Source of the DNA: Sphingobacterium griseoflavum
GTDB taxonomy: Bacteria; Bacteroidota; Bacteroidia; Sphingobacteriales; Sphingobacteriaceae
Direction: 5' to 3'
Assembly: GCF_014653155.1 (NCBI RefSeq)
Contig: NZ_BNAF01000004.1
Coordinates: 62,001-126,000, forward strand
Length of the DNA: 64,000 nt
Part shown: positions 1 through 64,000 of the stretch, piece after piece
Layout: each line of letters begins with the position of its first letter
Numbering within the stretch: position 1 is the stretch's first letter
Program-made: the position numbers and the translations under genes
The notes under the pieces: generated by a model
Seen by the model: only the letters and a program-made list of their open reading frames with translations
What the model was told of the DNA's origin: nothing
The model's database searches: none

Positions 1-160
1 ATCAGGTATTCTGTTTTCGTGTGCATAATAAAAGAAGTTTATAATCTACTCTAAAGTTACTAAAAAGAAGGCATATGCAAAACAGCAATCTAAATTTTAT
101 AAAACTAGGTGCGACTCGAAATTGTTATAGCTGTAGTTTACATGAAAAAAAGGAGGAAAT

Positions 161-541
161 ATGCTACCAGAATCAGGTAATAGCAAAATGGATAAACGAG
201 AAGAAGCCACAGCGAAACCGTCAGACGATTTGATCTACGATGCAGAAAAATCGTCATATGTATATGATGTCGCCAATGGAGATCCCGATTACGAGCATCC
301 AGCAGATTATCCGACGCTGAGCGAAGGCGCCGAAGACGATGACTCTAGCTACGACGAAGCAAATCCTTTCGTAGGTGATGAATATGCTGAGAAGGACGAA
401 CTTAAGGGTGAAAATCTAGAAAATTCAAATATGCATATCGTAGGAGAAGAAGATTTGAAAGTAAGCCCTTATGACAAGAAGCTGGCGGAAGATATGGAAG
501 ACTATCGCGATGATTTGGACGAAGAGGGATATCCTAAATAA
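161..541 (+). CDS. Acidic small hypothetical protein
   Basis: A 126-residue protein very rich in Asp, Glu and Tyr, with no hydrophobic segment and no signal peptide, so probably soluble or partly disordered. I recognise no domain. The start is supported by a strong Shine-Dalgarno run, AGGAGG, a few bases before the ATG; a second Met at residue 10 is less well placed. The middle part is low-complexity with clusters such as AEDDDSSYDEANPF. A clear hairpin terminator follows the stop codon, so the gene appears to be a single unit. The function is unknown. That it is a real gene rests on the ribosome binding site, the open frame and the terminator. Confidence 0.75.
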   Translation: MLPESGNSKMDKREEATAKPSDDLIYDAEKSSYVYDVANGDPDYEHPADYPTLSEGAEDDDSSYDEANPFVGDEYAEKDELKGENLENSNMHIVGEEDLKVSPYDKKLAEDMEDYRDDLDEEGYPK

Positions 542-568
542 ATTAAAGTATCTGATTTCTAATTATTT

Positions 569-602
569 AAAAAGAGTGAAGTTAAAAACTTCACTCTTTT
601 TG
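569..602 (+). terminator. Intrinsic terminator of the acidic protein gene
   Basis: Near-perfect inverted repeat with arms AAAAAGAGTGAAGTT and AACTTCACTCTTTTT around a short A-rich loop. Its T-rich 3' arm runs into TGTTTTT. It lies 30 nt after the stop codon at 541. Confidence 0.85.
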
Positions 603-1004
603 TTTTTAATTCCTATTTTTATCTGACAACTATAAACTACTTTTAATCGACTGTAAACTACTATTCTTATGACTACTTACATGTGCTTATTTCCTGTGTT
701 TCTGAAGTACAAAAAATCTACAAGGCCGCGCTAATACATCGCCTTCTTTTGGCCTTTTATTCGGTATCCAAAACGTGTGATCCTATGAGAATACCTGGAT
801 CGACCTAACGGTCGCAGCCTTTTCTTATGGCTATTGCCTTTTCGGAAAATACGTTTTGTGTTCAAGCTCAGCTATCATTTGGACGCGTGGCACTGCCGTG
901 TCTGGATTAACCGTATTCGATTGCCAAGATCTTTCAACCCCCGGCACCATGCTGCTGGAGGGGCTATTTCATTACTTTTTTCTAATCATCATAAACTCAT
1001 ACTT
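603..1004. other. Gap of about 400 bp before susC
   Basis: No supported gene. The susC frame stays open upstream to 834, but the translated stretch 834-1004 is rich in His, Arg and Trp and does not look like a secretion signal, so I treat it as non-coding leader. A 9-bp direct repeat TAAACTACT occurs twice near 634-660. I could not find a convincing promoter; the best -10-like (-7) match is TACTTTTT at 973-980, with no -33 partner. Confidence 0.4.
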
Positions 1005-4000
1005 ATGCGAACAACACAAAGCTACAAGAAAGATTTTCGAAAGTTTCTGTATGTAGGAACATCAATCTTCACTTGTTTTGGTTATTCCCTGCCAAGTCAA
1101 TGTGTGTATGCCACGGGAGACCACCACCTCCTTTACATGCATCTCCAGCAGGAAAAAATTACGGTAAAGGGTGTGGTACGGAACCAAGAAAACGGGGAGG
1201 GCGTTCCGGGCGTAACCGTTACCGTTGTTGGAGGTAGCCTAGCCACAACAACGGACGCCAAGGGATACTACGAACTACCGGAAGTGCCTTCCAACGGACA
1301 GTTGCGCTTCAATATGGTGGGAATGGACCCCGTAACCGAAGAGGTGAACGGACGAACCGCGATCGATGTGCTTTTGCTGACGTCGAATGCCAGTATTGAC
1401 GAGGTCGTCGTTGTTGGATATGGAACACAGAAGCGGGAGACGGTAACAGGAGCCGTGGTAGCGGTAAAAGGAGAAGAATTGCAAAAATCGCCCGCGTTAA
1501 ATGTTTCCAATGCGATTGCTGGGCGTGTTCCCGGCGTTATAGCAACCAACGGCAGTGCCGAGCCTGGCTACGATGGATCGGCAATCCGGATCCGTGGATC
1601 CAACACCCTAGGAGACAGCGGACCATTAATTGTGATCGATGGTATCCCTGCCCGGCAGGGAGGCTTTGAAAGGCTGAACCCAGCCGATATCGAAAACATA
1701 TCGGTGCTAAAAGATGCTTCAGCGGCAATTTATGGTGCCCGGGCCGCCAATGGTGTTATTTTGGTCACGACTAAGCGCGGTAAAACCGGTAAACCAAAGC
1801 TATCCTACACCTTCAATCAAGGCTATTCGCAGCCCACGGTGATCCCCAAATTGGCCGATGCGAATCAATATGCAGAAATGCGGAATGAGTTGGAAATATT
1901 CAAGCTTCCGGTTTCAGAATGGTCTAGCGCGTTAAATGGTTTCAATACCAATGGAAGCTATTTGCGTCCCAACGGAACAACACTTGAAGCCCCCTTTACG
2001 CCAGAGGATAAAGCGCTTTTTGCAGACGGGAGCGACCCATGGGGCCACCCCAATACCGATTGGTACAAGGCTACTTTGAAAAATTGGTCGCCTCAGCAAC
2101 GACATAATGTCCAGATCGATGGTGGAACGGAAGACATGCGTTACCTATTATCGATGGGATACCAGAATCAAGACGGCTATTACAAAAATTCTGCAACCGG
2201 TTACCAACAGTATGATTTCCGCATAAATTTAGATGCAAACATCAATCCGTATATCAAGACGCAGTTTGGCGTGTTAGGCAGGCAGGAGGGCCGTAACTTC
2301 CCAACCAAGCCCGCTTCGACAATCTTTCGGATGCTTATGCGCGGAAATCCGACTATGCCCGCTTTTTGGCCGAATGGAATGCCCGGACCCGACATTGAGC
2401 ATGGTGAGAATCCTGTAGTGATAACAACGGACCAAACAGGATACAACCGTGATAAGCGTTATTACTTACAGACCAACGGGCAAGTGGATATTACCAACCC
2501 ATGGGTAGAAGGATTGAAATTATCGCTAAACGCCTCGGTGGATAAGTATATCAGAAAAACAAAGAACTGGGAAATTCCATGGTATCTCTATACCTGGCAG
2601 GGAGCCTACGAGGAAGACGGCGTGACACCTCAGTTGGTTCGTGGGATACGCGGCCCGGCCGAGCCTCGCCTGAGTCACGAGGACGAAGACCAGCTCAATA
2701 TGCTTTTGGGCGCTGTGCTGAGCTACGATAAGACTATCGGCGACCATAGCTTGAGTTTGCTGGCCGGTGTCAATCGGGAAACCATACGGAACGATTACCT
2801 GAGCGCCTTCAGACGCTATTTCCTTTCAACCGATATCGACTACCTATTCGCAGGCGGTGATGCGGAGAAAGATAACAATGGCGGTGCTTGGGAACGGGCA
2901 CGACTGAATTACTTCGGTCGGGTGGGCTACAACTACAAGCGCAAATATATTGGTGAATTTTTGTGGCGATATGATGGCTCGTATATGTTTCCGGAAAATA
3001 CACGATACGGATTTTTTCCCGGTGTGATGCTTGGATATCTGGTTTCAGAGGAGAATTTTTGGAAAGAAAATATTCCGGTTGTGAATTATTTCAAGGTACG
3101 CGGATCGTACGGACAGATGGGGAACGATAACATTTTTTACGATGACGAGCTTCAGGAATATCAATATTTTTCTACCTATGCATTTGGTAGCTATATCATC
3201 GGGGGCGATGTCGTAAAATCTTTGTTTGAAAGTCGTGTTCCAAATAGGTTTATCACCTGGGAGGTAGCCAATAACTATAATCTTGGTATAGATCTACAAT
3301 TGTTCGGAGGAAAAATGAATGCGGAGTTTGACGTGTTCCGAAATAGCCGCGAAAGTATTCTTTGGCAGCGGAATGCATCGATCCCGCATAGCAGCGGGAT
3401 GACACTTCCTGCGGAAAATATCGGTAAAGTGGATAACTCTGGATGGGAGTTTAACGTAGGATGGCAAGATAAGATCGGAGAATTGGGTTATCGCATCTCG
3501 GTTAACGGAGGCTACGCTAAAAATAAGATTATCTTTTGGGACGAGGCGCCTGGAGCTCCAACATGGCAGCAAAGTACCGGAAGAGCGATCAATGCGGGGC
3601 TATATTACATTTACGATGGCGTTTTCCGAGACCAAGCGGAAATTGATGCCAATACGTTGGATTATGGCGATATTACCAGCAACTTGCGGCCGGGTGATAT
3701 GAAATACCTTGACTATGACGGCGACGGAAAGATCACGCCCAATGACCGCGTCCGTCGCGACAAAAATACCGATCCGACCTTTCAGGGAGGGATCAATCTC
3801 GGCCTTACCTACAAGAATTTTGATCTCAATATCCTTTTCCAGGGTGCTACCGGCGGTGAATTGCGTGTAGCCACGGATGAATCGGGCGCAATAGGAAACT
3901 ACCTGTTGGATTTCTATGAAAACCGGTGGACAGTTGATAATCCAAGCAGTGAACACCCACGGATCACGGATCGGAGCGACCAGTACTACTCCAATAACAA

Positions 4001-4238
4001 CACGTATTGGTTGCGCAGTACAGACTATATTCGGTTGAAAAATGTCGAACTGGGATATAACCTGCCTTCCTCTGTACTAGAGAAGATGAAAATAAGCAAT
4101 CTTCGCGTTTTTCTAAGCGGATTCAATCTATTGACCTGGAGTAAATTAAAAGTATACGATCCTGAGTCGACCAATCAGCTTGGTCAATATTACCCACAAG
4201 CACGCTTGGTTAATGGGGGTGTAATGGTGTCATTTTAA
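1005..4238 (+). CDS. SusC/RagA-family TonB-linked outer membrane protein
   Basis: TonB-dependent outer-membrane channel that imports an oligomeric nutrient together with its SusD partner. With the start at 1005 it has 1077 residues, usual for the family. It shows an N-terminal export region, a carboxypeptidase-regulatory-like domain (about 50-130, beginning VKGVVRNQENGEGVPGV), the family motif DEVVVVGYG near 132, a plug domain (GRVPGV, IRIRG, LVVIDG-like LIVIDG, VLKDASAAIYGARAANGVILVTTK) and a long C-terminal barrel ending in Phe. The open frame extends to 834, but the Met at 1005 gives the best signal-like N-terminus. It has no STN domain, so signalling through an anti-sigma factor is unlikely. 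The susD gene follows after 12 nt. The substrate is not evident because no glycosidase, peptidase or sulfatase is adjacent. Confidence 0.93.
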   Translation: MRTTQSYKKDFRKFLYVGTSIFTCFGYSLPSQCVYATGDHHLLYMHLQQEKITVKGVVRNQENGEGVPGVTVTVVGGSLATTTDAKGYYELPEVPSNGQLRFNMVGMDPVTEEVNGRTAIDVLLLTSNASIDEVVVVGYGTQKRETVTGAVVAVKGEELQKSPALNVSNAIAGRVPGVIATNGSAEPGYDGSAIRIRGSNTLGDSGPLIVIDGIPARQGGFERLNPADIENISVLKDASAAIYGARAANGVILVTTKRGKTGKPKLSYTFNQGYSQPTVIPKLADANQYAEMRNELEIFKLPVSEWSSALNGFNTNGSYLRPNGTTLEAPFTPEDKALFADGSDPWGHPNTDWYKATLKNWSPQQRHNVQIDGGTEDMRYLLSMGYQNQDGYYKNSATGYQQYDFRINLDANINPYIKTQFGVLGRQEGRNFPTKPASTIFRMLMRGNPTMPAFWPNGMPGPDIEHGENPVVITTDQTGYNRDKRYYLQTNGQVDITNPWVEGLKLSLNASVDKYIRKTKNWEIPWYLYTWQGAYEEDGVTPQLVRGIRGPAEPRLSHEDEDQLNMLLGAVLSYDKTIGDHSLSLLAGVNRETIRNDYLSAFRRYFLSTDIDYLFAGGDAEKDNNGGAWERARLNYFGRVGYNYKRKYIGEFLWRYDGSYMFPENTRYGFFPGVMLGYLVSEENFWKENIPVVNYFKVRGSYGQMGNDNIFYDDELQEYQYFSTYAFGSYIIGGDVVKSLFESRVPNRFITWEVANNYNLGIDLQLFGGKMNAEFDVFRNSRESILWQRNASIPHSSGMTLPAENIGKVDNSGWEFNVGWQDKIGELGYRISVNGGYAKNKIIFWDEAPGAPTWQQSTGRAINAGLYYIYDGVFRDQAEIDANTLDYGDITSNLRPGDMKYLDYDGDGKITPNDRVRRDKNTDPTFQGGINLGLTYKNFDLNILFQGATGGELRVATDESGAIGNYLLDFYENRWTVDNPSSEHPRITDRSDQYYSNNNTYWLRSTDYIRLKNVELGYNLPSSVLEKMKISNLRVFLSGFNLLTWSKLKVYDPESTNQLGQYYPQARLVNGGVMVSF

Positions 4239-4250
4239 ACAACGGAGTAC

Positions 4251-6122
4251 ATGAACAACTTAAGATATTTTATATATGCGGGAACGATGCTGCTGACAGC
4301 AGTTTCCTGTAACGACGATTTTGTAAACACACAGCCGCTGGAAGAAGTTCCAAACGAGATTGTATGGCAAGATGCAGCATTGGCGGAAGCCTTTGTTTTT
4401 GAAATATACAATGGTTTTGGCGTTGGCGGATTTTATGAAGAACAAATGGCTTCTTTAACGGATGAGGCGCTATTCACCCATCCGGGGCGCGGTATCAATA
4501 CCATAACAGAAGGCCGTGCTAATGATGCCGATCAAGGAAGGCAGATGGACACCTACAGCTATGAGCAGATGTATATTCGCATCCGCGCGAGCAATATCGC
4601 GATACAAAACCTGCGCAACCCACAATTCGCTGATGCATCGCGCGCGGAGCAGCTATTGGGTGAAGCTTATTTTTTAAGAGCCTATTTTTACCAGCAGCTT
4701 TTGCGTACTTACGGTGCTGTGCCATTGATCGATTTTACATTCAAATTGGACGATGCGGACCATTCTATATCGCGAAACACCTACGCCGAGTGCGTGGACT
4801 TTATCATAGACGATTGTGATTCGGCAGCCTTGCTTCTAAATGGAGTGGCACGGGTCGATGGGCGTATTAATGAGGTAGCGGCATTGGCGCTGAAAGCGAG
4901 GGTGCTTACCTACGCCGCTAGCGACCTGCACGACAATGCGACGGCCAAATCAAATTCCTCGTTGCTAAACGGCTATGCAACACCAGAATTTATAGGCTAT
5001 ACATCTGGTAGCCGATCGGATCGCTGGACCTTGGCCAAACAAGCATCGCGTGCTGTATTGGACCATGCTGAATATGCTTACAAACTGGATTTGACGGAGA
5101 AAGCTACCGCCGATGAGGGAAAAGCGAATTATATCGCGATCGCGATGGGGGGAGGAAGTAAACTCGGTGACGCTGCAGGTAAGAGCGATCTTATTCTGGG
5201 CCGCTTTTTTAACGATCTAAAAGATGAACGCGGTGGTTGGGTAGGTCGCGATAACGGGCCGAATGGTTACCATAACTGGGCCGGCAACACGCCTACGCAG
5301 CTTTTGGTGGACGATTATGAGATGATCGACGGTACACGGTTTGATTGGGATAATCCGACGCATAAGGCAGCACCCTATCAGAACCGGGATCCCCGTTTGT
5401 ATGCGACCATCCTGCATGATGGAGCCGACTGGAAGCCGCGTACCGACGATGTAAAGGATCGCGATCCGTTTAACCAGATCCAAACCGGGCAGTACGAAGT
5501 TATAAATAATTCGGGTACCAAAACGGTACAGTATGGACTGGACACTCGAAACAGTCCGATCGAAGATTGGAACGGATCATACACCGGATACTACTACCGG
5601 AAGTTTGTAGATGCCGATCCTGCGATCGTCGATCAAAATACCAGACAACGTGTGCCTTGGCCCTTGTTGCGCTATACAGAGGCCATTTTGAACTATGTGG
5701 AAGCTTGCATCGAATTGGGCGAGGACGCGGAGGCGCTTCTTTGGCTAAACCGAATTCGCTTTCGGGCTGGTATGCCTGCTTTAGCAGAAACTGGAGAGGC
5801 CTTGCGTGCACGCTATCGGAATGAACGTCGTGTCGAGCTGGCTTACGAGGAACACCGGTATTTTGATGCACGCCGCTGGATGATTGCCGCACAGACCTTG
5901 GGGAGAAAAGCCACCACCATACGCATCGAGGGCAGACTGAAGCCCGGAAAGATGGTAAACCGATATAAATATGATACGGAAAATTACACCTATACCTATA
6001 CGGTAGGAACCATAGATCCGGGGATTGAAAATCGAGCATGGAACGATAAGATGTATTTCACATCCTTTCACCGCGATGAAATCAACCGAAATACCAAGCT
6101 GGTACAAAATCCAGGTTATTGA
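4251..6122 (+). CDS. SusD/RagB-family nutrient-binding lipoprotein
   Basis: Surface lipoprotein that caps the SusC channel and binds substrate. The N-terminus is a lipoprotein signal with lipobox LTAVSC, the lipidated residue being Cys20, followed by the typical acidic start NDDF. The rest shows the SusD/RagB helical TPR-like pattern (SNIAIQNLRNPQF, LGEAYFLRAYFYQQLLRTYGAVPL, NEVAALALKARVLTYAAS) and the conserved C-terminal stretch RYTEAILNYVEACIELG / RNERRVELAYEEHRYFDARRW. Its 623 residues are within the family range. It lies 12 nt after susC and is almost certainly co-transcribed. The ligand cannot be told from sequence alone. Confidence 0.93.
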   Translation: MNNLRYFIYAGTMLLTAVSCNDDFVNTQPLEEVPNEIVWQDAALAEAFVFEIYNGFGVGGFYEEQMASLTDEALFTHPGRGINTITEGRANDADQGRQMDTYSYEQMYIRIRASNIAIQNLRNPQFADASRAEQLLGEAYFLRAYFYQQLLRTYGAVPLIDFTFKLDDADHSISRNTYAECVDFIIDDCDSAALLLNGVARVDGRINEVAALALKARVLTYAASDLHDNATAKSNSSLLNGYATPEFIGYTSGSRSDRWTLAKQASRAVLDHAEYAYKLDLTEKATADEGKANYIAIAMGGGSKLGDAAGKSDLILGRFFNDLKDERGGWVGRDNGPNGYHNWAGNTPTQLLVDDYEMIDGTRFDWDNPTHKAAPYQNRDPRLYATILHDGADWKPRTDDVKDRDPFNQIQTGQYEVINNSGTKTVQYGLDTRNSPIEDWNGSYTGYYYRKFVDADPAIVDQNTRQRVPWPLLRYTEAILNYVEACIELGEDAEALLWLNRIRFRAGMPALAETGEALRARYRNERRVELAYEEHRYFDARRWMIAAQTLGRKATTIRIEGRLKPGKMVNRYKYDTENYTYTYTVGTIDPGIENRAWNDKMYFTSFHRDEINRNTKLVQNPGY

Positions 6123-6125
6123 TAG

Positions 6126-6146
6126 GAAGGGGCGTGCAGCCCCTTC
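6126..6146 (+). terminator. Hairpin after susD
   Basis: Perfect 8-bp stem GAAGGGGC/GCCCCTTC with a 5-nt loop, 4 nt after the susD stop, followed by a mixed T-rich rather than pure T tract. Probably the end of the susCD transcript. Confidence 0.65.
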
Positions 6147-6233
6147 TTCGTTGTTGATCAAGTCTTTGTTAAATTTACTGGAGTCATGGAATTTTATGAT
6201 GTATTTTCTGGAAGATTCCCTAAATTACATTCC

Positions 6234-8108
6234 ATGAAAAACGCGCACCAACATCGGTCATTGGACGACGTACACGAAAGTATAACGGTGCACCAAGGAA
6301 AATCTAAACTGAAGCGCTTGCTCAGTTTTTTTGGACCAGCCTATCTCATCAGTGTTGGATACATGGATCCAGGGAATTGGGCGACAGATCTTGCTGGTGG
6401 TAGTCAGTTTGGTTATGCGCTGTTGTGGGTGCTGTTGATGAGCAATCTCATGGCGCTACTTCTGCAAAGTTTGTGTACGCGATTGGGGATAGTTCGTGGC
6501 AAGGATTTGGCGCAATGTAATCGGGAGATATACCCAAAACGGATGAACTTTGTACTTTACATCCTCGCTGAATTGGCTATTGCGGCTTGTGACTTGGCCG
6601 AAGTATTGGGTATGGCCATTGGGCTAAACCTCCTATTTGGTATCGATATTTTATGGGGTGTTTTGATCAGCTTTGTCGATACCTTTCTACTGCTTTACTT
6701 GCAGCGGTTGGGCATGCGGAAGCTGGAGCTTTTGATCGTTGGGCTTATCACCTTGATCGGGATATGTTTTTTTGTAGAAATGTTTTTTGCACGGCCACAG
6801 TTGGATGAAGTGATGCAAGGATTCATTCCGTCTTTACCCAACCATGCAGCTCTTTATATTGCCATTGGCATCATTGGTGCTACGGTTATGCCGCATAACC
6901 TTTACCTGCATTCGGCTTTGGTGCAGACCAGAAAAATTGAAAGATCAACCTCCGCTATCCGTCGGGCGATAAAGTATAATTTTTTAGACAGTGCCATCGC
7001 CCTCCAACTGGCATTTTTTGTAAATGCTGCCATCTTAATATTGGCGGCATCAGTTTTTCACAAAAACGGTATGCACAATGTGGCAGAACTTCAAGATGCG
7101 TACCGGCTTTTAGGTAGCACGCTAGGCACAGATTGGGCTCCAAAACTGTTTGCAGTAGCACTAATCCTTGCTGGCCAAAGTTCCACCATTACCGGAACCT
7201 TAGCCGGTCAGATTGTGATGGAAGGGTATCTTCAATTGCGGATCAGCCCCTTTTTGCGCCGTTTGCTCACCCGCTTGTTGGCCATTGTTCCTGCCATTGT
7301 CGTCATTGTGTTATTCGGCGATAAGGAAGTGGGGCAGATGTTGATTTTTTCGCAGGTACTCCTAAGCATGCAGCTCGCCTTTGCAGTGATTCCACTGATT
7401 CATTTTGTAAGCGATCGAGCAAAGATGGGAGAGTTCGCAATCGGTTCGTACACGCGCTTCTTCAGTTGGTTGATTGCAGCGGTGATAGCGGTGCTCAATT
7501 TTCAGCTGGTGTTTTCGGAAGTAGGCCGATGGTTGAGCCAGGTGGAGCACGTGTTGCTTCGTGTGCTGATTGTTGGTAGCGCTTTAGGCCTGTTGCTGCT
7601 GTTGCTGATGACCTTCGTTTATCCCTGGGTGCTAAGGCGTAGAGCCGTTCGTTCGGACGTACATACATCCTTTGAGGTATTGGAATTTAAGGCGGCTTCA
7701 TCTTTTCGAACGATCCTCTTGGCATTGGATTTTTCCAGATCGGACGAGAAGGTCATCAGTCAGGTTCTGCAACATAGTCCAAGCGCGTGCAAGCTCGTGC
7801 TGATTCATGTCGTGGAGAGTGCCAGTGTAAAATACACCGGCGGAACAACCGAAGACTTGGAGGCTAGGGAAGATAGGAGGCGTTTAGAGCAATATGCGAC
7901 ATTTTTACGCGATAAGAACTATGTCGTAACCTGTGCCTTGCGCTACAACGATAGGATAAACGCCATACGCATTTGTTGCGAACAGTACCATGCCGATTTA
8001 TTGATCGTTGGCAGCCACGGGCACACAGGGTTTAAGGACGTTATTTTTGGAGAAACGGTAAATAAATTGAGACACGCGGGGAAGATTCCGGTCCTCATAG
8101 CACAATAA
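6234..8108 (+). CDS. Nramp divalent metal transporter fused to a C-terminal universal stress (Usp) domain
   Basis: Proton-coupled Mn2+/Fe2+ importer of the Nramp/MntH family in the inner membrane, with an extra cytoplasmic domain. The transporter part (to about residue 460) has the metal-binding motif DPGN in helix 1 (GYMDPGNWATDLAGG), the MPHN motif in helix 6 (ATVMPHNLYLHSALVQTR) and about 11 hydrophobic helices. The last 140 residues (from FRTILLALDFS) are a UspA-like fold ending with the nucleotide-binding signature GSHGHTGFKDVIFGETVNKL. Typical MntH ends after the helices at about 410-440 residues. An in-frame ATG at 6186 would add 16 residues; I prefer 6234 because TAAATTTA at 6170-6177 resembles a promoter -7 box. 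The SDR gene follows after 10 nt. Confidence 0.9.
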   Translation: MKNAHQHRSLDDVHESITVHQGKSKLKRLLSFFGPAYLISVGYMDPGNWATDLAGGSQFGYALLWVLLMSNLMALLLQSLCTRLGIVRGKDLAQCNREIYPKRMNFVLYILAELAIAACDLAEVLGMAIGLNLLFGIDILWGVLISFVDTFLLLYLQRLGMRKLELLIVGLITLIGICFFVEMFFARPQLDEVMQGFIPSLPNHAALYIAIGIIGATVMPHNLYLHSALVQTRKIERSTSAIRRAIKYNFLDSAIALQLAFFVNAAILILAASVFHKNGMHNVAELQDAYRLLGSTLGTDWAPKLFAVALILAGQSSTITGTLAGQIVMEGYLQLRISPFLRRLLTRLLAIVPAIVVIVLFGDKEVGQMLIFSQVLLSMQLAFAVIPLIHFVSDRAKMGEFAIGSYTRFFSWLIAAVIAVLNFQLVFSEVGRWLSQVEHVLLRVLIVGSALGLLLLLLMTFVYPWVLRRRAVRSDVHTSFEVLEFKAASSFRTILLALDFSRSDEKVISQVLQHSPSACKLVLIHVVESASVKYTGGTTEDLEAREDRRRLEQYATFLRDKNYVVTCALRYNDRINAIRICCEQYHADLLIVGSHGHTGFKDVIFGETVNKLRHAGKIPVLIAQ

Positions 8109-8118
8109 TATACATCAT

Positions 8119-8907
8119 ATGCAAATATCATTAAAGGGAAAACGGGCCTTGGTTGGTGGGAGTAGTTCAGGTATTGGAAAGGCGATTGCCATTGCCTTGG
8201 CAGCTTGCGGAGCGGAAGTCGTGCTGATGGCTAGAAATGAGGATAAGCTTCGGGCAGTCCTGCAAGAGTTGGATGTCAGGAACAATCAGCATCATAGTTA
8301 TCTGCTGACGGATTTTAACGATTACGACAGACACAAAGAAAAGATGACCCATTTCTTCGCGAACGACCGGGTTGACATCCTGATCAATAATACGAATGGC
8401 CCATCGGCGGGCAATCTTTTTTCGAAAGAGGAGGGGGATTATCAGAAAGCCTTCGAGCTGCTCTTTCAAAATGCCGTATTTGCCAGCTCACTAGCCATAC
8501 CGTACATGCAGGATCAAAAGTTTGGTCGGATAATCAATGTTTCCTCCATGACGGTCAAGGAACCAGTTGACACACTTGTACTGTCCAACACCATGCGCAG
8601 CGCATTGGCTAGCTGGAGCAAATCGCTGGCGAGAGAAGTTGCCAAGCATAACATTACTGTTAATTCAGTTTTGACAGGATTTTTTGATACCGACCGCTTG
8701 AACGCCTTAATGAATGTACAGGCCGAAAATCAAGGCATTTCTTTTGCCGAAGTGAAGAAGTCGCGTATTTCTTCCATCCCGATGCGCCGGCTAGGAAGAC
8801 CGGAAGAGTATGGCAACTTAGTGGCCTTTTTGGCTTCTGAACAGGCTTCGTTCTTAACGGGCGCAGCTATCCCACTTGACGGTGGGGCAAGCGCTGCCTT
8901 TTTCTAG
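8119..8907 (+). CDS. SDR-family protein with atypical active site
   Basis: Rossmann-fold protein of the short-chain dehydrogenase/reductase superfamily (262 residues). The cofactor motif GGSSSGIGKAIAIALA is near the N-terminus, with INNTNG in the middle (like NNAG) and IPLDGGAS at the C-terminus. The catalytic Ser (INVSS) is present, but at the place where YxxxK should follow 13 residues later the sequence reads SNTMR, so Tyr is replaced by Ser and Lys by Arg. A subgroup annotated as FabG-like reductases shares this pattern as far as I recall, so it is probably a natural variant and not decay. It lies 10 nt after the Nramp-Usp gene, likely the same transcript. Substrate unknown. Confidence 0.88.
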   Translation: MQISLKGKRALVGGSSSGIGKAIAIALAACGAEVVLMARNEDKLRAVLQELDVRNNQHHSYLLTDFNDYDRHKEKMTHFFANDRVDILINNTNGPSAGNLFSKEEGDYQKAFELLFQNAVFASSLAIPYMQDQKFGRIINVSSMTVKEPVDTLVLSNTMRSALASWSKSLAREVAKHNITVNSVLTGFFDTDRLNALMNVQAENQGISFAEVKKSRISSIPMRRLGRPEEYGNLVAFLASEQASFLTGAAIPLDGGASAAFF

Positions 8908-8966
8908 CAAGGAGGTACAGATCTTGATTTAACAGATTGGAGAGGACTTTTCGGGCGTTTCCGCAA

Positions 8967-9842
8967 TTAGTCTTTCTCCAATTCATTCCGGTAATGCTTC
9001 AGTTGCTCCTGTATGGATTCGTCCAGCTCTGGGTAAGCGATGTCCTTGTATTGGGATAGTTTTTCAAGCAGTATTTTTGCTACCAAATACCGCGCGATAT
9101 CTTTGTTATCTGCTGGGATGATATGCCATGGTGCGTTTGGTTTGCTGGTTTTTTGGATCGCCTCCTCATAACACGCCATGTATCGATCCCACAATTTTCT
9201 TTCGGCAAGATCAGCGGGAGAGAACTTCCAATTGTGTTCGCCCTTGTCCAGTCGTCGTAGTAATCTGGTCTTTTGTTCCTCTTTGCTCAAGTGGAGATAA
9301 AATTTAAATACAATCATCTTGCTTTCCGTCAACAGCTTTTCAAAATTATTGATCTGTTTGAATCGCTCATTCCAAAAATTTTTCGGTATATCGTCAACAG
9401 CATAGATGCCAGGCAAATTTTCGTTTAGCAAATACTCCGGATGTACCCGCGTAACCAGCACATTCTCATAATGTGTTCGGTTGAAGATACCAAATTTTCC
9501 TTTGGGTGGTAGATTGATGTAGTGCCTCCATAGGAAATCGTGTTGAAGTTCCAACGATGTAGGCGTTTTAAAGCTGCTTACTTCCACCCCTCGTGCATTG
9601 AACTCTTTAAAAAGTTCACGGATTAGGCTATCTTTTCCGGCAGTATCCATGCCTTGAAAGCAAATTAAGACGTTGTAGCGGTTGTGAGCATACATCATGT
9701 CCTGAATCTTGGCGAGTTGCTTCCGAATTTTTTTCAGTTCATCTTTTGCCCATTTTGCCTCCATTTCCGCTGAGATATCAGTGGGATATTTATCTTGTTT
9801 AAAGTTATGGGATGCTTTAAAGCGTTTTCCGTATTTGCTCAT
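8967..9842 (-). CDS. Polyphosphate kinase 2 family protein
   Basis: PPK2-type phosphotransferase that uses polyphosphate to phosphorylate a nucleotide (or the reverse). The Walker A motif GMDTAGKDS is at residues 64-72. The lid/Walker B region has the family blocks LWRHYINLPPKGKFGIFNRTHYE and VTRVHP, then FKFYLHLSKEEQKTRLLRRL and WKFSPADL. At 291 residues it fits the single-domain PPK2 classes; the HDFLWR block occurs in class I and class III, so I do not assign AMP versus ADP as acceptor. It is transcribed divergently from the DUF2851 gene, with 80 bp between the starts. Confidence 0.92.
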   Translation of the reverse strand: MSKYGKRFKASHNFKQDKYPTDISAEMEAKWAKDELKKIRKQLAKIQDMMYAHNRYNVLICFQGMDTAGKDSLIRELFKEFNARGVEVSSFKTPTSLELQHDFLWRHYINLPPKGKFGIFNRTHYENVLVTRVHPEYLLNENLPGIYAVDDIPKNFWNERFKQINNFEKLLTESKMIVFKFYLHLSKEEQKTRLLRRLDKGEHNWKFSPADLAERKLWDRYMACYEEAIQKTSKPNAPWHIIPADNKDIARYLVAKILLEKLSQYKDIAYPELDESIQEQLKHYRNELEKD

Positions 9843-9886
9843 ATCAATATGTTTTTCCTAAATATAATAAAACCAAATCAAAAAAA

Positions 9887-9917
9887 ATTGCAAGTCAATT
9901 TTTTAGGTTGTATATTT
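9887..9917 (+). promoter_or_regulatory. Promoter of the DUF2851 gene, possibly giving a leaderless mRNA
   Basis: ATTG (9887-9890), 19 nt, TATATTTA (9910-9917), close to the Bacteroidota consensus. The ATG starts at 9923, only 6 nt after the -7 box, so transcription probably begins at or next to the start codon. Confidence 0.6.
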
Positions 9918-9922
9918 AACCT

Positions 9923-11200
9923 ATGGTTGCAGAAGAACTACTGCATTTCATCTGGCAATTTAGGCTTTTTAACCAATTAGAACTTTATAGCACAGATGGC
10001 GAGGAAATCAACATTCAGTTTGTCGGTGAACTTAATAGGGACGCAGGTCCTGATTTTCTGTATGCACGGGTTTCCGTAGGTACAGAGCACTGGACAGGGC
10101 ATATCGAACTACATGTGGATGGTGCTGATTGGTTGCGGCATCAACATCATAAGGATGCCGCCTATAATAATGTGATTCTGCATGTGGTATACGAAAACGG
10201 GATAACAGTCTTTCGAAAAGACGGTACCCAGATTCCCTGTTTGGTTTTGGGACGGCTCGTAGATCGAAAGCTTTTAGTACGGTACCGCGATGTTATGCAC
10301 AATTTACATTGGATCCCGTGCGAAAGGCATTTGCCGAATATATCATCTTTGATAAAAAACCAATTGTTGGATCGGCTGGCCGTAGAACGTCTTGAAGAAC
10401 AATATACGCGTATACATGCGACCTTGGAAGATACGCAGGGTGACTGGGAGCGTGTACTGTTTATCCATCTGTCCCGTAGTTTTGGAATGAAGGTAAATGC
10501 AGAGACCTTCATGCAATTTGGCCGGCTGGTGGATTTGGGTGTACTCCGGAAATATCAAAAAGAACCTTTTAAAATGGAGGCTATGCTGTTTGGACAAGCC
10601 GGTCTTATTGCGCGTTCCAGTGCAGACGCATACGAAAGATCGCTGCAGCAAGAGTATAACTACCTTTGTCGTGTACACGGACTTAAAGCAATGGTAGGCT
10701 TCGAATGGAAGTTTATGCGGATGCGCCCTGCCAACTTTCCTACCTTTCGCTTAGCCCAGCTTATCGGCCTATACGGAGCTAATCCATATCTGTTTCAGTG
10801 CTTGCTAGCCTGCGAAAATGTGTCGGAGGTTTTGCTCTTATTGGCGGATGAGAAGATAGGTAACTATTGGGAAGAACACTATAGGTTCGGTAAAAAAAGC
10901 GATAGGCATACGTTACAATTATCCAAAGACTTTAAACAGCACTTGCTAATCAATACCTTCATTCCCATCCTCTTCTCTTTTGCGAAGGAGATGGGGCTGG
11001 ATCATCTGCAGACCCGCGCGCTGGAATGGCTTGCCACAACAAAGGCGGAGGATAATGCGATCGTTCGCGCCTTCCATGCTCGTGGCTATGATGCGGTAGC
11101 TGCGTCGGATTCACAGGCGCTACTGGTGCTGAAGAAAAATTACTGTAGCAAAAAGCGATGTCTATCCTGTATGATTGGGCATGCAATTTTTAAAAGCTAG
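9923..11200 (+). CDS. DUF2851 family protein
   Basis: Conserved Bacteroidota protein of unknown function, 425 residues. It begins directly with the family hallmark EELLHFIWQFRLF and continues with GELNRDAGPDFLYARV, WTGHIELHVDGADWLRHQHHKDAAYNNVILHVVYE and a helical C-terminal half. The last 20 residues hold three cysteines (NYCSKKRCLSCMIGHAIF), which look like a small metal-binding or redox tail. It has no signal peptide or membrane segment. The TAG stop shares a CTAG palindrome with the stop of the convergent ankyrin gene. Confidence 0.88.
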   Translation: MVAEELLHFIWQFRLFNQLELYSTDGEEINIQFVGELNRDAGPDFLYARVSVGTEHWTGHIELHVDGADWLRHQHHKDAAYNNVILHVVYENGITVFRKDGTQIPCLVLGRLVDRKLLVRYRDVMHNLHWIPCERHLPNISSLIKNQLLDRLAVERLEEQYTRIHATLEDTQGDWERVLFIHLSRSFGMKVNAETFMQFGRLVDLGVLRKYQKEPFKMEAMLFGQAGLIARSSADAYERSLQQEYNYLCRVHGLKAMVGFEWKFMRMRPANFPTFRLAQLIGLYGANPYLFQCLLACENVSEVLLLLADEKIGNYWEEHYRFGKKSDRHTLQLSKDFKQHLLINTFIPILFSFAKEMGLDHLQTRALEWLATTKAEDNAIVRAFHARGYDAVAASDSQALLVLKKNYCSKKRCLSCMIGHAIFKS

Positions 11201-11850
11201 CTGACACGTAAAATTTCCGCGATTTCGCGATAGCCCTTTTCGAAGGCCAGATCGGAAGCTGTGGCGCCCATATCGGTTTTTATCGTTATGTCAGCTCCAT
11301 TTTCTAATAGTATGATGATCATGTCTATGCTTCCTCGTTGGGCAGCGATGTGAAGCGGGCTGATGCGTGCATTTTGCACAACATTCACTTCTGCACCTGC
11401 TTCGATCAGCATTTTGCTGATATGATCGTATTGGCCCGTCAAAGCCGTATGTATCGGATATACCTGATAACCGTTCTGCGAGCAGATATTTGGATCGGCA
11501 CGTTTGGCCAATAAAATTCTAACAACCTCTTCCTGTCCAAAATGGGTTGCTATACCCAATGGTGTAAAGCCATGTGATGATACTTCATCAATCACATCAG
11601 GCTTTTGTTTGATCATCATTTCTACCTGTGGGGCAATGCCTATAGCGCACGCTTCATGTATGGTTATCGTCGTCAAATGATTCAGGATAGTTCGTATCAC
11701 CTGATCTTTGTGATAGTAGCAGGCCAAGAGCAAAGGCGAAATATCGTGGCTGGTCTTCTCCCGTAATAATTCCGGTTCAGAACGGAGCAGTATCTCCAAA
11801 TCATGATGGTTGCCCGTCTCTATATATTCTTCTAGCTTGTATAAAGTCAT
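11197..11850 (-). CDS. Ankyrin-repeat protein
   Basis: 217-residue protein built mostly of ankyrin repeats: a short acidic N-terminus (LEEYIETGNHHDLEILL), then units with the usual pattern G-x-TPLGIATHFGQEEVVRILLAKRADPN, G-YQVYPIHTALTGQYDHISKMLIEAGAEVN, ARISPLHIAAQRGSIDMIIILLENGADI and a final GATASDLAFEKGYREIAEIL. It probably acts in protein-protein contacts in the cytoplasm. The frame is open to 11973, but those extra 41 residues are not ankyrin-like, and an ATG at 11850 directly precedes the first helix, so I start there. It converges on and overlaps the DUF2851 gene by 4 nt. Confidence 0.85.
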   Translation of the reverse strand: MTLYKLEEYIETGNHHDLEILLRSEPELLREKTSHDISPLLLACYYHKDQVIRTILNHLTTITIHEACAIGIAPQVEMMIKQKPDVIDEVSSHGFTPLGIATHFGQEEVVRILLAKRADPNICSQNGYQVYPIHTALTGQYDHISKMLIEAGAEVNVVQNARISPLHIAAQRGSIDMIIILLENGADITIKTDMGATASDLAFEKGYREIAEILRVS

Positions 11851-12178
11851 CCCTGTTTCGTTTGGCGTATACGAATTAAATAAAAAAAACCGAAAATCAA
11901 CCATAGAACACGTAAACATTTCATGTTTTAGCAAAGTGGTTTTCGCTTGCTGCAGTAAACATATGCGCGACAAACATGACTAATTGTTACATTATCAGCT
12001 AAGTATCAGGCTAATTTTATTGATGAAATAGCATGAATTTCGAAATTTTATCATAGATATTTCAATAGATTATAAGTTTTGTGATATTCTTTTTAAAAGG
12101 TGTAGTTGATGTTCTACATTAATTAAAAAACCCTCTTGCACAGTTGGCTTATCTTAAACTTAGCGTTACTTTTGTATT
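11851..12178. other. Intergenic stretch between the ankyrin gene and the putative small RNA
   Basis: AT-rich, no supported gene. It should hold the ankyrin promoter (minus strand) and, at its right end, the plus-strand promoter described separately. Confidence 0.5.
12144..12174 (+). promoter_or_regulatory. Strong promoter of the putative small RNA upstream of ubiX
   Basis: TTG (12144-12146), 20 nt, TACTTTTG (12167-12174); the -7 box is a full match to TAnnTTTG. A transcript starting a few bases later meets a perfect terminator within 70 nt. Confidence 0.65.
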
Positions 12179-12245
12179 GCCCTCCCCAAGGGCATGTTTT
12201 TCATAGGTAGATGTAGGGTCGAATAGTCTTATTCGACCCTTTTTT
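12179..12245 (+). ncRNA. Putative small RNA or leader RNA of about 67 nt
   Basis: Short promoter-to-terminator unit without a plausible ORF. It contains a first hairpin GCCCT-CCCCA-AGGGC (12179-12193) that exposes a C-rich loop, a single-stranded U-rich stretch, and a terminator with a perfect 10-bp stem GGGTCGAATA/TATTCGACCC (12216-12239) followed by six T. The only start codon inside (12194) would give a 10-codon peptide ending in the terminator stem. It could be a stand-alone sRNA or a regulatory leader of ubiX, which begins 27 nt further on and has its own TAGTTTTG box at 12248-12255. No Rfam family is recognised. Confidence 0.5.
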
Positions 12246-12271
12246 ATTAGTTTTGTTTTATGGTGATTGAT

Positions 12272-12841
12272 ATGCAGAAGAAAAAAATTGTGGTTGCTGT
12301 GACCGGTGCTAGTGGTGCTCTTTATGCAAAAGTGCTACTTGATAAGTTGTTGACATTAGGAGACCAGATCGAAGAGGTGGCGGTCGTGATGTCGGATAAT
12401 GCCAAGGACGTCTGGAAATACGAATTGGGTAACGAGGATTATCGAACGTACCCGTTCAGGTTTTTCGGTAAAAGTGATTTCATGGCACCATTTGCGTCAG
12501 GGTCGGCTGGATTTGGGCATATGGTTGTTTGCCCCTGCTCTATGGGGACCCTCGCCCGCATAGCACAGGGCATATCTTCCGATTTAACTAGCCGTGCTGC
12601 AGACGTGATATTAAAAGAAAGGCGTAAGCTGGTCATGGTGACTCGAGAGACTCCCTTAAATCACATACATATACAAAATATGGCGACGGTGACATTGGCG
12701 GGAGCGATTGTTTGCCCGGCGAGCCCCTCGTTCTACAGCCTGCCCAAGACGTTTGAAGAGTTGGCGTCCACTGTTGTGGACCGCGTGCTGGGGCTATGCG
12801 ATATACAGGTTGCTAGTTATTCGTGGGGACAGCAGCCATAA
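12272..12841 (+). CDS. ubiX: Flavin prenyltransferase UbiX
   Basis: Makes prenylated FMN from FMN and dimethylallyl phosphate, the cofactor of UbiD-type decarboxylases. It has the family N-terminus KKIVVAVTGASGALYA, the conserved block VCPCSMGTLARIAQGISSDLTSRAADVILKE and VTRETPLNHIHIQNM, with PASPSFYSLPKTFEELASTVVDRVLGL at the end. At 189 residues from 12272 it is full length. An ATG at 12260 would add four residues; 12272 fits UbiX starts better and leaves a short leader after the TAGTTTTG box at 12248-12255. No ubiD gene is in the window. Confidence 0.92.
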   Translation: MQKKKIVVAVTGASGALYAKVLLDKLLTLGDQIEEVAVVMSDNAKDVWKYELGNEDYRTYPFRFFGKSDFMAPFASGSAGFGHMVVCPCSMGTLARIAQGISSDLTSRAADVILKERRKLVMVTRETPLNHIHIQNMATVTLAGAIVCPASPSFYSLPKTFEELASTVVDRVLGLCDIQVASYSWGQQP

Positions 12842-13017
12842 AAACATATTTTTTCAAGGGCGTGTAAGGATATATTTTGTACATTTGTTTTTCAATGAAG
12901 CAGCCCCTAAATTTGGATGCATATACGCCATATTTCATTGGTTTTTCCGAAGGAAAAAACAGCTTTTGTTCCTCCAACGGCTGCATTCGATCGTTTACCC
13001 CATCCATTTTTCGATAT

Positions 13018-13025
13018 TAAATTTG
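13018..13025 (+). promoter_or_regulatory. Promoter -7 box of the dihydroorotase-like gene
   Basis: TAAATTTG matches TAnnTTTG exactly and lies 14 nt before the ATG at 13040. The -33 element is weak (a TTTA around 12994-12997). The rest of the 198-bp gap after ubiX holds only a short hairpin TTTTTCC-GAA-GGAAAAA at 12942-12958. Confidence 0.5.
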
Positions 13026-13039
13026 TATAGATAATACAC

Positions 13040-14308
13040 ATGAACAGTATTTTAATCTCTTCCGCGAAGCTTTTACTACCTCAGCATCCACAAGATGGAG
13101 AAATCGTTGACATTTTAATCGAAAACGGAAAGATAAGTAACATAACTGCCCCCTCAGACCCGGGCGGAGAGATGGTACACATCATCGATGGAAGTGGCTG
13201 TATAGTTTCTGCCGGTTTTTTCGACTTGCACGCGAATTTTGGAGAACCAGGGCTAGAAACGAAAGAGGATATCGTTACTGGAACATCGGCCGCCGCCGCT
13301 GGTGGATACACCGGCGTGGCAATTTTTCCGAATACCAATCCGCCCTTACATAGTCGTTCAGAAGTTGCCTTGGTTGTTAACGCAGCGAAAGGCAATATCG
13401 TGGATGTACATCCTGTGGGTGCGGTGAGCAAAAACAGAGAAGGAAAGGAACTAGCTGAGATGTACGATATGCAGTCGGTTGGTGCGGTCGCTTTCTCGGA
13501 TGGCAACCATGCTGTTCAGCAAGCCGGATTAATGTCACGCGCTTTGTTGTATGGGAAGGGGATTGGAGCTTTGGTCATTTCATTTGCCGAAGACGAATCG
13601 GTTGCCGGGGGTAACCAAATGAACGAAGGGGAGATGAGTACGTTTCTTGGGATGAAAGGAAAGCCAAATTTGGCCGAGTCGCTCATGGTTTCACGCGATC
13701 TTTTCTTGGCCGACTATAACGAGTCACCGATCCATTTTACCTGTATCTCTACCGCTGAATCGGTGGAGCTGATCCAAAAAGCCAAAGAAAGAGGGGTAGC
13801 AGTGACCTGTGATGTGGCGGCACATAATCTCATTTTCAGCGATGAAGATGTGCAGGGCTTTGATAGCAATTATAAAACGAATCCGCCGTTGCGTACTAAA
13901 AAAGACATAGCGGCTTTGGTAGAGGGGCTCAAGGATGGGACTATTGATGCCGTGGTTTCACAACACACTCCGCACGAGATCGAGTTTAAAAATGTCGAAT
14001 TCCAAATAGCGAAAGCAGGTATGATCGGTTTGCAGACGACGCTACCGCTGATGGTCAAGGCCGGTTTTGGTGCCGAAGAAATTGTTGAGAAACTGAGCGT
14101 AGCTCCTAGACTAATTTTGGGGCAGCGGATGCCTTCTCTTTTGGAAGGTAGTGATGCAAATTTAGTCCTGTTTTCCATGACCGAAAAATGGATCCTCGAC
14201 GGAAAAAGTAATAAGTCAAAATCTGCGAACAGCCCGCTTTGGAGCCAAGAGCTTACCGGGAAGGTAAAAGCAGTAATTCATCATGGCCTATTGGTCGAAA
14301 ATAAATAA
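13040..14308 (+). CDS. Dihydroorotase-like amidohydrolase with degenerate metal site (probable pseudo-enzyme)
   Basis: 422-residue member of the amidohydrolase superfamily, closest in layout to class I dihydroorotases. The first metal motif, normally DxHxH followed by REPG, reads DLHANFGEPG (residues 62-71), so the second His is Asn66. The block that normally reads like HCED is SFAEDES. HxxHVST appears as HFTCIST, with the second His replaced by Cys. The catalytic Asp of TDHAPH is Gln (SQHTPHE). I infer that it cannot hold the usual two-zinc centre. The rest is well conserved (SAAAAGGYTGVAIFPNTNPP, SNYKTNPPLRTKKDI), so it is maintained, not decaying. A structural partner role like that of Pseudomonas PyrC' is possible. 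It heads a run of closely spaced genes. Confidence 0.85.
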   Translation: MNSILISSAKLLLPQHPQDGEIVDILIENGKISNITAPSDPGGEMVHIIDGSGCIVSAGFFDLHANFGEPGLETKEDIVTGTSAAAAGGYTGVAIFPNTNPPLHSRSEVALVVNAAKGNIVDVHPVGAVSKNREGKELAEMYDMQSVGAVAFSDGNHAVQQAGLMSRALLYGKGIGALVISFAEDESVAGGNQMNEGEMSTFLGMKGKPNLAESLMVSRDLFLADYNESPIHFTCISTAESVELIQKAKERGVAVTCDVAAHNLIFSDEDVQGFDSNYKTNPPLRTKKDIAALVEGLKDGTIDAVVSQHTPHEIEFKNVEFQIAKAGMIGLQTTLPLMVKAGFGAEEIVEKLSVAPRLILGQRMPSLLEGSDANLVLFSMTEKWILDGKSNKSKSANSPLWSQELTGKVKAVIHHGLLVENK

Positions 14309-14311
14309 CCT

Positions 14312-14980
14312 ATGGATGCAAAAGTAAAAAAAGCGTTTAACGCCGGTCTTAGTGCCTACGCCCAAGCAGAAAATATCGACAGTGCTGCCGTGTCTGCGGC
14401 CTTGGTACGGGCGTTTGATCAAGAAGCTCCGTTTATGGAGAAGGTAGCCGCGTTGGATGAGGCCTTTGACGATCATCAACATTTTGAAGAATTACGGGAG
14501 ATATTCTTCGATCTGCTGATGGTCAATTTCTTCGCCCAAGATGTACAAAAGCTTGAGGAAGACTACCTAGATTCCGAAGAATGGGAAGCCATTGAAGAGG
14601 ATACCATCGATCGCGGCACGGAGCTGCTCAATATATTTCTGTATCTTCGGGAATGTGCCGATGACGATATTGAACCTTCACTTGACGACTATCTTAAGGA
14701 ATTTCTTTTGGTGGAAGAAGATGAATTTCAGGATGAGCATGCCATCTATGAAAAACTTATAGCAAACCAAATTTTGGTGGATAGTTCCTATGCCGAGATT
14801 AATAAAGTAGCATCTACTCTATCGCATGACGATGAGTTAAAAGAGCTGTTTTACGGTATGGTCAGCTTTTTCAACGAGCCCGCTCCATCCGCTTCACAAT
14901 TAGACGATTTCAAAGCGTCTGCCGCAAATACGTCTTTGGATACAGCTATCTATCAAATTATTATACATTTTAATCAGTAA
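14312..14980 (+). CDS. Hypothetical acidic helical protein
   Basis: 222 residues, strongly acidic and predicted almost wholly helical from its pattern of Leu, Glu and Asp; no signal peptide, membrane segment or recognised domain. The central region LDSEEWEAIEEDTIDRGTELLNIFLYL and the ending LDTAIYQIIIHFNQ are the most structured-looking parts. It starts 3 nt after the dihydroorotase-like gene and ends 3 nt before the DUF4199 gene, so translation is probably coupled. Function unknown. Confidence 0.82.
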   Translation: MDAKVKKAFNAGLSAYAQAENIDSAAVSAALVRAFDQEAPFMEKVAALDEAFDDHQHFEELREIFFDLLMVNFFAQDVQKLEEDYLDSEEWEAIEEDTIDRGTELLNIFLYLRECADDDIEPSLDDYLKEFLLVEEDEFQDEHAIYEKLIANQILVDSSYAEINKVASTLSHDDELKELFYGMVSFFNEPAPSASQLDDFKASAANTSLDTAIYQIIIHFNQ

Positions 14981-14983
14981 ATT

Positions 14984-15613
14984 ATGACACAACACATCCA
15001 TACCGATTTTTCCGCAGAGTCGGTTAGAAGAGAGGGCATAAAGTTGGGGGTTTATCTCGGCATCTTGTCGCTCGTTATTAGCATTGTTTCGCTTTATGTA
15101 CTTTTAAATGCGACAAATTTCACTGTTACATCCATGATCACGGGTGGAATAGGGATGGTAGCGATGATTGCATTGTCCGCGTACTTTGCTGTGATATTAC
15201 GGAAATCTGCGGGCGGTTTTTGGAGCTTCAGCCAAGCACTGAAAGGAATTTTCATTATGCTGGCGATAGGGGTGATCATCTCTAGCGTAGGAACTACGCT
15301 TTTTAACCTAGTGAACCCGGAGCCACAGCAGACAATCTTTGACAAAACCATCAATATGACGATCGAAACGTTGGAAAGCGCCGGAGCCGACGACGACCTG
15401 ATTGACAAGCAGGTTGCGGATTTAGAGAAAAAACGTGACGAATTGCGTACGTTTTCGTTTGGGTTGGTCTTGAAAGCATTAGGCGTTAGTTTGATTATGT
15501 ATTTCGTTTTTGCATTGATTCTAGCCGCTATATTGAAGCGCGAGCGCCCTGCATTTTTGCAGGTCAGTAATCCTGCCGATGAAGCACACCCTTGGCAGGA
15601 TAGTAATAAATAA
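14984..15613 (+). CDS. DUF4199 family membrane protein
   Basis: 209-residue inner-membrane protein with four hydrophobic segments: LGVYLGILSLVISIVSLYVL (about 22-41), a second around 48-70 ending in AVILRKS, a third (LKGIFIMLAIGVIISSVGTTLF) and a C-terminal one (GVSLIMYFVFALILAAILKRERP). A soluble loop sits between the third and fourth. This pattern and the genomic setting fit DUF4199, common in Bacteroidota and of unknown function. It starts 3 nt after the previous gene and is followed by a terminator. Confidence 0.85.
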   Translation: MTQHIHTDFSAESVRREGIKLGVYLGILSLVISIVSLYVLLNATNFTVTSMITGGIGMVAMIALSAYFAVILRKSAGGFWSFSQALKGIFIMLAIGVIISSVGTTLFNLVNPEPQQTIFDKTINMTIETLESAGADDDLIDKQVADLEKKRDELRTFSFGLVLKALGVSLIMYFVFALILAAILKRERPAFLQVSNPADEAHPWQDSNK

Positions 15614-15635
15614 ATTTATTGAATAAAATAGGACA

Positions 15636-15664
15636 GGGTATGCTATGGCGTACCCTTCTTTTCA
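15636..15664 (+). terminator. Terminator after the DUF4199 gene
   Basis: Stem GGGTATGC/GCGTACCC (one G-U pair), 4-nt loop, then TTCTTTTC. Confidence 0.7.
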
Positions 15665-15670
15665 TTTATT

Positions 15671-16618
15671 ATGGATATATCTGTTGTTATTCCGTTGTAT
15701 AACGAGGAAGAGTCGCTGCCTGAATTGACGGAATGGATCCACCGTGTGATGTTGGCGAATCAATTCAGCTACGAGATTGTTTTAGTAGATGACGGTAGCC
15801 GGGATAAGTCGTGGGAGGTCATTCAAAAGCTGAAAGCCCAGCATCCAGCAATCATCGCGATTAAGTTTCGCCGTAATTACGGAAAATCTGCTGCGCTCAA
15901 TGTGGGGTTTAATGCTGCGGAAGGTGACGTGGTTATCACCATGGATGCCGATCTGCAAGATAGTCCCGACGAAATTCCGGCTATGTACGAGCGTATTCGG
16001 AACGGGGCAGACCTGGTTTCGGGTTGGAAAGCAAAGCGTTACGACCCGTTGACCAAAACGGTGCCCACGAAACTATTCAACGCAGCCACGCGTAGCATGT
16101 CGGGCATTCATAATCTCCACGATTTCAATTGTGGATTGAAAGCCTACAGGAAAGATGTTGTAAAAAGCATTGAGGTGTATGGCGAGATGCACCGCTATAT
16201 CCCGGTGTTGGCCAAATGGGCAGGCTTTACCAATATTCAGGAGCAGGTTGTAAAGCACTATCCACGTAAGTACGGATCAACAAAGTTTGGCGCAGGACGT
16301 TTCATCAAAGGGTTTTTGGATTTGCTTTCCATCTTTTTTGTGGGCAAATTTGGCAAGCGTCCCATGCACTTTTTTGGTGCGATAGGGGTGATGAGTTTTC
16401 TGATTGGCTTTTTTATTACCCTCTATCTTATTTTTGATAAATTGATGAGCATTGCCGAGGGGACTACCTATCGTAACGTAACGGACCAGCCCTTGTTTTA
16501 CCTTTCTTTGGTTGCAATTTTGATCGGCACCCAATTGTTTTTGACCGGATTTATTGCGGAATTGGTGTCCAGAAATTCGACAGATCGAAATAAATACCAT
16601 ATCGAGGAAGTCATATAG
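15671..16618 (+). CDS. Glycosyltransferase family 2, polyprenyl-phosphate sugar transferase type
   Basis: Transfers a sugar from a nucleotide donor, by its architecture probably to undecaprenyl phosphate (DPM1/GtrB/ArnC type). The N-terminal GT-A domain begins MDISVVIPLYNEEESLPEL, with VDDGSRDKSW, a DxD-type block ITMDADLQDSPDEI and the family stretch HDFNCGLKAYRKDV. Two C-terminal hydrophobic helices (FFGAIGVMSFLIGFFITLYLIF and PLFYLSLVAILIGTQLFLTGFIAEL) anchor it in the membrane. Its 315 residues are typical. The next glycosyltransferase starts one base after its stop. Confidence 0.92.
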   Translation: MDISVVIPLYNEEESLPELTEWIHRVMLANQFSYEIVLVDDGSRDKSWEVIQKLKAQHPAIIAIKFRRNYGKSAALNVGFNAAEGDVVITMDADLQDSPDEIPAMYERIRNGADLVSGWKAKRYDPLTKTVPTKLFNAATRSMSGIHNLHDFNCGLKAYRKDVVKSIEVYGEMHRYIPVLAKWAGFTNIQEQVVKHYPRKYGSTKFGAGRFIKGFLDLLSIFFVGKFGKRPMHFFGAIGVMSFLIGFFITLYLIFDKLMSIAEGTTYRNVTDQPLFYLSLVAILIGTQLFLTGFIAELVSRNSTDRNKYHIEEVI

Positions 16619-16619
16619 T

Positions 16620-17624
16620 ATGTTCTTTTCTGTTATCATTCCGCTCTATAACCGTCCGCAAGAAATCGATGAGCTTTTGCATTCACTCACGTTACAAACG
16701 TATCCCCACTTTGAGGTTATTGTGGTCGAAGATGGTTCATCTGTAGCGGCAGAAGCGATCGTAGCACGGTATCAGGATCTCTTAAATGTATCCTATTATG
16801 CAAAAGCTAACGAAGGACAAGGTTTTGCCCGGAATTATGGCTTCGCCCGCGCCAAAGGCGATTACTTTATCGTATTTGATTCCGATGTTCTTGTACCCGC
16901 TACATATTTCCAAACGGTAATAGATGGCTTGGAAAGGGATGGTTGGGATGCATTCGGAGGGCCAGATGCCGCCCACCGATCTTTTACGTCCATACAAAAA
17001 GCGATCAGCTATTCGATGACGAGTCCTTTTACCACAGGTGGAATTCGAGGCAATAAGAGACACGTAGGTGTGTTTCATCCACGCAGCTTTAACATGGGGC
17101 TTTCAAAAGCTGTTTATAAGAAAACCGGAGGATTTAAATTGGCTCGTCGATCTGAAGACATTGAGTTTAGCATACGGATGTTGGCTTGTGGATTTCGCGT
17201 AGGTTTGATTCCCGAGGCCTTTGTTTACCATAAACGCCGAGCTACGTTTGTGCAATTCTTTAAACAGACCAACTTTTTTGGCAAAGGCCGCATTGATATT
17301 TATCGGATGTTTCCACAGGAACTGAAGGCGGTACATGCCCTGCCTACAATTTTTACAATAGGCTTGTTCACCCTGCTCTTATTGAATGTCTTTTTTGTGA
17401 TTTTTGATACGAAAGGTTACTTCCTTTCCGCGCTAACGATAACGGGCAACATGCTGCTTTTGAGCTACAGCTTGTTGCTATTTGCCCATGCATGTATGCA
17501 AACAAAGAGCATGGTCGTTGGATTTTTGAGTGTTATCGCAGCGTACACACAGCTGATTGCATACGGCACCGGCTTCTTGGAGAGCTATGTTACCGATGTA
17601 TTGTTGAAAAATAACGGCCGTTAA
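16620..17624 (+). CDS. Glycosyltransferase family 2 with C-terminal membrane helices
   Basis: 334-residue GT-A fold enzyme beginning FFSVIIPLYNRPQEIDELL, with VVEDGSS, GQGFARNYGFARAKGDYFIVFDSDV (the acidic metal site) and a later RRSEDIEFSIRML block typical of family 2. The last third carries about three hydrophobic helices, so it is membrane bound. The frame extends to 16554 but the ATG at 16620, one base after the previous stop, gives the proper domain start. Donor and acceptor are unknown; with its neighbour it probably makes or modifies a surface glycan or glycolipid. Confidence 0.9.
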   Translation: MFFSVIIPLYNRPQEIDELLHSLTLQTYPHFEVIVVEDGSSVAAEAIVARYQDLLNVSYYAKANEGQGFARNYGFARAKGDYFIVFDSDVLVPATYFQTVIDGLERDGWDAFGGPDAAHRSFTSIQKAISYSMTSPFTTGGIRGNKRHVGVFHPRSFNMGLSKAVYKKTGGFKLARRSEDIEFSIRMLACGFRVGLIPEAFVYHKRRATFVQFFKQTNFFGKGRIDIYRMFPQELKAVHALPTIFTIGLFTLLLLNVFFVIFDTKGYFLSALTITGNMLLLSYSLLLFAHACMQTKSMVVGFLSVIAAYTQLIAYGTGFLESYVTDVLLKNNGR

Positions 17625-17673
17625 GCTCGGTAAATTGTATAAAGTTTGTTATTTTGTTTAAAAATAGAGAAGT

Positions 17674-17946
17674 GTGATTGCTAGTACACAACATAATTTG
17701 GGAAAGCTGGAAGATCTATTTTCGGATCTTGGCTATCGAGTGCGTTACGAGAAAGGTTCTTTTCGGACAGGTGCTTGCGTACTGCAGCACACGAAGGTTA
17801 TTATGGTCAACAAGTTTTCCAATTTGGAAGTCAGAATACAATCGTTGATCCTGTTACTGCGTGAAATGGAAGTCGATACCGACATGCTTGATGATAAGAA
17901 ACGTGAATTTTTCCGAGCGGTAAAGAAAGTAGAGGCACTGCTGTGA
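17674..17946 (+). CDS. Small hypothetical protein, GTG start
   Basis: 90 residues, mixed alpha/beta pattern, no signal peptide. The sequence (GKLEDLFSDLGYRVRYEKGSFRTGACVL, VIMVNKFSNLEVRIQSLILLLREME) resembles a small conserved protein often found in Bacteroidota, but I cannot name a domain. It uses a GTG start and its stop overlaps the GTG start of the MBL hydrolase in GTGA, so the two are translationally coupled. Confidence 0.78.
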   Translation: MIASTQHNLGKLEDLFSDLGYRVRYEKGSFRTGACVLQHTKVIMVNKFSNLEVRIQSLILLLREMEVDTDMLDDKKREFFRAVKKVEALL

Positions 17947-18707
17947 GGGTAACTTTTTTAGGCACAGGAACGTCACAGGGCGTACCGGTAATAGCTTGTC
18001 AATGTGCGGTTTGCCAATCGGTGGATAGTCGGGACAAGCGGCTTCGGACGTCCATATTTTTGGAAATTGGTGATTTGCATATCGTGGTGGACACCGGGCC
18101 GGATTTTCGATATCAGATGCTGCGTGAGCATGTCCGACATGTGGATGCTGTACTGATTACCCATGCGCACAAAGACCATATTGCTGGGATGGATGATGTG
18201 CGAGCTTTTAATTATCAACAGCAACATGCTATCCCTATTTATGCAACTGGCGTGACGCACGAAGCTTTGAAGCGAGAGTTTTACTACGCTTTTGGCGATA
18301 TTAAATATCCAGGAGTACCCCGTTTAGAATTGCGGCCGATCGTAGCCGGTCAATCTTTTCTAATTCGCGATGAACAGGTAATGCCCTTCGAGGTGATGCA
18401 TCACAAGATGCCTGTCTTGGGCTTTCGGTTTGGTGATTTCGCCTATATCACCGATGCGAAAACAATTTCGGAGTCATCCAGAGCACTTTTGCAAGGTGTT
18501 AAAGTTTTGGTCGTAAATGCTTTGCAGGAGGAGCCGCATATCTCGCATTTCACCCGGGAGGAAGCGCTACAGTTCGCAAAGGAGCTAAATGCCGAGGAAA
18601 CTTATTTGACCCATATCAGCCACCGCTTTGGGAAACATGCAGATATCGAGCAGGATTTGCCTGCAGGTGTCCATGTCGCCTTCGACGGATTGAAGATTAC
18701 CGTCTAA
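17943..18707 (+). CDS. MBL-fold metal-dependent hydrolase
   Basis: 254-residue metallo-beta-lactamase-fold protein of the PhnP/phosphoribosyl cyclic phosphodiesterase-like group. It begins VTFLGTGTSQGVPVIACQCAVCQS, has VVDTGPDFRYQM and the metal motif THAHKDHIAGMDDV, a later His-rich block HHKMPVLGFRFGDFAYITDAK and LTHISHRFGKH at the end. The two early cysteines (CQCAVC) are typical of this group. It probably hydrolyses a phosphodiester or related small molecule; the substrate is unknown. It overlaps the upstream gene by 4 nt. Confidence 0.88.
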   Translation: MRVTFLGTGTSQGVPVIACQCAVCQSVDSRDKRLRTSIFLEIGDLHIVVDTGPDFRYQMLREHVRHVDAVLITHAHKDHIAGMDDVRAFNYQQQHAIPIYATGVTHEALKREFYYAFGDIKYPGVPRLELRPIVAGQSFLIRDEQVMPFEVMHHKMPVLGFRFGDFAYITDAKTISESSRALLQGVKVLVVNALQEEPHISHFTREEALQFAKELNAEETYLTHISHRFGKHADIEQDLPAGVHVAFDGLKITV

Positions 18708-18815
18708 CTCTGTTCAATTCGTCAAATAAACCAAAACTTTTCTTGACATTACCTTGTTCTATTAAAAGAAAACATAAAAGATATAACAAGATTATTAAAT
18801 TCAATTGTAAAAGTT

Positions 18816-18968
18816 ATGGGAAACATTCTTTATTTAGTCGCCGTTATTTTAGTAATAATTTGGGCTGTTAGCTTCTTTGGAGGTTATGCAACAGGTGGTA
18901 TCATTCACATCCTATTGGTTATTGCCATCATTGCTATCCTTTTGCGTGTTATACGAGGGGCCGCTTAG
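18816..18968 (+). CDS. Small two-helix membrane protein, lmo0937 family type
   Basis: 50-residue protein starting MGNILYLVAVILVIIWAV with two hydrophobic helices joined by a Gly-rich turn (FFGGYATGG) and ending LLVIAIIAILLRVIRGAA. This matches the very short lmo0937-type membrane proteins found widely in Firmicutes and Bacteroidota, function unknown and sometimes linked to stress. The 3' end overlaps the 3' end of the convergent ispD gene by 20 nt. The intact frame, family-like sequence and sensible start support it. Confidence 0.8.
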   Translation: MGNILYLVAVILVIIWAVSFFGGYATGGIIHILLVIAIIAILLRVIRGAA

Positions 18969-19662
18969 CTTTTAATGCATGCAAGTATAACTGGGCTATC
19001 GCTATGTCTTCAGGAAAGGTGATTTTTAGATTGCTATATTCGCCAGGAATGAGGTGTATGCGATAGCCCATTTTTTCGACCACAGAAGCATCGTCGGTAA
19101 ATGTTGCAAGCTCGGGCTGCGCGAAAGCTTCCTTTAATATCGATGCCTTAAAGGTTTGCGGGGTCTGTATAATCCAGACCCTTTCTCTATTTGTAGCTTC
19201 ACTATGCTGCATATCACCTAACCTCACCGAATTGGTGCTCTGCAGGGCAAGCGTTGTGGCTCCATGTATGGCGGTTTCCGTAAAGCATTTAGCTATAAGT
19301 TGGGCAGATACAACAGGACGGGCAGCATCGTGTATGGCAATTAGGATGTCCTCGAGCGGCGATTTTTCCGATTCTAAAATCTTCATTATACCATTTTTTA
19401 CACTCTGAAAGCGGCTTTCTCCGCCATCCAGCACACGATGCGGACTAACAAAATGATATTGCGAACACAGGTCTGCCCAATACGTCTGCATGTCCCTGTG
19501 TAATGCAACCAATATTTCCGGAGAGTTGCTTGACGTCGCAAAGCAATCTATTGTGTTCATGAGAATCGGGCGTCCGTCAAGTAAATGAAACTGTTTTGGA
19601 AGGTCGCTATTCATCCTGGTTCCTTTTCCTCCTGCGGCTATTATCACATATCTCTTTTGCAT
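18949..19662 (-). CDS. ispD: 2-C-methyl-D-erythritol 4-phosphate cytidylyltransferase
   Basis: Third step of the MEP isoprenoid pathway: MEP plus CTP to CDP-ME. The 237-residue protein starts KRYVIIAAGGKGTRMNSDLPKQF, the CTP-binding loop, has LIAIHDAARPVVSAQLI and ERVWIIQTPQTFK, then TDDASVVEKMGYRIHLIPGEYSNLKITFPEDI, all IspD hallmarks. It appears to be a single gene between sbcC and a convergent small membrane protein, which it overlaps by 20 nt at the 3' end. Confidence 0.95.
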   Translation of the reverse strand: MQKRYVIIAAGGKGTRMNSDLPKQFHLLDGRPILMNTIDCFATSSNSPEILVALHRDMQTYWADLCSQYHFVSPHRVLDGGESRFQSVKNGIMKILESEKSPLEDILIAIHDAARPVVSAQLIAKCFTETAIHGATTLALQSTNSVRLGDMQHSEATNRERVWIIQTPQTFKASILKEAFAQPELATFTDDASVVEKMGYRIHLIPGEYSNLKITFPEDIAIAQLYLHALKAKRPLV

Positions 19663-19698
19663 TTCTATTTTTTTTTGATGGCGGGATGGCGAATGTCA

Positions 19699-22600
19699 CT
19701 ATGGCAGATAATTGATTTTGCTTCCCGTTTCTGGATCATTATATACATTCACGGCGCGAGGTATACGCTCCTTCAACTCCTCCACATGGGATATGATGCC
19801 TACAATGCGATTCTCTCGGTGGAGATATTGTAGGGTCTCAAACACGGTATTCATACTCTCGGCGTCTTGCGTGCCAAATCCCTCGTCAATAAAGAAGAAA
19901 TTTTTATCGGCATGGTTGAGCGTTTGTATACTTTCAGCGAGCGCCAAGGCCAGGCACAGCGATGCTTGAAAACCTTGCCCGCCAGATAGCGTCTTTACAG
20001 AGCGTCTAAAACCATTGTTCAAGTAGTCCACCACCTCAAATTCATTGCTTTCGTTGATGGTTAGGCTCAAGTTGTTACGTGTCAGTCGGTGGAAACGTAA
20101 GTTGGCTATTTCGCAAAGACGCTGTAGGTGTATACTGGAAACGTAATTTACGAAGCCAGCTCCCCTGAACAGGTTTTCAAGTGTGGTCAAATTGCTCCTA
20201 CGTAATGATACTTTTTCATACTCCTCTAATAGCTTTTCTTTTTTCTGCGTTTCGGCTAAAAGGTGTGCACACTCCTTTTCTAAAGCCCCAACGAAGCGGA
20301 TGCGCAATTCCAGTTCCTCTTTTTTCAATTGGAACAACTGCACTTGTTCTTGGTATACGTCTTCCTGATAGTTATCGTCGGCGATTTTAGCCTCCAGCTC
20401 AACAAGCTGGTTGCCTGTCATTTGGAAATGGAGATTAAAGTTTTGGATGGCATCTCTAATCTGCATTACATTCAACTGCTTCTGGAGGATATGCTGCACC
20501 TCCATGATATCACTATACCCAAATTCATCCAACAGCGAGGATATCTCTGCTTGTTTCGTACTTAATTGTTGGTAAAGGTGATGAAACTGTTCCTTGGCAG
20601 CATGACGTTCACCAGTGATCGCCGCAAATTCGGTTTTCAGCCGTTGTATAGTCTCGGTCAAAGACCTATGACTATCTTCTAGATATTTTATACGGTTCTC
20701 GGTTTGCTGTTTACGGCTGATCAACGCAGTTTCTTTCTGTTGCGCAAATTCAGCGAGGGTGAGCACTTGCAATTGCTGCTCGCTCTGTCGGACGAGGCTA
20801 TCCACGACTACCAGCTCTTGTTCCAAGTTTGACAGGGTGGTTTTATATTTCTCAACCTTGTTTTGGACAGATACAAGACGTTGGCGTAACTCTTTTAATT
20901 CGAGCTCGACATTCCTAATGGTGTTTTCAGCCATTTGATTCTTGCTTTTATACAAGAGAAAGGGCTCCTTATCATCGGCAGAGAAATCTTTCCATACGAA
21001 GGCCGACATGTGTGCGGTATACTGGTTTTCGAGTTGGGTTAGCGATACGTTGAGTTGCTGTACCTGCATACTTTTCTCTGCATGCAGTATACTTGCATGG
21101 GTCAATTCTTGGAACGTATTTTTCAATCCGGTTAAACAGTCGTGTATGGTACTCTGTTTCGATTTGAGTTCATTCTGCCAGAGAGATACATCATGTGTCT
21201 CTCGGTGTTGAGGATGTTCAAGGGATCCGCACAGTGGGCAGGGGTATCCATCAACTAGGTTTTCTGAAAATTCGATCAATGCCACTTGAACCTGCAGTTG
21301 TGTTTCCTCTTTTTGCAGATCAAGCAGTTGCTGCTGGTATTGCTGCTCTAATTGGCGAATTTCCCCTTCCCAATTATCCATATGAAGCTTGTTGACAGTG
21401 AATTTTTTTTCTGCCAACGCCCTGTCATTTTCCCAAATTTCCCCTTGTTTTTTGGCATCGTAAATCTTATCTAATAACGTATCCTGCGTTTGATACCAGC
21501 TTTCTAGGGCAAGTAGGATTGCTGTATCCACCTTTTTCTGTTTTAGAGATTCCAGAAACAGTTCCTTTTCTTGCAATGTTTCCAACAATGCGCGTTCCTC
21601 TTCTTTGACTTGTCCGAGGTATGGTTTGCCGTCTTCCAGACGTTTGCCTATGATGCGTTTTTGCTCGCGTTGTTGTTGGATTTGAATAAGTAGCTTTAGG
21701 TCTTGACTTTCGCGTTTGAACTTTTCAAGCTGCAGATAATCGGATTCTATTTTTCGCCACTGCTTTTCCTGTTCCTCCAAATGGGAGAGGGTCTCCTCTT
21801 TGCGGGTTGTCAATTGTTGTATGCGCAGGGTCACCAGCTCCTTGTCCTTGTTGAGCGTCTGCGCATGCTGGAGAATCTCTTTGAAAGCATGTAGTGTGCT
21901 TTCGTAAATTGCCAGCTCCTGTTGCTGCTGAAGGATTTTGGGCAGCTCGTCCCGTAGCTGCGCAACTTCCATTTGCTTAACGGTGAGTTCCGCCCTCAGA
22001 CGTTTGCTCTCTGCCATACGGCTTAGTGCAATCTCCAATGCGGCCGTCTCTTCTTTTAAGTTATTCAGGTTTAGCTGAGCGTTTGTTAACTCCTCTCGTT
22101 TGGCCTGCAAAATCTCGGAACTCACCGATTCAAATCCAGATAGCGCTCCTTTGAGCACTTCCATCTTACTATTGTTTTGGCGTTGTAAGAGAGATACCTT
22201 AGGACCTAGATCGAAACGATTCAGGTGAAAAATTTCCTTCATCATCTCGGATCGGTCCTTTCCTCGAAGTTCTAAAAATTCTTTGAATTGCCCCTGTGGA
22301 ATAATAATGGTGCGTCTGAAGTTTGCGTAGGTCAGACGTGTGATTTCTGCACCATCTGCGGAATCAAGAGGTAGCCATCGGCCCTCTCGCCATTCGTAAG
22401 CGTATCGCTCTAGGGCGGTCGTTTCTTCGAACTTCTTTCGCCTTTTCCACTGCGCAACAAAGCGAAATTTACGCTGATCAAAATTGTAAAACTCGAAGAC
22501 TATGCAAGCCTGATCAGACTGCAGGTTGAGCATGTTATATGTGCGTTTTTCCTGTTTGTTGAGACGCTCTGTCTCGCCATACAGTGCGAAACTGATAGCT

Positions 22601-22737
22601 TCGATGATCGAGGATTTTCCGGAACCTACTTTTCCAAATATGCCGAAAAGACCTGCTTCGGTTAACGTTGTAAAATCAATTTCCTGTTTTTGTTGATAGG
22701 AGTATAATCCTTCAATACTTAAATATAAAGGTAGCAC
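19699..22737 (-). CDS. sbcC: SbcC exonuclease subunit (Rad50-like ATPase)
   Basis: ATPase subunit of the SbcCD nuclease, which cuts DNA hairpins and protein-blocked ends. N-terminal Walker A FGKVGSGKSSIIEAISFALYG is near residue 35; a very long coiled coil follows, interrupted near residue 497 by the zinc hook CPLC; the C-terminal half-ATPase carries the signature VKTLSGGQGFQASLCLALALAE and Walker B FFFIDEGFGTQD. 1012 residues is normal. It uses a GTG start 3 nt after the sbcD stop, so the pair forms an operon. Confidence 0.96.
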   Translation of the reverse strand: MLPLYLSIEGLYSYQQKQEIDFTTLTEAGLFGIFGKVGSGKSSIIEAISFALYGETERLNKQEKRTYNMLNLQSDQACIVFEFYNFDQRKFRFVAQWKRRKKFEETTALERYAYEWREGRWLPLDSADGAEITRLTYANFRRTIIIPQGQFKEFLELRGKDRSEMMKEIFHLNRFDLGPKVSLLQRQNNSKMEVLKGALSGFESVSSEILQAKREELTNAQLNLNNLKEETAALEIALSRMAESKRLRAELTVKQMEVAQLRDELPKILQQQQELAIYESTLHAFKEILQHAQTLNKDKELVTLRIQQLTTRKEETLSHLEEQEKQWRKIESDYLQLEKFKRESQDLKLLIQIQQQREQKRIIGKRLEDGKPYLGQVKEEERALLETLQEKELFLESLKQKKVDTAILLALESWYQTQDTLLDKIYDAKKQGEIWENDRALAEKKFTVNKLHMDNWEGEIRQLEQQYQQQLLDLQKEETQLQVQVALIEFSENLVDGYPCPLCGSLEHPQHRETHDVSLWQNELKSKQSTIHDCLTGLKNTFQELTHASILHAEKSMQVQQLNVSLTQLENQYTAHMSAFVWKDFSADDKEPFLLYKSKNQMAENTIRNVELELKELRQRLVSVQNKVEKYKTTLSNLEQELVVVDSLVRQSEQQLQVLTLAEFAQQKETALISRKQQTENRIKYLEDSHRSLTETIQRLKTEFAAITGERHAAKEQFHHLYQQLSTKQAEISSLLDEFGYSDIMEVQHILQKQLNVMQIRDAIQNFNLHFQMTGNQLVELEAKIADDNYQEDVYQEQVQLFQLKKEELELRIRFVGALEKECAHLLAETQKKEKLLEEYEKVSLRRSNLTTLENLFRGAGFVNYVSSIHLQRLCEIANLRFHRLTRNNLSLTINESNEFEVVDYLNNGFRRSVKTLSGGQGFQASLCLALALAESIQTLNHADKNFFFIDEGFGTQDAESMNTVFETLQYLHRENRIVGIISHVEELKERIPRAVNVYNDPETGSKINYLP

Positions 22738-22740
22738 GCT

Positions 22741-23967
22741 TTATTCCTCCGTTTCTGTTTCGCTATTCATTACTTCATTCAGTAGCTGCATGATCTCGGC
22801 ATTGGGCTCTTGTCCAAAGCGATATTGGAAGTAATCCTTGAAAAGAGCATCCACCTCCTGATCCAAGTTAATGGACTGTACTTTATCTTCCGTCATTTCT
22901 TCCGATTTTACGACCGGTATAACGTGGATGATACCGTCGTGTGCCTCGTGAATTCTTTTTAGTGCTCCGGAGCTCACAAATGTGTTGCTGATAAGCGTAA
23001 GTTCTACCAAGGTATACGGATTGGCTTGAAGCCAGATTACCGCTTCATCAATATCCATGAACCTTTTGCGGTGAAGCCTTCGTCCGCTTTGCAACGGGAT
23101 TTTATTATATCGCACAGACTGGCCGGGGACGGCCTCAACGAGGACGACGCCTTTTTCTTGTCCGGCTTCGGAAAACGAATAAGCCAGTGGACTGCTGGAA
23201 TATACTACGGGCGATCCGTGTCCCCCAATTTCCTGAAAACGGTGTAAATGGCCCAAAGCGGTATATTGAATCTGCGGCGGGATGCCATCCGAGTAGATCA
23301 AGTCGGCATGGCCTACCTTGATGGGTTTTTCTCCTTCCGGTTCTTCTAGAAGCTGACCTCCGCGTTTGAGCATGTAAAGATGGGCGGTAAGCATATTGAC
23401 CCCGCGTTTATCGCAATGCTTATCGGCCACTGTCTGCCAATGCTGATGCAACACCTCATTTAACTTTTGCTCTTTACCGTCCAATCCGAGAAATTGCCTG
23501 AGCCGAAGTTCGTTGGCAAAAGGCGTATGTATAAAACGGATAGGGTAGTCATATCGAGGCAACAACAGTTCGATAAAGCCCTCATCTGTCTTCGAAATAG
23601 CGTAACCATGCTGCACCTCAAATGCTGTTACTTGAGCTTTGGGATAACCAATAAAGATAATACCGCACTCGCGAGCCAAAATATCTGGTGCATCTATTCT
23701 ATCTGCGCTGTCATGATTGCCGGCTATCACAATGACGGGACGCTGGCCATTATTGCTCAAGCAACGTAAGGTCTTATAAAGAAGTTCTACCGCTTCTACG
23801 GGAGGATTGAACGTGTCAAAAATATCTCCGGCGATAACAACGACATCGACATCCTCTCGATTTGCTATATCGGTTATTTCGTTCAGCACGTCTCGCTGCT
23901 CATCCAAACGAGAAAAATAATCTAGTTTTTTTCCGAGGTGCCAATCTGCTGTATGTAATATCTTCAT
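22741..23967 (-). CDS. sbcD: SbcD exonuclease subunit (Mre11-like)
   Basis: Nuclease subunit of SbcCD. The calcineurin-like metallophosphoesterase motifs are all present: DWHLGK (residues 8-13), VIAGDIFD, VIAGNHDSADRI, and TAHLYM / ALGHLHR in the second half. 408 residues matches SbcD. It precedes sbcC by 3 nt and is the promoter-proximal gene of the pair. Confidence 0.95.
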   Translation of the reverse strand: MKILHTADWHLGKKLDYFSRLDEQRDVLNEITDIANREDVDVVVIAGDIFDTFNPPVEAVELLYKTLRCLSNNGQRPVIVIAGNHDSADRIDAPDILARECGIIFIGYPKAQVTAFEVQHGYAISKTDEGFIELLLPRYDYPIRFIHTPFANELRLRQFLGLDGKEQKLNEVLHQHWQTVADKHCDKRGVNMLTAHLYMLKRGGQLLEEPEGEKPIKVGHADLIYSDGIPPQIQYTALGHLHRFQEIGGHGSPVVYSSSPLAYSFSEAGQEKGVVLVEAVPGQSVRYNKIPLQSGRRLHRKRFMDIDEAVIWLQANPYTLVELTLISNTFVSSGALKRIHEAHDGIIHVIPVVKSEEMTEDKVQSINLDQEVDALFKDYFQYRFGQEPNAEIMQLLNEVMNSETETEE

Positions 23968-24082
23968 CCTGATTTTAAATTTGGATAATAAACAATGAAC
24001 ATGAAATATTCGCTTATGCTAACACCGTTTGGAAAACATCACGGGCATTTCGCCGGGCCGGCATATCTACGATTTTACTTCG

Positions 24083-24382
24083 TCACCCTAGATTTTTTTG
24101 ATCGCGTTGTTTCTCGGAATGTCCCAAGTGTTTCGTAGGATTGACGATGTCCCGCACCAACTGTTTGAGCTCTTTGATCTCTGGAAACCTTCCTTCTACT
24201 TTTCTGTCGAAAAGCAGTTTGTTTCCTACGGAAACACAAAAATCCCCGGCACGCTCGCTCGGGACTAGGGTCACGCCATAGATATCATCCACGAAAGTGC
24301 TCAAAAGCTCTTGGGCGAAGTATGCTGCACGCAGCATCCATCCACATTTCGGGCAGTATACAATGGTAACCGTTTCTTTCAT
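24083..24382 (-). CDS. Rdx/SelT-SelW family thioredoxin-like protein (Cys form)
   Basis: 99-residue protein with the short thioredoxin-like fold of the Rdx family. The redox motif CPKCGW is at residues 10-15, in the place where vertebrate SelW has CxxU, so this is a Cys homologue. The middle has VTLVPSERAGDFCVSVGNKLLFDRK and the end IKELKQLVRDIVNPTKHLG, as in bacterial members. Probably a cytosolic thiol redox protein; the partner is unknown. Confidence 0.87.
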   Translation of the reverse strand: MKETVTIVYCPKCGWMLRAAYFAQELLSTFVDDIYGVTLVPSERAGDFCVSVGNKLLFDRKVEGRFPEIKELKQLVRDIVNPTKHLGHSEKQRDQKNLG

Positions 24383-24600
24383 GACAGCTCCTTTTTTTCA
24401 AAAGTAAACAAATCGAAGGACAGATAAAACCTTATTTTGCGGATCGCGACGACCGTTTGGTTGATCCGGGTTAACTGTTTTCGAAAAAAACTGATCGGGC
24501 AAGGGCAGTCCATTCATTTTTTTAATTGAGTATCTGCCTACATTGTTGTATTTTAGAAGGCTGAAATTAATTAATCATAGATGCTAGCAACGAGATTAAC

Positions 24601-25296
24601 ATGAATTGGATAATTTTTTTGCCAATGCTGCTTCTTGTCGTACAAGTTTCGCATGCCCAGCAACAGGCAGTAAAAGGAAGGACATCGTATAACTTTTTGA
24701 TTGATACGGAGCAGTATGATAAAGAAAAGAAAAACCCACTTTTGATTTTTTTACATGGTAAAAGCCTCTCTGGACATGATCTAGATCGTGTGAAGCGCTA
24801 TGGTGTGCTGTATGCTAAGAATAGGGGCGTGTCGATGCCAGCTTCAATAGTCGTAGCACCGCAAACTTCAAACGGCTGGGATCCCGATAAAGTCAAAGAA
24901 GTGTTGACTTATGTCGTCGATAACTACAACGTTGATAAAGATCGGGTGTATGTTTGCGGGATGAGTATGGGGGGCTATGGTACCATGGATTTTGTGGGTA
25001 GATATCCGGAATTGGTGGCCGCTGCTGTGGCTATTTGTGGAGGAGGAAGTTTAAAATATGCGGAATCGTTGGCTACCGTCCCTCTATGGATACAGCACGG
25101 CAGTGCAGATCGAGCTGTGCCAGCATCCGAATCGAAGAAAATTTATCAAGCTATAAAAAAAGCCAACCCCGATGCAAAAGCCAAACTAACCATCATTCCC
25201 GGTGGCACGCACGGTAGTGTAGAACGGCTTTTCCACCGCGATGATATTTATGAATGGTTATTTGCGCATACAAGGAACAGCAGCCGCGTATTTTGA
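24601..25296 (+). CDS. Secreted alpha/beta hydrolase (carboxylesterase type)
   Basis: 231 residues with a signal peptide (MNWIIFLPMLLLVVQVSHAQ, likely cleaved after SHA). The mature part has the oxyanion region LLIFLHGKSLSGHD, the nucleophile elbow CGMSMGGYGTMD (GxSxG), an acid in QHGSADRAVPASESK and a catalytic His in GGTHGSVERLF. This is the pattern of phospholipase/carboxylesterase-like and feruloyl-esterase-like hydrolases. It is probably periplasmic. Substrate unknown. The SPL-type gene starts 29 nt after its stop, from its own promoter. Confidence 0.88.
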   Translation: MNWIIFLPMLLLVVQVSHAQQQAVKGRTSYNFLIDTEQYDKEKKNPLLIFLHGKSLSGHDLDRVKRYGVLYAKNRGVSMPASIVVAPQTSNGWDPDKVKEVLTYVVDNYNVDKDRVYVCGMSMGGYGTMDFVGRYPELVAAAVAICGGGSLKYAESLATVPLWIQHGSADRAVPASESKKIYQAIKKANPDAKAKLTIIPGGTHGSVERLFHRDDIYEWLFAHTRNSSRVF

Positions 25297-25321
25297 TTTA
25301 CTAAATATTTTAGTAAATTTG
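25292..25321 (+). promoter_or_regulatory. Promoter of the radical SAM gene
   Basis: TTTG (25292-25295), 18 nt, TAAATTTG (25314-25321), a very good Bacteroidota promoter. The ATG begins at 25325, so the mRNA is likely leaderless or nearly so. Confidence 0.7.
25297..25317. promoter_or_regulatory. Palindromic operator, copy 1
   Basis: TTTACTAA-ATATT-TTAGTAAA fills the spacer between the -33 and -7 boxes and overlaps the -7 box. The same half-sites with the same 5-nt spacing occur upstream of radC (27477-27497). The position fits a repressor site. Confidence 0.7.
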
Positions 25322-25324
25322 TGC

Positions 25325-26401
25325 ATGGATTCAGATCATTCGCATGAAGCATACATCAAGGGAAGGGGAGCACAGGTCAATCCCCATAACAAATTCTTTT
25401 CCCAGCAATATGTTCAGGAACATATAGAAGGTTTGGACGAACATTTTGCGGGTTCTGCGCGCACAAAAATTATTGCAACCTATCCAAAAGTAATCCTGTC
25501 CAAGGTAGATAGCCCAGACATTGGCTTCTACCAGTCGCTTAATCCTTATCAAGGCTGCGAGCACGGTTGCATCTATTGCTACGCGCGAAACTCACATGAG
25601 TATTGGGGGTTTAGTGCCGGCCTTGATTTTGAGCGAAAAATATTGGTCAAGTACGACGCGGTAGCGTTGCTTAAAAAAGAGTTTGAAAAGAAAAGCTACC
25701 GCCCAGAGACAATTTTCATGTCGGGGAATACAGACTGTTATCAGCCTATCGAGCGTAAGTTGGGTATCACGCGGCAGCTACTATCTACTATGTTGACCTA
25801 CAAACATCCGGTATCGCTGATCAGTAAAAACGTGTTGATGTTGCGTGACTTGGATATACTTGGGGCATTGGCGGAGTTGGGATTGGTGAGCGTATCGGTG
25901 ACCATCAATAGCTTGCGGGAGGAAGTTCGTCGGAAAATGGAACCTCGAACAGCGAGCGCCGCGGCGCGGCTAAAATTAATCGAACGGTTAGCAGAAAGGC
26001 AGATCCCGGTATCGCTGATGATTGCGCCCATCGTACCAGGGATAAATAGCGACGAGATGCCTGCGCTTATTAAGTGTGCCGCTGATGCGGGAGCAAAGTG
26101 GGCGAGTTACACGATCGTTCGTTTAAATGGCGCCATTGGAGATATCTTCCGTGATTGGGTACACAAGAACTATCCCGATCGTGCAGCCAAGGTTTTGCAC
26201 GGTATTGCATCTTGTCACGGCGGTAAAATCAACGATAGCGAATGGGGGCGCCGAATTCGTGGAAATGGGGAAGTTGCTGCTGGTATCCAACAATTGTTCA
26301 ATTGTGCGGCAAGTAAATATATGTGGAATGGGGATCGACCGATGCTCCGTACCGATCTATTTGAACGGCCCAGCCAAAGTGGGCAGATGCGGTTGTTTTG
26401 A
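25325..26401 (+). CDS. PA0069/SPL-like radical SAM protein
   Basis: 358-residue radical SAM protein of the group related to spore photoproduct lyase (Rv2578c/PA0069 type). It begins IKGRGAQVNPHNKF, has the [4Fe-4S] motif CEHGCIYC (Cys78, Cys82, Cys85), then FMSGNTDCYQPIERKLGITR and later SLMIAPIVPGINSDEMP. Members are often linked with DNA repair gene sets, but the reaction is not established. The frame is open to 25241, inside the upstream esterase gene, yet the promoter at 25292-25321 places the start at 25325. Expression is probably controlled by the palindrome in the promoter. Confidence 0.88.
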   Translation: MDSDHSHEAYIKGRGAQVNPHNKFFSQQYVQEHIEGLDEHFAGSARTKIIATYPKVILSKVDSPDIGFYQSLNPYQGCEHGCIYCYARNSHEYWGFSAGLDFERKILVKYDAVALLKKEFEKKSYRPETIFMSGNTDCYQPIERKLGITRQLLSTMLTYKHPVSLISKNVLMLRDLDILGALAELGLVSVSVTINSLREEVRRKMEPRTASAAARLKLIERLAERQIPVSLMIAPIVPGINSDEMPALIKCAADAGAKWASYTIVRLNGAIGDIFRDWVHKNYPDRAAKVLHGIASCHGGKINDSEWGRRIRGNGEVAAGIQQLFNCAASKYMWNGDRPMLRTDLFERPSQSGQMRLF

Positions 26402-26435
26402 CGACCTTATGCAACATGACCCTTATAAAATAAAT

Positions 26436-26470
26436 AAGCCCTTCAGAAACCTGTAGTCTCCGAAGGGCTT
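26436..26470. terminator. Bidirectional terminator between the radical SAM and DUF5606 genes
   Basis: Stem AAGCCCTTC/GAAGGGCTT with a 17-nt loop between two convergent genes. Confidence 0.75.
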
Positions 26471-26485
26471 TACAATCGATGGGAT

Positions 26486-26896
26486 TTAAGCTTGCTGGAC
26501 TGGAGCCGGCGCCTCCTCGTCAAACAGTGGAAGCTCTTTGATAATGTTATACCAAGAAATAATTTTTTTGATATCTGATGAATATACGCGGGATTCATCA
26601 TGCCCTGGCGCTACCCCGCGGAAAAATTCGCGTAAGGTGTTACCATCAGCCTTTAGATCCGGTATCTCTTGTTCACCAGTTTTCATCGTTTCAAAAATAT
26701 CCAATAACCTGATTTCCTCTTCCTCTCCATAGATAGTGATGTCCTCCAAGGTGGCCATCTTGGTCGTCGATAGATTTACCGTCGATTTCACCTTTTTTTC
26801 GTCCAAAGATTCAAGGATGAAGCCACCCTTGTTCTGACCGATCAATTTAAAAAGTCCCGGTTTTCCCGTGACGGATACTAACGCTCTTAAATTCAT
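26486..26896 (-). CDS. DUF5606 family protein
   Basis: 136-residue cytoplasmic protein starting MNLRALVSVTGKPGLFKLIG, the hallmark of DUF5606 in Bacteroidota, followed by GGFILESLDEKKVKSTVNLSTTKMATLEDITIY. The function is unknown. The frame opens at 26917, but that start overlaps ppiB and adds seven residues not found in the family start; the ATG at 26896 lies 10 nt after the ppiB stop, so the two are co-transcribed. Confidence 0.87.
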   Translation of the reverse strand: MNLRALVSVTGKPGLFKLIGQNKGGFILESLDEKKVKSTVNLSTTKMATLEDITIYGEEEEIRLLDIFETMKTGEQEIPDLKADGNTLREFFRGVAPGHDESRVYSSDIKKIISWYNIIKELPLFDEEAPAPVQQA

Positions 26897-26906
26897 ATAA
26901 AGGAGA

Positions 26907-27365
26907 TTAATCTTCAATTACTTCAATGGCCAATATGCGATCGCCCTGACGGATGTCATCGACTACATCAACGTTTTCGATTACTTTGCCGAAACAGGTA
27001 TGGTTTCTGTCTAAATGGGCGGTATTGTTTCTACTGTGGCAAACGAAAAATTGAGATCCGCCGGTGTTGCGTCCTGCATGGGCCATGGAAAGCACACCAC
27101 GGTCGTGATATTGATTTTCGCCCGTCAGTTCACAGTCTATTTTGTATCCGGGACCGCCTGTTCCGGGTACTCCTGTCGCACCTTCACGGCTATTTGGGCA
27201 GCCTCCCTGAATGACGAAATCCGGGATTACGCGGTGAAAAGTAAGTCCATCATAATAGCCTGATTTCGCTAGTTTGATGAAATTTGCCACCGTATTTGGA
27301 GCGTCTTCCGTGTAGAATTGTACGGTCATGTCGCCTTTTTCTGTCTTAATAATTGCTTTGCTCAT
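26907..27365 (-). CDS. Peptidyl-prolyl cis-trans isomerase, cyclophilin type
   Basis: 152-residue single-domain cyclophilin that catalyses proline isomerisation in the cytosol (no signal peptide). Family blocks: [19 protein letters not shown]-like [70 protein letters not shown] and [12 protein letters not shown]. The active-site Arg (FHRV) and Gln (GSQFF) are present. A TATCTTTG -7 box lies at 27391-27398 on the minus strand. It is followed by the DUF5606 gene. Confidence 0.93.
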
Positions 27366-27390
27366 AGTTGACTTATTACTTATGGAATTG

Positions 27391-27398
27391 CAAAGATA
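27391..27398 (-). promoter_or_regulatory. Promoter -7 box of the cyclophilin gene
   Basis: Reads TATCTTTG on the minus strand, an exact TAnnTTTG match, 25 nt before the start codon. No clear -33 element. Confidence 0.5.
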
Positions 27399-27476
27399 AA
27401 GTTTCTGCGGTAAATGTGCCGATAGAAATGGTTAAGAATTGTTAATGGATTCCGGGATAGATTTTTTTATTTTATT

Positions 27477-27497
27477 TTTACTAAAAAAATTAGTAAA
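27477..27497. promoter_or_regulatory. Palindromic operator, copy 2 (radC promoter)
   Basis: TTTACTAA-AAAAA-TTAGTAAA, the same 8-bp half-sites and 5-nt spacer as at 25297-25317. It overlaps a -7-like box TAAATTAG (27494-27501), 20 nt before the radC ATG. Confidence 0.7.
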
Positions 27498-27521
27498 TTA
27501 GCGCTGTAGGAAATTGCGGAG

Positions 27522-28214
27522 ATGAGAGAACATAGACTCGTAATTCGAGAGTGGTCAGAAGCTGATCGTCCTCGGGAAAAACTTATGGAACTGGGAAGGC
27601 GTTCGTTAACCAACGCCGAATTGATGGCGATCCTAATTGGCTCAGGTTCGCCCGATGAGAGTGCTGTATCATTGTGCAGGCGTATACTCTCGGGCGCCAA
27701 CAATAGTCTGGATAACATCGCTAAACTAGAAGTAAAAGAACTGTGTCGCTATAAAGGTATTGGCGAAGCAAAAGCTATTTCTATCATGGCCGCCTTAGAA
27801 CTAGGTCGACGCCGGCGCGAATCCGAGCCCGAATCTAAGCCTTTGCTGAACAGCAGTAGGCGCGTTTACGATTATTTTCGATTTACCATGCAGGATTTGG
27901 AGCATGAAGAGTTTTGGGTGCTCTATTTGAATACGGCTTGCAAGCTTCAGGATAAGCAATTGATAGGGCGTGGTGGTAATGATTTTACACCGGTCGATGT
28001 ACGTTTTATACTCAAGTTTGCCTTACAGAATACTGCGAGCTCCATCATTCTTATGCATAACCACCCATCTGGCACATTGAAAGCAAGTCAGGCCGACAAA
28101 CAATTGACTAAGCAAATTGTCAGCGCGACGGCTCTATTGGATATCAGCGTCAGCGACCACCTCATTTTTACCAACAATTCTTATTACAGCTTTCGGGACG
28201 AGGGATTGTTATAA
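27522..28214 (+). CDS. radC: RadC family JAB-domain protein
   Basis: 230 residues: an N-terminal UPF0758 helix-hairpin-helix part (RPREKLMELGRRSLTNAELMAILIGSG, LCRYKGIGEAKAISIMAALELGRR) and a C-terminal JAB/MPN domain with the complete metal motif HNHPSG (His179, His181) and Asp192. Historically linked to DNA repair, though the biochemical role is unsettled. The palindrome in its promoter is shared with the radical SAM gene, which suggests co-regulation, perhaps on DNA damage. A hairpin separates it from the convergent kinase gene. Confidence 0.93.
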   Translation: MREHRLVIREWSEADRPREKLMELGRRSLTNAELMAILIGSGSPDESAVSLCRRILSGANNSLDNIAKLEVKELCRYKGIGEAKAISIMAALELGRRRRESEPESKPLLNSSRRVYDYFRFTMQDLEHEEFWVLYLNTACKLQDKQLIGRGGNDFTPVDVRFILKFALQNTASSIILMHNHPSGTLKASQADKQLTKQIVSATALLDISVSDHLIFTNNSYYSFRDEGLL

Positions 28215-28240
28215 GAGAGCAGTCGATGCATACAAAAGGA

Positions 28241-28278
28241 CCTCCTGCTGTTTCAATTTTTAGAGCAACAGCAGGAGG
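28241..28278. terminator. Hairpin between radC and the convergent kinase gene
   Basis: Perfect 12-bp stem CCTCCTGCTGTT/AACAGCAGGAGG with a 14-nt loop. No T tract follows on either side, so it may act as a bidirectional or Rho-assisted end or as an mRNA 3' stabiliser. Confidence 0.6.
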
Positions 28279-28304
28279 CACTTGCTAGATTTCGTGCTAA
28301 AGCA

Positions 28305-28919
28305 CTAAAATAGGCCGAACATCTCTGCTTCGATCTTTCCTATGATTTTTCCCAGATCTTCTGGGTTATTGGCGAAATCCAAATTGTCCTTATCGATCAC
28401 CAAGAGCTTACCGTCACTATAGTTTCCGATCCATTTTTCGTATTTTTCGTTCAACTTTGACAGATAATCCAACCGGATCGCCGATTCGTAATCACGTCCT
28501 CTTTTTTGAATATTGCTGACCAGAGTGGGTACCGATGCGCGCAGATAGATCAGTAGATCTGGAGGTTTAATGTAATGTATGATGCTTTGGAATATATTAC
28601 TGTAGTTTTCAAAATCGCGGGCGCTCATCAAGCCCATATCATAGAGATTTTCCGCAAAAATGTAAGCGTCTTCATAAATGGTGCGGTCTTGAATCATGTT
28701 TATCCCGCGGCTCTGCAAATCAACTATATGACGAAAACGACTGTTCAGAAAAAATATCTGCAGATTGAAGGCCCAACGTTTCATGTCGCTGTAGAAATCT
28801 TCCAGATAGGGATTATTCTCTACCGCTTCAAATTGAGGTTCAAAATTGAGATGACGAGCTAGTTTCTCCGTCAACGTCGTTTTTCCAGCTCCAATATTTC
28901 CCACGATGGCTAAGTGCAT
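28305..28919 (-). CDS. Deoxynucleoside kinase
   Basis: 204-residue salvage kinase that phosphorylates deoxynucleosides. The P-loop GNIGAGKTTL is at residues 7-16; the substrate-binding block EAVENNPYLEDFYSDMKRWAF, the DRTIYED (DRS-like) motif and the lid region IQKRGRDYESAI follow, as in the dAK/dGK group. The preferred base is not certain from sequence. It is followed upstream on the same strand by trpS, with 47 nt between them. Confidence 0.9.
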   Translation of the reverse strand: MHLAIVGNIGAGKTTLTEKLARHLNFEPQFEAVENNPYLEDFYSDMKRWAFNLQIFFLNSRFRHIVDLQSRGINMIQDRTIYEDAYIFAENLYDMGLMSARDFENYSNIFQSIIHYIKPPDLLIYLRASVPTLVSNIQKRGRDYESAIRLDYLSKLNEKYEKWIGNYSDGKLLVIDKDNLDFANNPEDLGKIIGKIEAEMFGLF

Positions 28920-28966
28920 GTTCTCCAGTTAAAGTGTATAAGAAAATTTTATGTACGATCTTGCTA

Positions 28967-29968
28967 TTAATATAGACGTTTTATGCCAATAATATCTCTG
29001 ATTTCTCGGATGGTTTTTCTAGCACTTTCACTTGCTTTTTCCGCACCCATTTTAACAACCCGTTGTACATACTCCTGATCATTCGAGATTTCTTGTATAC
29101 GGGAGCGCACGGGATCTGTGGCAAGTACCATATCTTCGGCAAGCTGTTTCTTGAAGTCGCCGTAACGGATTGTACAGGTATTATACAGTTCTTCAAAATG
29201 ACTGAGCGTATCGGGCTTGGAAACCACCTTCATCAAGTCAAACAAGTTCTGTATCGCTTCAGGTTTTGGCTGGTTTATTTCTGTGGGGCCCGAATCGGAT
29301 ACGGCGCGCATTACTTTTTTGCGGATGACGTCCGGTGCATCACTTAAGTACACACAGCTAGCCTCGCCATTCGATTTTCCCATTTTTCCGTTGCCATCAA
29401 GACCGGGGATTTTAACAAGCTTGTCGCTATACGTAAAAGCAAAAGCTTCTTTGAAATAGTCTACCTGATAAAGCCGGTTGAAGCGATTGCCAAAGGTACG
29501 TGTCATCTCTAAGTGCTGCTCTTGATCTTTACCCACGGGAACTTTCGTGCCATGGTGAAGCAAAATATCGCAGGCCATCAAAACGGGATAAGTCAGCAAA
29601 CCCGCGTTGACATTATCCGGATTTGCACGTACTTTATCTTTGAAGGCCGTCGCGCGCTCGAGTTCCCCCAGATAGGCGTTCATATTCATATATAGATATA
29701 ATTCGGCAACTTCAGGAACATCAGATTGTATGTATATCGTAGACTTTTCGGGATCTATTCCGGCAGCGAGGTACTCGACAACGACTTCGCGTACGGTACG
29801 CCCGAGATCGCCGGGCGTGGGGTGTGTGGTCAGGGAGTGTAAGTCGGCAATGAAAAAGAAGCAATTATATTCCTCCTGCATTTTTACGAAATTGCGCAGG
29901 GCTCCATAATAATTGCCCAAATGTAATTTTCCGGTACTTCTGATACCGCTAACAACAGTTTCCTTCAT
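28967..29968 (-). CDS. trpS: Tryptophanyl-tRNA synthetase
   Basis: Class I aminoacyl-tRNA synthetase that charges tRNA-Trp. The HIGH-type motif is KLHLGNYYGALRN near residue 14, and the KMSKS-type motif is GKMGKSNG near residue 196. It also has the Trp-site region SDVPEVAELYLYMNM and GKDQEQHLEMTR. At 333 residues it is complete. No attenuator or T-box is seen ahead of it. Confidence 0.96.
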   Translation of the reverse strand: MKETVVSGIRSTGKLHLGNYYGALRNFVKMQEEYNCFFFIADLHSLTTHPTPGDLGRTVREVVVEYLAAGIDPEKSTIYIQSDVPEVAELYLYMNMNAYLGELERATAFKDKVRANPDNVNAGLLTYPVLMACDILLHHGTKVPVGKDQEQHLEMTRTFGNRFNRLYQVDYFKEAFAFTYSDKLVKIPGLDGNGKMGKSNGEASCVYLSDAPDVIRKKVMRAVSDSGPTEINQPKPEAIQNLFDLMKVVSKPDTLSHFEELYNTCTIRYGDFKKQLAEDMVLATDPVRSRIQEISNDQEYVQRVVKMGAEKASESARKTIREIRDIIGIKRLY

Positions 29969-30102
29969 GTCGCGAATTTACGTAATAATTGCCAATTCCG
30001 CGAAAGCGGTACTTATTAGTTTTTCTGCTTGATTCATTTAGAATAAAGCGCATGTTTTCGGCTGTGCCGAACAACGAACACTGGTCCTCGCCTGATCGTT
30101 TT

Positions 30103-30906
30103 TTAAAGGTTTTTTGCCTCGTTCCAGTAAACATCCATCTCCTCGAGCGTCATCTCTTGCAAAGATTGCCCGGTCTCCATCGCACGCTTTTCGAGGTGGG
30201 AGAAACGCTGTATGAATTTTTTGTTGGTACGCTCCAATGCATTCTCGGGGTTTATATCCAAATGTCGGGCGTAATTTATCAAAGAGAATAGCAGGTCACC
30301 GAATTCTGCTTCCGCTTTTTCCTTGTTCACCATTTGTCCCGCTTCGATATTGAACTCCTCTTTAAATTCAGACAGTTCTTCCTCAACTTTTTTCCAAACT
30401 TGACTTGGGTCTTCCCAATCAAAGCCGACGCCACGTACCTTGTCTTGTATGCGATAAGCTTTTACCAGCGCAGGGAGTCCTTTTGGCACGCCCGACAAAA
30501 CGGACTTGTTGCCTTCAGCGAGTTTAAGCGATTCCCAATTTTTCTTGACATCTTCGTCGTCTTGCACCTCCACATCACTGTATATATGTGGGTGGCGAGC
30601 AATAAGTTTGTCGCATACCGCATTCATGACGTCCACTATCTCGAACTTATCCTGCTCGCTAGCGATCTTGGCGTAAAAAACCAAATGCATCATGACATCC
30701 CCAAGCTCTTTTTTGATCTCCACGAAATCCTTTTCCAAGATGGCGTCAGTTAGCTCGTACATTTCCTCGATGGTCAGATGCCTAAGGGATTCCATGGTCT
30801 GCTTTCGATCCCACGGACAGGCGATACGGAGCGTGTCTAAAATAAGGAGTAGCCTTTCGAAGGCTTTTCCTGGTTCGTATTCGGGGGTAGGTGCTATATG
30901 CGGCAT
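30103..30906 (-). CDS. mazG: Nucleoside triphosphate pyrophosphohydrolase MazG
   Basis: Housekeeping enzyme that hydrolyses NTPs to NMP and pyrophosphate, removing abnormal nucleotides. The 267 residues contain two MazG repeats: the first with LTIEEMYELTDAI and KKELGDVMMHLVFYA, the second with EEELSEFKEEF and EAEFGDLLFSLINYARHL. The start CPWDRKQTMESLRHL is characteristic. The gap to trpS is 134 nt and holds no gene. Confidence 0.94.
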   Translation of the reverse strand: MPHIAPTPEYEPGKAFERLLLILDTLRIACPWDRKQTMESLRHLTIEEMYELTDAILEKDFVEIKKELGDVMMHLVFYAKIASEQDKFEIVDVMNAVCDKLIARHPHIYSDVEVQDDEDVKKNWESLKLAEGNKSVLSGVPKGLPALVKAYRIQDKVRGVGFDWEDPSQVWKKVEEELSEFKEEFNIEAGQMVNKEKAEAEFGDLLFSLINYARHLDINPENALERTNKKFIQRFSHLEKRAMETGQSLQEMTLEEMDVYWNEAKNL

Positions 30907-31008
30907 GGACAGGTGTTCTTAACGTTTCGACTGGATTACAGATGGTCAAAAATACTTATTTTCGGCTACATGCGCAATGTATAGTGTTTATACACCCCAA
31001 TTCGCAAA

Positions 31009-31016
31009 TACTTTTG
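31009..31016 (+). promoter_or_regulatory. Promoter -7 box of the 105-residue protein gene
   Basis: TACTTTTG, an exact TAnnTTTG match; a GTTT 19 nt upstream may serve as -33. This would leave a leader of about 70 nt before the ATG at 31096. Confidence 0.45.
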
Positions 31017-31095
31017 TTGCTGAAATCGGGTTTAACCAAAAATAATAAAACCGAAGGAGGGTTGCGAGTGTTATTTAGGGGAAAGGATAATTATT

Positions 31096-31413
31096 ATGGA
31101 GACAAAGCACAATTATGAAACCACCGACGTGGCCTTGGCAAATTTGCAGGGAATGGGTTACAATATCGACTTTAATGTTGAATTTGATGAGATCTTGAAA
31201 GATGCAGACCACTACAAGATAGATCATTTGTATCGTTATGAAGGGGCGTCTAATCCAGACGATGAATCTACGGTATACGGTATATCGAATGAGCAAAACG
31301 GTAAAAAAGGCGTTTTTGTGGCCGGCAATTTATCACTTATTGAGGGTAAGAAAAGGGACGTTATTTTAAAGTTGGAAATCAAATACAAGCAGGATAGAAA
31401 GGCTGGACAGTAG
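31096..31413 (+). CDS. Small hypothetical protein
   Basis: 105 residues with a beta-rich pattern, starting METKHNYETTDVALANLQGMGYNIDFNV and ending in a Lys-rich tail. No signal peptide or membrane segment. I recognise no domain; similar short proteins seem to occur in other Sphingobacteriaceae. It directly precedes the DUF1543 gene (7 nt), so they probably form one transcript. Confidence 0.72.
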   Translation: METKHNYETTDVALANLQGMGYNIDFNVEFDEILKDADHYKIDHLYRYEGASNPDDESTVYGISNEQNGKKGVFVAGNLSLIEGKKRDVILKLEIKYKQDRKAGQ

Positions 31414-31420
31414 CCTATTT

Positions 31421-31954
31421 ATGGTGCTGTTAGGTTGTAAGCCATCGGGAAGGTTTACCGAACAGCATGATATCTTCTTTGGGATTGCGGGTTCATTGGG
31501 CGAGCTCAAGACTACCATGGTTGATTTTTGGCCGGAAGCGGAGGGTCAATTACATGTGGACGCTTGGCGGAAGGTAAGCTCGGTGGAAGGGTATCGCATC
31601 GCGGTGGTGCCGCGAGAACAAGCGGTATCAAGCAAATGGAAGCTTTTTTTTGTGAACCTAGGAGGTTACCGAGGGCAAGACTTTGAAGAGTACCATTATA
31701 AACAGCTTGTGGTTGCGGAGGATGTAGCCAGCGCCACAAAAGCAGCGAAGAGCAGTTCATTTTTCAAAGACTATATTTCGCCTCATATAGACGATAAATA
31801 CGGTTTGGATGTGGACGATGTGTTTTCGGTGGAAGATGCGCTTCCCTTGTCGATGCGTGAACATTTTAAGCTTTACATCGAAAGCAACGTTTCTGGAGCT
31901 GCTCCAGACAAGATCGAGGTTGGCTATATCAAATTTTCGAAGCTACAAGCTTAA
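31421..31954 (+). CDS. DUF1543 domain protein
   Basis: 177-residue protein with the DUF1543 pattern: FMVLLGCKPSGRFTEQHDIFFGI near the N-terminus and EEYHYKQLVVAEDVASATKAAK in the centre. Function unknown, cytosolic. The ATG at 31421 starts exactly at MVLLGC, while family members usually have a few residues before it; a CTG at 31403, overlapping the upstream gene, would restore these (LDSSLF), so the true start may be non-ATG. Co-transcribed with the preceding gene. Confidence 0.8.
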   Translation: MVLLGCKPSGRFTEQHDIFFGIAGSLGELKTTMVDFWPEAEGQLHVDAWRKVSSVEGYRIAVVPREQAVSSKWKLFFVNLGGYRGQDFEEYHYKQLVVAEDVASATKAAKSSSFFKDYISPHIDDKYGLDVDDVFSVEDALPLSMREHFKLYIESNVSGAAPDKIEVGYIKFSKLQA

Positions 31955-31997
31955 TCATGCGGGCTGCGGCTTCGCGCTCTAAGCATCGTTAGAAAAA

Positions 31998-32032
31998 CGG
32001 GATGTGTGCGAAAACCACCATCCCGCTTTTTT
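31998..32032. terminator. Terminator between the DUF1543 and S46 peptidase genes
   Basis: Stem CGGGATG/CATCCCG with an inner GTG/CAC extension, then CTTTTTT; on the other strand the arm is preceded by an A-run, so it may serve both convergent genes. Confidence 0.8.
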
Positions 32033-32034
32033 AA

Positions 32035-34203
32035 CTATATTCCCATTTCTTTTAGGATGAATTGGGCATTATCTATCTTGTCTGCGATCCATAGTACATA
32101 ACGGATATCCACGCCGATAGACCGGCTATAGTCCTCGTTCCAAGCGAAGTCATTTATCGTGGCATCGTACGACCGGTCGAAATTTACACCCACCAGCTCG
32201 CCGTAAGCATTCATAATGGGAGAACCGGAGTTGCCTCCTGTTGTATCCATATTGTACAATATATTAACCGGGACATCATTTAAATCTTTTTTTGCATAGG
32301 CACCAAAGTTTTTAGCCAGCCAAGCCGTTTTGATGCTTTCGGGATAGGCAAACTCTTCTAAACCGGAATTGCCCTTTTCAATTAATCCTTTTATTGTCGT
32401 AAAAGGTTTCATGTAGGTAGCGTCCACAGGGCTGTAGCCTTTTATGTTGCCGAAGGTCAGGCGCAGCGTCGAGTTCGCATCGGGTATAAAGTTTTTGGCT
32501 TGGTACTTTTCCTTGACGGCAACGTAATCGCCCATCAATCTGTTCAGTATCCCTTCTCGTCGTTTCTGTTCCTCGTTAAACGCTGTAAGTTCCGTATCGA
32601 GTTCCTTCTGTACCGAGAGCAATTCATCTTGATAATTCTTGAACGTCTGAACATCTTTCATTACGCTGCCGTAAAGCGTTCCCTTATCGTTCATTTTCGT
32701 ATTCTCGATCGCATCGGCCATAAAGGATGCAGCATTGTTGGCGCTGGAAAAGTTCCGTTTGGAGAAAAAGGCAAGGTTATTTGCGTCGGTAAACGAATAA
32801 GCATCGCTGAACATTCGAGAAGCAATGGCACTATCTACGCTCTGATCGTAACTTGCGTATATTGCATCGAGATGGCGTTGCACCTCACGCTTGTTCAATG
32901 CAAAAAATTCCTCCTGTGCTTTTACACCGTTTTGTTTAAGAATAGCAGCTTTAAAGTTATTTAAAGCACTAGCGACACGTAGCAACGAGGTGGAACTGTA
33001 AAGGTTGTTGAACCAAAGTTCTTTTTCAGCAGTTTCGAAAACGGATTGGTAATGCTTATCGATATCGGCCATCAGGCTGCCATACTTATCTTTCAGATCC
33101 GGCTTACTCAATATAAATTGTGCCAACTGTTCATCTTCCATCCGCTTCTGTGTGATCAAGTCGATATTTTGCAATCCCTTGAGTTTCCCCCGGTAGTTTT
33201 TTAAGACATTTGCATTCCTTTTTACGCGTGTAGCCAACGCAAGTTCTGTAGAAACCTGCTCTTTCCCTGCTTTCAACATTTGCTGGTTTTGAAAGTCATA
33301 CAGATTTGATGTATAAGGCAACAGAAATTTTTCCTGGTATGCTATATACTGGGCGGGACGATGTCTGAATGTACGTCCAGGATAGCCTAATATAAACACA
33401 AAATCATTTTCATGAACGCCCTGCGGATTTATCTTAAGATGTTTTTTTGGTTTGTAAGGCACATTTTGGGTGCTGAATTTGGCTGCCGATCCATCCGAAG
33501 CAACATACGCCCGAAGGAAAGAAAAATCGCCCGTATGGCGAGGCCACACCCAGTTGTCTGTTTCACCCCCAAACTCGCCAATATCTTGTCTAGGGACATA
33601 AACCAAACGCACATCTTCAATGGTTTTGTAGCGAAAGAGCACATAGGTTTTTCCGATGAACATCTCCGAAACCTCCGCTTTTATTGTGGGGTCTTTAGCT
33701 TCGGCTTTTTGCGCGATTTCCGCACGTTTTCTATTGATTGTGTTTATCCGCTCGATAGGGTCGCTGAGTGTCGATACGGCATCCAATATCTCGCTGGAAA
33801 CATCGCTGTACGATTCCGTGATGCGTATAGTTAATCCTTTGGCTTCGATTTCCTGTTCAAGGCCATTTGCGACAAATCCATTTTTCAAGTAATTGAATTC
33901 AGGCGAACTGGCCAATTGTACCGCACTGAATGCGCAATGGTGATTGGTTATGATTAATCCATTTGGTGAAACAAATGAACCCGTGCATCCACTAACTTGG
34001 ACCAATGCATCAACAAGGCCGATCTGCCCAGGGTTGTAAATCTCCTTCTCTGCGATCTTCAATCCTGCTTTTTTTAAACCGGCTCTTGCCAGTTCGCTTA
34101 GCGGAAACATGCCCTCATCGGGGATGGCCGAGAAATTAAAAGCACTGGCAGTGACCAATAAGCAACAGAGCAAGGCTCCTTTCACGTTCAATTTTATCAT
34201 CAT
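32035..34203 (-). CDS. S46 family dipeptidyl-peptidase (DPP11-like)
   Basis: Periplasmic serine exopeptidase that removes dipeptides from peptide N-termini. A signal peptide (LLCCLLVTASAFNFSA) leads a 722-residue protein, the usual length. The triad is visible: His in GLIITNHHCAFS, Asp in GGETDNWVWPRHTGDFSF and Ser in TTGGNSGSP. The residue 18 after that Ser is Arg (NFDRS). In Porphyromonas DPP11 Arg673, 18 after Ser655, confers Asp/Glu specificity, whereas DPP7 has Gly, so I infer acidic P1 preference. It is divergent from oxyR with a 190-bp gap. Confidence 0.92.
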   Translation of the reverse strand: MMIKLNVKGALLCCLLVTASAFNFSAIPDEGMFPLSELARAGLKKAGLKIAEKEIYNPGQIGLVDALVQVSGCTGSFVSPNGLIITNHHCAFSAVQLASSPEFNYLKNGFVANGLEQEIEAKGLTIRITESYSDVSSEILDAVSTLSDPIERINTINRKRAEIAQKAEAKDPTIKAEVSEMFIGKTYVLFRYKTIEDVRLVYVPRQDIGEFGGETDNWVWPRHTGDFSFLRAYVASDGSAAKFSTQNVPYKPKKHLKINPQGVHENDFVFILGYPGRTFRHRPAQYIAYQEKFLLPYTSNLYDFQNQQMLKAGKEQVSTELALATRVKRNANVLKNYRGKLKGLQNIDLITQKRMEDEQLAQFILSKPDLKDKYGSLMADIDKHYQSVFETAEKELWFNNLYSSTSLLRVASALNNFKAAILKQNGVKAQEEFFALNKREVQRHLDAIYASYDQSVDSAIASRMFSDAYSFTDANNLAFFSKRNFSSANNAASFMADAIENTKMNDKGTLYGSVMKDVQTFKNYQDELLSVQKELDTELTAFNEEQKRREGILNRLMGDYVAVKEKYQAKNFIPDANSTLRLTFGNIKGYSPVDATYMKPFTTIKGLIEKGNSGLEEFAYPESIKTAWLAKNFGAYAKKDLNDVPVNILYNMDTTGGNSGSPIMNAYGELVGVNFDRSYDATINDFAWNEDYSRSIGVDIRYVLWIADKIDNAQFILKEMGI

Positions 34204-34377
34204 GATCTAAATTAAGAATAGGTCAAAGTTAATAAACATTTTTAAGTGTGCCATGCCGACACGATAGGGGATAGTGCTGTATATTTGATAAGAATAGAAA
34301 AAGTTTGTAAGCAGCACGAAATTTTAATTTTTAGGCAACTGAAGCAGAAAAACGCTGTTGGATTTCCTACCTTTGCA

Positions 34378-34385
34378 TAGCTAAA
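34378..34385 (+). promoter_or_regulatory. Promoter -7 box of oxyR
   Basis: TACCTTTG, an exact TAnnTTTG match, ending 9 nt before the oxyR ATG. No TTTG is found at the right distance upstream, as expected for a promoter that needs an activator or is weak. Confidence 0.5.
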
Positions 34386-34394
34386 ATTTATAGC

Positions 34395-35336
34395 ATGACA
34401 CTCGTTCAATTGGAATACATTATTGCCGTGGATACTTACCGTAGTTTTGTTGCAGCGGCCGAACACTGCTATGTGACACAGCCTACATTAAGTATGCAGG
34501 TGCAAAAGTTGGAGGAATCGATCGGAGCGAAGATTTTCGATCGTAGTCGACAGCCTGTCGTTCCGACCGAAATTGGAGAAAAGATCATTAAGCAGGCGCG
34601 TATCATTCTAAATGAAAGCAAGAAAATTGCGGAGCTGCTGCAAGAGAGTAAAGGGGAGGTTTCCGGCGAGCTCAAAATAGGTGTCATACCTACAGTTGCT
34701 CCATATCTATTGCCGGATATATTGACCACTTTTCTAAGAAGGTATCCAAAGTTACAACTCCAGATTTGGGAATATACTACGGAGCGCATCATCCAAGAGT
34801 TGAAGCTGGGCAAGTTGGACTGTGGTATCTTGTCGACGCCGCTTCATGAATCGGGTATCGAGGAGACTCCGCTATACTATGAAACATTTGTAGCTTACGT
34901 ATCCGAAGCAAGCAGCCTTTACCAGAAGAAAATGGTGACGACAGATGAGATAGCGGATAAAAAGCTTTGGCTGTTAAACGAGGGGCACTGTATGCGTGGA
35001 CAGGTTCTGAACTTATGTCATTATAAACACAATCAAAGTTTGGAGGGAACTTTTGAATACAATACGGGAAGTGTTGAGACGTTAAAGCGAATGGTCGATA
35101 TTAACGGCGGCTTGACGGTACTGCCGGAGATGAGCATTTTAAGCTACGATGAAGATCAGCTCGGGCAGGTGCGTTATTTTCGCTCCCCAGAGCCGGTTCG
35201 GGAAATCAGCATCGTGACCACGCCAAACTTCGTCAGAAAGCAGGCAGTAAACGCACTGAAAAACGAGATTATAGCACTCGTTCCCGATCGATTTAAAACA
35301 AAAAAGAAAAAGGAAGTCATGGGCTTCGAATTATAG
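34395..35336 (+). CDS. oxyR: Hydrogen peroxide-sensing LysR regulator OxyR
   Basis: 313-residue LysR-type regulator. The N-terminal winged helix-turn-helix reads MTLVQLEYIIAVDTYRSFVAAAEHCYVTQPTLS (start of the domain), and the effector domain holds LNEGHCMRGQVLNLC with cysteines at 199 and 208, the same numbers as the peroxide-sensing pair in E. coli OxyR. It should activate peroxide defence genes when oxidised. The CLC gene starts 17 nt after its stop and is probably co-transcribed. Confidence 0.93.
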   Translation: MTLVQLEYIIAVDTYRSFVAAAEHCYVTQPTLSMQVQKLEESIGAKIFDRSRQPVVPTEIGEKIIKQARIILNESKKIAELLQESKGEVSGELKIGVIPTVAPYLLPDILTTFLRRYPKLQLQIWEYTTERIIQELKLGKLDCGILSTPLHESGIEETPLYYETFVAYVSEASSLYQKKMVTTDEIADKKLWLLNEGHCMRGQVLNLCHYKHNQSLEGTFEYNTGSVETLKRMVDINGGLTVLPEMSILSYDEDQLGQVRYFRSPEPVREISIVTTPNFVRKQAVNALKNEIIALVPDRFKTKKKKEVMGFEL

Positions 35337-35353
35337 TTGATAGCAAGTAAGCG

Positions 35354-37144
35354 ATGAAATACACAATCTACAAAAAACTGGATCAGATAAACCGTTGGCG
35401 GATGAGGAAGATTCCTAATCGTAACTTTCTGATCATTCTGGCTTTTGTGGTAGGAGTGGTTGGTGGATTGGCCGCCGCCCTACTTAAAGGACTAACCCAT
35501 TTTATTGCTTCGACTTTACAGAATGACATCGATTGGCAATTCAAATATTCCTTTTATTTGATTTTACCACTGTTTGGTATACTGTTCAGCGTGATTTACG
35601 TCCGTAAGTTTTTACGTGGCAAACGCTTGGAGCATGGTATAACGCCGATCATCTATTCCATTTCGCGAAAATCAAGTAGGATAGAACCACACAATATCTA
35701 TTCGCAAATTGTCACCAGCGCTATTACGGTAGGGTTTGGCGGGTCATGTGGATTGGAGGCGCCTATCGCATACAGCGGATCAGCGATAGGTTCCAATACC
35801 GGACGCTTCTTTGGCCTGCAGTACAAAGAGATTACGATGCTGTTGGCATGTGGTGCCGCTGCTGGTATATCGGGCGCATTCAACAGTCCTATTGCAGGTA
35901 TGATCTTCGCGATAGAAATTCTTTTACCGGAGTTTTCTATTCCAGCCTTTATTCCGTTATTGATATCTGCTGCGCTGGCCTCCGTGGTGTCACGGTTGCT
36001 TTACAGCGAACCCCTCTTCCATACGGCAACGACTGAATGGGAGGTGGAGGCCCTCTTCTTTTATGTCGTTTTAGCCGTTATCGTAGGTTTATACACGGTC
36101 TATTTTGCGAAGGTCAGCAATTTGGTAAAGCGATGGTTTGGACGTATTTCCAACCCCTACAATAAGGTGTGGCTCAGTGGAATATCCTTGGGCTTGATGA
36201 TCTTTATATTTCCGGCCTTGTATGGCGAAGGTTATCTCACAATCCAGCAGATATTAGATGGTAAATTCGATTCTATTGTCCAAAATAGTCTTTTTTCCGA
36301 CTATAAGAACTTGGCGTGGGTGGTGATATCCTACACCATTGTGACCTTGTTCGCGAAATCTTTTGCGTCTCTATTTACGCTAAACGGAGGGGGCAATGGT
36401 GGTGTTTTTGGACCGAGTTTAGTAATGGGTGGGCTGCTTGGTTTTGCCTTTGCCTACGGGATGAACCAAACGGGTTTTATCATGCTGAATGTGCCGAACT
36501 TTGTGATGGCAGGAATGGCCGGTGCATTGGCGGGCATCATGCACGCTCCATTAACAGGATTATTTCTTATTGCCGAAATAACCGGCGGCTATACCTTGAT
36601 GGTCCCGCTGATGCTGGTGACGTCCATATCGTACTTGATCAACAGATCGATACTTAAACATTCGATCTACACGAAAGTGCTAGCGGAGTCGGGCGATCTG
36701 TTGTCTTACGAAGATAAAGACCGGACAGTGCTAAGTATGATGAAACTTCGTTACGTGCTAGAATCCAACTTTGTTGTTTTAAGGCCAAACGAGACTCCCC
36801 ATGATAGAAAATCAGATATCATACATTCCAAACGAAATATATTTCCCGTGGTAGATGAGGACGGGGTCTTGCTTGGGACGATTTACAGCGAATATCTGTT
36901 TTCTGTACTATTGGGCGAGGAAGAGGGCGTAGAGAAAACGTTTGAAAAGCTAGCCCAAAAGCCCAACGATTTGATTAGGGAGAAGGAAAACATGGAGATC
37001 GTGATGTCGAAGATGAATCGGGATGATGTGTGGATTCTCCCTGTGGTAGACGAGAAAAATAGATATTTAGGCTTTATATCTAAATCAAGTGTATTCAATA
37101 AATATCGGGCACTTTTGGTGCGGCAGGGGCACTACCTTGAGTAG
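35354..37144 (+). CDS. CLC-family chloride channel/transporter with CBS domains
   Basis: Inner-membrane CLC protein, 596 residues. About ten or more hydrophobic helices; the conserved gating region reads FGGSCGLEAPIAYSGSAIGS, keeping the key Glu (GLEAP) in place of the usual GxEGP, and GGGNGGVFGPSLVMGG matches GGxxGxFxPS. The C-terminus after about residue 450 contains two CBS repeats (IFPVVDEDGVLLGTIYSEYLF and VWILPVVDEKNRYLGFISKSSV) that sense adenine nucleotides in other members. Whether it is a channel or a Cl-/H+ antiporter cannot be told. It converges with ribE, leaving 13 bp. Confidence 0.92.
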   Translation: MKYTIYKKLDQINRWRMRKIPNRNFLIILAFVVGVVGGLAAALLKGLTHFIASTLQNDIDWQFKYSFYLILPLFGILFSVIYVRKFLRGKRLEHGITPIIYSISRKSSRIEPHNIYSQIVTSAITVGFGGSCGLEAPIAYSGSAIGSNTGRFFGLQYKEITMLLACGAAAGISGAFNSPIAGMIFAIEILLPEFSIPAFIPLLISAALASVVSRLLYSEPLFHTATTEWEVEALFFYVVLAVIVGLYTVYFAKVSNLVKRWFGRISNPYNKVWLSGISLGLMIFIFPALYGEGYLTIQQILDGKFDSIVQNSLFSDYKNLAWVVISYTIVTLFAKSFASLFTLNGGGNGGVFGPSLVMGGLLGFAFAYGMNQTGFIMLNVPNFVMAGMAGALAGIMHAPLTGLFLIAEITGGYTLMVPLMLVTSISYLINRSILKHSIYTKVLAESGDLLSYEDKDRTVLSMMKLRYVLESNFVVLRPNETPHDRKSDIIHSKRNIFPVVDEDGVLLGTIYSEYLFSVLLGEEEGVEKTFEKLAQKPNDLIREKENMEIVMSKMNRDDVWILPVVDEKNRYLGFISKSSVFNKYRALLVRQGHYLE

Positions 37145-37157
37145 GCCATGCGCATTG

Positions 37158-37748
37158 TTACTGGCGCAGCTCCATTATTTTCGACACATATTTACCGATA
37201 ATGTCGAACTCGATATTAGCGCTGTCGCCGACCATGAGTTGTTTTAAATTTGTATGCGCAATCGTATAAGGAATAATCGCAACGGAAAACGTATTTGCTG
37301 TTGAATTCAACACAGTAAGGCTTATTCCATTTACCGTGATGGATCCTTTTTCTACCGTAATGTGCTGTAAGGACGGGGCGTATTCGAACGTGAAGAGCCA
37401 GCTTCCATTTTGATCCTCCTTTGCCGTGCAGCGTGCTGTTTGATCAACATGCCCTTGGACAATATGCCCATCAAAACGTCCGTTTGCCTGCGTGCAGCGT
37501 TCAAGGTTTATCAAATCGCCGATCTTTAACGATCCTAGGTTGGATTTCAATAAGGTTTCCCGAATTGCTGTGACACGATGTGTGTCTTGCTGTACATCCA
37601 CAACCGTGAGACATACACCGTTGTGCGAAACACTTTGGTCGATTTTAAGGTTCTTGGATATCGGCGATGTCACCACATAATGGACATTGCTTTGATCTTG
37701 CTCAATATGGGTTACCGTTCCCATCGTTTCAATAATTCCAGTAAACAT
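37158..37748 (-). CDS. ribE: Riboflavin synthase alpha chain
   Basis: Catalyses dismutation of two 6,7-dimethyl-8-ribityllumazine molecules to riboflavin. The N-terminus is MFTGIIETMGTVTHIEQ. Two lumazine-binding repeats are visible, each with the S-x-NGxxLTV pattern: VSHNGVCLTVVDVQ and ITVNGISLTVLNS. GRFDGHIVQGHVDQTA joins them. 196 residues is normal. No FMN riboswitch is visible upstream, where the putative small RNA promoters begin. Confidence 0.95.
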   Translation of the reverse strand: MFTGIIETMGTVTHIEQDQSNVHYVVTSPISKNLKIDQSVSHNGVCLTVVDVQQDTHRVTAIRETLLKSNLGSLKIGDLINLERCTQANGRFDGHIVQGHVDQTARCTAKEDQNGSWLFTFEYAPSLQHITVEKGSITVNGISLTVLNSTANTFSVAIIPYTIAHTNLKQLMVGDSANIEFDIIGKYVSKIMELRQ

Positions 37749-37809
37749 TGTGTTATCTGATTTTATACAAAGGTAATGATAGGTCGTGATAAATAATAAT
37801 CAAAAAAAA

Positions 37810-37839
37810 TTGTTAAGTGTAAAAATTACACTATATTTG
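37810..37839 (+). promoter_or_regulatory. Consensus promoter of putative small RNA A
   Basis: TTG (37810-37812), exactly 19 nt, TATATTTG (37832-37839): a full Bacteroidota consensus promoter, with no ORF downstream before a terminator. Confidence 0.75.
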
Positions 37840-37844
37840 CAGTA

Positions 37845-37908
37845 TCATAATTTAGGTTTATAATTGGTTATTGAAGGTTTTCATTCTCCCCGTTTGAAAA
37901 CCTTTTTT
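37845..37908 (+). ncRNA. Putative small RNA A (about 64 nt)
   Basis: Transcript expected from the consensus promoter just upstream to a terminator with 8-bp stem AGGTTTTC/GAAAACCT (37875-37903) and six T. The terminator loop is C-rich (ATTCTCCCCGTTT). The 5' part shares the string TTTAGGTT followed by AT with small RNA B 160 bp downstream. No start codon with a usable frame. No Rfam family recognised; expression is inferred. Confidence 0.55.
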
Positions 37909-37974
37909 AATGCCTGATTATCAAGTAATTACGCTGAAATATAAAAAATAAAGAAGTATTTAATAAAAAAACAT

Positions 37975-38005
37975 TTTGAGTTATAAATATTATACCTTAC
38001 CTTTG
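37975..38005 (+). promoter_or_regulatory. Consensus promoter of putative small RNA B
   Basis: TTTG (37975-37978), exactly 19 nt, TACCTTTG (37998-38005): both boxes match the consensus fully. Confidence 0.75.
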
Positions 38006-38010
38006 TCATA

Positions 38011-38086
38011 GGTTTAGGTTGATTACCTCCTAAGGGAGGTTATATTTTAAAGCCTGGGAAATCGCCCGATTCTTCCAGGCTTTTTT
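38011..38086 (+). ncRNA. Putative small RNA B (about 75 nt)
   Basis: Begins after the consensus promoter with GGTTTAGGTTGATT, forms a hairpin ACCTCC-TAAG-GGAGGT (38025-38040), then a terminator AAAGCCTGG/CCAGGCTTT with one bulge (38049-38083) and six T. ACCTCCT equals the anti-Shine-Dalgarno end of 16S rRNA, and its partner arm equals a Shine-Dalgarno. No ORF. It lies between RNA A and rlmH (start 38138) and could also act as a leader of rlmH. Confidence 0.55.
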
Positions 38087-38137
38087 ATCGAGTTAGCTTA
38101 ATAGCATCTGTTAAAATAAACTTTTAATACTTATCGA

Positions 38138-38611
38138 ATGAAAATCAGTTTGTTATGTATCGGTAAGACCGATGATGGATTTGTGAGAACCGGTATAGAT
38201 ACCTATACAAAACGATTGAGGCACTACATCAATTTTGAGGTTATCATTATTCCCGACGTAAAAAATGCCAAGAACCTGAGCAGGGAGCAGCAGAAAATCA
38301 AAGAAGGTGAATTGATTTTAAGGCAAGTTTCTAATAACGACCTGTTAATTTTATTGGATGAGCGCGGATTTGAATACCGTTCGATAGAGTTTTCTCGTTT
38401 CCTGGAGAAGAAAATGCTGGAGTCTGTACATCATTTGGTTTTTGTGATAGGCGGGCCTTACGGGTTTGCTGATGATGTATATCGCCGTGCCAGCCAACAA
38501 CTGTCCCTTTCGAAGATGACTTTCTCGCATCAAATGATTCGACTATTTTTTGTTGAGCAGGTTTACAGGGCTTTTACGATTCTACGTGGGGAACCCTATC
38601 ACCACGAATAA
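38138..38611 (+). CDS. rlmH: 23S rRNA (pseudouridine1915-N3)-methyltransferase RlmH
   Basis: SPOUT-class methyltransferase that modifies pseudouridine 1915 in helix 69 of 23S rRNA in assembled ribosomes. The 157 residues show the family blocks KISLLCIGKTDD, LLDERGFEYRSIEFSRFLE, VFVIGGPYGFADDV (the knotted SAM site) and LSLSKMTFSHQMIRLFFVEQVYRAFTILRGEPYHHE at the C-terminus, essentially diagnostic. Full length. Confidence 0.96.
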   Translation: MKISLLCIGKTDDGFVRTGIDTYTKRLRHYINFEVIIIPDVKNAKNLSREQQKIKEGELILRQVSNNDLLILLDERGFEYRSIEFSRFLEKKMLESVHHLVFVIGGPYGFADDVYRRASQQLSLSKMTFSHQMIRLFFVEQVYRAFTILRGEPYHHE

Positions 38612-38663
38612 AAAGTTTTGTGTAAATTAGGCTGTTCACGCATCACAAAAAAAGGAGGATATT

Positions 38664-38801
38664 ATGGATATGAACAAGTTTAAGCGAGATTATAAATTCA
38701 AGAGTCAAGAGTCTTATCATGATTCTAGGCGAAATAAGACATTGATTATTTCCTGTATCGTCATCATTATCGCGCTATATTACCTCAGTAAATATATCTA
38801 A
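38664..38801 (+). CDS. Small single-span membrane protein
   Basis: 45-residue ORF: a basic, Asp/Lys/Tyr-rich N-terminal half (KFKRDYKFKSQESYHDSRR) and one hydrophobic helix (TLIISCIVIIIALYYLSKYI) at the C-terminus, which predicts N-in orientation. The start has one of the best ribosome binding sites in the window, AAAGGAGGAT, 7 nt before ATG. No family recognised. It stands 52 nt after rlmH and may share its transcript. Confidence 0.65.
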   Translation: MDMNKFKRDYKFKSQESYHDSRRNKTLIISCIVIIIALYYLSKYI

Positions 38802-38835
38802 CGAGTTTGATAGAGATCTCACGGGTTGGGTGGTG

Positions 38836-39312
38836 TTATAAATGATTTCGTTGCCCAGCTCGCTGGTTGTTCATGTTGCTGAATACTTTCCAAGCCATCT
38901 TGTCGGTTTTGAACGTCAGTTCGCTCTCCTCGAGTGCAGAGGTATGGACAAATCTAAAAACCTCCACCTTTTCTTGCTGCTTTTCCTTGGAAAAATCAAA
39001 CGGACTTACTTTCAGGTCAAATGTCAAATGTTCGAGCGCACGTACTTGATAATAAACCGAAATTATTTGGCTTTCGTTGAAGCTGGATTTTTCATAAAAA
39101 TCTGTGGTATAAATGTGTCTCACGATTTCCACCTTTAGCGCACATTCTTCCATAAATTCTCTTTTAAGCGCGTCAGTCAATCCTTCGCCATATTCTAGTC
39201 CGCCTCCCGGAAATTTGGTGAATGCTACATTTTGCGTTTTTTCGTCACTGATAAGTACTTCGTTGTTTTCGTTAACCAAGATGCCATAAACGCGGACGTT
39301 AAATAAATACAT
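38836..39312 (-). CDS. Nudix hydrolase
   Basis: 158-residue protein with the Nudix box GGGLEYGEGLTDALKREFMEEC (G-x5-E-x7-RE-x2-EE; the final Gly is replaced), which hydrolyses a nucleoside diphosphate linked to another group. The N-terminus YLFNVRVYGILVNENNEVLI leads directly into the fold. The frame opens at 39348, but the ATG at 39312 begins the domain better. Substrate unknown. It sits 44 nt downstream of the next gene on this strand, probably in one operon. Confidence 0.85.
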   Translation of the reverse strand: MYLFNVRVYGILVNENNEVLISDEKTQNVAFTKFPGGGLEYGEGLTDALKREFMEECALKVEIVRHIYTTDFYEKSSFNESQIISVYYQVRALEHLTFDLKVSPFDFSKEKQQEKVEVFRFVHTSALEESELTFKTDKMAWKVFSNMNNQRAGQRNHL

Positions 39313-39356
39313 TATATTTTTATTTGATTTCCAATGTAAAAACTTCACTTGCTTTT

Positions 39357-40091
39357 TTACACAGGCTGAAAACCGTTTTCTACTGACATCTCATCTACAC
39401 CAAAAAAGCTGTAGTGCTTGGGTAGGAACCAGCTTAACGATTTCATAATCCTATCAAAATCCTTTTCGCTGGAAAATTGAGCTGGAACCATATTAAATAC
39501 TAGATCTTGCGACACACTTTTTTCATCAGTGTAGTTGCGTGCGATCAGCATGACTTTTGGGTTTTTCACGCCGGACTCCTGTAGAAACTCACGTATATAT
39601 TGCCGAACCGATCTGGGAAGGATCTCTTCAGAGGGCTGGCCGACAAGGATATCTTCGTCCTTACCTATACATTGCTGTTCTTTCGGATTGGAGAATATGC
39701 TTTTATCGGTGTAAAACTCTTTATTAATCTTCAGGTTGACAAGATCGCCGTAAGAAAACACCCAGTCAGGTTGGGATGCTTGGGCATTTATCACCACTCC
39801 GAAACCATGTTCTAGCAAGGTATCCAGCTGTCTCTCGAGCACGACGGCTTGGAAATTTTCTCCCGTATTAACTGTTTCGAGTTGAAAATACGGATAGCCA
39901 TCATTGCTCATCACCACTTCCGGATTGCCGAGTTTGAGATTTGCCCCCGCGATGTTGGCAAGGAAATCAGCACGCCACTGCTGATTCCTTTGCTCGAACG
40001 GTGTGCGCATTAAGTTGTTGATAATGATTGTTTTTTCCAAGTCACCGAAGGAGCCATGCGTCTCGGTTCTCTTATTTTCCGTCTTACCCAT
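39357..40091 (-). CDS. Conserved hypothetical protein
   Basis: 244 residues from the ATG at 40091. It has no signal peptide or membrane helix. Recognisable features are only compositional: LEKTIIINNLMRTPFEQRNQQWRADFL near the N-terminus, DGYPYFQLETVNTGENFQAVVLE in the centre, and WFLPKHYSFFGVDEMS near the end. I believe it is a Bacteroidota-specific family without a known role. The frame extends to 40181, but the extra residues (hydrophobic and basic, LFTPIIITFRLFLVKNR) are not supported by a promoter or ribosome site, so the longer form as a membrane-anchored protein is a less likely alternative. Confidence 0.78.
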   Translation of the reverse strand: MGKTENKRTETHGSFGDLEKTIIINNLMRTPFEQRNQQWRADFLANIAGANLKLGNPEVVMSNDGYPYFQLETVNTGENFQAVVLERQLDTLLEHGFGVVINAQASQPDWVFSYGDLVNLKINKEFYTDKSIFSNPKEQQCIGKDEDILVGQPSEEILPRSVRQYIREFLQESGVKNPKVMLIARNYTDEKSVSQDLVFNMVPAQFSSEKDFDRIMKSLSWFLPKHYSFFGVDEMSVENGFQPV

Positions 40092-40313
40092 CCTGTTTTT
40101 TACTAAAAAGAGCCTAAAAGTAATGATTATTGGCGTAAACAAAAATTTTTTGTTCAGCGAATTTGTTGTCCGCAGTCTCACCTGAATGTGTTTTTGAAAT
40201 GGGATGTGATGCTGCTTTCAAGCGATTTTATAGCAAGCCTAACTTGCCGTAATCTGTAGCTTATTGTGGATCATCTGCTTGTTCGGTAATCGGGAGATGC
40301 GGTGGTTTAAGAA

Positions 40314-40345
40314 TTGGGAATAACAGGTATATTTTACTACTTTTG
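40314..40345 (+). promoter_or_regulatory. Promoter of the fused E1 gene
   Basis: TTG (40314-40316), 21 nt, TACTTTTG (40338-40345), then 20 nt to the ATG at 40366. Confidence 0.6.
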
Positions 40346-40365
40346 TTAAAACCATCGGTTTAAAT

Positions 40366-42783
40366 ATGTCAAATATTACTAAGAACATACACAGTGATTT
40401 CGAAACCGCGAAGATAAGTTTCGACGATTTCCGTGAAATCATCCTGAGCGATTATCGCTTGGCCGTTGAAAGTAGATTCGTGAGTTTGCTGGGACGGAAG
40501 GAGGTATTGACAGGCAAGGCTAAATTTGGAATATTTGGCGATGGTAAAGAAATTGCGCAGATTGCCTTGTCAAAAGTCTTTCAGGATGGCGATTGGCGAT
40601 CCGGGTATTATAGGGATCAAACGTTCGCATTTGCGTCTGGTATATCGAATGTATACCATTTCTTTTCACAGCTTTATGCCAACCCAGATCTGAAAGCGGA
40701 TATATCTTCTGGCGGCCGACAGATGAACTGCCATTTTTCTACCCAATTGCTGGACACCGGAGGCAATTGGTTAAACCAGACCCAGCAGAAAAATTCTGCG
40801 TCGGATATTTCGACGACGGGAGGGCAGATGTCCCGGGTAATGGGGTTAGGACTTGCCTCCAAGTTATACAGAGATAGTCGAAGCCTGGATTACCTGAGTT
40901 ATTTTTCCGAAAAAGGAAACGAGGTCGTGTTTTGTACGATCGGCAATGCATCCACCTCGGAGGGCGTGTTTTGGGAGACGGTGAATGCAGCTGCAGTGAA
41001 GCAAATACCGGTTGTTATCTCCATATGGGACGACGGTTACGGCATTAGCGTGCCCAATGAAATACAAACTGCCAAGGCAGACATCTCAGAGGCCTTGCGC
41101 GGCTTCCAGCGCAATGGCGATAGCAATGGGGTCGAAATATTTAAAGTTCGTGGATGGGATTATCCCGCGCTCTGTGAAGTTTACGAACAAGCGGCCCGTT
41201 TAGCAAGAGAGCAACATATTCCAAGTGTGGTGCATGTAACGGAGATAACCCAGCCGCAAGGCCATTCTACATCGGGTTCGCATGAGCGTTATAAATCAAA
41301 AAATCGTTTGGCATGGGAAGGTGATTTTGATTGCAACCGGAAGATGCGCAGTTGGATGCTGGAATCGGGAATTGCACAAGAGGAAGAACTGTTGGCAATC
41401 GAGCAGGAGTCCAAGGATTTTGTGCGTGAGGAGCAACGGCGAGCTTGGGCAGATTACCACAAGACGATCCAAAAAGATTTGGATGAAGCCATTGCGCTTT
41501 TGCAAGCGATGCACGATGAGGCAGTAGAACTCCCGCTACGCACATTGCAATCTTTGGCTGAACCATCGTTGAAAGAGGTGTACAGCAATATACGGCGAGC
41601 AATAAGAGATCTACGGCGTGTTAAATCTCCAGCAAAGGAATCCTTACTAAATTGGTTCGCGGAAAAGCAGCAGGTAAATTATGACCGGTATAATGATAAG
41701 TTGTTTACTGATACGGCGGAATCGCCCCTGAAGATTGAAGCTATCGCGGCGCTGTATACCAATGAGAGCCATTTGGTTGATGGACGCGAGGTTTTGAATG
41801 CCTGTTTTGACGCAAATTTTAGACGAGATGAGCGTATTGTAGCGTTCGGGGAGGATGTTGGAAAGATTGGGGATGTCAATCAGGGCTTTGCTGGCTTGCA
41901 AGATAAATTCGGGGAATTGCGTGTTTTTGATACGGGCATCCGAGAATCGGCTATCATTGGTAAAGGAATTGGACTGGCGTTACGTGGACTCCGTCCGATC
42001 GCAGAGATACAATATTTGGATTACCTGATTTATGCCATGCCCGTCTTAAGTGATGATTTGGCTAGTTTGAGCTATCGCACGAAAGGTACTCAAAAAGCTC
42101 CTGTTATTATCAGGACACGAGGACACAGATTGGAAGGGGTATGGCATTCAGGGTCTCCGATGACCGTTTTGCTAGGTGGATTGCGCGGATTGCATATCTG
42201 TGTGCCAAGAAACATGACTCAAGCATCGGGAATGTACAATACGTTACTCCGCGCTGACGAACCGGCGCTGGTCGTTGAATGCTTGAACGGGTATAGATTA
42301 AAGGAGAAAATGCCGATGAATGTGGGTGATTTTACTGTTCCTATCGGTATAGCGGAATTGATTAGACCGGGAAGAGATATTACCGTTGTCTCTTACGGTG
42401 CTACTTTGCGCGTTGTTCAGGAAGCTGCCATTGAATTGGAAAAGATGGGTATATCGCTAGAGATCATTGATGCGCAATGTTTACAGCCCTTTGATCGAAC
42501 GCATATATGCGGTGCTTCGCTTGAGAAAACAAACAGATTAATGGTCGTTGATGAGGATATGCCGGGGGGCGCAAGTGCATTTATTTTGCAGGAAATCATC
42601 GAAAAACAAAAAGGTTATTTTAGTTTGGATGGGCAGCCGCGCACGCTTTCGGCGAAAGCACATCGTCCGCCTTATGGATCGGACGGCGATTACTTCACAA
42701 AACCATCGGCAGACGATGTTATCGAACTGGCCTACGAGGTCATGCATGAATATAACGATACCGAATACCCTAAGCTTTATTAA
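40366..42783 (+). CDS. Fused alpha/beta 2-oxoacid dehydrogenase E1 (branched-chain type)
   Basis: Thiamine diphosphate-dependent E1 subunit that decarboxylates 2-oxo acids and loads the acyl group onto the lipoyl E2. In 805 residues it joins the alpha half (about 1-400: GYYRDQTFAFASG, GGRQMNCHF, the ThDP motif in VFCTIGNASTSEGVFWETVNAA, ending LDEAIALLQ) and the beta half (from about 460: ALYTNESHLVDGREVLNACFDANFRRDERIVAFGEDVG, LRGLRPIAEIQYLDYLIYAM, RTRGHRLEGVWHSGSPM, VVDEDMPGG). This fused form is widespread in Bacteroidota and usually annotated as 2-oxoisovalerate dehydrogenase. No E2 or E3 genes are adjacent. It converges on the ROK gene with 28 bp between. Confidence 0.93.
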   Translation: MSNITKNIHSDFETAKISFDDFREIILSDYRLAVESRFVSLLGRKEVLTGKAKFGIFGDGKEIAQIALSKVFQDGDWRSGYYRDQTFAFASGISNVYHFFSQLYANPDLKADISSGGRQMNCHFSTQLLDTGGNWLNQTQQKNSASDISTTGGQMSRVMGLGLASKLYRDSRSLDYLSYFSEKGNEVVFCTIGNASTSEGVFWETVNAAAVKQIPVVISIWDDGYGISVPNEIQTAKADISEALRGFQRNGDSNGVEIFKVRGWDYPALCEVYEQAARLAREQHIPSVVHVTEITQPQGHSTSGSHERYKSKNRLAWEGDFDCNRKMRSWMLESGIAQEEELLAIEQESKDFVREEQRRAWADYHKTIQKDLDEAIALLQAMHDEAVELPLRTLQSLAEPSLKEVYSNIRRAIRDLRRVKSPAKESLLNWFAEKQQVNYDRYNDKLFTDTAESPLKIEAIAALYTNESHLVDGREVLNACFDANFRRDERIVAFGEDVGKIGDVNQGFAGLQDKFGELRVFDTGIRESAIIGKGIGLALRGLRPIAEIQYLDYLIYAMPVLSDDLASLSYRTKGTQKAPVIIRTRGHRLEGVWHSGSPMTVLLGGLRGLHICVPRNMTQASGMYNTLLRADEPALVVECLNGYRLKEKMPMNVGDFTVPIGIAELIRPGRDITVVSYGATLRVVQEAAIELEKMGISLEIIDAQCLQPFDRTHICGASLEKTNRLMVVDEDMPGGASAFILQEIIEKQKGYFSLDGQPRTLSAKAHRPPYGSDGDYFTKPSADDVIELAYEVMHEYNDTEYPKLY

Positions 42784-42811
42784 AGGAAGGGTATTCGATA
42801 TCATTGGTATT

Positions 42812-43666
42812 TCAATTGGAAAACAGCGAGGCTGCACCGATAATAGCAGCTTTTTCAGCATATTTACCGGTGTGGATCTCAAAATCTCGGGAAATTTTTT
42901 CGTTATAACTTTCAATGATGTCCCAGGCATTCGCGATGTTACCACCGATGATAAAGGTATCGCTCTTGTGTTTATCGGCAAAAAAATATAGAAAGTCGTA
43001 CAGGGAGGTGCTATACTCTTGCATCAAAAGATCGAAGGACGCCGTGTTTTGATGTTTCGTCCGAATATCTTTGAAGCCCTCTTCTCGCAGTCCGCTCAAT
43101 TCCTGAAAGCGCTTAATAAACCAGCGTGTTACAAGATGTTCCTCAAAAATATCGTGTTGATAGGGGCTGTTCCAAAGGTTGGCATCAAAGGCTTTATCGC
43201 CTCTGTTCCACACCGCCGATCCGAGTCCGGTTCCTAGCGTAACGCCTAAAATACGATTTCTATCCTGCAAATTTCCCGCAAAAATCTCACCTTGAAGAAA
43301 TGCTGCAGCGTCATTGATGAATCGAATGTCCTTCTCGGTATTCAAGCTATCCAAAATGCCGTTTGTTACACTAACTTGATATAGTGCGTCATACTTATCC
43401 TGGTTTTTCATCAAGGAGATGCCGTTTTCATAATCAAAGGGTCCGGGCATAGCGATTCCCAATTTTGATATAACGCCGTTGCAGCTTGCTATGGCTTGCG
43501 AGATTGAGGAGCTCCAAGAAAAGAAAATCGATTTAGCATCAGACCTTGAATTTACATGGCATCGAGCGATGGACTCCTCGAGAATTTGCCATGTACTGAT
43601 GTCGACGACAGCAGACGTGATATGTGTTCCACCTATATCAGAAGCTACCACGAAATTACTGCTCAT
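42812..43666 (-). CDS. ROK-family sugar kinase-like protein
   Basis: 284-residue protein with the ROK/hexokinase-fold phosphate motif [15 protein letters not shown] at the start, [29 protein letters not shown] (catalytic Asp region) and [13 protein letters not shown]. The zinc motif CxCGxxGC of most ROK proteins is absent. By similarity it should phosphorylate a hexose such as glucose, but the substrate is not proved. It is the last gene of the aromatic operon and overlaps aroC by 11 nt, so it is translationally coupled despite having no known role in that pathway. Confidence 0.87.
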
Positions 43667-44750
43667 CCTTATATGCTTTAAATCTTAAAAAATGGTCTGC
43701 TAAAACGATAGCCGTCATAGCCTCTACAATGATTACTGCTCTGGATACGACACAGGGATCATGTCTCCCTTTACCAGAAATACTGGTGATATCTCCTGCG
43801 TCATTGATAGTTTCTTGATCCCGCATAATAGTTGCTACCGGTTTAAATGCTGTTCGGAACGTGATATCCATACCATTTGAGATACCACCCTGTATGCCCC
43901 CGGAAAAATTAGTGCGCGTGCTGATTCTGTCACCTTCTTTAATAAAGATATCGTTATGTTCAGAACCGCGCATTGACGCCCCGATAAATCCTGAGCCGTA
44001 TTCAAAACCGTGCACCGCATTGATGCTCATCATAGCTTTTGCAAGATCCGCATGTAATTTGTCGAATACAGGTTCGCCAAGACCTACCGGTACGTGGCGC
44101 ACAACGGTAGAGATCTTTCCGCCAATAGTGTCCCCGTCCTTCCTTATACGATCAATCAATGCGATCATCTCATTGGCAGTTGCGGGATCTGCACATCTAG
44201 CAATGTTGGCTTCGCGAAGATCCAATAGGTTTTCGAGATCACTGAAATCCAGATTTGGTGATTCCAGAGTTCCGACAGCCGAGACATGGGCAAAGATTGC
44301 TATTCCTTGGCTTTTTAGAAACATTTTTGCAACCGCACCGGCGGCCACACGTGCTGCGGTCTCCCGGGCAGACGAGCGTCCTCCGCCGCGGAAATCGCGT
44401 ATCCCGTACTTTTTTTGGTAGGTATAATCCGCGTGCGAGGGTCTGTACTTATCGGAGATATGTGAATAATCTTTGGATCGTTGGTCTTCGTTAGGGATAA
44501 GGATAGCAATGGGCGTCCCCGTCGACTTACCTTCAAATACGCCGGAAAGGATTTGTGCTACGTCACTTTCTTTTCGCTGTGTGGTAATTTTCGACTGTCC
44601 AGGTTTACGTTTGTCCAGCTCAGATTGGATGAATTCTTCGTCTATATCGATATTAGGGGGACATCCATCTATAATAACACCTATTGCTTTTCCGTGTGAT
44701 TCGCCAAAGGTGGTAATTTTAAATAGATGGCCAAATGAGTTTCCAGCCAT
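43656..44750 (-). CDS. aroC: Chorismate synthase
   Basis: Last step of the shikimate pathway: EPSP to chorismate, using reduced FMN. It begins [24 protein letters not shown], the diagnostic N-terminus, and has [64 protein letters not shown] and the C-terminal [18 protein letters not shown]. 364 residues is full length. It lies 70 nt downstream of aroA across two hairpins and overlaps the ROK kinase gene at its end. Confidence 0.97.
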
Positions 44751-44761
44751 ATTTTTTTAAT

Positions 44762-44813
44762 ATTTGGTAAATATACCAAATCAGCAATAACAAGAAACTA
44801 TTATTGCTGATTT
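44762..44813 (-). other. Two hairpins between aroA and aroC
   Basis: A perfect 13-bp stem AAATCAGCAATAA/TTATTGCTGATTT (44778-44790 with 44801-44813) and, sharing four bases with it, an 8-bp stem ATTTGGTA/TACCAAAT (44762-44769 with 44774-44781). No T tract follows in the minus direction, so it is more likely an mRNA processing or stabilising element or a partial terminator than the end of the operon. Confidence 0.6.
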
Positions 44814-44820
44814 CGTGCAA

Positions 44821-46074
44821 TTATTTATGGATTTGAAAGCCTTGTTGTTCCAAATGTAGCCAATAATCGGGATAGGATTTTTCCACCACCTGTGGTTCAT
44901 TGATAGACACTTCTTTGAACACGAGCGCGAGGGGTGCAAAAGCCATCGCCATGCGATGGTCTTCATACGTATCGAACGTTACATGTTCCACATTGTAGAC
45001 ACCATTTGTTTTGATATGGTAGGTTTCGCCTTCGGCAACGATGGTGGCACCAAATTTTTCAATTTCCGTTTTGAGCGCCGCTAGCCGATCTGTTTCCTTG
45101 ATTTTCAGGGTTTCCACTCCCTTTATCGAAATATCCCTCCGCAAAGCGGCTGCCACCGCTACTACGGTTTGTGCCAAGTCTGGACAAGCTTTGAAATCAA
45201 ACAATTTTTTTTCGGAACCCTCATTCACTTTTGTGATCAGCAGGCCGTCGTGCTGAAACGAGCTGGCTACGCCAAAGTGCGTCATGATATCGACTATTGC
45301 GATGTCACCCTGTAAGCTATGTGCCTTCAGTCCTGGAAGCAGAATGGAGCCGTTTGTTGATAAAGCAACGATAGCATACCAATAAGAGGCAGCGCTCCAG
45401 TCGGGCTCGACAAAAATGGTTGCAGGCTTAAACGTTTGCGGCAGTATTTCGATGACGTTATTATCCCAAGTGTGGTTTATTCCAGCTTCCCGCAGCATAT
45501 CAAGGGTCATCGTAACGTAAGGTCGGGAGGTTAGTTCACCTATAATTTCAAGTGCAAGGCCTTTTTTCAGGGATGCCGCAATAAGTAATAGAGATGAAAT
45601 ATATTGACTGCTGATATTTCCCTGAATAGCGATATGGTTTTTTGTTTCTCCAAGTCTTCCACGAATCATCAATGGGGGATAGCCCTCTCGGTCACTATAG
45701 GTGATGTTTGCCCCCAGCGTCTGTAAGGCTTCGACCAATATTCCTATCGGGCGTTGCTGCATCCGCTCTGTTCCTGTCAGCAAAAATTCCCCTTCCAAAA
45801 GATTGAGGTACGACGTCAAGAAACGCATGGCTGTGCCCGCAGGTCCTATATCGATGGTTACAGGTTTATCCGCTTCCGGCTCTGCTGCTTGCTTGATTGC
45901 GTGTTGCATAATCAGCGTATCGGCTGCTTCAGAGAGGTTTTCTACAGCAACCAATCCTTTGCTCAGCGCTTGGATAATAAGAGCACGGTTGCTCTCTGAT
46001 TTGGAACCAGTAAGCTGAACCGTGCCTTTAGTGTTTTTTGTTGAATGGGAGAGCCTGATCGTCGATATACCCAT
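44821..46074 (-). CDS. aroA: 3-phosphoshikimate 1-carboxyvinyltransferase (EPSP synthase)
   Basis: Transfers enolpyruvate from PEP to shikimate 3-phosphate. 417 residues with the substrate motifs TGSKSESNRALIIQALS near the N-terminus, GPAGTAMRFLTSYL, LTGTERMQQRPIGILVEAL (the usual RP block) and, near the end, IKETDRLAALKTEIEKFGA and DTYEDHRMAMAFAPLAL. All sites for a working enzyme seem present. Its ATG overlaps the aroG-CM stop in TAATG, so translation is coupled. Confidence 0.95.
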   Translation of the reverse strand: MGISTIRLSHSTKNTKGTVQLTGSKSESNRALIIQALSKGLVAVENLSEAADTLIMQHAIKQAAEPEADKPVTIDIGPAGTAMRFLTSYLNLLEGEFLLTGTERMQQRPIGILVEALQTLGANITYSDREGYPPLMIRGRLGETKNHIAIQGNISSQYISSLLLIAASLKKGLALEIIGELTSRPYVTMTLDMLREAGINHTWDNNVIEILPQTFKPATIFVEPDWSAASYWYAIVALSTNGSILLPGLKAHSLQGDIAIVDIMTHFGVASSFQHDGLLITKVNEGSEKKLFDFKACPDLAQTVVAVAAALRRDISIKGVETLKIKETDRLAALKTEIEKFGATIVAEGETYHIKTNGVYNVEHVTFDTYEDHRMAMAFAPLALVFKEVSINEPQVVEKSYPDYWLHLEQQGFQIHK

Positions 46075-47180
46075 TATGCCTCCGCTACAGAGTTAGCATT
46101 CATAATTTCGTTCTGTTTGCGAATTGACTCGTTGTGAAGCAACTCTAAATATCTTGTTGCAAAGTCTTCACTAAGCGAAAGTGCTTTAGCAAGCTGTACA
46201 CGTTTCTGTACAATCTCGTCCCAACGGTTTACTTGAAGTATAGTGACGTTGTTGTCTCTTTTGTACTGACCGATCTTCTCCGCTATTTTCATACGATCAC
46301 CAATTTGTTGTAAAATGGCATCATCCAGTTTGTCGATTTGCTGACGTAATTCGGCCAACTTATCCTCAAAGGCCGGGTTGTTGGACGCAGCATGACGTAC
46401 CGATAGGTTGTCCAACAAGTCCGCTAACGCAGCAGGGGTAACCTGTTGTTTTGCATCCGTCCAAGCGATAGAAGGGTCTATGTGCGACTCGATAATCAAT
46501 CCCTGTAAGTCCATATCCATCGCCTTTTGCGCAATATAAGGAATAAGCTCACGATTGCCACAGATGTGGCTTGGGTCGTTAATGATCGGCAAGTCTGGGC
46601 AAGCGGATTTCAACTGGATCGCCAAATCCCACATCGGCTCGTTACGGAAAGCCGTTTTCTCGAAGGAAGAAAATCCACGATGGATGGCCCCCAGTTTTTT
46701 TATCCCCGCGCGGTTTACCCGTTCAAGTGCGCCAATCCAAAGTGATAAGTCCGGGTTAACTGGGTTTTTGATCAACACAGGGATGTCCACTCCAACCAGT
46801 GCATCAGCAATTTCCTGCACCGTGAACGGGTTTGCGGTAGAGCGTGCACCGATCCATAAAACATCAACCCCAGCGGCCAATGCCTCTTCCACGTGTTTTG
46901 CCGTGGCCACTTCGGTCGCCGTCAGTAAGCCTGTTTCTTCTTTGGCACGTTTCAGCCAGGTCAAGCCTACACTTCCGATGCCTTCAAATTCTCCCGGTCT
47001 TGTGCGTGGTTTCCAAATGCCAGCACGAAGCACATTAACTTTGCCCGAATTGGCCAGTAAATGCGCTGTAGATACCAATTGGTCTTCTGTTTCTGCGCTA
47101 CAAGGGCCAGCAATGATTAAGGGCTTGTCGCCTGTATCTATCCAAGATTTCAATGGGACGATGTCTAATGTATGTTTCAT
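46074..47180 (-). CDS. Bifunctional DAHP synthase / chorismate mutase
   Basis: Joins the first step of the shikimate pathway (PEP plus erythrose 4-phosphate to DAHP) to chorismate mutase, the branch to prephenate. Residues 1 to about 260 form the DAHP synthase barrel of the AroG-beta/KDO8P-like type (PLIIAGPCSAE, LRAGIWKPRTRPGEFEG, WIGARSTANPFTVQEIA, LIKNPVNPDLSLWIGAL, HRGFSS, DPSHICGNREL, LIIESHIDPS). Residues from about 275 (FEDKLAELRQQIDKLDDAIL) are an AroQ-type mutase. The C-terminal fusion is known from Bacteroidota (e.g. Prevotella), where it conveys prephenate feedback. It sits 31 nt after pheA. Confidence 0.93.
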   Translation of the reverse strand: MKHTLDIVPLKSWIDTGDKPLIIAGPCSAETEDQLVSTAHLLANSGKVNVLRAGIWKPRTRPGEFEGIGSVGLTWLKRAKEETGLLTATEVATAKHVEEALAAGVDVLWIGARSTANPFTVQEIADALVGVDIPVLIKNPVNPDLSLWIGALERVNRAGIKKLGAIHRGFSSFEKTAFRNEPMWDLAIQLKSACPDLPIINDPSHICGNRELIPYIAQKAMDMDLQGLIIESHIDPSIAWTDAKQQVTPAALADLLDNLSVRHAASNNPAFEDKLAELRQQIDKLDDAILQQIGDRMKIAEKIGQYKRDNNVTILQVNRWDEIVQKRVQLAKALSLSEDFATRYLELLHNESIRKQNEIMNANSVAEA

Positions 47181-47211
47181 TTTCTTTATTGTTTTCTTAT
47201 CCGTAATTATA

Positions 47212-48036
47212 CTATACTTTTTCGTTTTTAATGTATTCGCCCATGATGTTGAAATTTACGGTATGCTTTAATACCTTACGTATGGCAGCATCATAGTCAC
47301 TTTGCTTCTTCCACTCTACATCGACGTAAAAATCATATTCATTTCTTTTTCCCACAACAGGCATCGACTGAATCTTGCTTAGATTTACATGTTGTTCGGC
47401 GAAGCACTGTAACACGTTGGCTAAGGATCCGACTGCGTTTCCGGTCTGGAAAGAAAGGGAAGCCTTGTTGGCATTCTTCTGCTCGACCACCTCATTGGAA
47501 AGAATGAGGAAACGTGTCGCATTTTTTTTGTTTGTTTCTATCCGTTTTTCTAATATTTCCAAACCATATAGCTTTGCTGCCATAGCGCTGGCTATAGCAG
47601 CTGTGTTTTTTAATTGATTGTCGGCGATGTTTTTTGCACAGGCTGCCGTGTCCATTCCTTCTTTTATCGTCCAGTCAGGGAAATCACTTAAAAATTCATC
47701 GCATTGTCGGATAGCTATAGGGTGTGATTCAACGAATTTTACATCGCCCAACTTGACGCCCGGATACACGATCAGGTTTTGCTGAATGTTGAGATGTACC
47801 TCTCCGATGATGTGAAACCGATAATCGCGAAGCAAATTATAATTGGGCAAGATGCTTCCTGCGATAGAGTTTTCGATCGCCATGACAACATAATCTGCTT
47901 TTCCCTGCTTCAGCATATCGCATGTTTTCTTGAAGGATTCACATTCGATTGTCTCGATTTCTTCTCCGAAGTATTTAAAAGCAGCTTCTTCATGAAAAGA
48001 GGCCTTGACACCTTGTATTGCAATTTTTGTTTTCAT
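47212..48036 (-). CDS. pheA: Prephenate dehydratase
   Basis: Converts prephenate to phenylpyruvate for Phe synthesis. 274 residues: the catalytic part (IAIQGVKASFHEEAAFKYF, VMAIENSIAGSILPNYNLL, VESHPIAIRQCDEFL, and TRFLIL where TRF is the catalytic Thr motif) and a C-terminal ACT domain (SLSFQTGNAVGSLANVLQCFAEQHVNLSKIQSMP). The usual Phe-binding motifs GALV and ESRP of feedback-inhibited enzymes appear as GSLA and IQSMP, so allosteric Phe control may be weak. It is the first structural gene of the operon and is preceded by a transcription attenuator. No tyrA or aminotransferase gene is present. Confidence 0.95.
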   Translation of the reverse strand: MKTKIAIQGVKASFHEEAAFKYFGEEIETIECESFKKTCDMLKQGKADYVVMAIENSIAGSILPNYNLLRDYRFHIIGEVHLNIQQNLIVYPGVKLGDVKFVESHPIAIRQCDEFLSDFPDWTIKEGMDTAACAKNIADNQLKNTAAIASAMAAKLYGLEILEKRIETNKKNATRFLILSNEVVEQKNANKASLSFQTGNAVGSLANVLQCFAEQHVNLSKIQSMPVVGKRNEYDFYVDVEWKKQSDYDAAIRKVLKHTVNFNIMGEYIKNEKV

Positions 48037-48051
48037 TTATTAGTGGAGTAT

Positions 48052-48087
48052 AAAAAAAGTCCCGAATTGTTATCCGAGACTTTTTTT
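48052..48087 (-). terminator. Attenuator terminator upstream of pheA
   Basis: On the minus strand A7-GTCTCG, a 10-nt loop, CGGGAC-T7: a 13-bp stem with one G-U pair, ending 16 nt before the pheA ATG. The 5' arm (with AGTCTCGG, plus-strand 48074-48081) can pair instead with CCGAGATT at 48110-48117, at the end of the leader ORF, which would prevent the terminator. Confidence 0.85.
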
Positions 48088-48100
48088 GCTTATTTGGCAG

Positions 48101-48169
48101 CAGCATATCAATCTCGGCTCTTATTGCTAAAATAAAAGTATCCAAAATAAAAATATGTCCTATATGCTG
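48101..48169 (-). promoter_or_regulatory. Antiterminator and protector pairing elements of the pheA leader
   Basis: Two competing pairings can be written. Antiterminator: CCGAGATT (48110-48117) with AGTCTCGG of the terminator arm. Protector: CAGCATAT, codons 2-5 of the leader ORF (48162-48169), with ATATGCTG just after its stop codon (48101-48108), a perfect 8 bp. This is the usual 1:2, 2:3, 3:4 logic of ribosome-dependent attenuators. Confidence 0.7.
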
Positions 48170-48173
48170 TCAT
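48108..48173 (-). CDS. Leader peptide of the pheA-aro operon attenuator
   Basis: A 21-residue ORF between a consensus promoter and a terminator. Residues 6-15 read TYFYFGYFYF; in all it has four Phe (all TTT) and five Tyr codons, far above chance. The ribosome stalling there for lack of charged tRNA-Phe or tRNA-Tyr would leave the codons for SRD free to form the antiterminator; a ribosome reaching the TGA would cover them. This is the pattern of pheL-type leaders. It is about 12 nt from the predicted transcript start. Confidence 0.85.
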   Translation of the reverse strand: MTAYRTYFYFGYFYFSNKSRD

Positions 48174-48191
48174 TGTCTCGATTTTGTATGT

Positions 48192-48222
48192 CAAATGTAG
48201 AGCTTAAATTTTAATATGCAAA
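48192..48222 (-). promoter_or_regulatory. Consensus promoter of the pheA-aro operon
   Basis: On the minus strand TTTG (48222-48219), exactly 19 nt, TACATTTG (48199-48192). Both boxes match the Bacteroidota consensus. The leader ORF starts 19 nt after the -7 box. Confidence 0.85.
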
Positions 48223-48482
48223 ATTATTTTAAAAAAATATTTTTATGTTGATATTTTGATATGTTTTTACGGTTTTTTTTATGTGTTTTTTTGATTAATT
48301 TTCTTCATTCAAAAGTCTGCAATTCTTATTTTTTATTATTTTTAAATTGCTGATTGTGAATTTTTTATTATTTTTTTATTAAAATTTAATGCTGTTTTTT
48401 TTTGTCTTTTCTTTACATTTTTTTTTGGTTTTATTGGGTTGTTTTTTATGGAAAAATCGTTGTATTTTAAATAAAAAAACAG
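48223..48482. other. Extremely AT-rich spacer
   Basis: About 260 bp with long T and A runs, much richer in AT than the rest of the window; no gene. It separates the minus-strand aromatic operon from the plus-strand thermonuclease remnant. The runs could curve the DNA or act as an UP-like region for the promoter. Confidence 0.5.
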
Positions 48483-48859
48483 GACGTTGATGGCGATATT
48501 TTGTTGTATTAAATGGCTTTAAAAATGGTCTTTAAGTTTGTCTTGTCAGTGTAGAAGCACCAAAAATTGAAGATTCGCCCGAAAAGAGATTGGTTTTCAC
48601 GGTGAAGAGGCAAAGCTGTTTTAAACAAGAGTCTGGGCTCATAAAGAGGTGCGACTGCTGCTAGATGTTGGCAAGCGACGTTGCTATGGCCGATTACTAG
48701 CTTACGTCTGCATGGGAAAGACCAATATCGATGCCGAATTGGTTAAAAAAAGGATATGCAACGGTTTATACCGTGCAACCTAATGTGAAATATGCGGAAC
48801 TTTTCGTACCATTGGAATGCGAAGCGCGTGTTTAGGGTTGGGGTTTATGGAAAAAATAG
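48483..48859 (+). pseudogene. Decayed thermonuclease (SNase-like) gene
   Basis: Translation in three frames gives the successive blocks of a staphylococcal nuclease-like domain: DVDGDILL, then LVSVEAPKIEDSPE (normally RLxxVDAPE), GEEAKLF, VRLLLDVGKRRCYGRLLAYV, AELVKK, then after a frame change GYATVYTVQPNVKYAELF and GWGLWKK followed by a stop at 48857-48859. Lesions include stops near 48511 and 48542, frame changes, TAA at 48622-48624, a seven-A run at 48745-48751 that shifts the frame by one, and TAG at 48833-48835. The catalytic Arg of the RLxxVDAPE block is a Cys codon TGT. Because there are several lesions, sequencing error is not the explanation. Confidence 0.82.
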
Positions 48860-48862
48860 ATT

Positions 48863-49720
48863 ATGTGGTACGTACTGATTAGTGTTATCTGCAGCGTGAC
48901 GGTGTCCGTTGTAATTAAGTTGGCGAAGCAGCGAGGGATCAAGCACCTTCACCTTATTGTTTGGAACTATCCGGTTGCAGCGTTTCTTACGTGGCTTTTT
49001 CTGCGTCCGGAACTTCCTTCGGGGGCTATATCTGACCTTCCTTGGGGCACTTACGCGGCCTTAGCTATCTTGTTGCCCGTTATTTTTCTTTGTATAGCTT
49101 ATGCCATCCAATATAGCGGGATAGTCAAAACAGAGATTGCCCAGCGGCTATCCCTTTTTATTCCATTGCTCGCTGCTTATTTCCTATTTCAGGAACAGAT
49201 GGCGCTGCCCAAACTCGTCGGTATTTCGGTTGGCTTGTTAGCGGTTCTGCTATCTATTAGCTGGCAAAAGGGCGGGAGTAACGTCGCTCCCGGAAAATGG
49301 AGCTACGCGGCCGCGGTTTTTGTGGGTATGGGGATCATCGATATCCTTTTTAAGCAAGTAGCACTTTATCAATTGGTATCCTATGCATTTTCGATGTTCG
49401 TAATTTTCGTTTTAGCAATGTTTGTGGCATTTTCGCTGCTGGGCTATGATGTGCTGTTGAAAAAGAAACGGTTAAAAATGGCGTCCATTTACTGGGGTAT
49501 ACTTCTGGGTTTGTTTAACTTTGGCAATATCTTGTTCTACATGAAAGCACATCGCTCACTTTCGGAGAGTCCATCCATTGTTTTCACTGGAATGAATATC
49601 GGTGTCATTCTTTTGGGCGCATTTGTCGGTGTCGTATTTTTTTCGGAGCGGCTACGCTTGCTCAACAAGATTGGCCTCGTGCTGGCTGTTATTTCTGTTT
49701 TAATTATAGCATACCTGTGA
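48863..49720 (+). CDS. EamA/DMT-superfamily transporter
   Basis: 285-residue inner-membrane protein with about ten hydrophobic helices, starting MWYVLISVICSVTVSVVIKLAKQ, with two EamA-like halves (the second begins around WSYAAAVFVGMGIIDILFK). Probably a drug/metabolite exporter; substrate unknown. The ATG lies 3 bases after the stop of the thermonuclease pseudogene, so it may use a promoter inside the remnant. Its stop overlaps the GTG start of the next gene (GTGA). Confidence 0.9.
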   Translation: MWYVLISVICSVTVSVVIKLAKQRGIKHLHLIVWNYPVAAFLTWLFLRPELPSGAISDLPWGTYAALAILLPVIFLCIAYAIQYSGIVKTEIAQRLSLFIPLLAAYFLFQEQMALPKLVGISVGLLAVLLSISWQKGGSNVAPGKWSYAAAVFVGMGIIDILFKQVALYQLVSYAFSMFVIFVLAMFVAFSLLGYDVLLKKKRLKMASIYWGILLGLFNFGNILFYMKAHRSLSESPSIVFTGMNIGVILLGAFVGVVFFSERLRLLNKIGLVLAVISVLIIAYL

Positions 49721-50334
49721 GTTTATTCGACGATACCTACTATTCCATAGCGGCTCCGAGCGAGGGGTTGTTTCGCGACAAAGGAAGCAAGTTCCTTGCG
49801 TACGCATATCCTTTCACAGACGAAGGCCAGTTAAAGGTAATTATTGCGAACCTGAAGACTCAGCATCCCAAAGCTCGACACTACTGTTGGGCCTACCGGA
49901 TTACGCCTGATCGTTCGGTCTTTAGATTGAACGATGATGGAGAGCCTTCAGGCACAGCAGGGCGGCCCATCCTCCATATGTTGCTATCGAAAGATCTGAC
50001 CAACATATTGGTGGTGGTAGTGCGTTATTTTGGCGGAACATTATTGGGCGTGCCGGGGCTGATCAACGCATACAAAACGGCCACAAAACTCGCTTTAGAA
50101 GAATCGGAGGTTATTCCGTGCACCGTGAACGATGTCTACGCCATTTCATTTGACTATCAGCAGATGAATGAAGTCATGCGCTTGGTAAAAGAAGAAAATT
50201 TGGCTATCTTAAAGCAGGATTTTGACAACCGGTGCGTTATGGAAGTAGAAGTCCGGAAATTACAGGTCAACCAATTTGTAAACAGGATGGAGAAACTAAC
50301 AAGTATCGCGTATTCATTTATAACGACAAAGTAA
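49717..50334 (+). CDS. IMPACT/YigZ family protein
   Basis: 205 residues with the UPF0029 domain: GLFRDKGSKFLAYAYPF, HYCWAYRI, RLNDDGEPSGTAGRPIL and VVVRYFGGTLLGVPGLINAYKTATKLALE, all diagnostic. The C-terminal part is the DUF1949 domain. The molecular role in bacteria is not established; eukaryotic IMPACT regulates translation. It uses a GTG start overlapping the EamA gene and its TAA overlaps the ATG of the phosphorylase (TAATG), so all three are translationally coupled. Confidence 0.92.
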   Translation: MSLFDDTYYSIAAPSEGLFRDKGSKFLAYAYPFTDEGQLKVIIANLKTQHPKARHYCWAYRITPDRSVFRLNDDGEPSGTAGRPILHMLLSKDLTNILVVVVRYFGGTLLGVPGLINAYKTATKLALEESEVIPCTVNDVYAISFDYQQMNEVMRLVKEENLAILKQDFDNRCVMEVEVRKLQVNQFVNRMEKLTSIAYSFITTK

Positions 50335-51188
50335 TGATTCCAGATTCAGAACTTATTCTCAACGCCGATGGGAGTATATACCACCTAAATTTGCTTCCTG
50401 GAGATTTAGCAACGACGATAATTTTCGTAGGCGATCCCGACCGTGTTGGTGATGTTTCCCGTTATTTCGATCGCATTGACGTCAAGAAAGGGAAACGCGA
50501 ATTTATCACGCACACGGGGTTACTTCGCGGAAAGCGTATTTCCGTCATATCAACAGGTATCGGAACCGATAATATCGATATTGTGTTCAATGAAATTGAT
50601 GCTTTAGCAAATATTGATTTTGCAACGCGTACGCTGAAAACGGAACTGGTCAGTCTGGACATTATCCGTATAGGTACGTCCGGTTCTATTCAGGGCGATA
50701 TAAAAATGGGCACTATATTGGCCAGTGCGTATGGAATTGGTTTTGATGCGTTGATGCAATATTACGTAAAGCCCTATTCTTCGGAAGAAGAGAAGATAAA
50801 AAAAGAGGTACAAAAGCATTTCCACACGTTGACTTTTGCTCCCTATGTGGGGAGTGCAAGCAAACGGCTATTAACCCAAATTGCCGGAGATCTTCCTACC
50901 GGGATCACCATGACGGCGCCGGGATTCTACGGCCCCCAAGGGCGATCCGTCCGCTCCATAAATGTTTATCCTGATTTAATCCAGCGAGCTAGTTCATTGC
51001 GGTTGGAAGGTCGTCAGATCACAAACCTTGAAATGGAAACCGCAGGAATTTATGCTTTAGCCAATATGTTTGGACACCATGCCCTGTCGGTCAATGCCAT
51101 CTTAGCGAGTAGGGTAAACGATGCATTTGCAGAAAATCCGAAGGAAATCATTGACCATGCTATACGTTATGTATTAGACCGTTTGTAG
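50334..51188 (+). CDS. Nucleoside phosphorylase (uridine phosphorylase-like)
   Basis: 284 residues of the PNP/UDP family: VGDPDRVGDVSRYFD, ISTGIGTDNIDIVFNEI, IRIGTSGSIQGDIKMGTI and NLEMETAGIYALANMFGH (the ribose-binding ExE/MET block). It cleaves a nucleoside with phosphate in salvage; uridine is the most likely substrate by family layout, but purine nucleosides cannot be excluded. The frame is open from 50232, inside the preceding gene; the ATG at 50334 overlapping its TAA is the natural start. Confidence 0.9.
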   Translation: MIPDSELILNADGSIYHLNLLPGDLATTIIFVGDPDRVGDVSRYFDRIDVKKGKREFITHTGLLRGKRISVISTGIGTDNIDIVFNEIDALANIDFATRTLKTELVSLDIIRIGTSGSIQGDIKMGTILASAYGIGFDALMQYYVKPYSSEEEKIKKEVQKHFHTLTFAPYVGSASKRLLTQIAGDLPTGITMTAPGFYGPQGRSVRSINVYPDLIQRASSLRLEGRQITNLEMETAGIYALANMFGHHALSVNAILASRVNDAFAENPKEIIDHAIRYVLDRL

Positions 51189-51197
51189 TTAAGCATC

Positions 51198-52469
51198 CTA
51201 TCCATTTAATCCCTTTCGGCTGGAATCAAACCGAAGGAGTATAAACAAAAGGATGGTAAAGCTCCATAGCGAGGATCCCCCGTAGCTGATGAAAGGCAAC
51301 GGTATACCTATAACGGGTACGATGCCAATGGTCATGCCGATATTGATGAAGAAGTGGAAAAATAGGATAGAAGCAACACCATAGGCATAGATACGCGCGA
51401 AGGCTGTCCTTTGTCGCTCTGCCAGATTAACGAGGCGTATTAGGAGCGTGATATATATCATGATAAGGACTACGCAACCCACGAAGCCCCATTCTTCGCC
51501 TACCGTGCAAAATATAAAATCCGTGCTTTGCTCCGGTACAAAATTGTATTTTGTCTGCGTGCCCTGCAGGTATCCTTTTCCGAACAACTGACCAGACCCG
51601 ATGGCTATTTTGGACTGATTGAGATTATAACCCTGACCACGTGGATCATCCATCTTGCCTAGTATAATGTCGATACGATTTCGCTGATGCGGTTGCAGTA
51701 CCTGTTCGTAAGCAAAGTCCACACAAAGTACATAGATGGATGAAGCAAGGAAGAGAACGCCGATATTGATCAGGTGTTTTCTTTTCTTCCGTAAGATGAA
51801 AGCGAAGGCCAATGCCACAGCAAACAACAGCCCGACGAGCAGCCATTGGTTCACCAGAAGTGCCAGTACGAACAAGAGGATGGCAAGCCCACCTAAAATA
51901 AGCAGGGTATTACCGACATAACCTTCTCGGTAAAACACGAATATTAAAGCGAAAAAAGCTAACGCAGATCCGGTGTCTGGTTGTAACATCACAAGCGCTA
52001 CTGGAAAAAGGACAATGAGTGATGCAATGGATAATGTGCGTGGATTCGGATGTTTATTGGTTTGCGTGCTTAAATAGGAGGCCAACAGCAAGCAGGTGGC
52101 CAGTTTTCCAAACTCAGAGGGTTGGAGCCGGAAGCTTCCCAAAGGGATCCAAGCTTGATTACCGCCCACGTTACGGCCAACGACCAGTACGGCAACCAAC
52201 AGAAGAATAACGATAAAATAGATGATCGGAGAAGCGGAGATAAAAAACTTCGCATCGATAATCAGTATACTAAAACCGATCAATAAGGCGGTAAAGATGT
52301 AGATCGATTGCTTGCCATAGTTTGTAGCCAGATTGAAAATACCCGGCTGTTCCGGATCAAAGACGGCAGCGTGTATATTGAACCATCCAATTATGCAAAG
52401 GGCGAACCAAAGTAGGATCGTTAGCCAGTCAATCCGGCCAAAAAAGCTTTTCTCTCCCATCTTATTCAT
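51198..52469 (-). CDS. rodA: Rod shape-determining glycosyltransferase RodA
   Basis: SEDS-family peptidoglycan polymerase that works with PBP2 in lateral wall growth. 423 residues with about ten membrane helices, and the SEDS blocks WIPLGSFRLQPSEFGKLA, LQPDTGSALAFF and near the end PVIGIPLPFISYGGSSL. Start ATG at 52469 overlaps the mrdA stop by 8 nt; a second ATG at 52460 is an alternative. Last gene of the mreBCD-mrdA-rodA operon. Confidence 0.95.
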   Translation of the reverse strand: MNKMGEKSFFGRIDWLTILLWFALCIIGWFNIHAAVFDPEQPGIFNLATNYGKQSIYIFTALLIGFSILIIDAKFFISASPIIYFIVILLLVAVLVVGRNVGGNQAWIPLGSFRLQPSEFGKLATCLLLASYLSTQTNKHPNPRTLSIASLIVLFPVALVMLQPDTGSALAFFALIFVFYREGYVGNTLLILGGLAILLFVLALLVNQWLLVGLLFAVALAFAFILRKKRKHLINIGVLFLASSIYVLCVDFAYEQVLQPHQRNRIDIILGKMDDPRGQGYNLNQSKIAIGSGQLFGKGYLQGTQTKYNFVPEQSTDFIFCTVGEEWGFVGCVVLIMIYITLLIRLVNLAERQRTAFARIYAYGVASILFFHFFINIGMTIGIVPVIGIPLPFISYGGSSLWSFTILLFILLRFDSSRKGLNG

Positions 52470-54423
52470 AACGGCTTCTTACTTGACTATGGTGGACAAA
52501 GTATTCCTTTTTAGGCGCATTTGCAGCGGCTTGCGCAGATCTGTTTACACCAGCTTTTTTGCTTGTTGAATCTTTTTTGACCTCGGTTTTCTTTTCCTGT
52601 TTGGGGATAAAATTGGCGTTGTAAATCCGGTCCTGGATATACTTGGGAAGCGAGATGGTGTCATTTATATATTTTTCGACAAGCATGTTGGCAATCGGTC
52701 CTGCCCAAGTACCTCCATATCCTGCGTTTTCCACAAATACTGCAATCGCGATCTTTGGGTTTTCCCGAGGCGCGAAAGCAAAAAATACGGCGTGGTTTTC
52801 TCCATGCGGGTTTTGAGCCGTGCCGGTCTTTCCGCACATTTCAATGGTCGGTATGCGTACGCTATAAGCCGTTCCTCCCGGTCTGTTGACGGCACGGCTC
52901 ATGCCTTCGATAACCGATGCATAATATTTTTCATCGACGCCGGCACTGATTTTTTCGGTAAACTCTTTTTTGATAATCTTTTTTTCGCCTATGCCTTTTA
53001 CGAGATGTGGACGGTAATAAAAGCCTTTGTTGGCAACAATTGCCATAATATTCGCCATTTGCAATGGCGTTATGCCCAGTTCGCCTTGACCGATAGAAAG
53101 CGAGATATTGTATCCGGATCGCCATTTTCCACTGCCATAACGTTTGGTGTAGAAGTCTGATGTAGGTACCAGGCCGGGCCGCTCGCCGGGGAGATCAATA
53201 CCTAGACGCTGTCCCAGCCCAAACTTGAGCAAGCCTTCCCGCCAGAGGTCGTAGGCCTTTGGTCCTGAGAGGCCTCTCGAGTCGATCATCCGTGCGTAGG
53301 TGTATCCATAGTAGGTATTGCAGGATCCCATGATGGAATTGGCGAGGTCCGTAGCCCCGTGGACGTGCGTGCAGCGCATGATGGCACGGCCGCCACCATA
53401 CCGATAGCCACCCGGACAATTGAACACCGTTTGCTCATTTATCATCCCTGCTTGCTGTGCTGTCAGCGCAGCAACGACTTTAAATACAGATCCCGGTGGG
53501 TATTGTGCTTGGATGGGACGGATGAACATGGGTTTGGTCTCATCGTTCAATAATTTCATGTAATTATTGCCACGTTGTCTGCCCACCATCATATTCGGAT
53601 CGTATGAGGGAGCGCTAACAAAGGTCAATATTTCACCGGTAGATGGTTCAATGGCCACCACAGAGCCCATTTTTCCTTTCATTAACTTCTCGGCCAATAG
53701 CTGCATATCGCGATCGATCGTCGAAATAAGCCCTTCCCCGGAGACGGCCAAGGTATCATATTTACCTTCCATAAAAACTCCCTTCGGACGGTTCAAGGCA
53801 TCTACCATCTGATTTCTTATGCCGCGCTGTCCGCGCAGAAGATCTTCGTAAGAACGTTCAATACCACTTCCACCAATATAATCTCCTGATCTGTAAAACC
53901 CTTTAGATCTTTCAATATCCTTCTCGTTGACTTCTTGGATGTAGCCTAGCAATTGCGGGGCGATACTATCAGGGTAGCTTCTCACCGTTCTGTTTTGTAC
54001 GTAAAAGCCACGAAATTTATACAGGTGTTCTTGAAGCTGGGCATACGTTGTGGCAGAAAGTTGCTTCTCAAAGATAGATGCGCGATAGGGTGAATGATCA
54101 CGTGCCTTATCCATTCTTGTTTTGTAACCAGGTACGTCAATGTCAATAAGTTGACAAAGCAATGCGGTATCAATATCTTTCGCTTCTCTTGGTGTCACCA
54201 TCAAATCGTATACTGGCTCGTTTTGCACCAGCACTTTGCCATGACGATCGAATATGACTCCACGGGCAGGATAAACCACTACCTTTCGGAGGACATTGTT
54301 ATTGGCAGAAAGTAGATACGATTCGTCGATGATTTGGATATAAAATAAGCGTATCACGATGACGATTGCCACGGTGATAAATATTCCTTGGATGACAAAT
54401 TTACGTGCGAAAAAGCTATTCAT
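52462..54423 (-). CDS. mrdA: Penicillin-binding protein 2
   Basis: Class B transpeptidase of the elongasome. 653 residues: an N-terminal membrane helix (FVIQGIFITVAIVIVIRLFYI), a dimerisation domain (ARGVIFDRHGKVLVQNEPVYDL) and a transpeptidase domain with the triad PPGSVFKVV (SxxK), GSCN (SxN) and GKTGTAQNPHG (KTG). The C-terminal 40 residues are a Lys/Ala/Thr-rich tail (KKTEVKKDSTSKK). Located between mreD and rodA. Confidence 0.95.
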   Translation of the reverse strand: MNSFFARKFVIQGIFITVAIVIVIRLFYIQIIDESYLLSANNNVLRKVVVYPARGVIFDRHGKVLVQNEPVYDLMVTPREAKDIDTALLCQLIDIDVPGYKTRMDKARDHSPYRASIFEKQLSATTYAQLQEHLYKFRGFYVQNRTVRSYPDSIAPQLLGYIQEVNEKDIERSKGFYRSGDYIGGSGIERSYEDLLRGQRGIRNQMVDALNRPKGVFMEGKYDTLAVSGEGLISTIDRDMQLLAEKLMKGKMGSVVAIEPSTGEILTFVSAPSYDPNMMVGRQRGNNYMKLLNDETKPMFIRPIQAQYPPGSVFKVVAALTAQQAGMINEQTVFNCPGGYRYGGGRAIMRCTHVHGATDLANSIMGSCNTYYGYTYARMIDSRGLSGPKAYDLWREGLLKFGLGQRLGIDLPGERPGLVPTSDFYTKRYGSGKWRSGYNISLSIGQGELGITPLQMANIMAIVANKGFYYRPHLVKGIGEKKIIKKEFTEKISAGVDEKYYASVIEGMSRAVNRPGGTAYSVRIPTIEMCGKTGTAQNPHGENHAVFFAFAPRENPKIAIAVFVENAGYGGTWAGPIANMLVEKYINDTISLPKYIQDRIYNANFIPKQEKKTEVKKDSTSKKAGVNRSAQAAANAPKKEYFVHHSQVRSRYE

Positions 54424-54448
54424 GAACGTAAAGTCCTTATATTAATGT

Positions 54449-54976
54449 TTAGATACTATTGATGCGAGATTTTCTCTTGTAAACCAGCAAGCTCATTAAA
54501 AAGATCATGCATACTGTAAAGATACTACTTAAAACGATACTGGCTAAGGTGTAGAGAAAGTTTGTGAATGAAAAAACCTCGACGAGAAAAAGCGTAAGAT
54601 GGTGGATCAACGTTCCGAGGAAAACGTAGGGAAGAAACCATTTGGTACCCATTTCGCCAAGGGAAGGCGTATTGAACGAATCTTTAATTTCAACCTCTAG
54701 CGTTATTTTATGAAAAAATGTGCGAAAGAGTGCAAGGGCGACACAGGCTGCTGCATGAACACCGATCGAGTCATAAAATGCATCCACCGTTAATCCTGTA
54801 AGAAATGCCAAGATAAACAGGAGGATATTCGGAAGACCTATTGGCAATAGCAGAATAAAGAAAATATAAGGAAATGTGGACGCCACGTTGTAGTATCCTA
54901 TATTCTTAAAAAGTGCCACCTGCAGTAAGATGACCACAAAAAATCGGACGATATTGACGATGATAACTCTACCCAT
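54449..54976 (-). CDS. mreD: Rod shape-determining protein MreD
   Basis: 175-residue membrane protein with about five hydrophobic segments (IIVNIVRFFVVILLQVALF at the start, then ILFILAFLTGLTVDAFYDSIGVHAAACV). The sequence is poorly conserved, as usual for MreD, so the name rests on the size, helices, VDAFYDSIGVHA block and the place between mreC and mrdA. The start overlaps mreC by 8 nt. Confidence 0.9.
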   Translation of the reverse strand: MGRVIIVNIVRFFVVILLQVALFKNIGYYNVASTFPYIFFILLLPIGLPNILLFILAFLTGLTVDAFYDSIGVHAAACVALALFRTFFHKITLEVEIKDSFNTPSLGEMGTKWFLPYVFLGTLIHHLTLFLVEVFSFTNFLYTLASIVLSSIFTVCMIFLMSLLVYKRKSRINSI

Positions 54977-55805
54977 TGTCTTGGCTTGTCGTTTCTAATG
55001 TTTCTTTTTCTTCTACGAGCAAATCCCGAACGATGTAAACATGATTGAGGTTGCTGAAATTGGTGGACAGCCTGATCTTCAAGTCCAAAAAGCTTTCCCC
55101 AGATTTGATTCCTGTTTCAGCGATATCACCTACGTGGATACCAGCTGGAAAAAGGGAATAGCCAGAGGTGAACACTCGTTCTCCTTTTCTAACTTGGACG
55201 TGGTTTGGTACGTCTCGTACTGTCCCAAAACGTGGATCAATATTGTTTCCCCATACTAGCGATCCAAATACCTCTGAGCTGTCCAGTGTTACCGAAATTT
55301 TGGTGTCTGGGTGCAACAACGACTGCACGGAGCTGAAGTGCGCAGAGGTCTGTAGTACGATCCCAACCACACCATTGCTCGTGATCACGCCCATTCCCTT
55401 TTCCACGCCATCCGCAGCGCCCTTATCCAATGTCAAGTAGTTGCTCTTTTGATGCACACTGTTGTTTGCTACATTAGCAACAATAAATGCATATCGCCCT
55501 TGTTCGATCGAGTCCGCAATATATACCGAGTCTGCTGATGTGTCGGCTTGCAGAAGGTTTTGAATCTGTTGTCTCAGCCGTACATTTTCCGTTGCCAATT
55601 TGTCGTTGGCGTCGCGTAAGGAGAGATAACTTTTCCAAGAGTTAACCTGTTGGTAAAACGATCCGATGAGCACATTGGAAGAATTGATGAAGGAGGTGCG
55701 TTGGTAACTGTTGTGTTGGACAACAAGAGCTATCGACAAAGTGAAAAACAGGATAAACCAAAAGATAGCATTGTATCGAACAAGAAATAGCCAAAGGTTC
55801 TTCAT
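54969..55805 (-). CDS. mreC: Rod shape-determining protein MreC
   Basis: 278 residues: an N-terminal membrane anchor (NAIFWFILFFTLSIALVVQHNSYQR), a coiled coil (DANDKLATENVRLRQQIQNLL) and the MreC beta domain (DKGAADGVEKGMGVITSNGVVGIVLQTSAHFSSVQSLLHPDTKIS). It scaffolds the elongasome in the periplasm. It overlaps mreD by 8 nt and follows mreB after 95 nt containing a hairpin. Confidence 0.94.
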   Translation of the reverse strand: MKNLWLFLVRYNAIFWFILFFTLSIALVVQHNSYQRTSFINSSNVLIGSFYQQVNSWKSYLSLRDANDKLATENVRLRQQIQNLLQADTSADSVYIADSIEQGRYAFIVANVANNSVHQKSNYLTLDKGAADGVEKGMGVITSNGVVGIVLQTSAHFSSVQSLLHPDTKISVTLDSSEVFGSLVWGNNIDPRFGTVRDVPNHVQVRKGERVFTSGYSLFPAGIHVGDIAETGIKSGESFLDLKIRLSTNFSNLNHVYIVRDLLVEEKETLETTSQDNG

Positions 55806-55836
55806 GAATATCCGTTAATTACCTGTCAACAAATAC

Positions 55837-55874
55837 GCGATATAGAATAGCTGTTGAACTATTTTCTATATCGC
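55837..55874 (-). other. Hairpin between mreB and mreC
   Basis: Stem GCGATATAGAA/TTCTATATCGC (11 bp) with a small inner TAG/CTA pair, in the 95-nt gap after mreB. No T tract, so it may reduce readthrough or set mRNA ends so that mreB is made in excess over the other genes. Confidence 0.55.
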
Positions 55875-55900
55875 GCATGTCAAAAAACTATAAGAATGCG

Positions 55901-56923
55901 TTACTGCATTAAAAATTTAAATCGTCCAATGTTTTTCAAAGCAATGCCTGTACCTCTAACCACTGCCCGAAGGGGATCTTCGGCCACATGTACAGGAAGC
56001 TTTGTTTTCGCCTGTATACGCCTATCCAAGCCGCGAAGCAGCGCACCACCGCCGGTCAAATAGATTCCTGTTTGGTAGATGTCCGCAGACAACTCCGGCG
56101 GGGTGATCTCCAAGGCTTTCAGGATGGCTTCTTCAATCTTAGAAATAGATTTATCCAAGCAGTGAGCAATTTCTGTGTACGAAACAGTGATTTGTTTGGG
56201 AATACCAGTCATGAGATCGCGCCCTTGCACGGCAAAATCCTCGGGTGGTTCCTGTAATTCAGGAAGCGCTGCACCAACTTCGATCTTGATTTTCTCTGCT
56301 GTGCGTTCTCCGATCATGATATTATGCTGACGGCGGATGTATTGCACGATATCCGAGTCGAAGTTATCTCCGGCCACTCGGATAGATTGGTCACAGACAA
56401 TACCCGATAGCGCGATGACGGCAATTTCTGTGGTTCCGCCCCCAATATCGATAATCATATTACCAACCGGTTCTTCTACATCGATTCCGATTCCTACTGC
56501 TGCTGCCATCGGTTCATGGATAAGGTAGACTTCTTTGGCTCCCGCAATTTCAGCAGAATCCCGAACCGCTCTTTTTTCCACCTCGGTGATGCCGGATGGA
56601 ATGCACACAACCATGCGCAGGGAAGGGAAAAACCATGATTTTCCATTGTTAACCAATTTAACCATTCCACGAATCAAATGTTCGGCAGCCGTAAAATCGG
56701 CAATTACACCGTCGCGAAGTGGTCGTACCGTTTTTATATTGTCGTGTGTCTTGCCCTCCATCTGCATAGCCTGCCGCCCTATAGCGATCACTTTGTTGGT
56801 GGTGCGATCGAATGCAACGATAGATGGTTCATCCACTACTACTTTATCATTGTGTATGATCAGGGTGTTGGCCGTTCCCAAATCGATAGCAACTTCTTGC
56901 GTAAACCAGTTAAATAACCCCAT
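55901..56923 (-). CDS. mreB: Rod shape-determining protein MreB
   Basis: Bacterial actin that organises lateral wall synthesis. 340 residues, starting with the membrane-binding FNWFTQEVAIDLGTANTLI (phosphate 1 motif), VCIPSGITEVEKRAVRDSAEIAGAKEVYLIHEPMAAAVG, the phosphate 2 motif IIDIGGGTTEIAVIAL and the adenosine motif YLTGGGALLRGLD. First gene of the minus-strand rod operon. An exact -7 box TAGGTTTG lies at 56957-56964 on the minus strand. Confidence 0.97.
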   Translation of the reverse strand: MGLFNWFTQEVAIDLGTANTLIIHNDKVVVDEPSIVAFDRTTNKVIAIGRQAMQMEGKTHDNIKTVRPLRDGVIADFTAAEHLIRGMVKLVNNGKSWFFPSLRMVVCIPSGITEVEKRAVRDSAEIAGAKEVYLIHEPMAAAVGIGIDVEEPVGNMIIDIGGGTTEIAVIALSGIVCDQSIRVAGDNFDSDIVQYIRRQHNIMIGERTAEKIKIEVGAALPELQEPPEDFAVQGRDLMTGIPKQITVSYTEIAHCLDKSISKIEEAILKALEITPPELSADIYQTGIYLTGGGALLRGLDRRIQAKTKLPVHVAEDPLRAVVRGTGIALKNIGRFKFLMQ

Positions 56924-56956
56924 TGAATGTATCTTGTCTTATTTCCAATTTTAATG

Positions 56957-56964
56957 CAAACCTA
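56957..56964 (-). promoter_or_regulatory. Promoter -7 box of the mre operon
   Basis: TAGGTTTG on the minus strand, an exact match to TAnnTTTG, 33 nt before the mreB ATG. No good -33 box. Confidence 0.5.
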
Positions 56965-57073
56965 AATAAAAAAAATGGTTTTATCTATCTGTCGACTTGG
57001 AAAAAGTAACGCATGTTATAAATGTTTTCATGGCGGAAAATAACGAAAACATCATAACGGTAATTTTGCTTTT

Positions 57074-58735
57074 TTATTGTGTCAACGTGCCGATATAGTA
57101 ATTGAAAGTATCGACATCAACATCCTTTAAATCGTTTACACTGATGGGTAAAGTGGAAAATTTATCGGTCACTAAATACCGGTTTCTTCCGCCTTCTTTT
57201 AGACCAATATGTACAGGCATGGTGAATTGCGGCGTCTCCGTAACCCATCGGCAAGCGAGTTTGCCATCCGGGGTTTTGCGCATCTCCAGGACAGGGATAC
57301 TTTTGCGTTGGATGTATTGCTCAAAAACCGTCGTGAGATCTATCCCGCTCTGTTCGTTCAAATACTGCAAAATATCCCCATAGTCTACGGTTTTATGATA
57401 GAATTTTTCGTTCAGGCCACGCAAAATCGACCGCCATTTATCATCATCTTCGACGATCGTTCGTATCATGTTCAATAACACCCCACCTTTGGGATACATA
57501 TCACCAGATCCTTCTTTGTTTACACCATATGGTCCTTGCATGGGTTTGTCATTCAATATCCCTTGTCGATTGCCGTGCACGTAGGCCAAGCTTGCTTCTT
57601 TGCCGTAGTGGTAATCGATAAAAAGTGCTTCCGAGTAGTTGGTGAAGCTCTCATGTATCCACATATCTGCCAAGTCGTTCGATGTGATGTTGTTGCCGAA
57701 CCATTCATGTCCCGATTCATGTACGACGATGAAGTCCCATTTTAGGCCCCAGCCGGTGCCGGAAGCATCACGCCCGAGATAACCGTTTTGATATTTGTTG
57801 CCATAGGCCACTGCGCTCTGATGCTCCATGCCGAGATGCGCGGTTTCTACAAGTTTATAGCCATCTTCGTAGAACGGGTATGGACCAAACCAATGTTCGA
57901 AAGCGTCGAGCGTTTGCTTAGCGTTTTGTTGCAAGTGTGGAATTTTTGCCTTGTTTTCCTTTAATACATAGTAGTCTATGCTTAATGGGCCTTTTTCGCC
58001 GCTGTACTGTTCCTGAACGTGTGTATAGTCCCCGATGTTAAGGGCGATGTTGTAGTTGTTGATGGGGTTAGTTACTTTCCAGTCGTAGCGTGTATAGCCA
58101 TTTTTTAGCTTGGTAACCTTTTGCAGTCTCCCGTTTGAAACATTCATCAAACCATTGGGTACAGCAACCGATACCATCATGCTGTCCACTTCGTCGGATT
58201 GATGGTCTTTGGTAGGCCACCATACACTCGCTCCGAGCCCTTGGCAGGCTGTCGCCACCCAAGGCTTACCATAGCTATCCGTTTTCCAATCAAAACCTCC
58301 GTCCCATGGTGCTCGTGTAGCAGCAATAGGATTTCCGGAGTAATGTACCACAAACGAATCAACCCGTCCTTTTTCAATGGTTTGTGGAAAGGTCACAAAA
58401 ACAGCATTGTAAGCGCGTTCAAACGGTATGGATTCTCCCCGATAAAGGACTTTTTCTACGGAAAGATTTTCGAAAAGGTCAAACTGGAGCTTTGTGAAAT
58501 CTGTAGTCGCCTTAAAGCGAAAGAGGTTACTGCCCGAAATAAATCGATTCTCAATATCTACTTTGACATCAAGGTGATAGTATTGGATGTCATAACAGGT
58601 CCGCAGAGGAGTCAAGGTTCCGCGTAACGAATCCGCTTTGCTGAAAAGCTCTTTCGCTTTCATAAGCTGTCCATACGAAGGCGAGCAACATGCTATACTC
58701 GCGATAAATGCTAGTGTTTGAATTATATACTTCAT
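57074..58735 (-). CDS. M1-family metallopeptidase (aminopeptidase)
   Basis: Secreted zinc aminopeptidase. Signal peptide (YIIQTLAFIASIACCSPSYG). The M1 parts are the N-terminal beta domain (CYDIQYYHLDVKVDIENRFISGSNLFRF), the exopeptidase motif LGMEHQSAVAYGN in the role of GAMEN, and the zinc site VVHESGHEWFGNNITSNDLADMWIHESFTNYSE (HExxH with downstream Glu). At 553 residues it lacks the long C-terminal helical domain of PepN types. It is probably periplasmic and helps peptide use, as does the S46 enzyme. Confidence 0.92.
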   Translation of the reverse strand: MKYIIQTLAFIASIACCSPSYGQLMKAKELFSKADSLRGTLTPLRTCYDIQYYHLDVKVDIENRFISGSNLFRFKATTDFTKLQFDLFENLSVEKVLYRGESIPFERAYNAVFVTFPQTIEKGRVDSFVVHYSGNPIAATRAPWDGGFDWKTDSYGKPWVATACQGLGASVWWPTKDHQSDEVDSMMVSVAVPNGLMNVSNGRLQKVTKLKNGYTRYDWKVTNPINNYNIALNIGDYTHVQEQYSGEKGPLSIDYYVLKENKAKIPHLQQNAKQTLDAFEHWFGPYPFYEDGYKLVETAHLGMEHQSAVAYGNKYQNGYLGRDASGTGWGLKWDFIVVHESGHEWFGNNITSNDLADMWIHESFTNYSEALFIDYHYGKEASLAYVHGNRQGILNDKPMQGPYGVNKEGSGDMYPKGGVLLNMIRTIVEDDDKWRSILRGLNEKFYHKTVDYGDILQYLNEQSGIDLTTVFEQYIQRKSIPVLEMRKTPDGKLACRWVTETPQFTMPVHIGLKEGGRNRYLVTDKFSTLPISVNDLKDVDVDTFNYYIGTLTQ

Positions 58736-59174
58736 TCGATGTCTTGTCGATCCGATTTTTCAGGGTAAATATAGAAAATGGCGGCCGAAAAGGCACCGAA
58801 CAGAAAGATATTTGGATAATATTTGCCTACAGTCTGTCAATATCTTGATACTAAATGTGGAAGGTTAGATCAATGCGGCCACATAATGCTTCGCATCGCA
58901 ACAAAGAAACCCTCCCTTTCCTCTATTTCTTGACATAGGCCAAGTGAAATTGGCAAAAGGTGTTCTACATTTAAGGCAACCAAGTTTTTGACACATGAAA
59001 GATCAATTTATCAACGAAAAACTTAGCGGTCAACGCATAGCATCGGGAAGAGATGTGGGACGAAGACCGATTAGAAGAACGCAGAAACAGCCTAATAGGG
59101 AGACGGTATGGAAATCTCGCTATTTCATTATCCACCTACCATTCGGCTTTTTTTGGTAACGGATATGGGTGGCT
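58736..59174. other. Mostly non-coding region with one doubtful ORF
   Basis: No supported gene apart from the low-confidence ORF at 58995-59159. The left end should hold the M1 promoter; TATATTTA on the minus strand near 58773-58780 is the best -7 box. No terminator hairpin is evident. Confidence 0.4.
58995..59159 (+). CDS. Doubtful small basic ORF
   Basis: 54 codons, rich in Arg and Gln (KDQFINEKLSGQRI, VGRRPIRRTQKQPNRE), ending in an aromatic stretch. No ribosome binding site, no convincing promoter and no family recognised. It is the only sizeable ORF in the gap and is listed for completeness; it may be chance. Confidence 0.2.
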   Translation: MKDQFINEKLSGQRIASGRDVGRRPIRRTQKQPNRETVWKSRYFIIHLPFGFFW

Positions 59175-59912
59175 TTATACCTCAATCATAAAAAAATCTT
59201 GTCCGGGCTGATGTGTTTTGAGAACCGGGAGTGCCACATTGTATACAGATAAATTTTCTGCGAGTGAACCCGTTAGCTGGCCGGCATGTGCATGTCCATG
59301 GAATACTGCGGATACTTGCCGCCGTAGCAGGGGTTCTGCCAGCAAGGAAGATCCTAAAAATGGGAAGATCTCCACGGGCTCCCCTTGCACGGTTTCTGCC
59401 GTGGGCGAGTAATGCAGAATGGCCACTTTGGGTATATCCGGATATTCTTGTTCCAGCCGAGCCAGTGATCGGTCGAGCCGCATGGATTCGTCCACCGATT
59501 CCTGTACAAATGCTTTCATGGCCTCTTCACCGAACATAGACAGCATATACCGATCAAAGCCACCGCCAAAGCCCTTCACACCGGCAAATCCGGTATCTCG
59601 GATAACAACAGACTCGCCATCCAAAAGTTGGAAATTGCTGGATAAAAGTGTTTGCCTGATCAGTTTTTGTCGGCCTTTCTCATAATCGTGGTTACCCAAT
59701 ACGCCAACGGCCGGGATATGCAATGAATGGAGCTCTTCAGCCAATATTTCAGCTTCTTCCTCATCCCCGGTATCGGTCAGGTCGCCGCAGATAAGCAGTA
59801 CATCGGCCAAGCTTGATATTTCCTCGAAACAATTTTTCCACTTTCCCTTATCGTTTATCTTTACGTGCAGGTCGCCCACTGCCGCGATTTTTATTCGTTC
59901 ACGTGTTGCCAT
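59175..59912 (-). CDS. Calcineurin-like metallophosphoesterase
   Basis: 245 residues with the phosphoesterase motifs in order: AAVGDLHVK (DxH), LLICGDLTDTGDEEE (GDxxD), VLGNHDYEKGR (GNHD), VAILHYSP and VFHGHAHAG (GHxH). No signal peptide, so cytoplasmic. Substrate unknown. It starts 2 nt after the nucleotidyltransferase stop, so the pair is an operon. Confidence 0.9.
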   Translation of the reverse strand: MATRERIKIAAVGDLHVKINDKGKWKNCFEEISSLADVLLICGDLTDTGDEEEAEILAEELHSLHIPAVGVLGNHDYEKGRQKLIRQTLLSSNFQLLDGESVVIRDTGFAGVKGFGGGFDRYMLSMFGEEAMKAFVQESVDESMRLDRSLARLEQEYPDIPKVAILHYSPTAETVQGEPVEIFPFLGSSLLAEPLLRRQVSAVFHGHAHAGQLTGSLAENLSVYNVALPVLKTHQPGQDFFMIEV

Positions 59913-59914
59913 GT

Positions 59915-60712
59915 TTAAACGGTTTTTATCGTATATGATTTATAATTCCATTCTCTTACATCGACTTGGTATTGTGTCTGATCGATCAATGGTCCTCGAC
60001 ACACCTTTTCTACCGGTGGCGGCAAGTCGTACTGTTCTTTGGCCCGCTCCAGCAGGTTCATGAATAGTTTCTGCGGGATGATATCCGCGTATTCGGAAGG
60101 GTACACGAATTGAAAACTTAGCAATTGGCTTAACAGCAAATGCCAATGTGCATCGATACGAAACAGCAGATGATCCCAATTTAGCTGCTTGCCATATTTC
60201 AGCAAGGTGTGATTGATATCTGCATTGTCGTTACGTTCCCTGTTCTGTACATAGAGCTTACACCAAATAAGTTCTTCTGCCGGTATGAAACGCACAGGGA
60301 TATCCATAAAATGGCCATGTGCAGCACGTTCGTACCAAGAATCATCAACCGTGCATATGTGGTTTACGCTATCAAAGATAATGTCTATATAATGATCGTC
60401 CTTGTAAACTTTGGCCAGCCAACGTACATCGGTGTTCTCCACGCGATATCCTTGCTCGGCGAAGAACTTTAGTATCGGTACATATTCCGTACTTTTACAA
60501 AAGATGTCCAGATCTTTCGTAGGCCTAAAAATGCCAGTATAATGGAACATCGCGAAGGCTCCTCCCAGCATGTACGGAAGCCTGCTTTCGTGCAGCAATG
60601 TTAAGGCTTCTTTAAAAAAGGCTTGTGAAGCCAATTCTTCTTCTTTTTCCAATTCTTCCATACTCGTGTAGACGGTGTCTTTAGAAAGGATTAAAACCAC
60701 TTCACCGTACAA
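59915..60712 (-). CDS. Nucleotidyltransferase-fold protein
   Basis: 265 residues. The nucleotidyltransferase core appears as LPYMLGGAFAMFHYTGIFRPTKDLDIFC (GG-x...-DxD-like KDLDIF), followed by VRWLAKVYKDDHYIDIIFDS, which carries the third acidic residue. This is the layout of MNT/AbiEii-like or DUF4269-like proteins. The target is unknown. It might be the antitoxin-like or toxin-like half of a pair with the phosphoesterase gene 2 nt downstream, but nothing in the sequence proves this. ATG at 60661 (MEELEKEEEL) is an alternative start. Confidence 0.8.
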   Translation of the reverse strand: MYGEVVLILSKDTVYTSMEELEKEEELASQAFFKEALTLLHESRLPYMLGGAFAMFHYTGIFRPTKDLDIFCKSTEYVPILKFFAEQGYRVENTDVRWLAKVYKDDHYIDIIFDSVNHICTVDDSWYERAAHGHFMDIPVRFIPAEELIWCKLYVQNRERNDNADINHTLLKYGKQLNWDHLLFRIDAHWHLLLSQLLSFQFVYPSEYADIIPQKLFMNLLERAKEQYDLPPPVEKVCRGPLIDQTQYQVDVREWNYKSYTIKTV

Positions 60713-60970
60713 TTAATAACGATTTGTGTTCGGAATCGTTCATCAAACTTTGGATTTTGTATAGAGAAGACCAGCTGTCATCCGGGCTACTATATATCTG
60801 CGCCTTGTCATATCGCGGTGTGCGGGTTGGATTTTGCGTGCGGGAAGTACCCATAAGCACTGTTTAAATACTTGTTTTCGCCATTGTCGCTAACTTGTTG
60901 GCCGATTGTACGTCTTTTCGCAAAGGGACTACAGGAACGTTGTCCTATGGTTTTATCAATTATATGCAAC

Positions 60971-61210
60971 ATGAAAAGATTCACATGCACTTTACTTGCC
61001 AGTTTGCCCCTGCTACTATGGTCCTGTGGCAATGGAAATTCGGATACTGATACCGCTGATTCAGTGGAAAGCATGCCGGGGCCGGTCAGCGAAATGGATA
61101 AATCCCGCTACAACCTCAATTCAACAGATGAACCCCTCTATGGAACGACGGATACGTTAAAACAAGATTCGTTGGAACGTGCGGATTCATTAAAGAACAC
61201 AAATCCATAA
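60971..61210 (+). CDS. Small lipoprotein
   Basis: 79 residues: signal MKRFTCTLLASLPLLLWSC with the lipobox LLWSC (Cys19), then a hydrophilic tail rich in Asp, Ser and Thr (GNSDTDTADSVESMPGPV). Function unknown. The frame opens at 60872, but the lipoprotein signal defines the start at 60971. The region 60713-60970 upstream has no other gene. Confidence 0.78.
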   Translation: MKRFTCTLLASLPLLLWSCGNGNSDTDTADSVESMPGPVSEMDKSRYNLNSTDEPLYGTTDTLKQDSLERADSLKNTNP

Positions 61211-61332
61211 TCCTCAAGGAGGTTGTGGGAGCTCTATTTCCCTACCGGTTATCAAAATATCCGGTTGGCGAGGTCTGCTTCGAGCAAACATTTCCGACAA
61301 TAGATTGTCTCTTAACCAAAGACAAGGTACCT

Positions 61333-62325
61333 ATGTATATGCGAAAAGAAGAGGTTGGTCGATATGATGTTGATCATCATCCTAAAGCTGGGACATTCTA
61401 TGGGGATGTACTTGCGGGACTGAGTAAGGATCAAAAAAGCCTACCGGCCAAATATTTTTATGATGCGGCAGGTGACGCGCTTTTTCAGCAGATCATGCGT
61501 TGCCCGGAATACTACCTGACAAGATGTGAAGAAGAAATTTTTAAATTGAAAACCCGGGAGTTGCTTCGTTATCTTTTTAAAGATGGCGAAGCATTTGACT
61601 TGATTGAGCTTGGGGCAGGAGATGCTAGCAAGACTCAATATCTGTTGGCAGAGCTTCTTGCGCAAGAATTTCCTTTTACCTATCGGCCTATCGATATCTC
61701 TGGTCACATCATCGAGCAGTTGGAAGAACGCCTGAAGGCAGAGTTTCCGAAGATTGCGATCAGCTCTTTTCAAGGAGATTACTTCCAAGGCCTGGCAGAT
61801 ATACAGCGTACAGGAAATAATCCTAAAGTGGTGTTATTCTTAGGCGCAAATATCGGAAATATGTCGCGGGATGAGGCCAAGCTGTTCTGTATGAATATGC
61901 GTACCTTCCTCGACGCGGGCGATCGGGCTCTTATCGGCTTCGATCTGATGAAAAATCCACGTATTGTTCAAGCGGCTTACGACGACAGTGCTGGACTAAC
62001 CCGGCAGTTCAATATGAATCTGCTGCACAGGATGAACCATGAGCTTGGCGCCGATTTCATGGAGGATCTATTTGAGCACTATTGTCAATACGATCCCCTT
62101 CAGGGGGCCTGCAACAGTTATCTTGTCAGTATCCTTGATCATACCGTTCACTTTCCCAACAAAGATATCGCTTTTGCCAGCGGCGAAGTGATCCATATGG
62201 AAGTATCCCAAAAATACCGTTTTGAAGATACCCAAGCATTGGCTGAGGAAGCCGGATTTAGACCCGTTCACGCCGTCTATGATCGTCGTGGCTGGTTTGT
62301 AGACGTAATATGGGAAGCGTTTTAA
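61333..62325 (+). CDS. egtD: L-histidine N-alpha-methyltransferase EgtD
   Basis: First step of ergothioneine synthesis: trimethylates histidine to hercynine using SAM. The core reads DVLAGLSKDQKSLPAKYFYDAAGDALFQQIM near residue 27, then FDLIELGAGDASKTQYLL (SAM motif), YRPIDISGHIIEQLEERL, VVLFLGANIGNMSRDEA and ALIGFDLMKNP, all EgtD blocks. From 61333 it has 330 residues, as usual. The frame opens at a GTG at 61225, 14 nt after the lipoprotein gene and next to AGGAGG, but those residues are not EgtD-like. egtB follows. Confidence 0.9.
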   Translation: MYMRKEEVGRYDVDHHPKAGTFYGDVLAGLSKDQKSLPAKYFYDAAGDALFQQIMRCPEYYLTRCEEEIFKLKTRELLRYLFKDGEAFDLIELGAGDASKTQYLLAELLAQEFPFTYRPIDISGHIIEQLEERLKAEFPKIAISSFQGDYFQGLADIQRTGNNPKVVLFLGANIGNMSRDEAKLFCMNMRTFLDAGDRALIGFDLMKNPRIVQAAYDDSAGLTRQFNMNLLHRMNHELGADFMEDLFEHYCQYDPLQGACNSYLVSILDHTVHFPNKDIAFASGEVIHMEVSQKYRFEDTQALAEEAGFRPVHAVYDRRGWFVDVIWEAF

Positions 62326-62330
62326 ATTTG

Positions 62331-63500
62331 ATGAATCACATGGAAACGACAGATTTGTTAAATCAATTTTTGGCGATCAGAAATCGATCGGAAGAGCTTT
62401 GCGCTAACTTGTTGACCGAAGATTACGTCGTTCAACCTGCCGAGTTTGTCAGTCCACCAAAGTGGCACTTAGGACATACGACTTGGTTTTTTGAAACGTT
62501 TCTTTTGCAGCAAAAACCGGGATATACGCTGTTTGATCCGCAATACAATTTTGTCTTTAACAGCTATTATGAGTCTGTTGGAGCGCGGGTGATACGCACC
62601 GATCGCGGAAACCTTAGTCGTCCAAGTGTTGCTGACGTATATGCTTATCGAAAACATGTAGATGTATGTATGTTTGACTGGTTGGATCAATGGTCAGCGC
62701 AGGAACCACTTCGCGATCTGCTTTTGTTAGGGCTGCAGCATGAGCAACAACATCAAGAACTCCTTCTCACGGATATTAAATATATATTAGGCCACAACCC
62801 GTTATTTCCACCTTATGATTTGGCTTACAAAGAGAAGGAAGATTTTTCTGGTAGCGCCAGCGCGTTTATACATGTACAAGAAGGGCTATACGAAATCGGG
62901 TTTACCGGTGAGGGTTTTTGTTACGATAATGAGCAAGGTCGCCATCAGGTTTGGTTGAACGGTTTTGACATGGCGGCTCAATTGGTGACCAATGCCGAAT
63001 ATTTAGAATTTATTGAGGCAGGGGGATACCGCGACTTTACACATTGGCACGCCGAAGGGTGGGATTGGGTAAGGAAAGAAGGTATACAGGCCCCGTTGTA
63101 CTGGCACGAAATTGAAGGTAAATGGATGACTTATACCTTGGGAGGTTTACGGCACCTCGACCCAAATTCGCTGCTGTGTCACGTAAGCTTTTACGAGGCA
63201 GCGGCATTTGCATCTTGGAAGGGGATGCGGCTGCCTACAGAACAGGAGTGGGAAGTTGCCGCGGGGATATTTGATTGGGGGAGACGTTGGGAATGGACAA
63301 ATAGCGCATACCTACCTTATCCAGGTTTTCGAAAAGCCGAGGGCGCTATCGGCGAATACAACGGCAAGTTTATGGTCAACCAAATGGTACTTCGAGGTGC
63401 ATCGGATGCCACCCCCGCAGGCCATAGCCGTATGACGTATCGCAACTTCTTTCACGCGTCTACGCGATGGCAGTATACAGGTATTCGCCTAGTAAAGTGA
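62331..63500 (+). CDS. egtB: Ergothioneine synthesis sulfoxide synthase EgtB
   Basis: Iron enzyme that joins hercynine to a thiol (gamma-Glu-Cys or Cys) with oxygen to give the sulfoxide. An N-terminal DinB-like domain holds the iron ligands in KWHLGHTTWFFE and LQHEQQHQELLLTDI; the C-terminal formylglycine-generating-enzyme-like domain ends MVNQMVLRGASDATPAGHSRMTYRNFFHASTRWQYTGIRL. 389 residues from 62331. An ATG at 62310 overlapping egtD and one at 62340 are alternatives. No egtA, egtC or egtE is nearby. Confidence 0.92.
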   Translation: MNHMETTDLLNQFLAIRNRSEELCANLLTEDYVVQPAEFVSPPKWHLGHTTWFFETFLLQQKPGYTLFDPQYNFVFNSYYESVGARVIRTDRGNLSRPSVADVYAYRKHVDVCMFDWLDQWSAQEPLRDLLLLGLQHEQQHQELLLTDIKYILGHNPLFPPYDLAYKEKEDFSGSASAFIHVQEGLYEIGFTGEGFCYDNEQGRHQVWLNGFDMAAQLVTNAEYLEFIEAGGYRDFTHWHAEGWDWVRKEGIQAPLYWHEIEGKWMTYTLGGLRHLDPNSLLCHVSFYEAAAFASWKGMRLPTEQEWEVAAGIFDWGRRWEWTNSAYLPYPGFRKAEGAIGEYNGKFMVNQMVLRGASDATPAGHSRMTYRNFFHASTRWQYTGIRLVK

Positions 63501-63510
63501 GGCTAAAGAA

Positions 63511-64000
63511 TCAGGGGACTAAGCGCTTGCCCAGTATCTTGAGACCATACTCATGGCCGTCCATTTCGGCAATGCGCGGGAAATTGCCCCAATCGGTAAA
63601 GCCAAAGCGGTAGAATAAATTTAAGCTTGGTATGTTGTGTGAGAAGATAAAGGCAAGCATTGTTTTGATTTGGAATTGTGGGGCGACGGTCAGCGTATGT
63701 TGAAGGATCTGTTTTCCATAACCGGCACCTCGCTTGTCCGCAGCTAGATATATACTTACCTCTACCGTTGCGTTATAGGCCGGCCTACCATAAAAAGATT
63801 GAAAGCTTACCCAGCCGATGGTATCTCCGTTTTGGTTCTCCACCATCCACAGCGGACGTCGGTTGGCGCTATGTTCGGCAAACCAGGCCAGCCTACTCTC
63901 GGCAGTGATCTCTTCGGTATCAGCCGTTACCAATCTAGAGGCGATTGTTGTGTTGTAGATCGCTACAATCTGGGCTAGATCCGATGCTGAAGCGTCCCGG
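63511..64000 (-). CDS. GNAT acetyltransferase (5' end cut by the window)
   Basis: N-acetyltransferase of the GNAT fold, probably the phosphinothricin/amino-acid type. The frame runs to the window end; the first visible residues are RDASASDLAQIVAIYNTT, the usual N-terminal helix, so only a few residues are missing. It has the family motif VTADTEEITAESRLAWF, WVSFQSFYGRPAY and the acetyl-CoA loop VEVSIYLAADKRGAGYGKQIL (R-x-x-G-x-G/A). It converges with egtB with 10 bp between. Substrate unknown. Confidence 0.87.
   Translation of the reverse strand, partial: RDASASDLAQIVAIYNTTIASRLVTADTEEITAESRLAWFAEHSANRRPLWMVENQNGDTIGWVSFQSFYGRPAYNATVEVSIYLAADKRGAGYGKQILQHTLTVAPQFQIKTMLAFIFSHNIPSLNLFYRFGFTDWGNFPRIAEMDGHEYGLKILGKRLVP

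Follow-up and report, generated by a model that had tools for sequence, protein, structure and literature searches.

The locus lies on the minus strand of the 64-kb window, by which we mean the whole stretch of Sphingobacterium griseoflavum DNA that was analysed. It carries pheA for prephenate dehydratase (47212 to 48036; PF00800, E 1.9e-57), aroG-CM for a DAHP synthase fused to chorismate mutase (46074 to 47180; PF00793 and PF01817), aroA for EPSP synthase (44821 to 46074; TIGR01356 above cut-off) and aroC for chorismate synthase (43656 to 44750; TIGR00033 above cut-off), so that the gene identities given in the original prediction are upheld by Pfam and NCBIfam. A gap of 31 nt separates pheA from aroG-CM, aroG-CM and aroA overlap by 1 base, and aroC follows aroA after 70 nt. 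A ROK-family gene (42812 to 43666; PF00480) overlaps the end of aroC and is possibly the last gene of the operon. The tyrA gene (PF02153) is found outside this operon in S. griseoflavum, upstream of hisG at 7319-9485 on the minus strand of L192, with an aminotransferase gene (named by eye) beside it, and no aromatic leader is visible at this tyrA/aminotransferase locus. Among the matches listed, the nearest named pheA belongs to S. deserti (96% identical), and another Sphingobacterium genome reaches 98%. A pheA was found in 92 of 93 Sphingobacterium genomes. It may be noted that at G018:C1:3519923-3520742 (Sphingobacterium) pheA is present in two overlapping fragments, one with an internal TGA, which represent either a broken gene or a sequencing error.

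Ahead of pheA on the same strand we read a candidate promoter (48222 to 48192), consisting of TTTG (48222-48219), 19 further bases and TACATTTG (48199-48192). These elements are present as predicted, and they fit the Bacteroidota-type -33/-7 consensus. The leader ORF runs from the ATG at 48173 to the TGA at 48108 and its 21 codons, MTAYRTYFYFGYFYFSNKSRD, were correctly described as including 4 Phe and 5 Tyr codons. The control codons are codons 7-15 (48155 to 48129), which read YFYFGYFYF with 4 Tyr and 4 Phe. The putative antiterminator 5′ arm, region 2, is CCGAGAUU (48117 to 48110), backed by covariation and a swap test. The terminator 5′ arm, region 3, is AAAAAAAGUCUCGGAU (48087 to 48072), of which AGUCUCGG can also pair with region 2, and the 3′ arm with its U-run, region 4, is AUUCGGGACUUUUUUU (48067 to 48052), likewise backed by covariation. 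The proposed pairing of CCGAGATT (48117-48110) with AGTCTCGG of the terminator 5′ arm was recovered as 8 bp with one G-U. The terminator was expected to have 13 pairs and to end 16 nt before pheA; the hairpin is there, although it has 16 pairs with its A-U flank included (48087-48052), and the measured distance to the ATG at 48036 is 15 nt. A pattern scan for sigma-70 promoters and terminators did not return this terminator (48087-48052) among its matches. The leader RNA (150 nt) has a folding energy of -35.6 kcal/mol (z -4.13), and 0 of 200 shuffles were as good.

The pairing that would involve the start of the leader differs from the one first proposed. It was suggested that codons 2-5 pair with the bases after the stop codon, and CAGCATAT (48169-48162) and ATATGCTG (48108-48101) are indeed exact complements, but they do not form an aligned element of the family. 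Instead, covariation backs (A/G)CAUAU at codons 6-7 as region 1, which in S. griseoflavum is ACAUAU (48158 to 48153) with its outer A unpaired, the partner being AUAUG at the leader stop. The corresponding extension of region 2 is AUAUGCUG (48108 to 48101). The 8 bp that CAGCAUAU of codons 2-5 (48169 to 48162) can form with this extension is, from the sequence, a local possibility in S. griseoflavum.

To follow the leader across relatives we used a set of 184 loci upstream of pheA, repeats included. These came from genomes of the genus and the family, from 80 named loci and, outside the family, from 38 loci. Repeated genomes are among these 184 (L001-L125 represent 91 distinct upstream regions), and L164, with 10 bases, was left out of the counts. 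In the Bacteroidia panel behind the other families, 43 of 148 genomes had a match to pheA at E 1e-20, so very diverged or absent pheA genes are unrepresented. An ATG ORF with at least 5 aromatic residues per ten was found in 172 of the 184 loci. In Sphingobacteriaceae a leader precedes pheA in all 110 distinct upstream regions, 109 of them starting with ATG and one (L167) with GTG. At least 6 residues in ten are aromatic in 109 of the 110 regions (L167 misses); shuffles reach this level in 0.9% of cases and the reverse strand in 1 of 110. The S. griseoflavum leader itself reaches 8 of 10, a value that 0 of 5000 dinucleotide shuffles of its own upstream region attain. Among the 38 loci from other families of Bacteroidia, 27 reach 5/10 (shuffles 2.9%) and 24 reach 6/10 (shuffles 0.4%), the 27 leader loci being drawn from 15 families.

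On removing near-duplicates (including L144), ten loci that lack a hairpin by our rule and L160, for which the script chose a wrong ORF (a second, plausible leader ORF is visible), the 172 leader loci gave a non-redundant set of 56 family and 25 other-family leaders. In this set the aromatic fraction of the whole family leader is 0.415 when it is read in the true frame and 0.098 and 0.130 in the two alternatives; the corresponding values for the other families are 0.358, 0.136 and 0.121. Tyr and Phe are used to a similar extent in the family (mean 3.9 and 4.0 per leader), with 3.3 and 4.6 in the other families (n=25). A mix of the two had been thought less common than Phe-only leaders, but all 25 other-family leaders used contain both, and this composition is normal in Bacteroidia. 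A Trp codon occurs in 18 of the 56 family leaders (in 16 within the densest ten codons) and in 7 of the 25 others. When 24 Sphingobacterium genomes were scanned with a covariance model of the leader, each gave a single strong match, which lay before pheA, and in genome G000 the single match at E up to 0.01 leaves no second copy at that threshold. Outside Sphingobacterium the model performs poorly: 7 of 16 genomes had any match at E 0.01, three of these at the pheA leader. Seven of the weaker full-length matches in other genomes were read by eye, and six were without an aromatic leader. The seventh, L206 in the relative G092, is a Thr/Ile-rich ORF with a GTG start followed by a CTTCC hairpin and T-run, and it precedes an aspartokinase-like gene (named by eye); we regard it as a candidate thr-type attenuator.

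A hairpin with a T-run lies between the leader and pheA in 162 of the 172 leader loci, and six of the ten loci that fail the rule could be read (L095-L098, L105, L179) and have a hairpin with an interrupted T-run. The distance between hairpin and pheA ranges from 6 to 89 nt. Covariation was tested on alignment A1 of the 56 non-redundant family leaders with 500 shuffles, five measures and slid controls; it may be noted that these shuffles take no account of kinship. For the terminator, 12 of 15 pairs have changed on both sides, 0 of 500 shuffles matched it on all measures, and it exceeds every slid control on every measure. For the antiterminator (regions 2:3), 6 of 8 pairs have changed on both sides, again with 0 of 500 shuffles on all five measures. 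Its values for cells paired, score, pair types and pairs changed lie above those of the slid controls; its cells changed on both sides, however, number 9, and three of six slid controls are higher (11, 13 and 14). The two helices, which are mutually exclusive, both covary. The pairing of regions 1 and 2, (A/G)CAUAU with AUAUG(U/C), has 82.9% of cells paired and 21 cells changed on both sides. Three of its five measures, including both-side changes and score, were reached by 0 of 500 shuffles, and the others by 247 and 43 of 500, which argues for this helix more weakly than for the terminator and antiterminator.

An alignment-free comparison of native with swapped region 2:3 duplexes points the same way, with 0 of 2000 permutations as good in both groups. 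The native mean is -15.2 against -13.6 kcal/mol for swaps in the family and -14.9 against -10.2 kcal/mol in the other families; natives fall in the best quarter of their swaps in 25 of 56 and 21 of 25 cases, respectively. The gap is small in the family, where the arms are alike. L147 is a counter-example, its native antiterminator being slightly worse than its swaps. Native pairs from this comparison include GCGGGA/UCCCGC in L151, L152 and L154, and AAACGAGG/CCUCGUUU in L159. The alignment of the upstream region proposed with the original prediction finds the Phe/Tyr codons and the paired segments conserved within Sphingobacteriaceae with covarying helices, and beyond the family the segments pair better than swapped ones; the loss of conservation that was to refute the prediction is not seen. 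Two other pairings were tried and rejected. One, a helix of the minimum-energy fold that joins UUUUGG in the aromatic run to CCGRGA, contains many G-U pairs, and 57 of 500 shuffles reach its covariation score. A CGAGAC/CGGGA-like element abutting the Sphingobacterium leader ATG was not significant as a partner of region 3 (140 of 2000, n=36).

The spacing of these elements was then compared with the positions that a ribosome would occupy. A median of 10 nt separates the last aromatic codon from region 2, in the family and in the other families alike, while the end of the stop codon lies 6-39 nt past the last aromatic codon in the family and 9-48 nt in the others. It is the RNA arm and not the end of the peptide that keeps its position. 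A ribosome at the stop codon, with the footprint assumed for it, would cover at least part of region 2 in all 56 family leaders and in 23 of the 25 others, and the whole of region 2 in 48 and 15 of them, respectively. When this assumed footprint is masked, the terminator forms in the predicted fold of 56 of 56 and 25 of 25 leaders. With the ribosome placed on the aromatic codons, all 427 positions in the family and 177 of the 182 in the other families allow the 2:3 helix before region 4. The stall folds discriminate only weakly, as shuffled spacers also give 5 bp of 2:3 in 67% and 65% of trials, with energies of -8.0 and -12.6 against the native -17.1 and -20.5 kcal/mol. When the full transcript is folded to equilibrium, the terminator wins in 52 of the 56 family leaders and 21 of the 25 others even if a ribosome is stalled, so that the switch has to act kinetically, during transcription. 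Classic attenuators likewise work during transcription. Without a ribosome, and before region 4, the 2:3 helix is still predicted for 49 of the 56 family leaders and 15 of the 25 others, which makes the protector helix 1:2 a modest and not a strong guard.

Of the 56 family leaders, 54 have TAnnTTTG no more than 80 nt from their ATG, 51 of them together with an upstream TTG, whereas mononucleotide shuffles give 6.1%; in the other families the count is 15 of 25, with 5.8% in shuffles. Among the 54 family leaders with this -7 box, 25 have 18 nt between its end and the ATG, as does the leader in the window (48192-48173), and the leader 5′ UTR should therefore be very short. By eye no obvious Shine-Dalgarno site is seen before the leader ATG. 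Bacteroidota are known for initiation without Shine-Dalgarno pairing. With translation starting so close to the promoter, tight coupling of ribosome and polymerase would be needed.

From the elements, conservation, codon run, covariation, spacing and gene order described here we infer how the promoter would be used, where transcription would terminate, where the ribosome would stall and that both amino acids would be sensed. RNA polymerase would start just 5′ of the leader ORF, and a ribosome would translate the leader behind it. When charged Phe-tRNA and Tyr-tRNA are ample, the ribosome would reach the stop codon and cover region 2, regions 3 and 4 would pair, and transcription would stop ahead of pheA. 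When charging of Phe-tRNA or Tyr-tRNA is scarce, the ribosome would stall on the Tyr/Phe run and leave region 2 free, which starts about 10 nt past the last aromatic codon, so that 2:3 could form before region 4 is complete, with read-through into pheA, aroG-CM, aroA and aroC. Pairing of region 1 with the extension of region 2 would favour termination when the leader is untranslated. The layout had been likened to trpL/pheL-type attenuation, and its defining features that a sequence can reveal are present, save that the protector helix, the weakest of them, is only tentative. We put the probability that the pheA leader is a ribosome-mediated Phe/Tyr transcription attenuator at about 0.9, a reading built on comparative sequence data.

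The most serious alternative is that the Tyr codons are mere filler and the signal is the charging of Phe-tRNA, as in pheL. The first gene, pheA, makes the Phe precursor and tyrA is outside the operon in S. griseoflavum, as such a design would have it, but Tyr is present in each of the 25 other-family leaders used, its family mean of 3.9 is close to the 4.0 of Phe, and in 16 of the 27 other-family leader loci tyrA is within the gene run that the leader heads. We consider a Phe-only signal unlikely. Far less probable still is a hairpin that owes nothing to translation, either a constitutive terminator or an RNA that senses a protein or metabolite and codes for the peptide by coincidence. The frame-specific aromatic content (0.415 against 0.098 and 0.130), the way region 2 tracks the aromatic run wherever the stop codon falls, and the covariation of both mutually exclusive helices all speak against it, even if it would fit with the fact that no Rfam leader model reaches its cut-off. 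Equally improbable in our estimate is that the same alternative structures control translation and not transcription of pheA. The short distance of 15 nt between the end of the terminator and the start of pheA would suit such control in S. griseoflavum, but this distance varies from 6 to 89 nt among the loci, the T-run follows the hairpin in 162 of 172, and 12 of 15 terminator pairs have changed on both sides.

Taking the Phe/Tyr attenuator as the preferred reading, we compared the genes that follow it. The order pheA-aroGCM-aroA is kept in 101 of 101 Sphingobacteriaceae loci. A ROK-family gene is next in line in 54 of these, and the other 47 stop at aroC (26) or aroA (21), most of the latter 21 being covered for only about 3 kb past the pheA start. 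In the other families aroG-CM lies downstream in 26 of 27 leader loci, the exception (L145) ending with its contig, and an aminotransferase gene and tyrA are often present between pheA and aroG-CM. By contrast, aroG-CM is downstream in only 1 of 11 leaderless loci (Fisher p 2.5e-7 against the leader loci, a value that ignores kinship, five of the 11 belonging to one family). In 3 of the 11 genomes with a leaderless pheA (G271, G331, G356) an aromatic leader with a terminator is found directly before aroG-CM, which in G356 is the second of two tandem copies. Seven of the 11 have no leader before aroG-CM either, and aroG-CM of G269 is preceded by a doubtful 43-residue TTG ORF with no recognised terminator. 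Judged by gene order, the leader tends to accompany the gene for DAHP synthase-chorismate mutase, and we read it as a control of pathway entry by Phe and Tyr (Trp in a minority) more than of the Phe branch, and this tie to pathway entry would explain the Tyr codons where tyrA lies elsewhere. On a wider view, the odds seem to us about even that the leader is a class-wide, probably ancestral attenuator of aroG-CM, which would move with that gene, read the charging of Phe and Tyr tRNAs (in some genera Trp) and set the entry into the pathway. In E. coli it is TyrR, TrpR and isoenzymes that set this entry.

Other leaders were seen in Sphingobacteriaceae. Upstream of trpE a Trp-rich ORF (WW or WWW; ATG, GTG or TTG start) is present in all 30 loci read (L228-L257), and in S. 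griseoflavum it lies at about 3110-3048 on the minus strand of L193. A hairpin and T-run follow these ORFs, as judged by eye, and we regard the trpE leader as a putative second aromatic attenuator of the family. It resembles the pheA leader in that an ORF is followed by a hairpin and T-run, and differs in its Trp codons and separate locus. Translational attenuation at trpE was considered and rejected, as the trpE start on which it rested is too early, most homologs aligning from about residue 30-39, and a terminator-like hairpin follows the leader. Upstream of hisG we noticed a His-rich ORF, MTHLFTHHIHFHHRQFGDM (6 His; about 6711-6652 minus in L192), after which no clear terminator was recognised by eye. 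Among L121, L122 and L065, contigs titled as a Sphingobacterium thalpophilum MAG and a Legionellaceae MAG have Daejeonella-like leaders, and one titled Parapedobacter has a Sphingobacterium-like one; these three are probably misbinned or misnamed.

The mechanism is known in kind. The pheL leader of enterobacterial pheA (Rfam Phe_leader, RF01859) is a Phe-only leader with a competing terminator and antiterminator; an amino-acid-rich leader ORF, a terminator before pheA and a competing antiterminator are shared with it, whereas the Sphingobacteriaceae leader mixes Phe with Tyr, and sometimes Trp, and stands before a series of genes that includes the one for DAHP synthase-chorismate mutase. The thr (Thr/Ile) and ilv (Ile/Val/Leu) attenuators likewise read several amino acids of a shared pathway through one leader, though the amino acids and the pathway differ. 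On the S. griseoflavum leader the RF01859 model scores 20.8 bits against a gathering score of 55 (E 0.44) and the Thr_leader model (RF00506) 28.8 bits against 55 (E 0.0018), the peptide having no Thr run. No Rfam family reaches its gathering score in the 64-kb window. The Bacteroid-trp motif (RF01692) is a cis-regulatory RNA of Bacteroidetes whose name ties it to trp genes (PMC2864571); it has no match to the pheA leader region up to E 10 and no gathering-level match to L193, the S. griseoflavum trpE locus. In Flavobacterium psychrophilum a structured element without an Rfam match, conserved in other Flavobacteriaceae genera, is reported 5′ of pheA, along with strong clues to leader-peptide attenuation 5′ of amino-acid operons (PMC9723704). 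This element concerns the same gene in the same phylum, and the passages of that paper on it give no peptide, codons or structure (PMC9723704). For Bacteroides thetaiotaomicron 5′ UTRs there is a general mention of short ORFs reminiscent of leader peptides (PMC7366714). A description of a Phe/Tyr leader in Sphingobacteriaceae was not found in the titles and abstract openings of the open-licence papers that the searches returned. We claim no priority for the attenuation mechanism in Bacteroidota; what is added is the codon content, the covarying competing helices, the spread and the link to aroG-CM.

A Phe/Tyr attenuator of this kind, with counterparts in 15 further families of Bacteroidia, would place the roots of the design deep in another phylum. 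The leader may also serve as a simple reporter for transcription-translation coupling in Bacteroidota, and it offers a candidate regulator of aromatic synthesis in that phylum.
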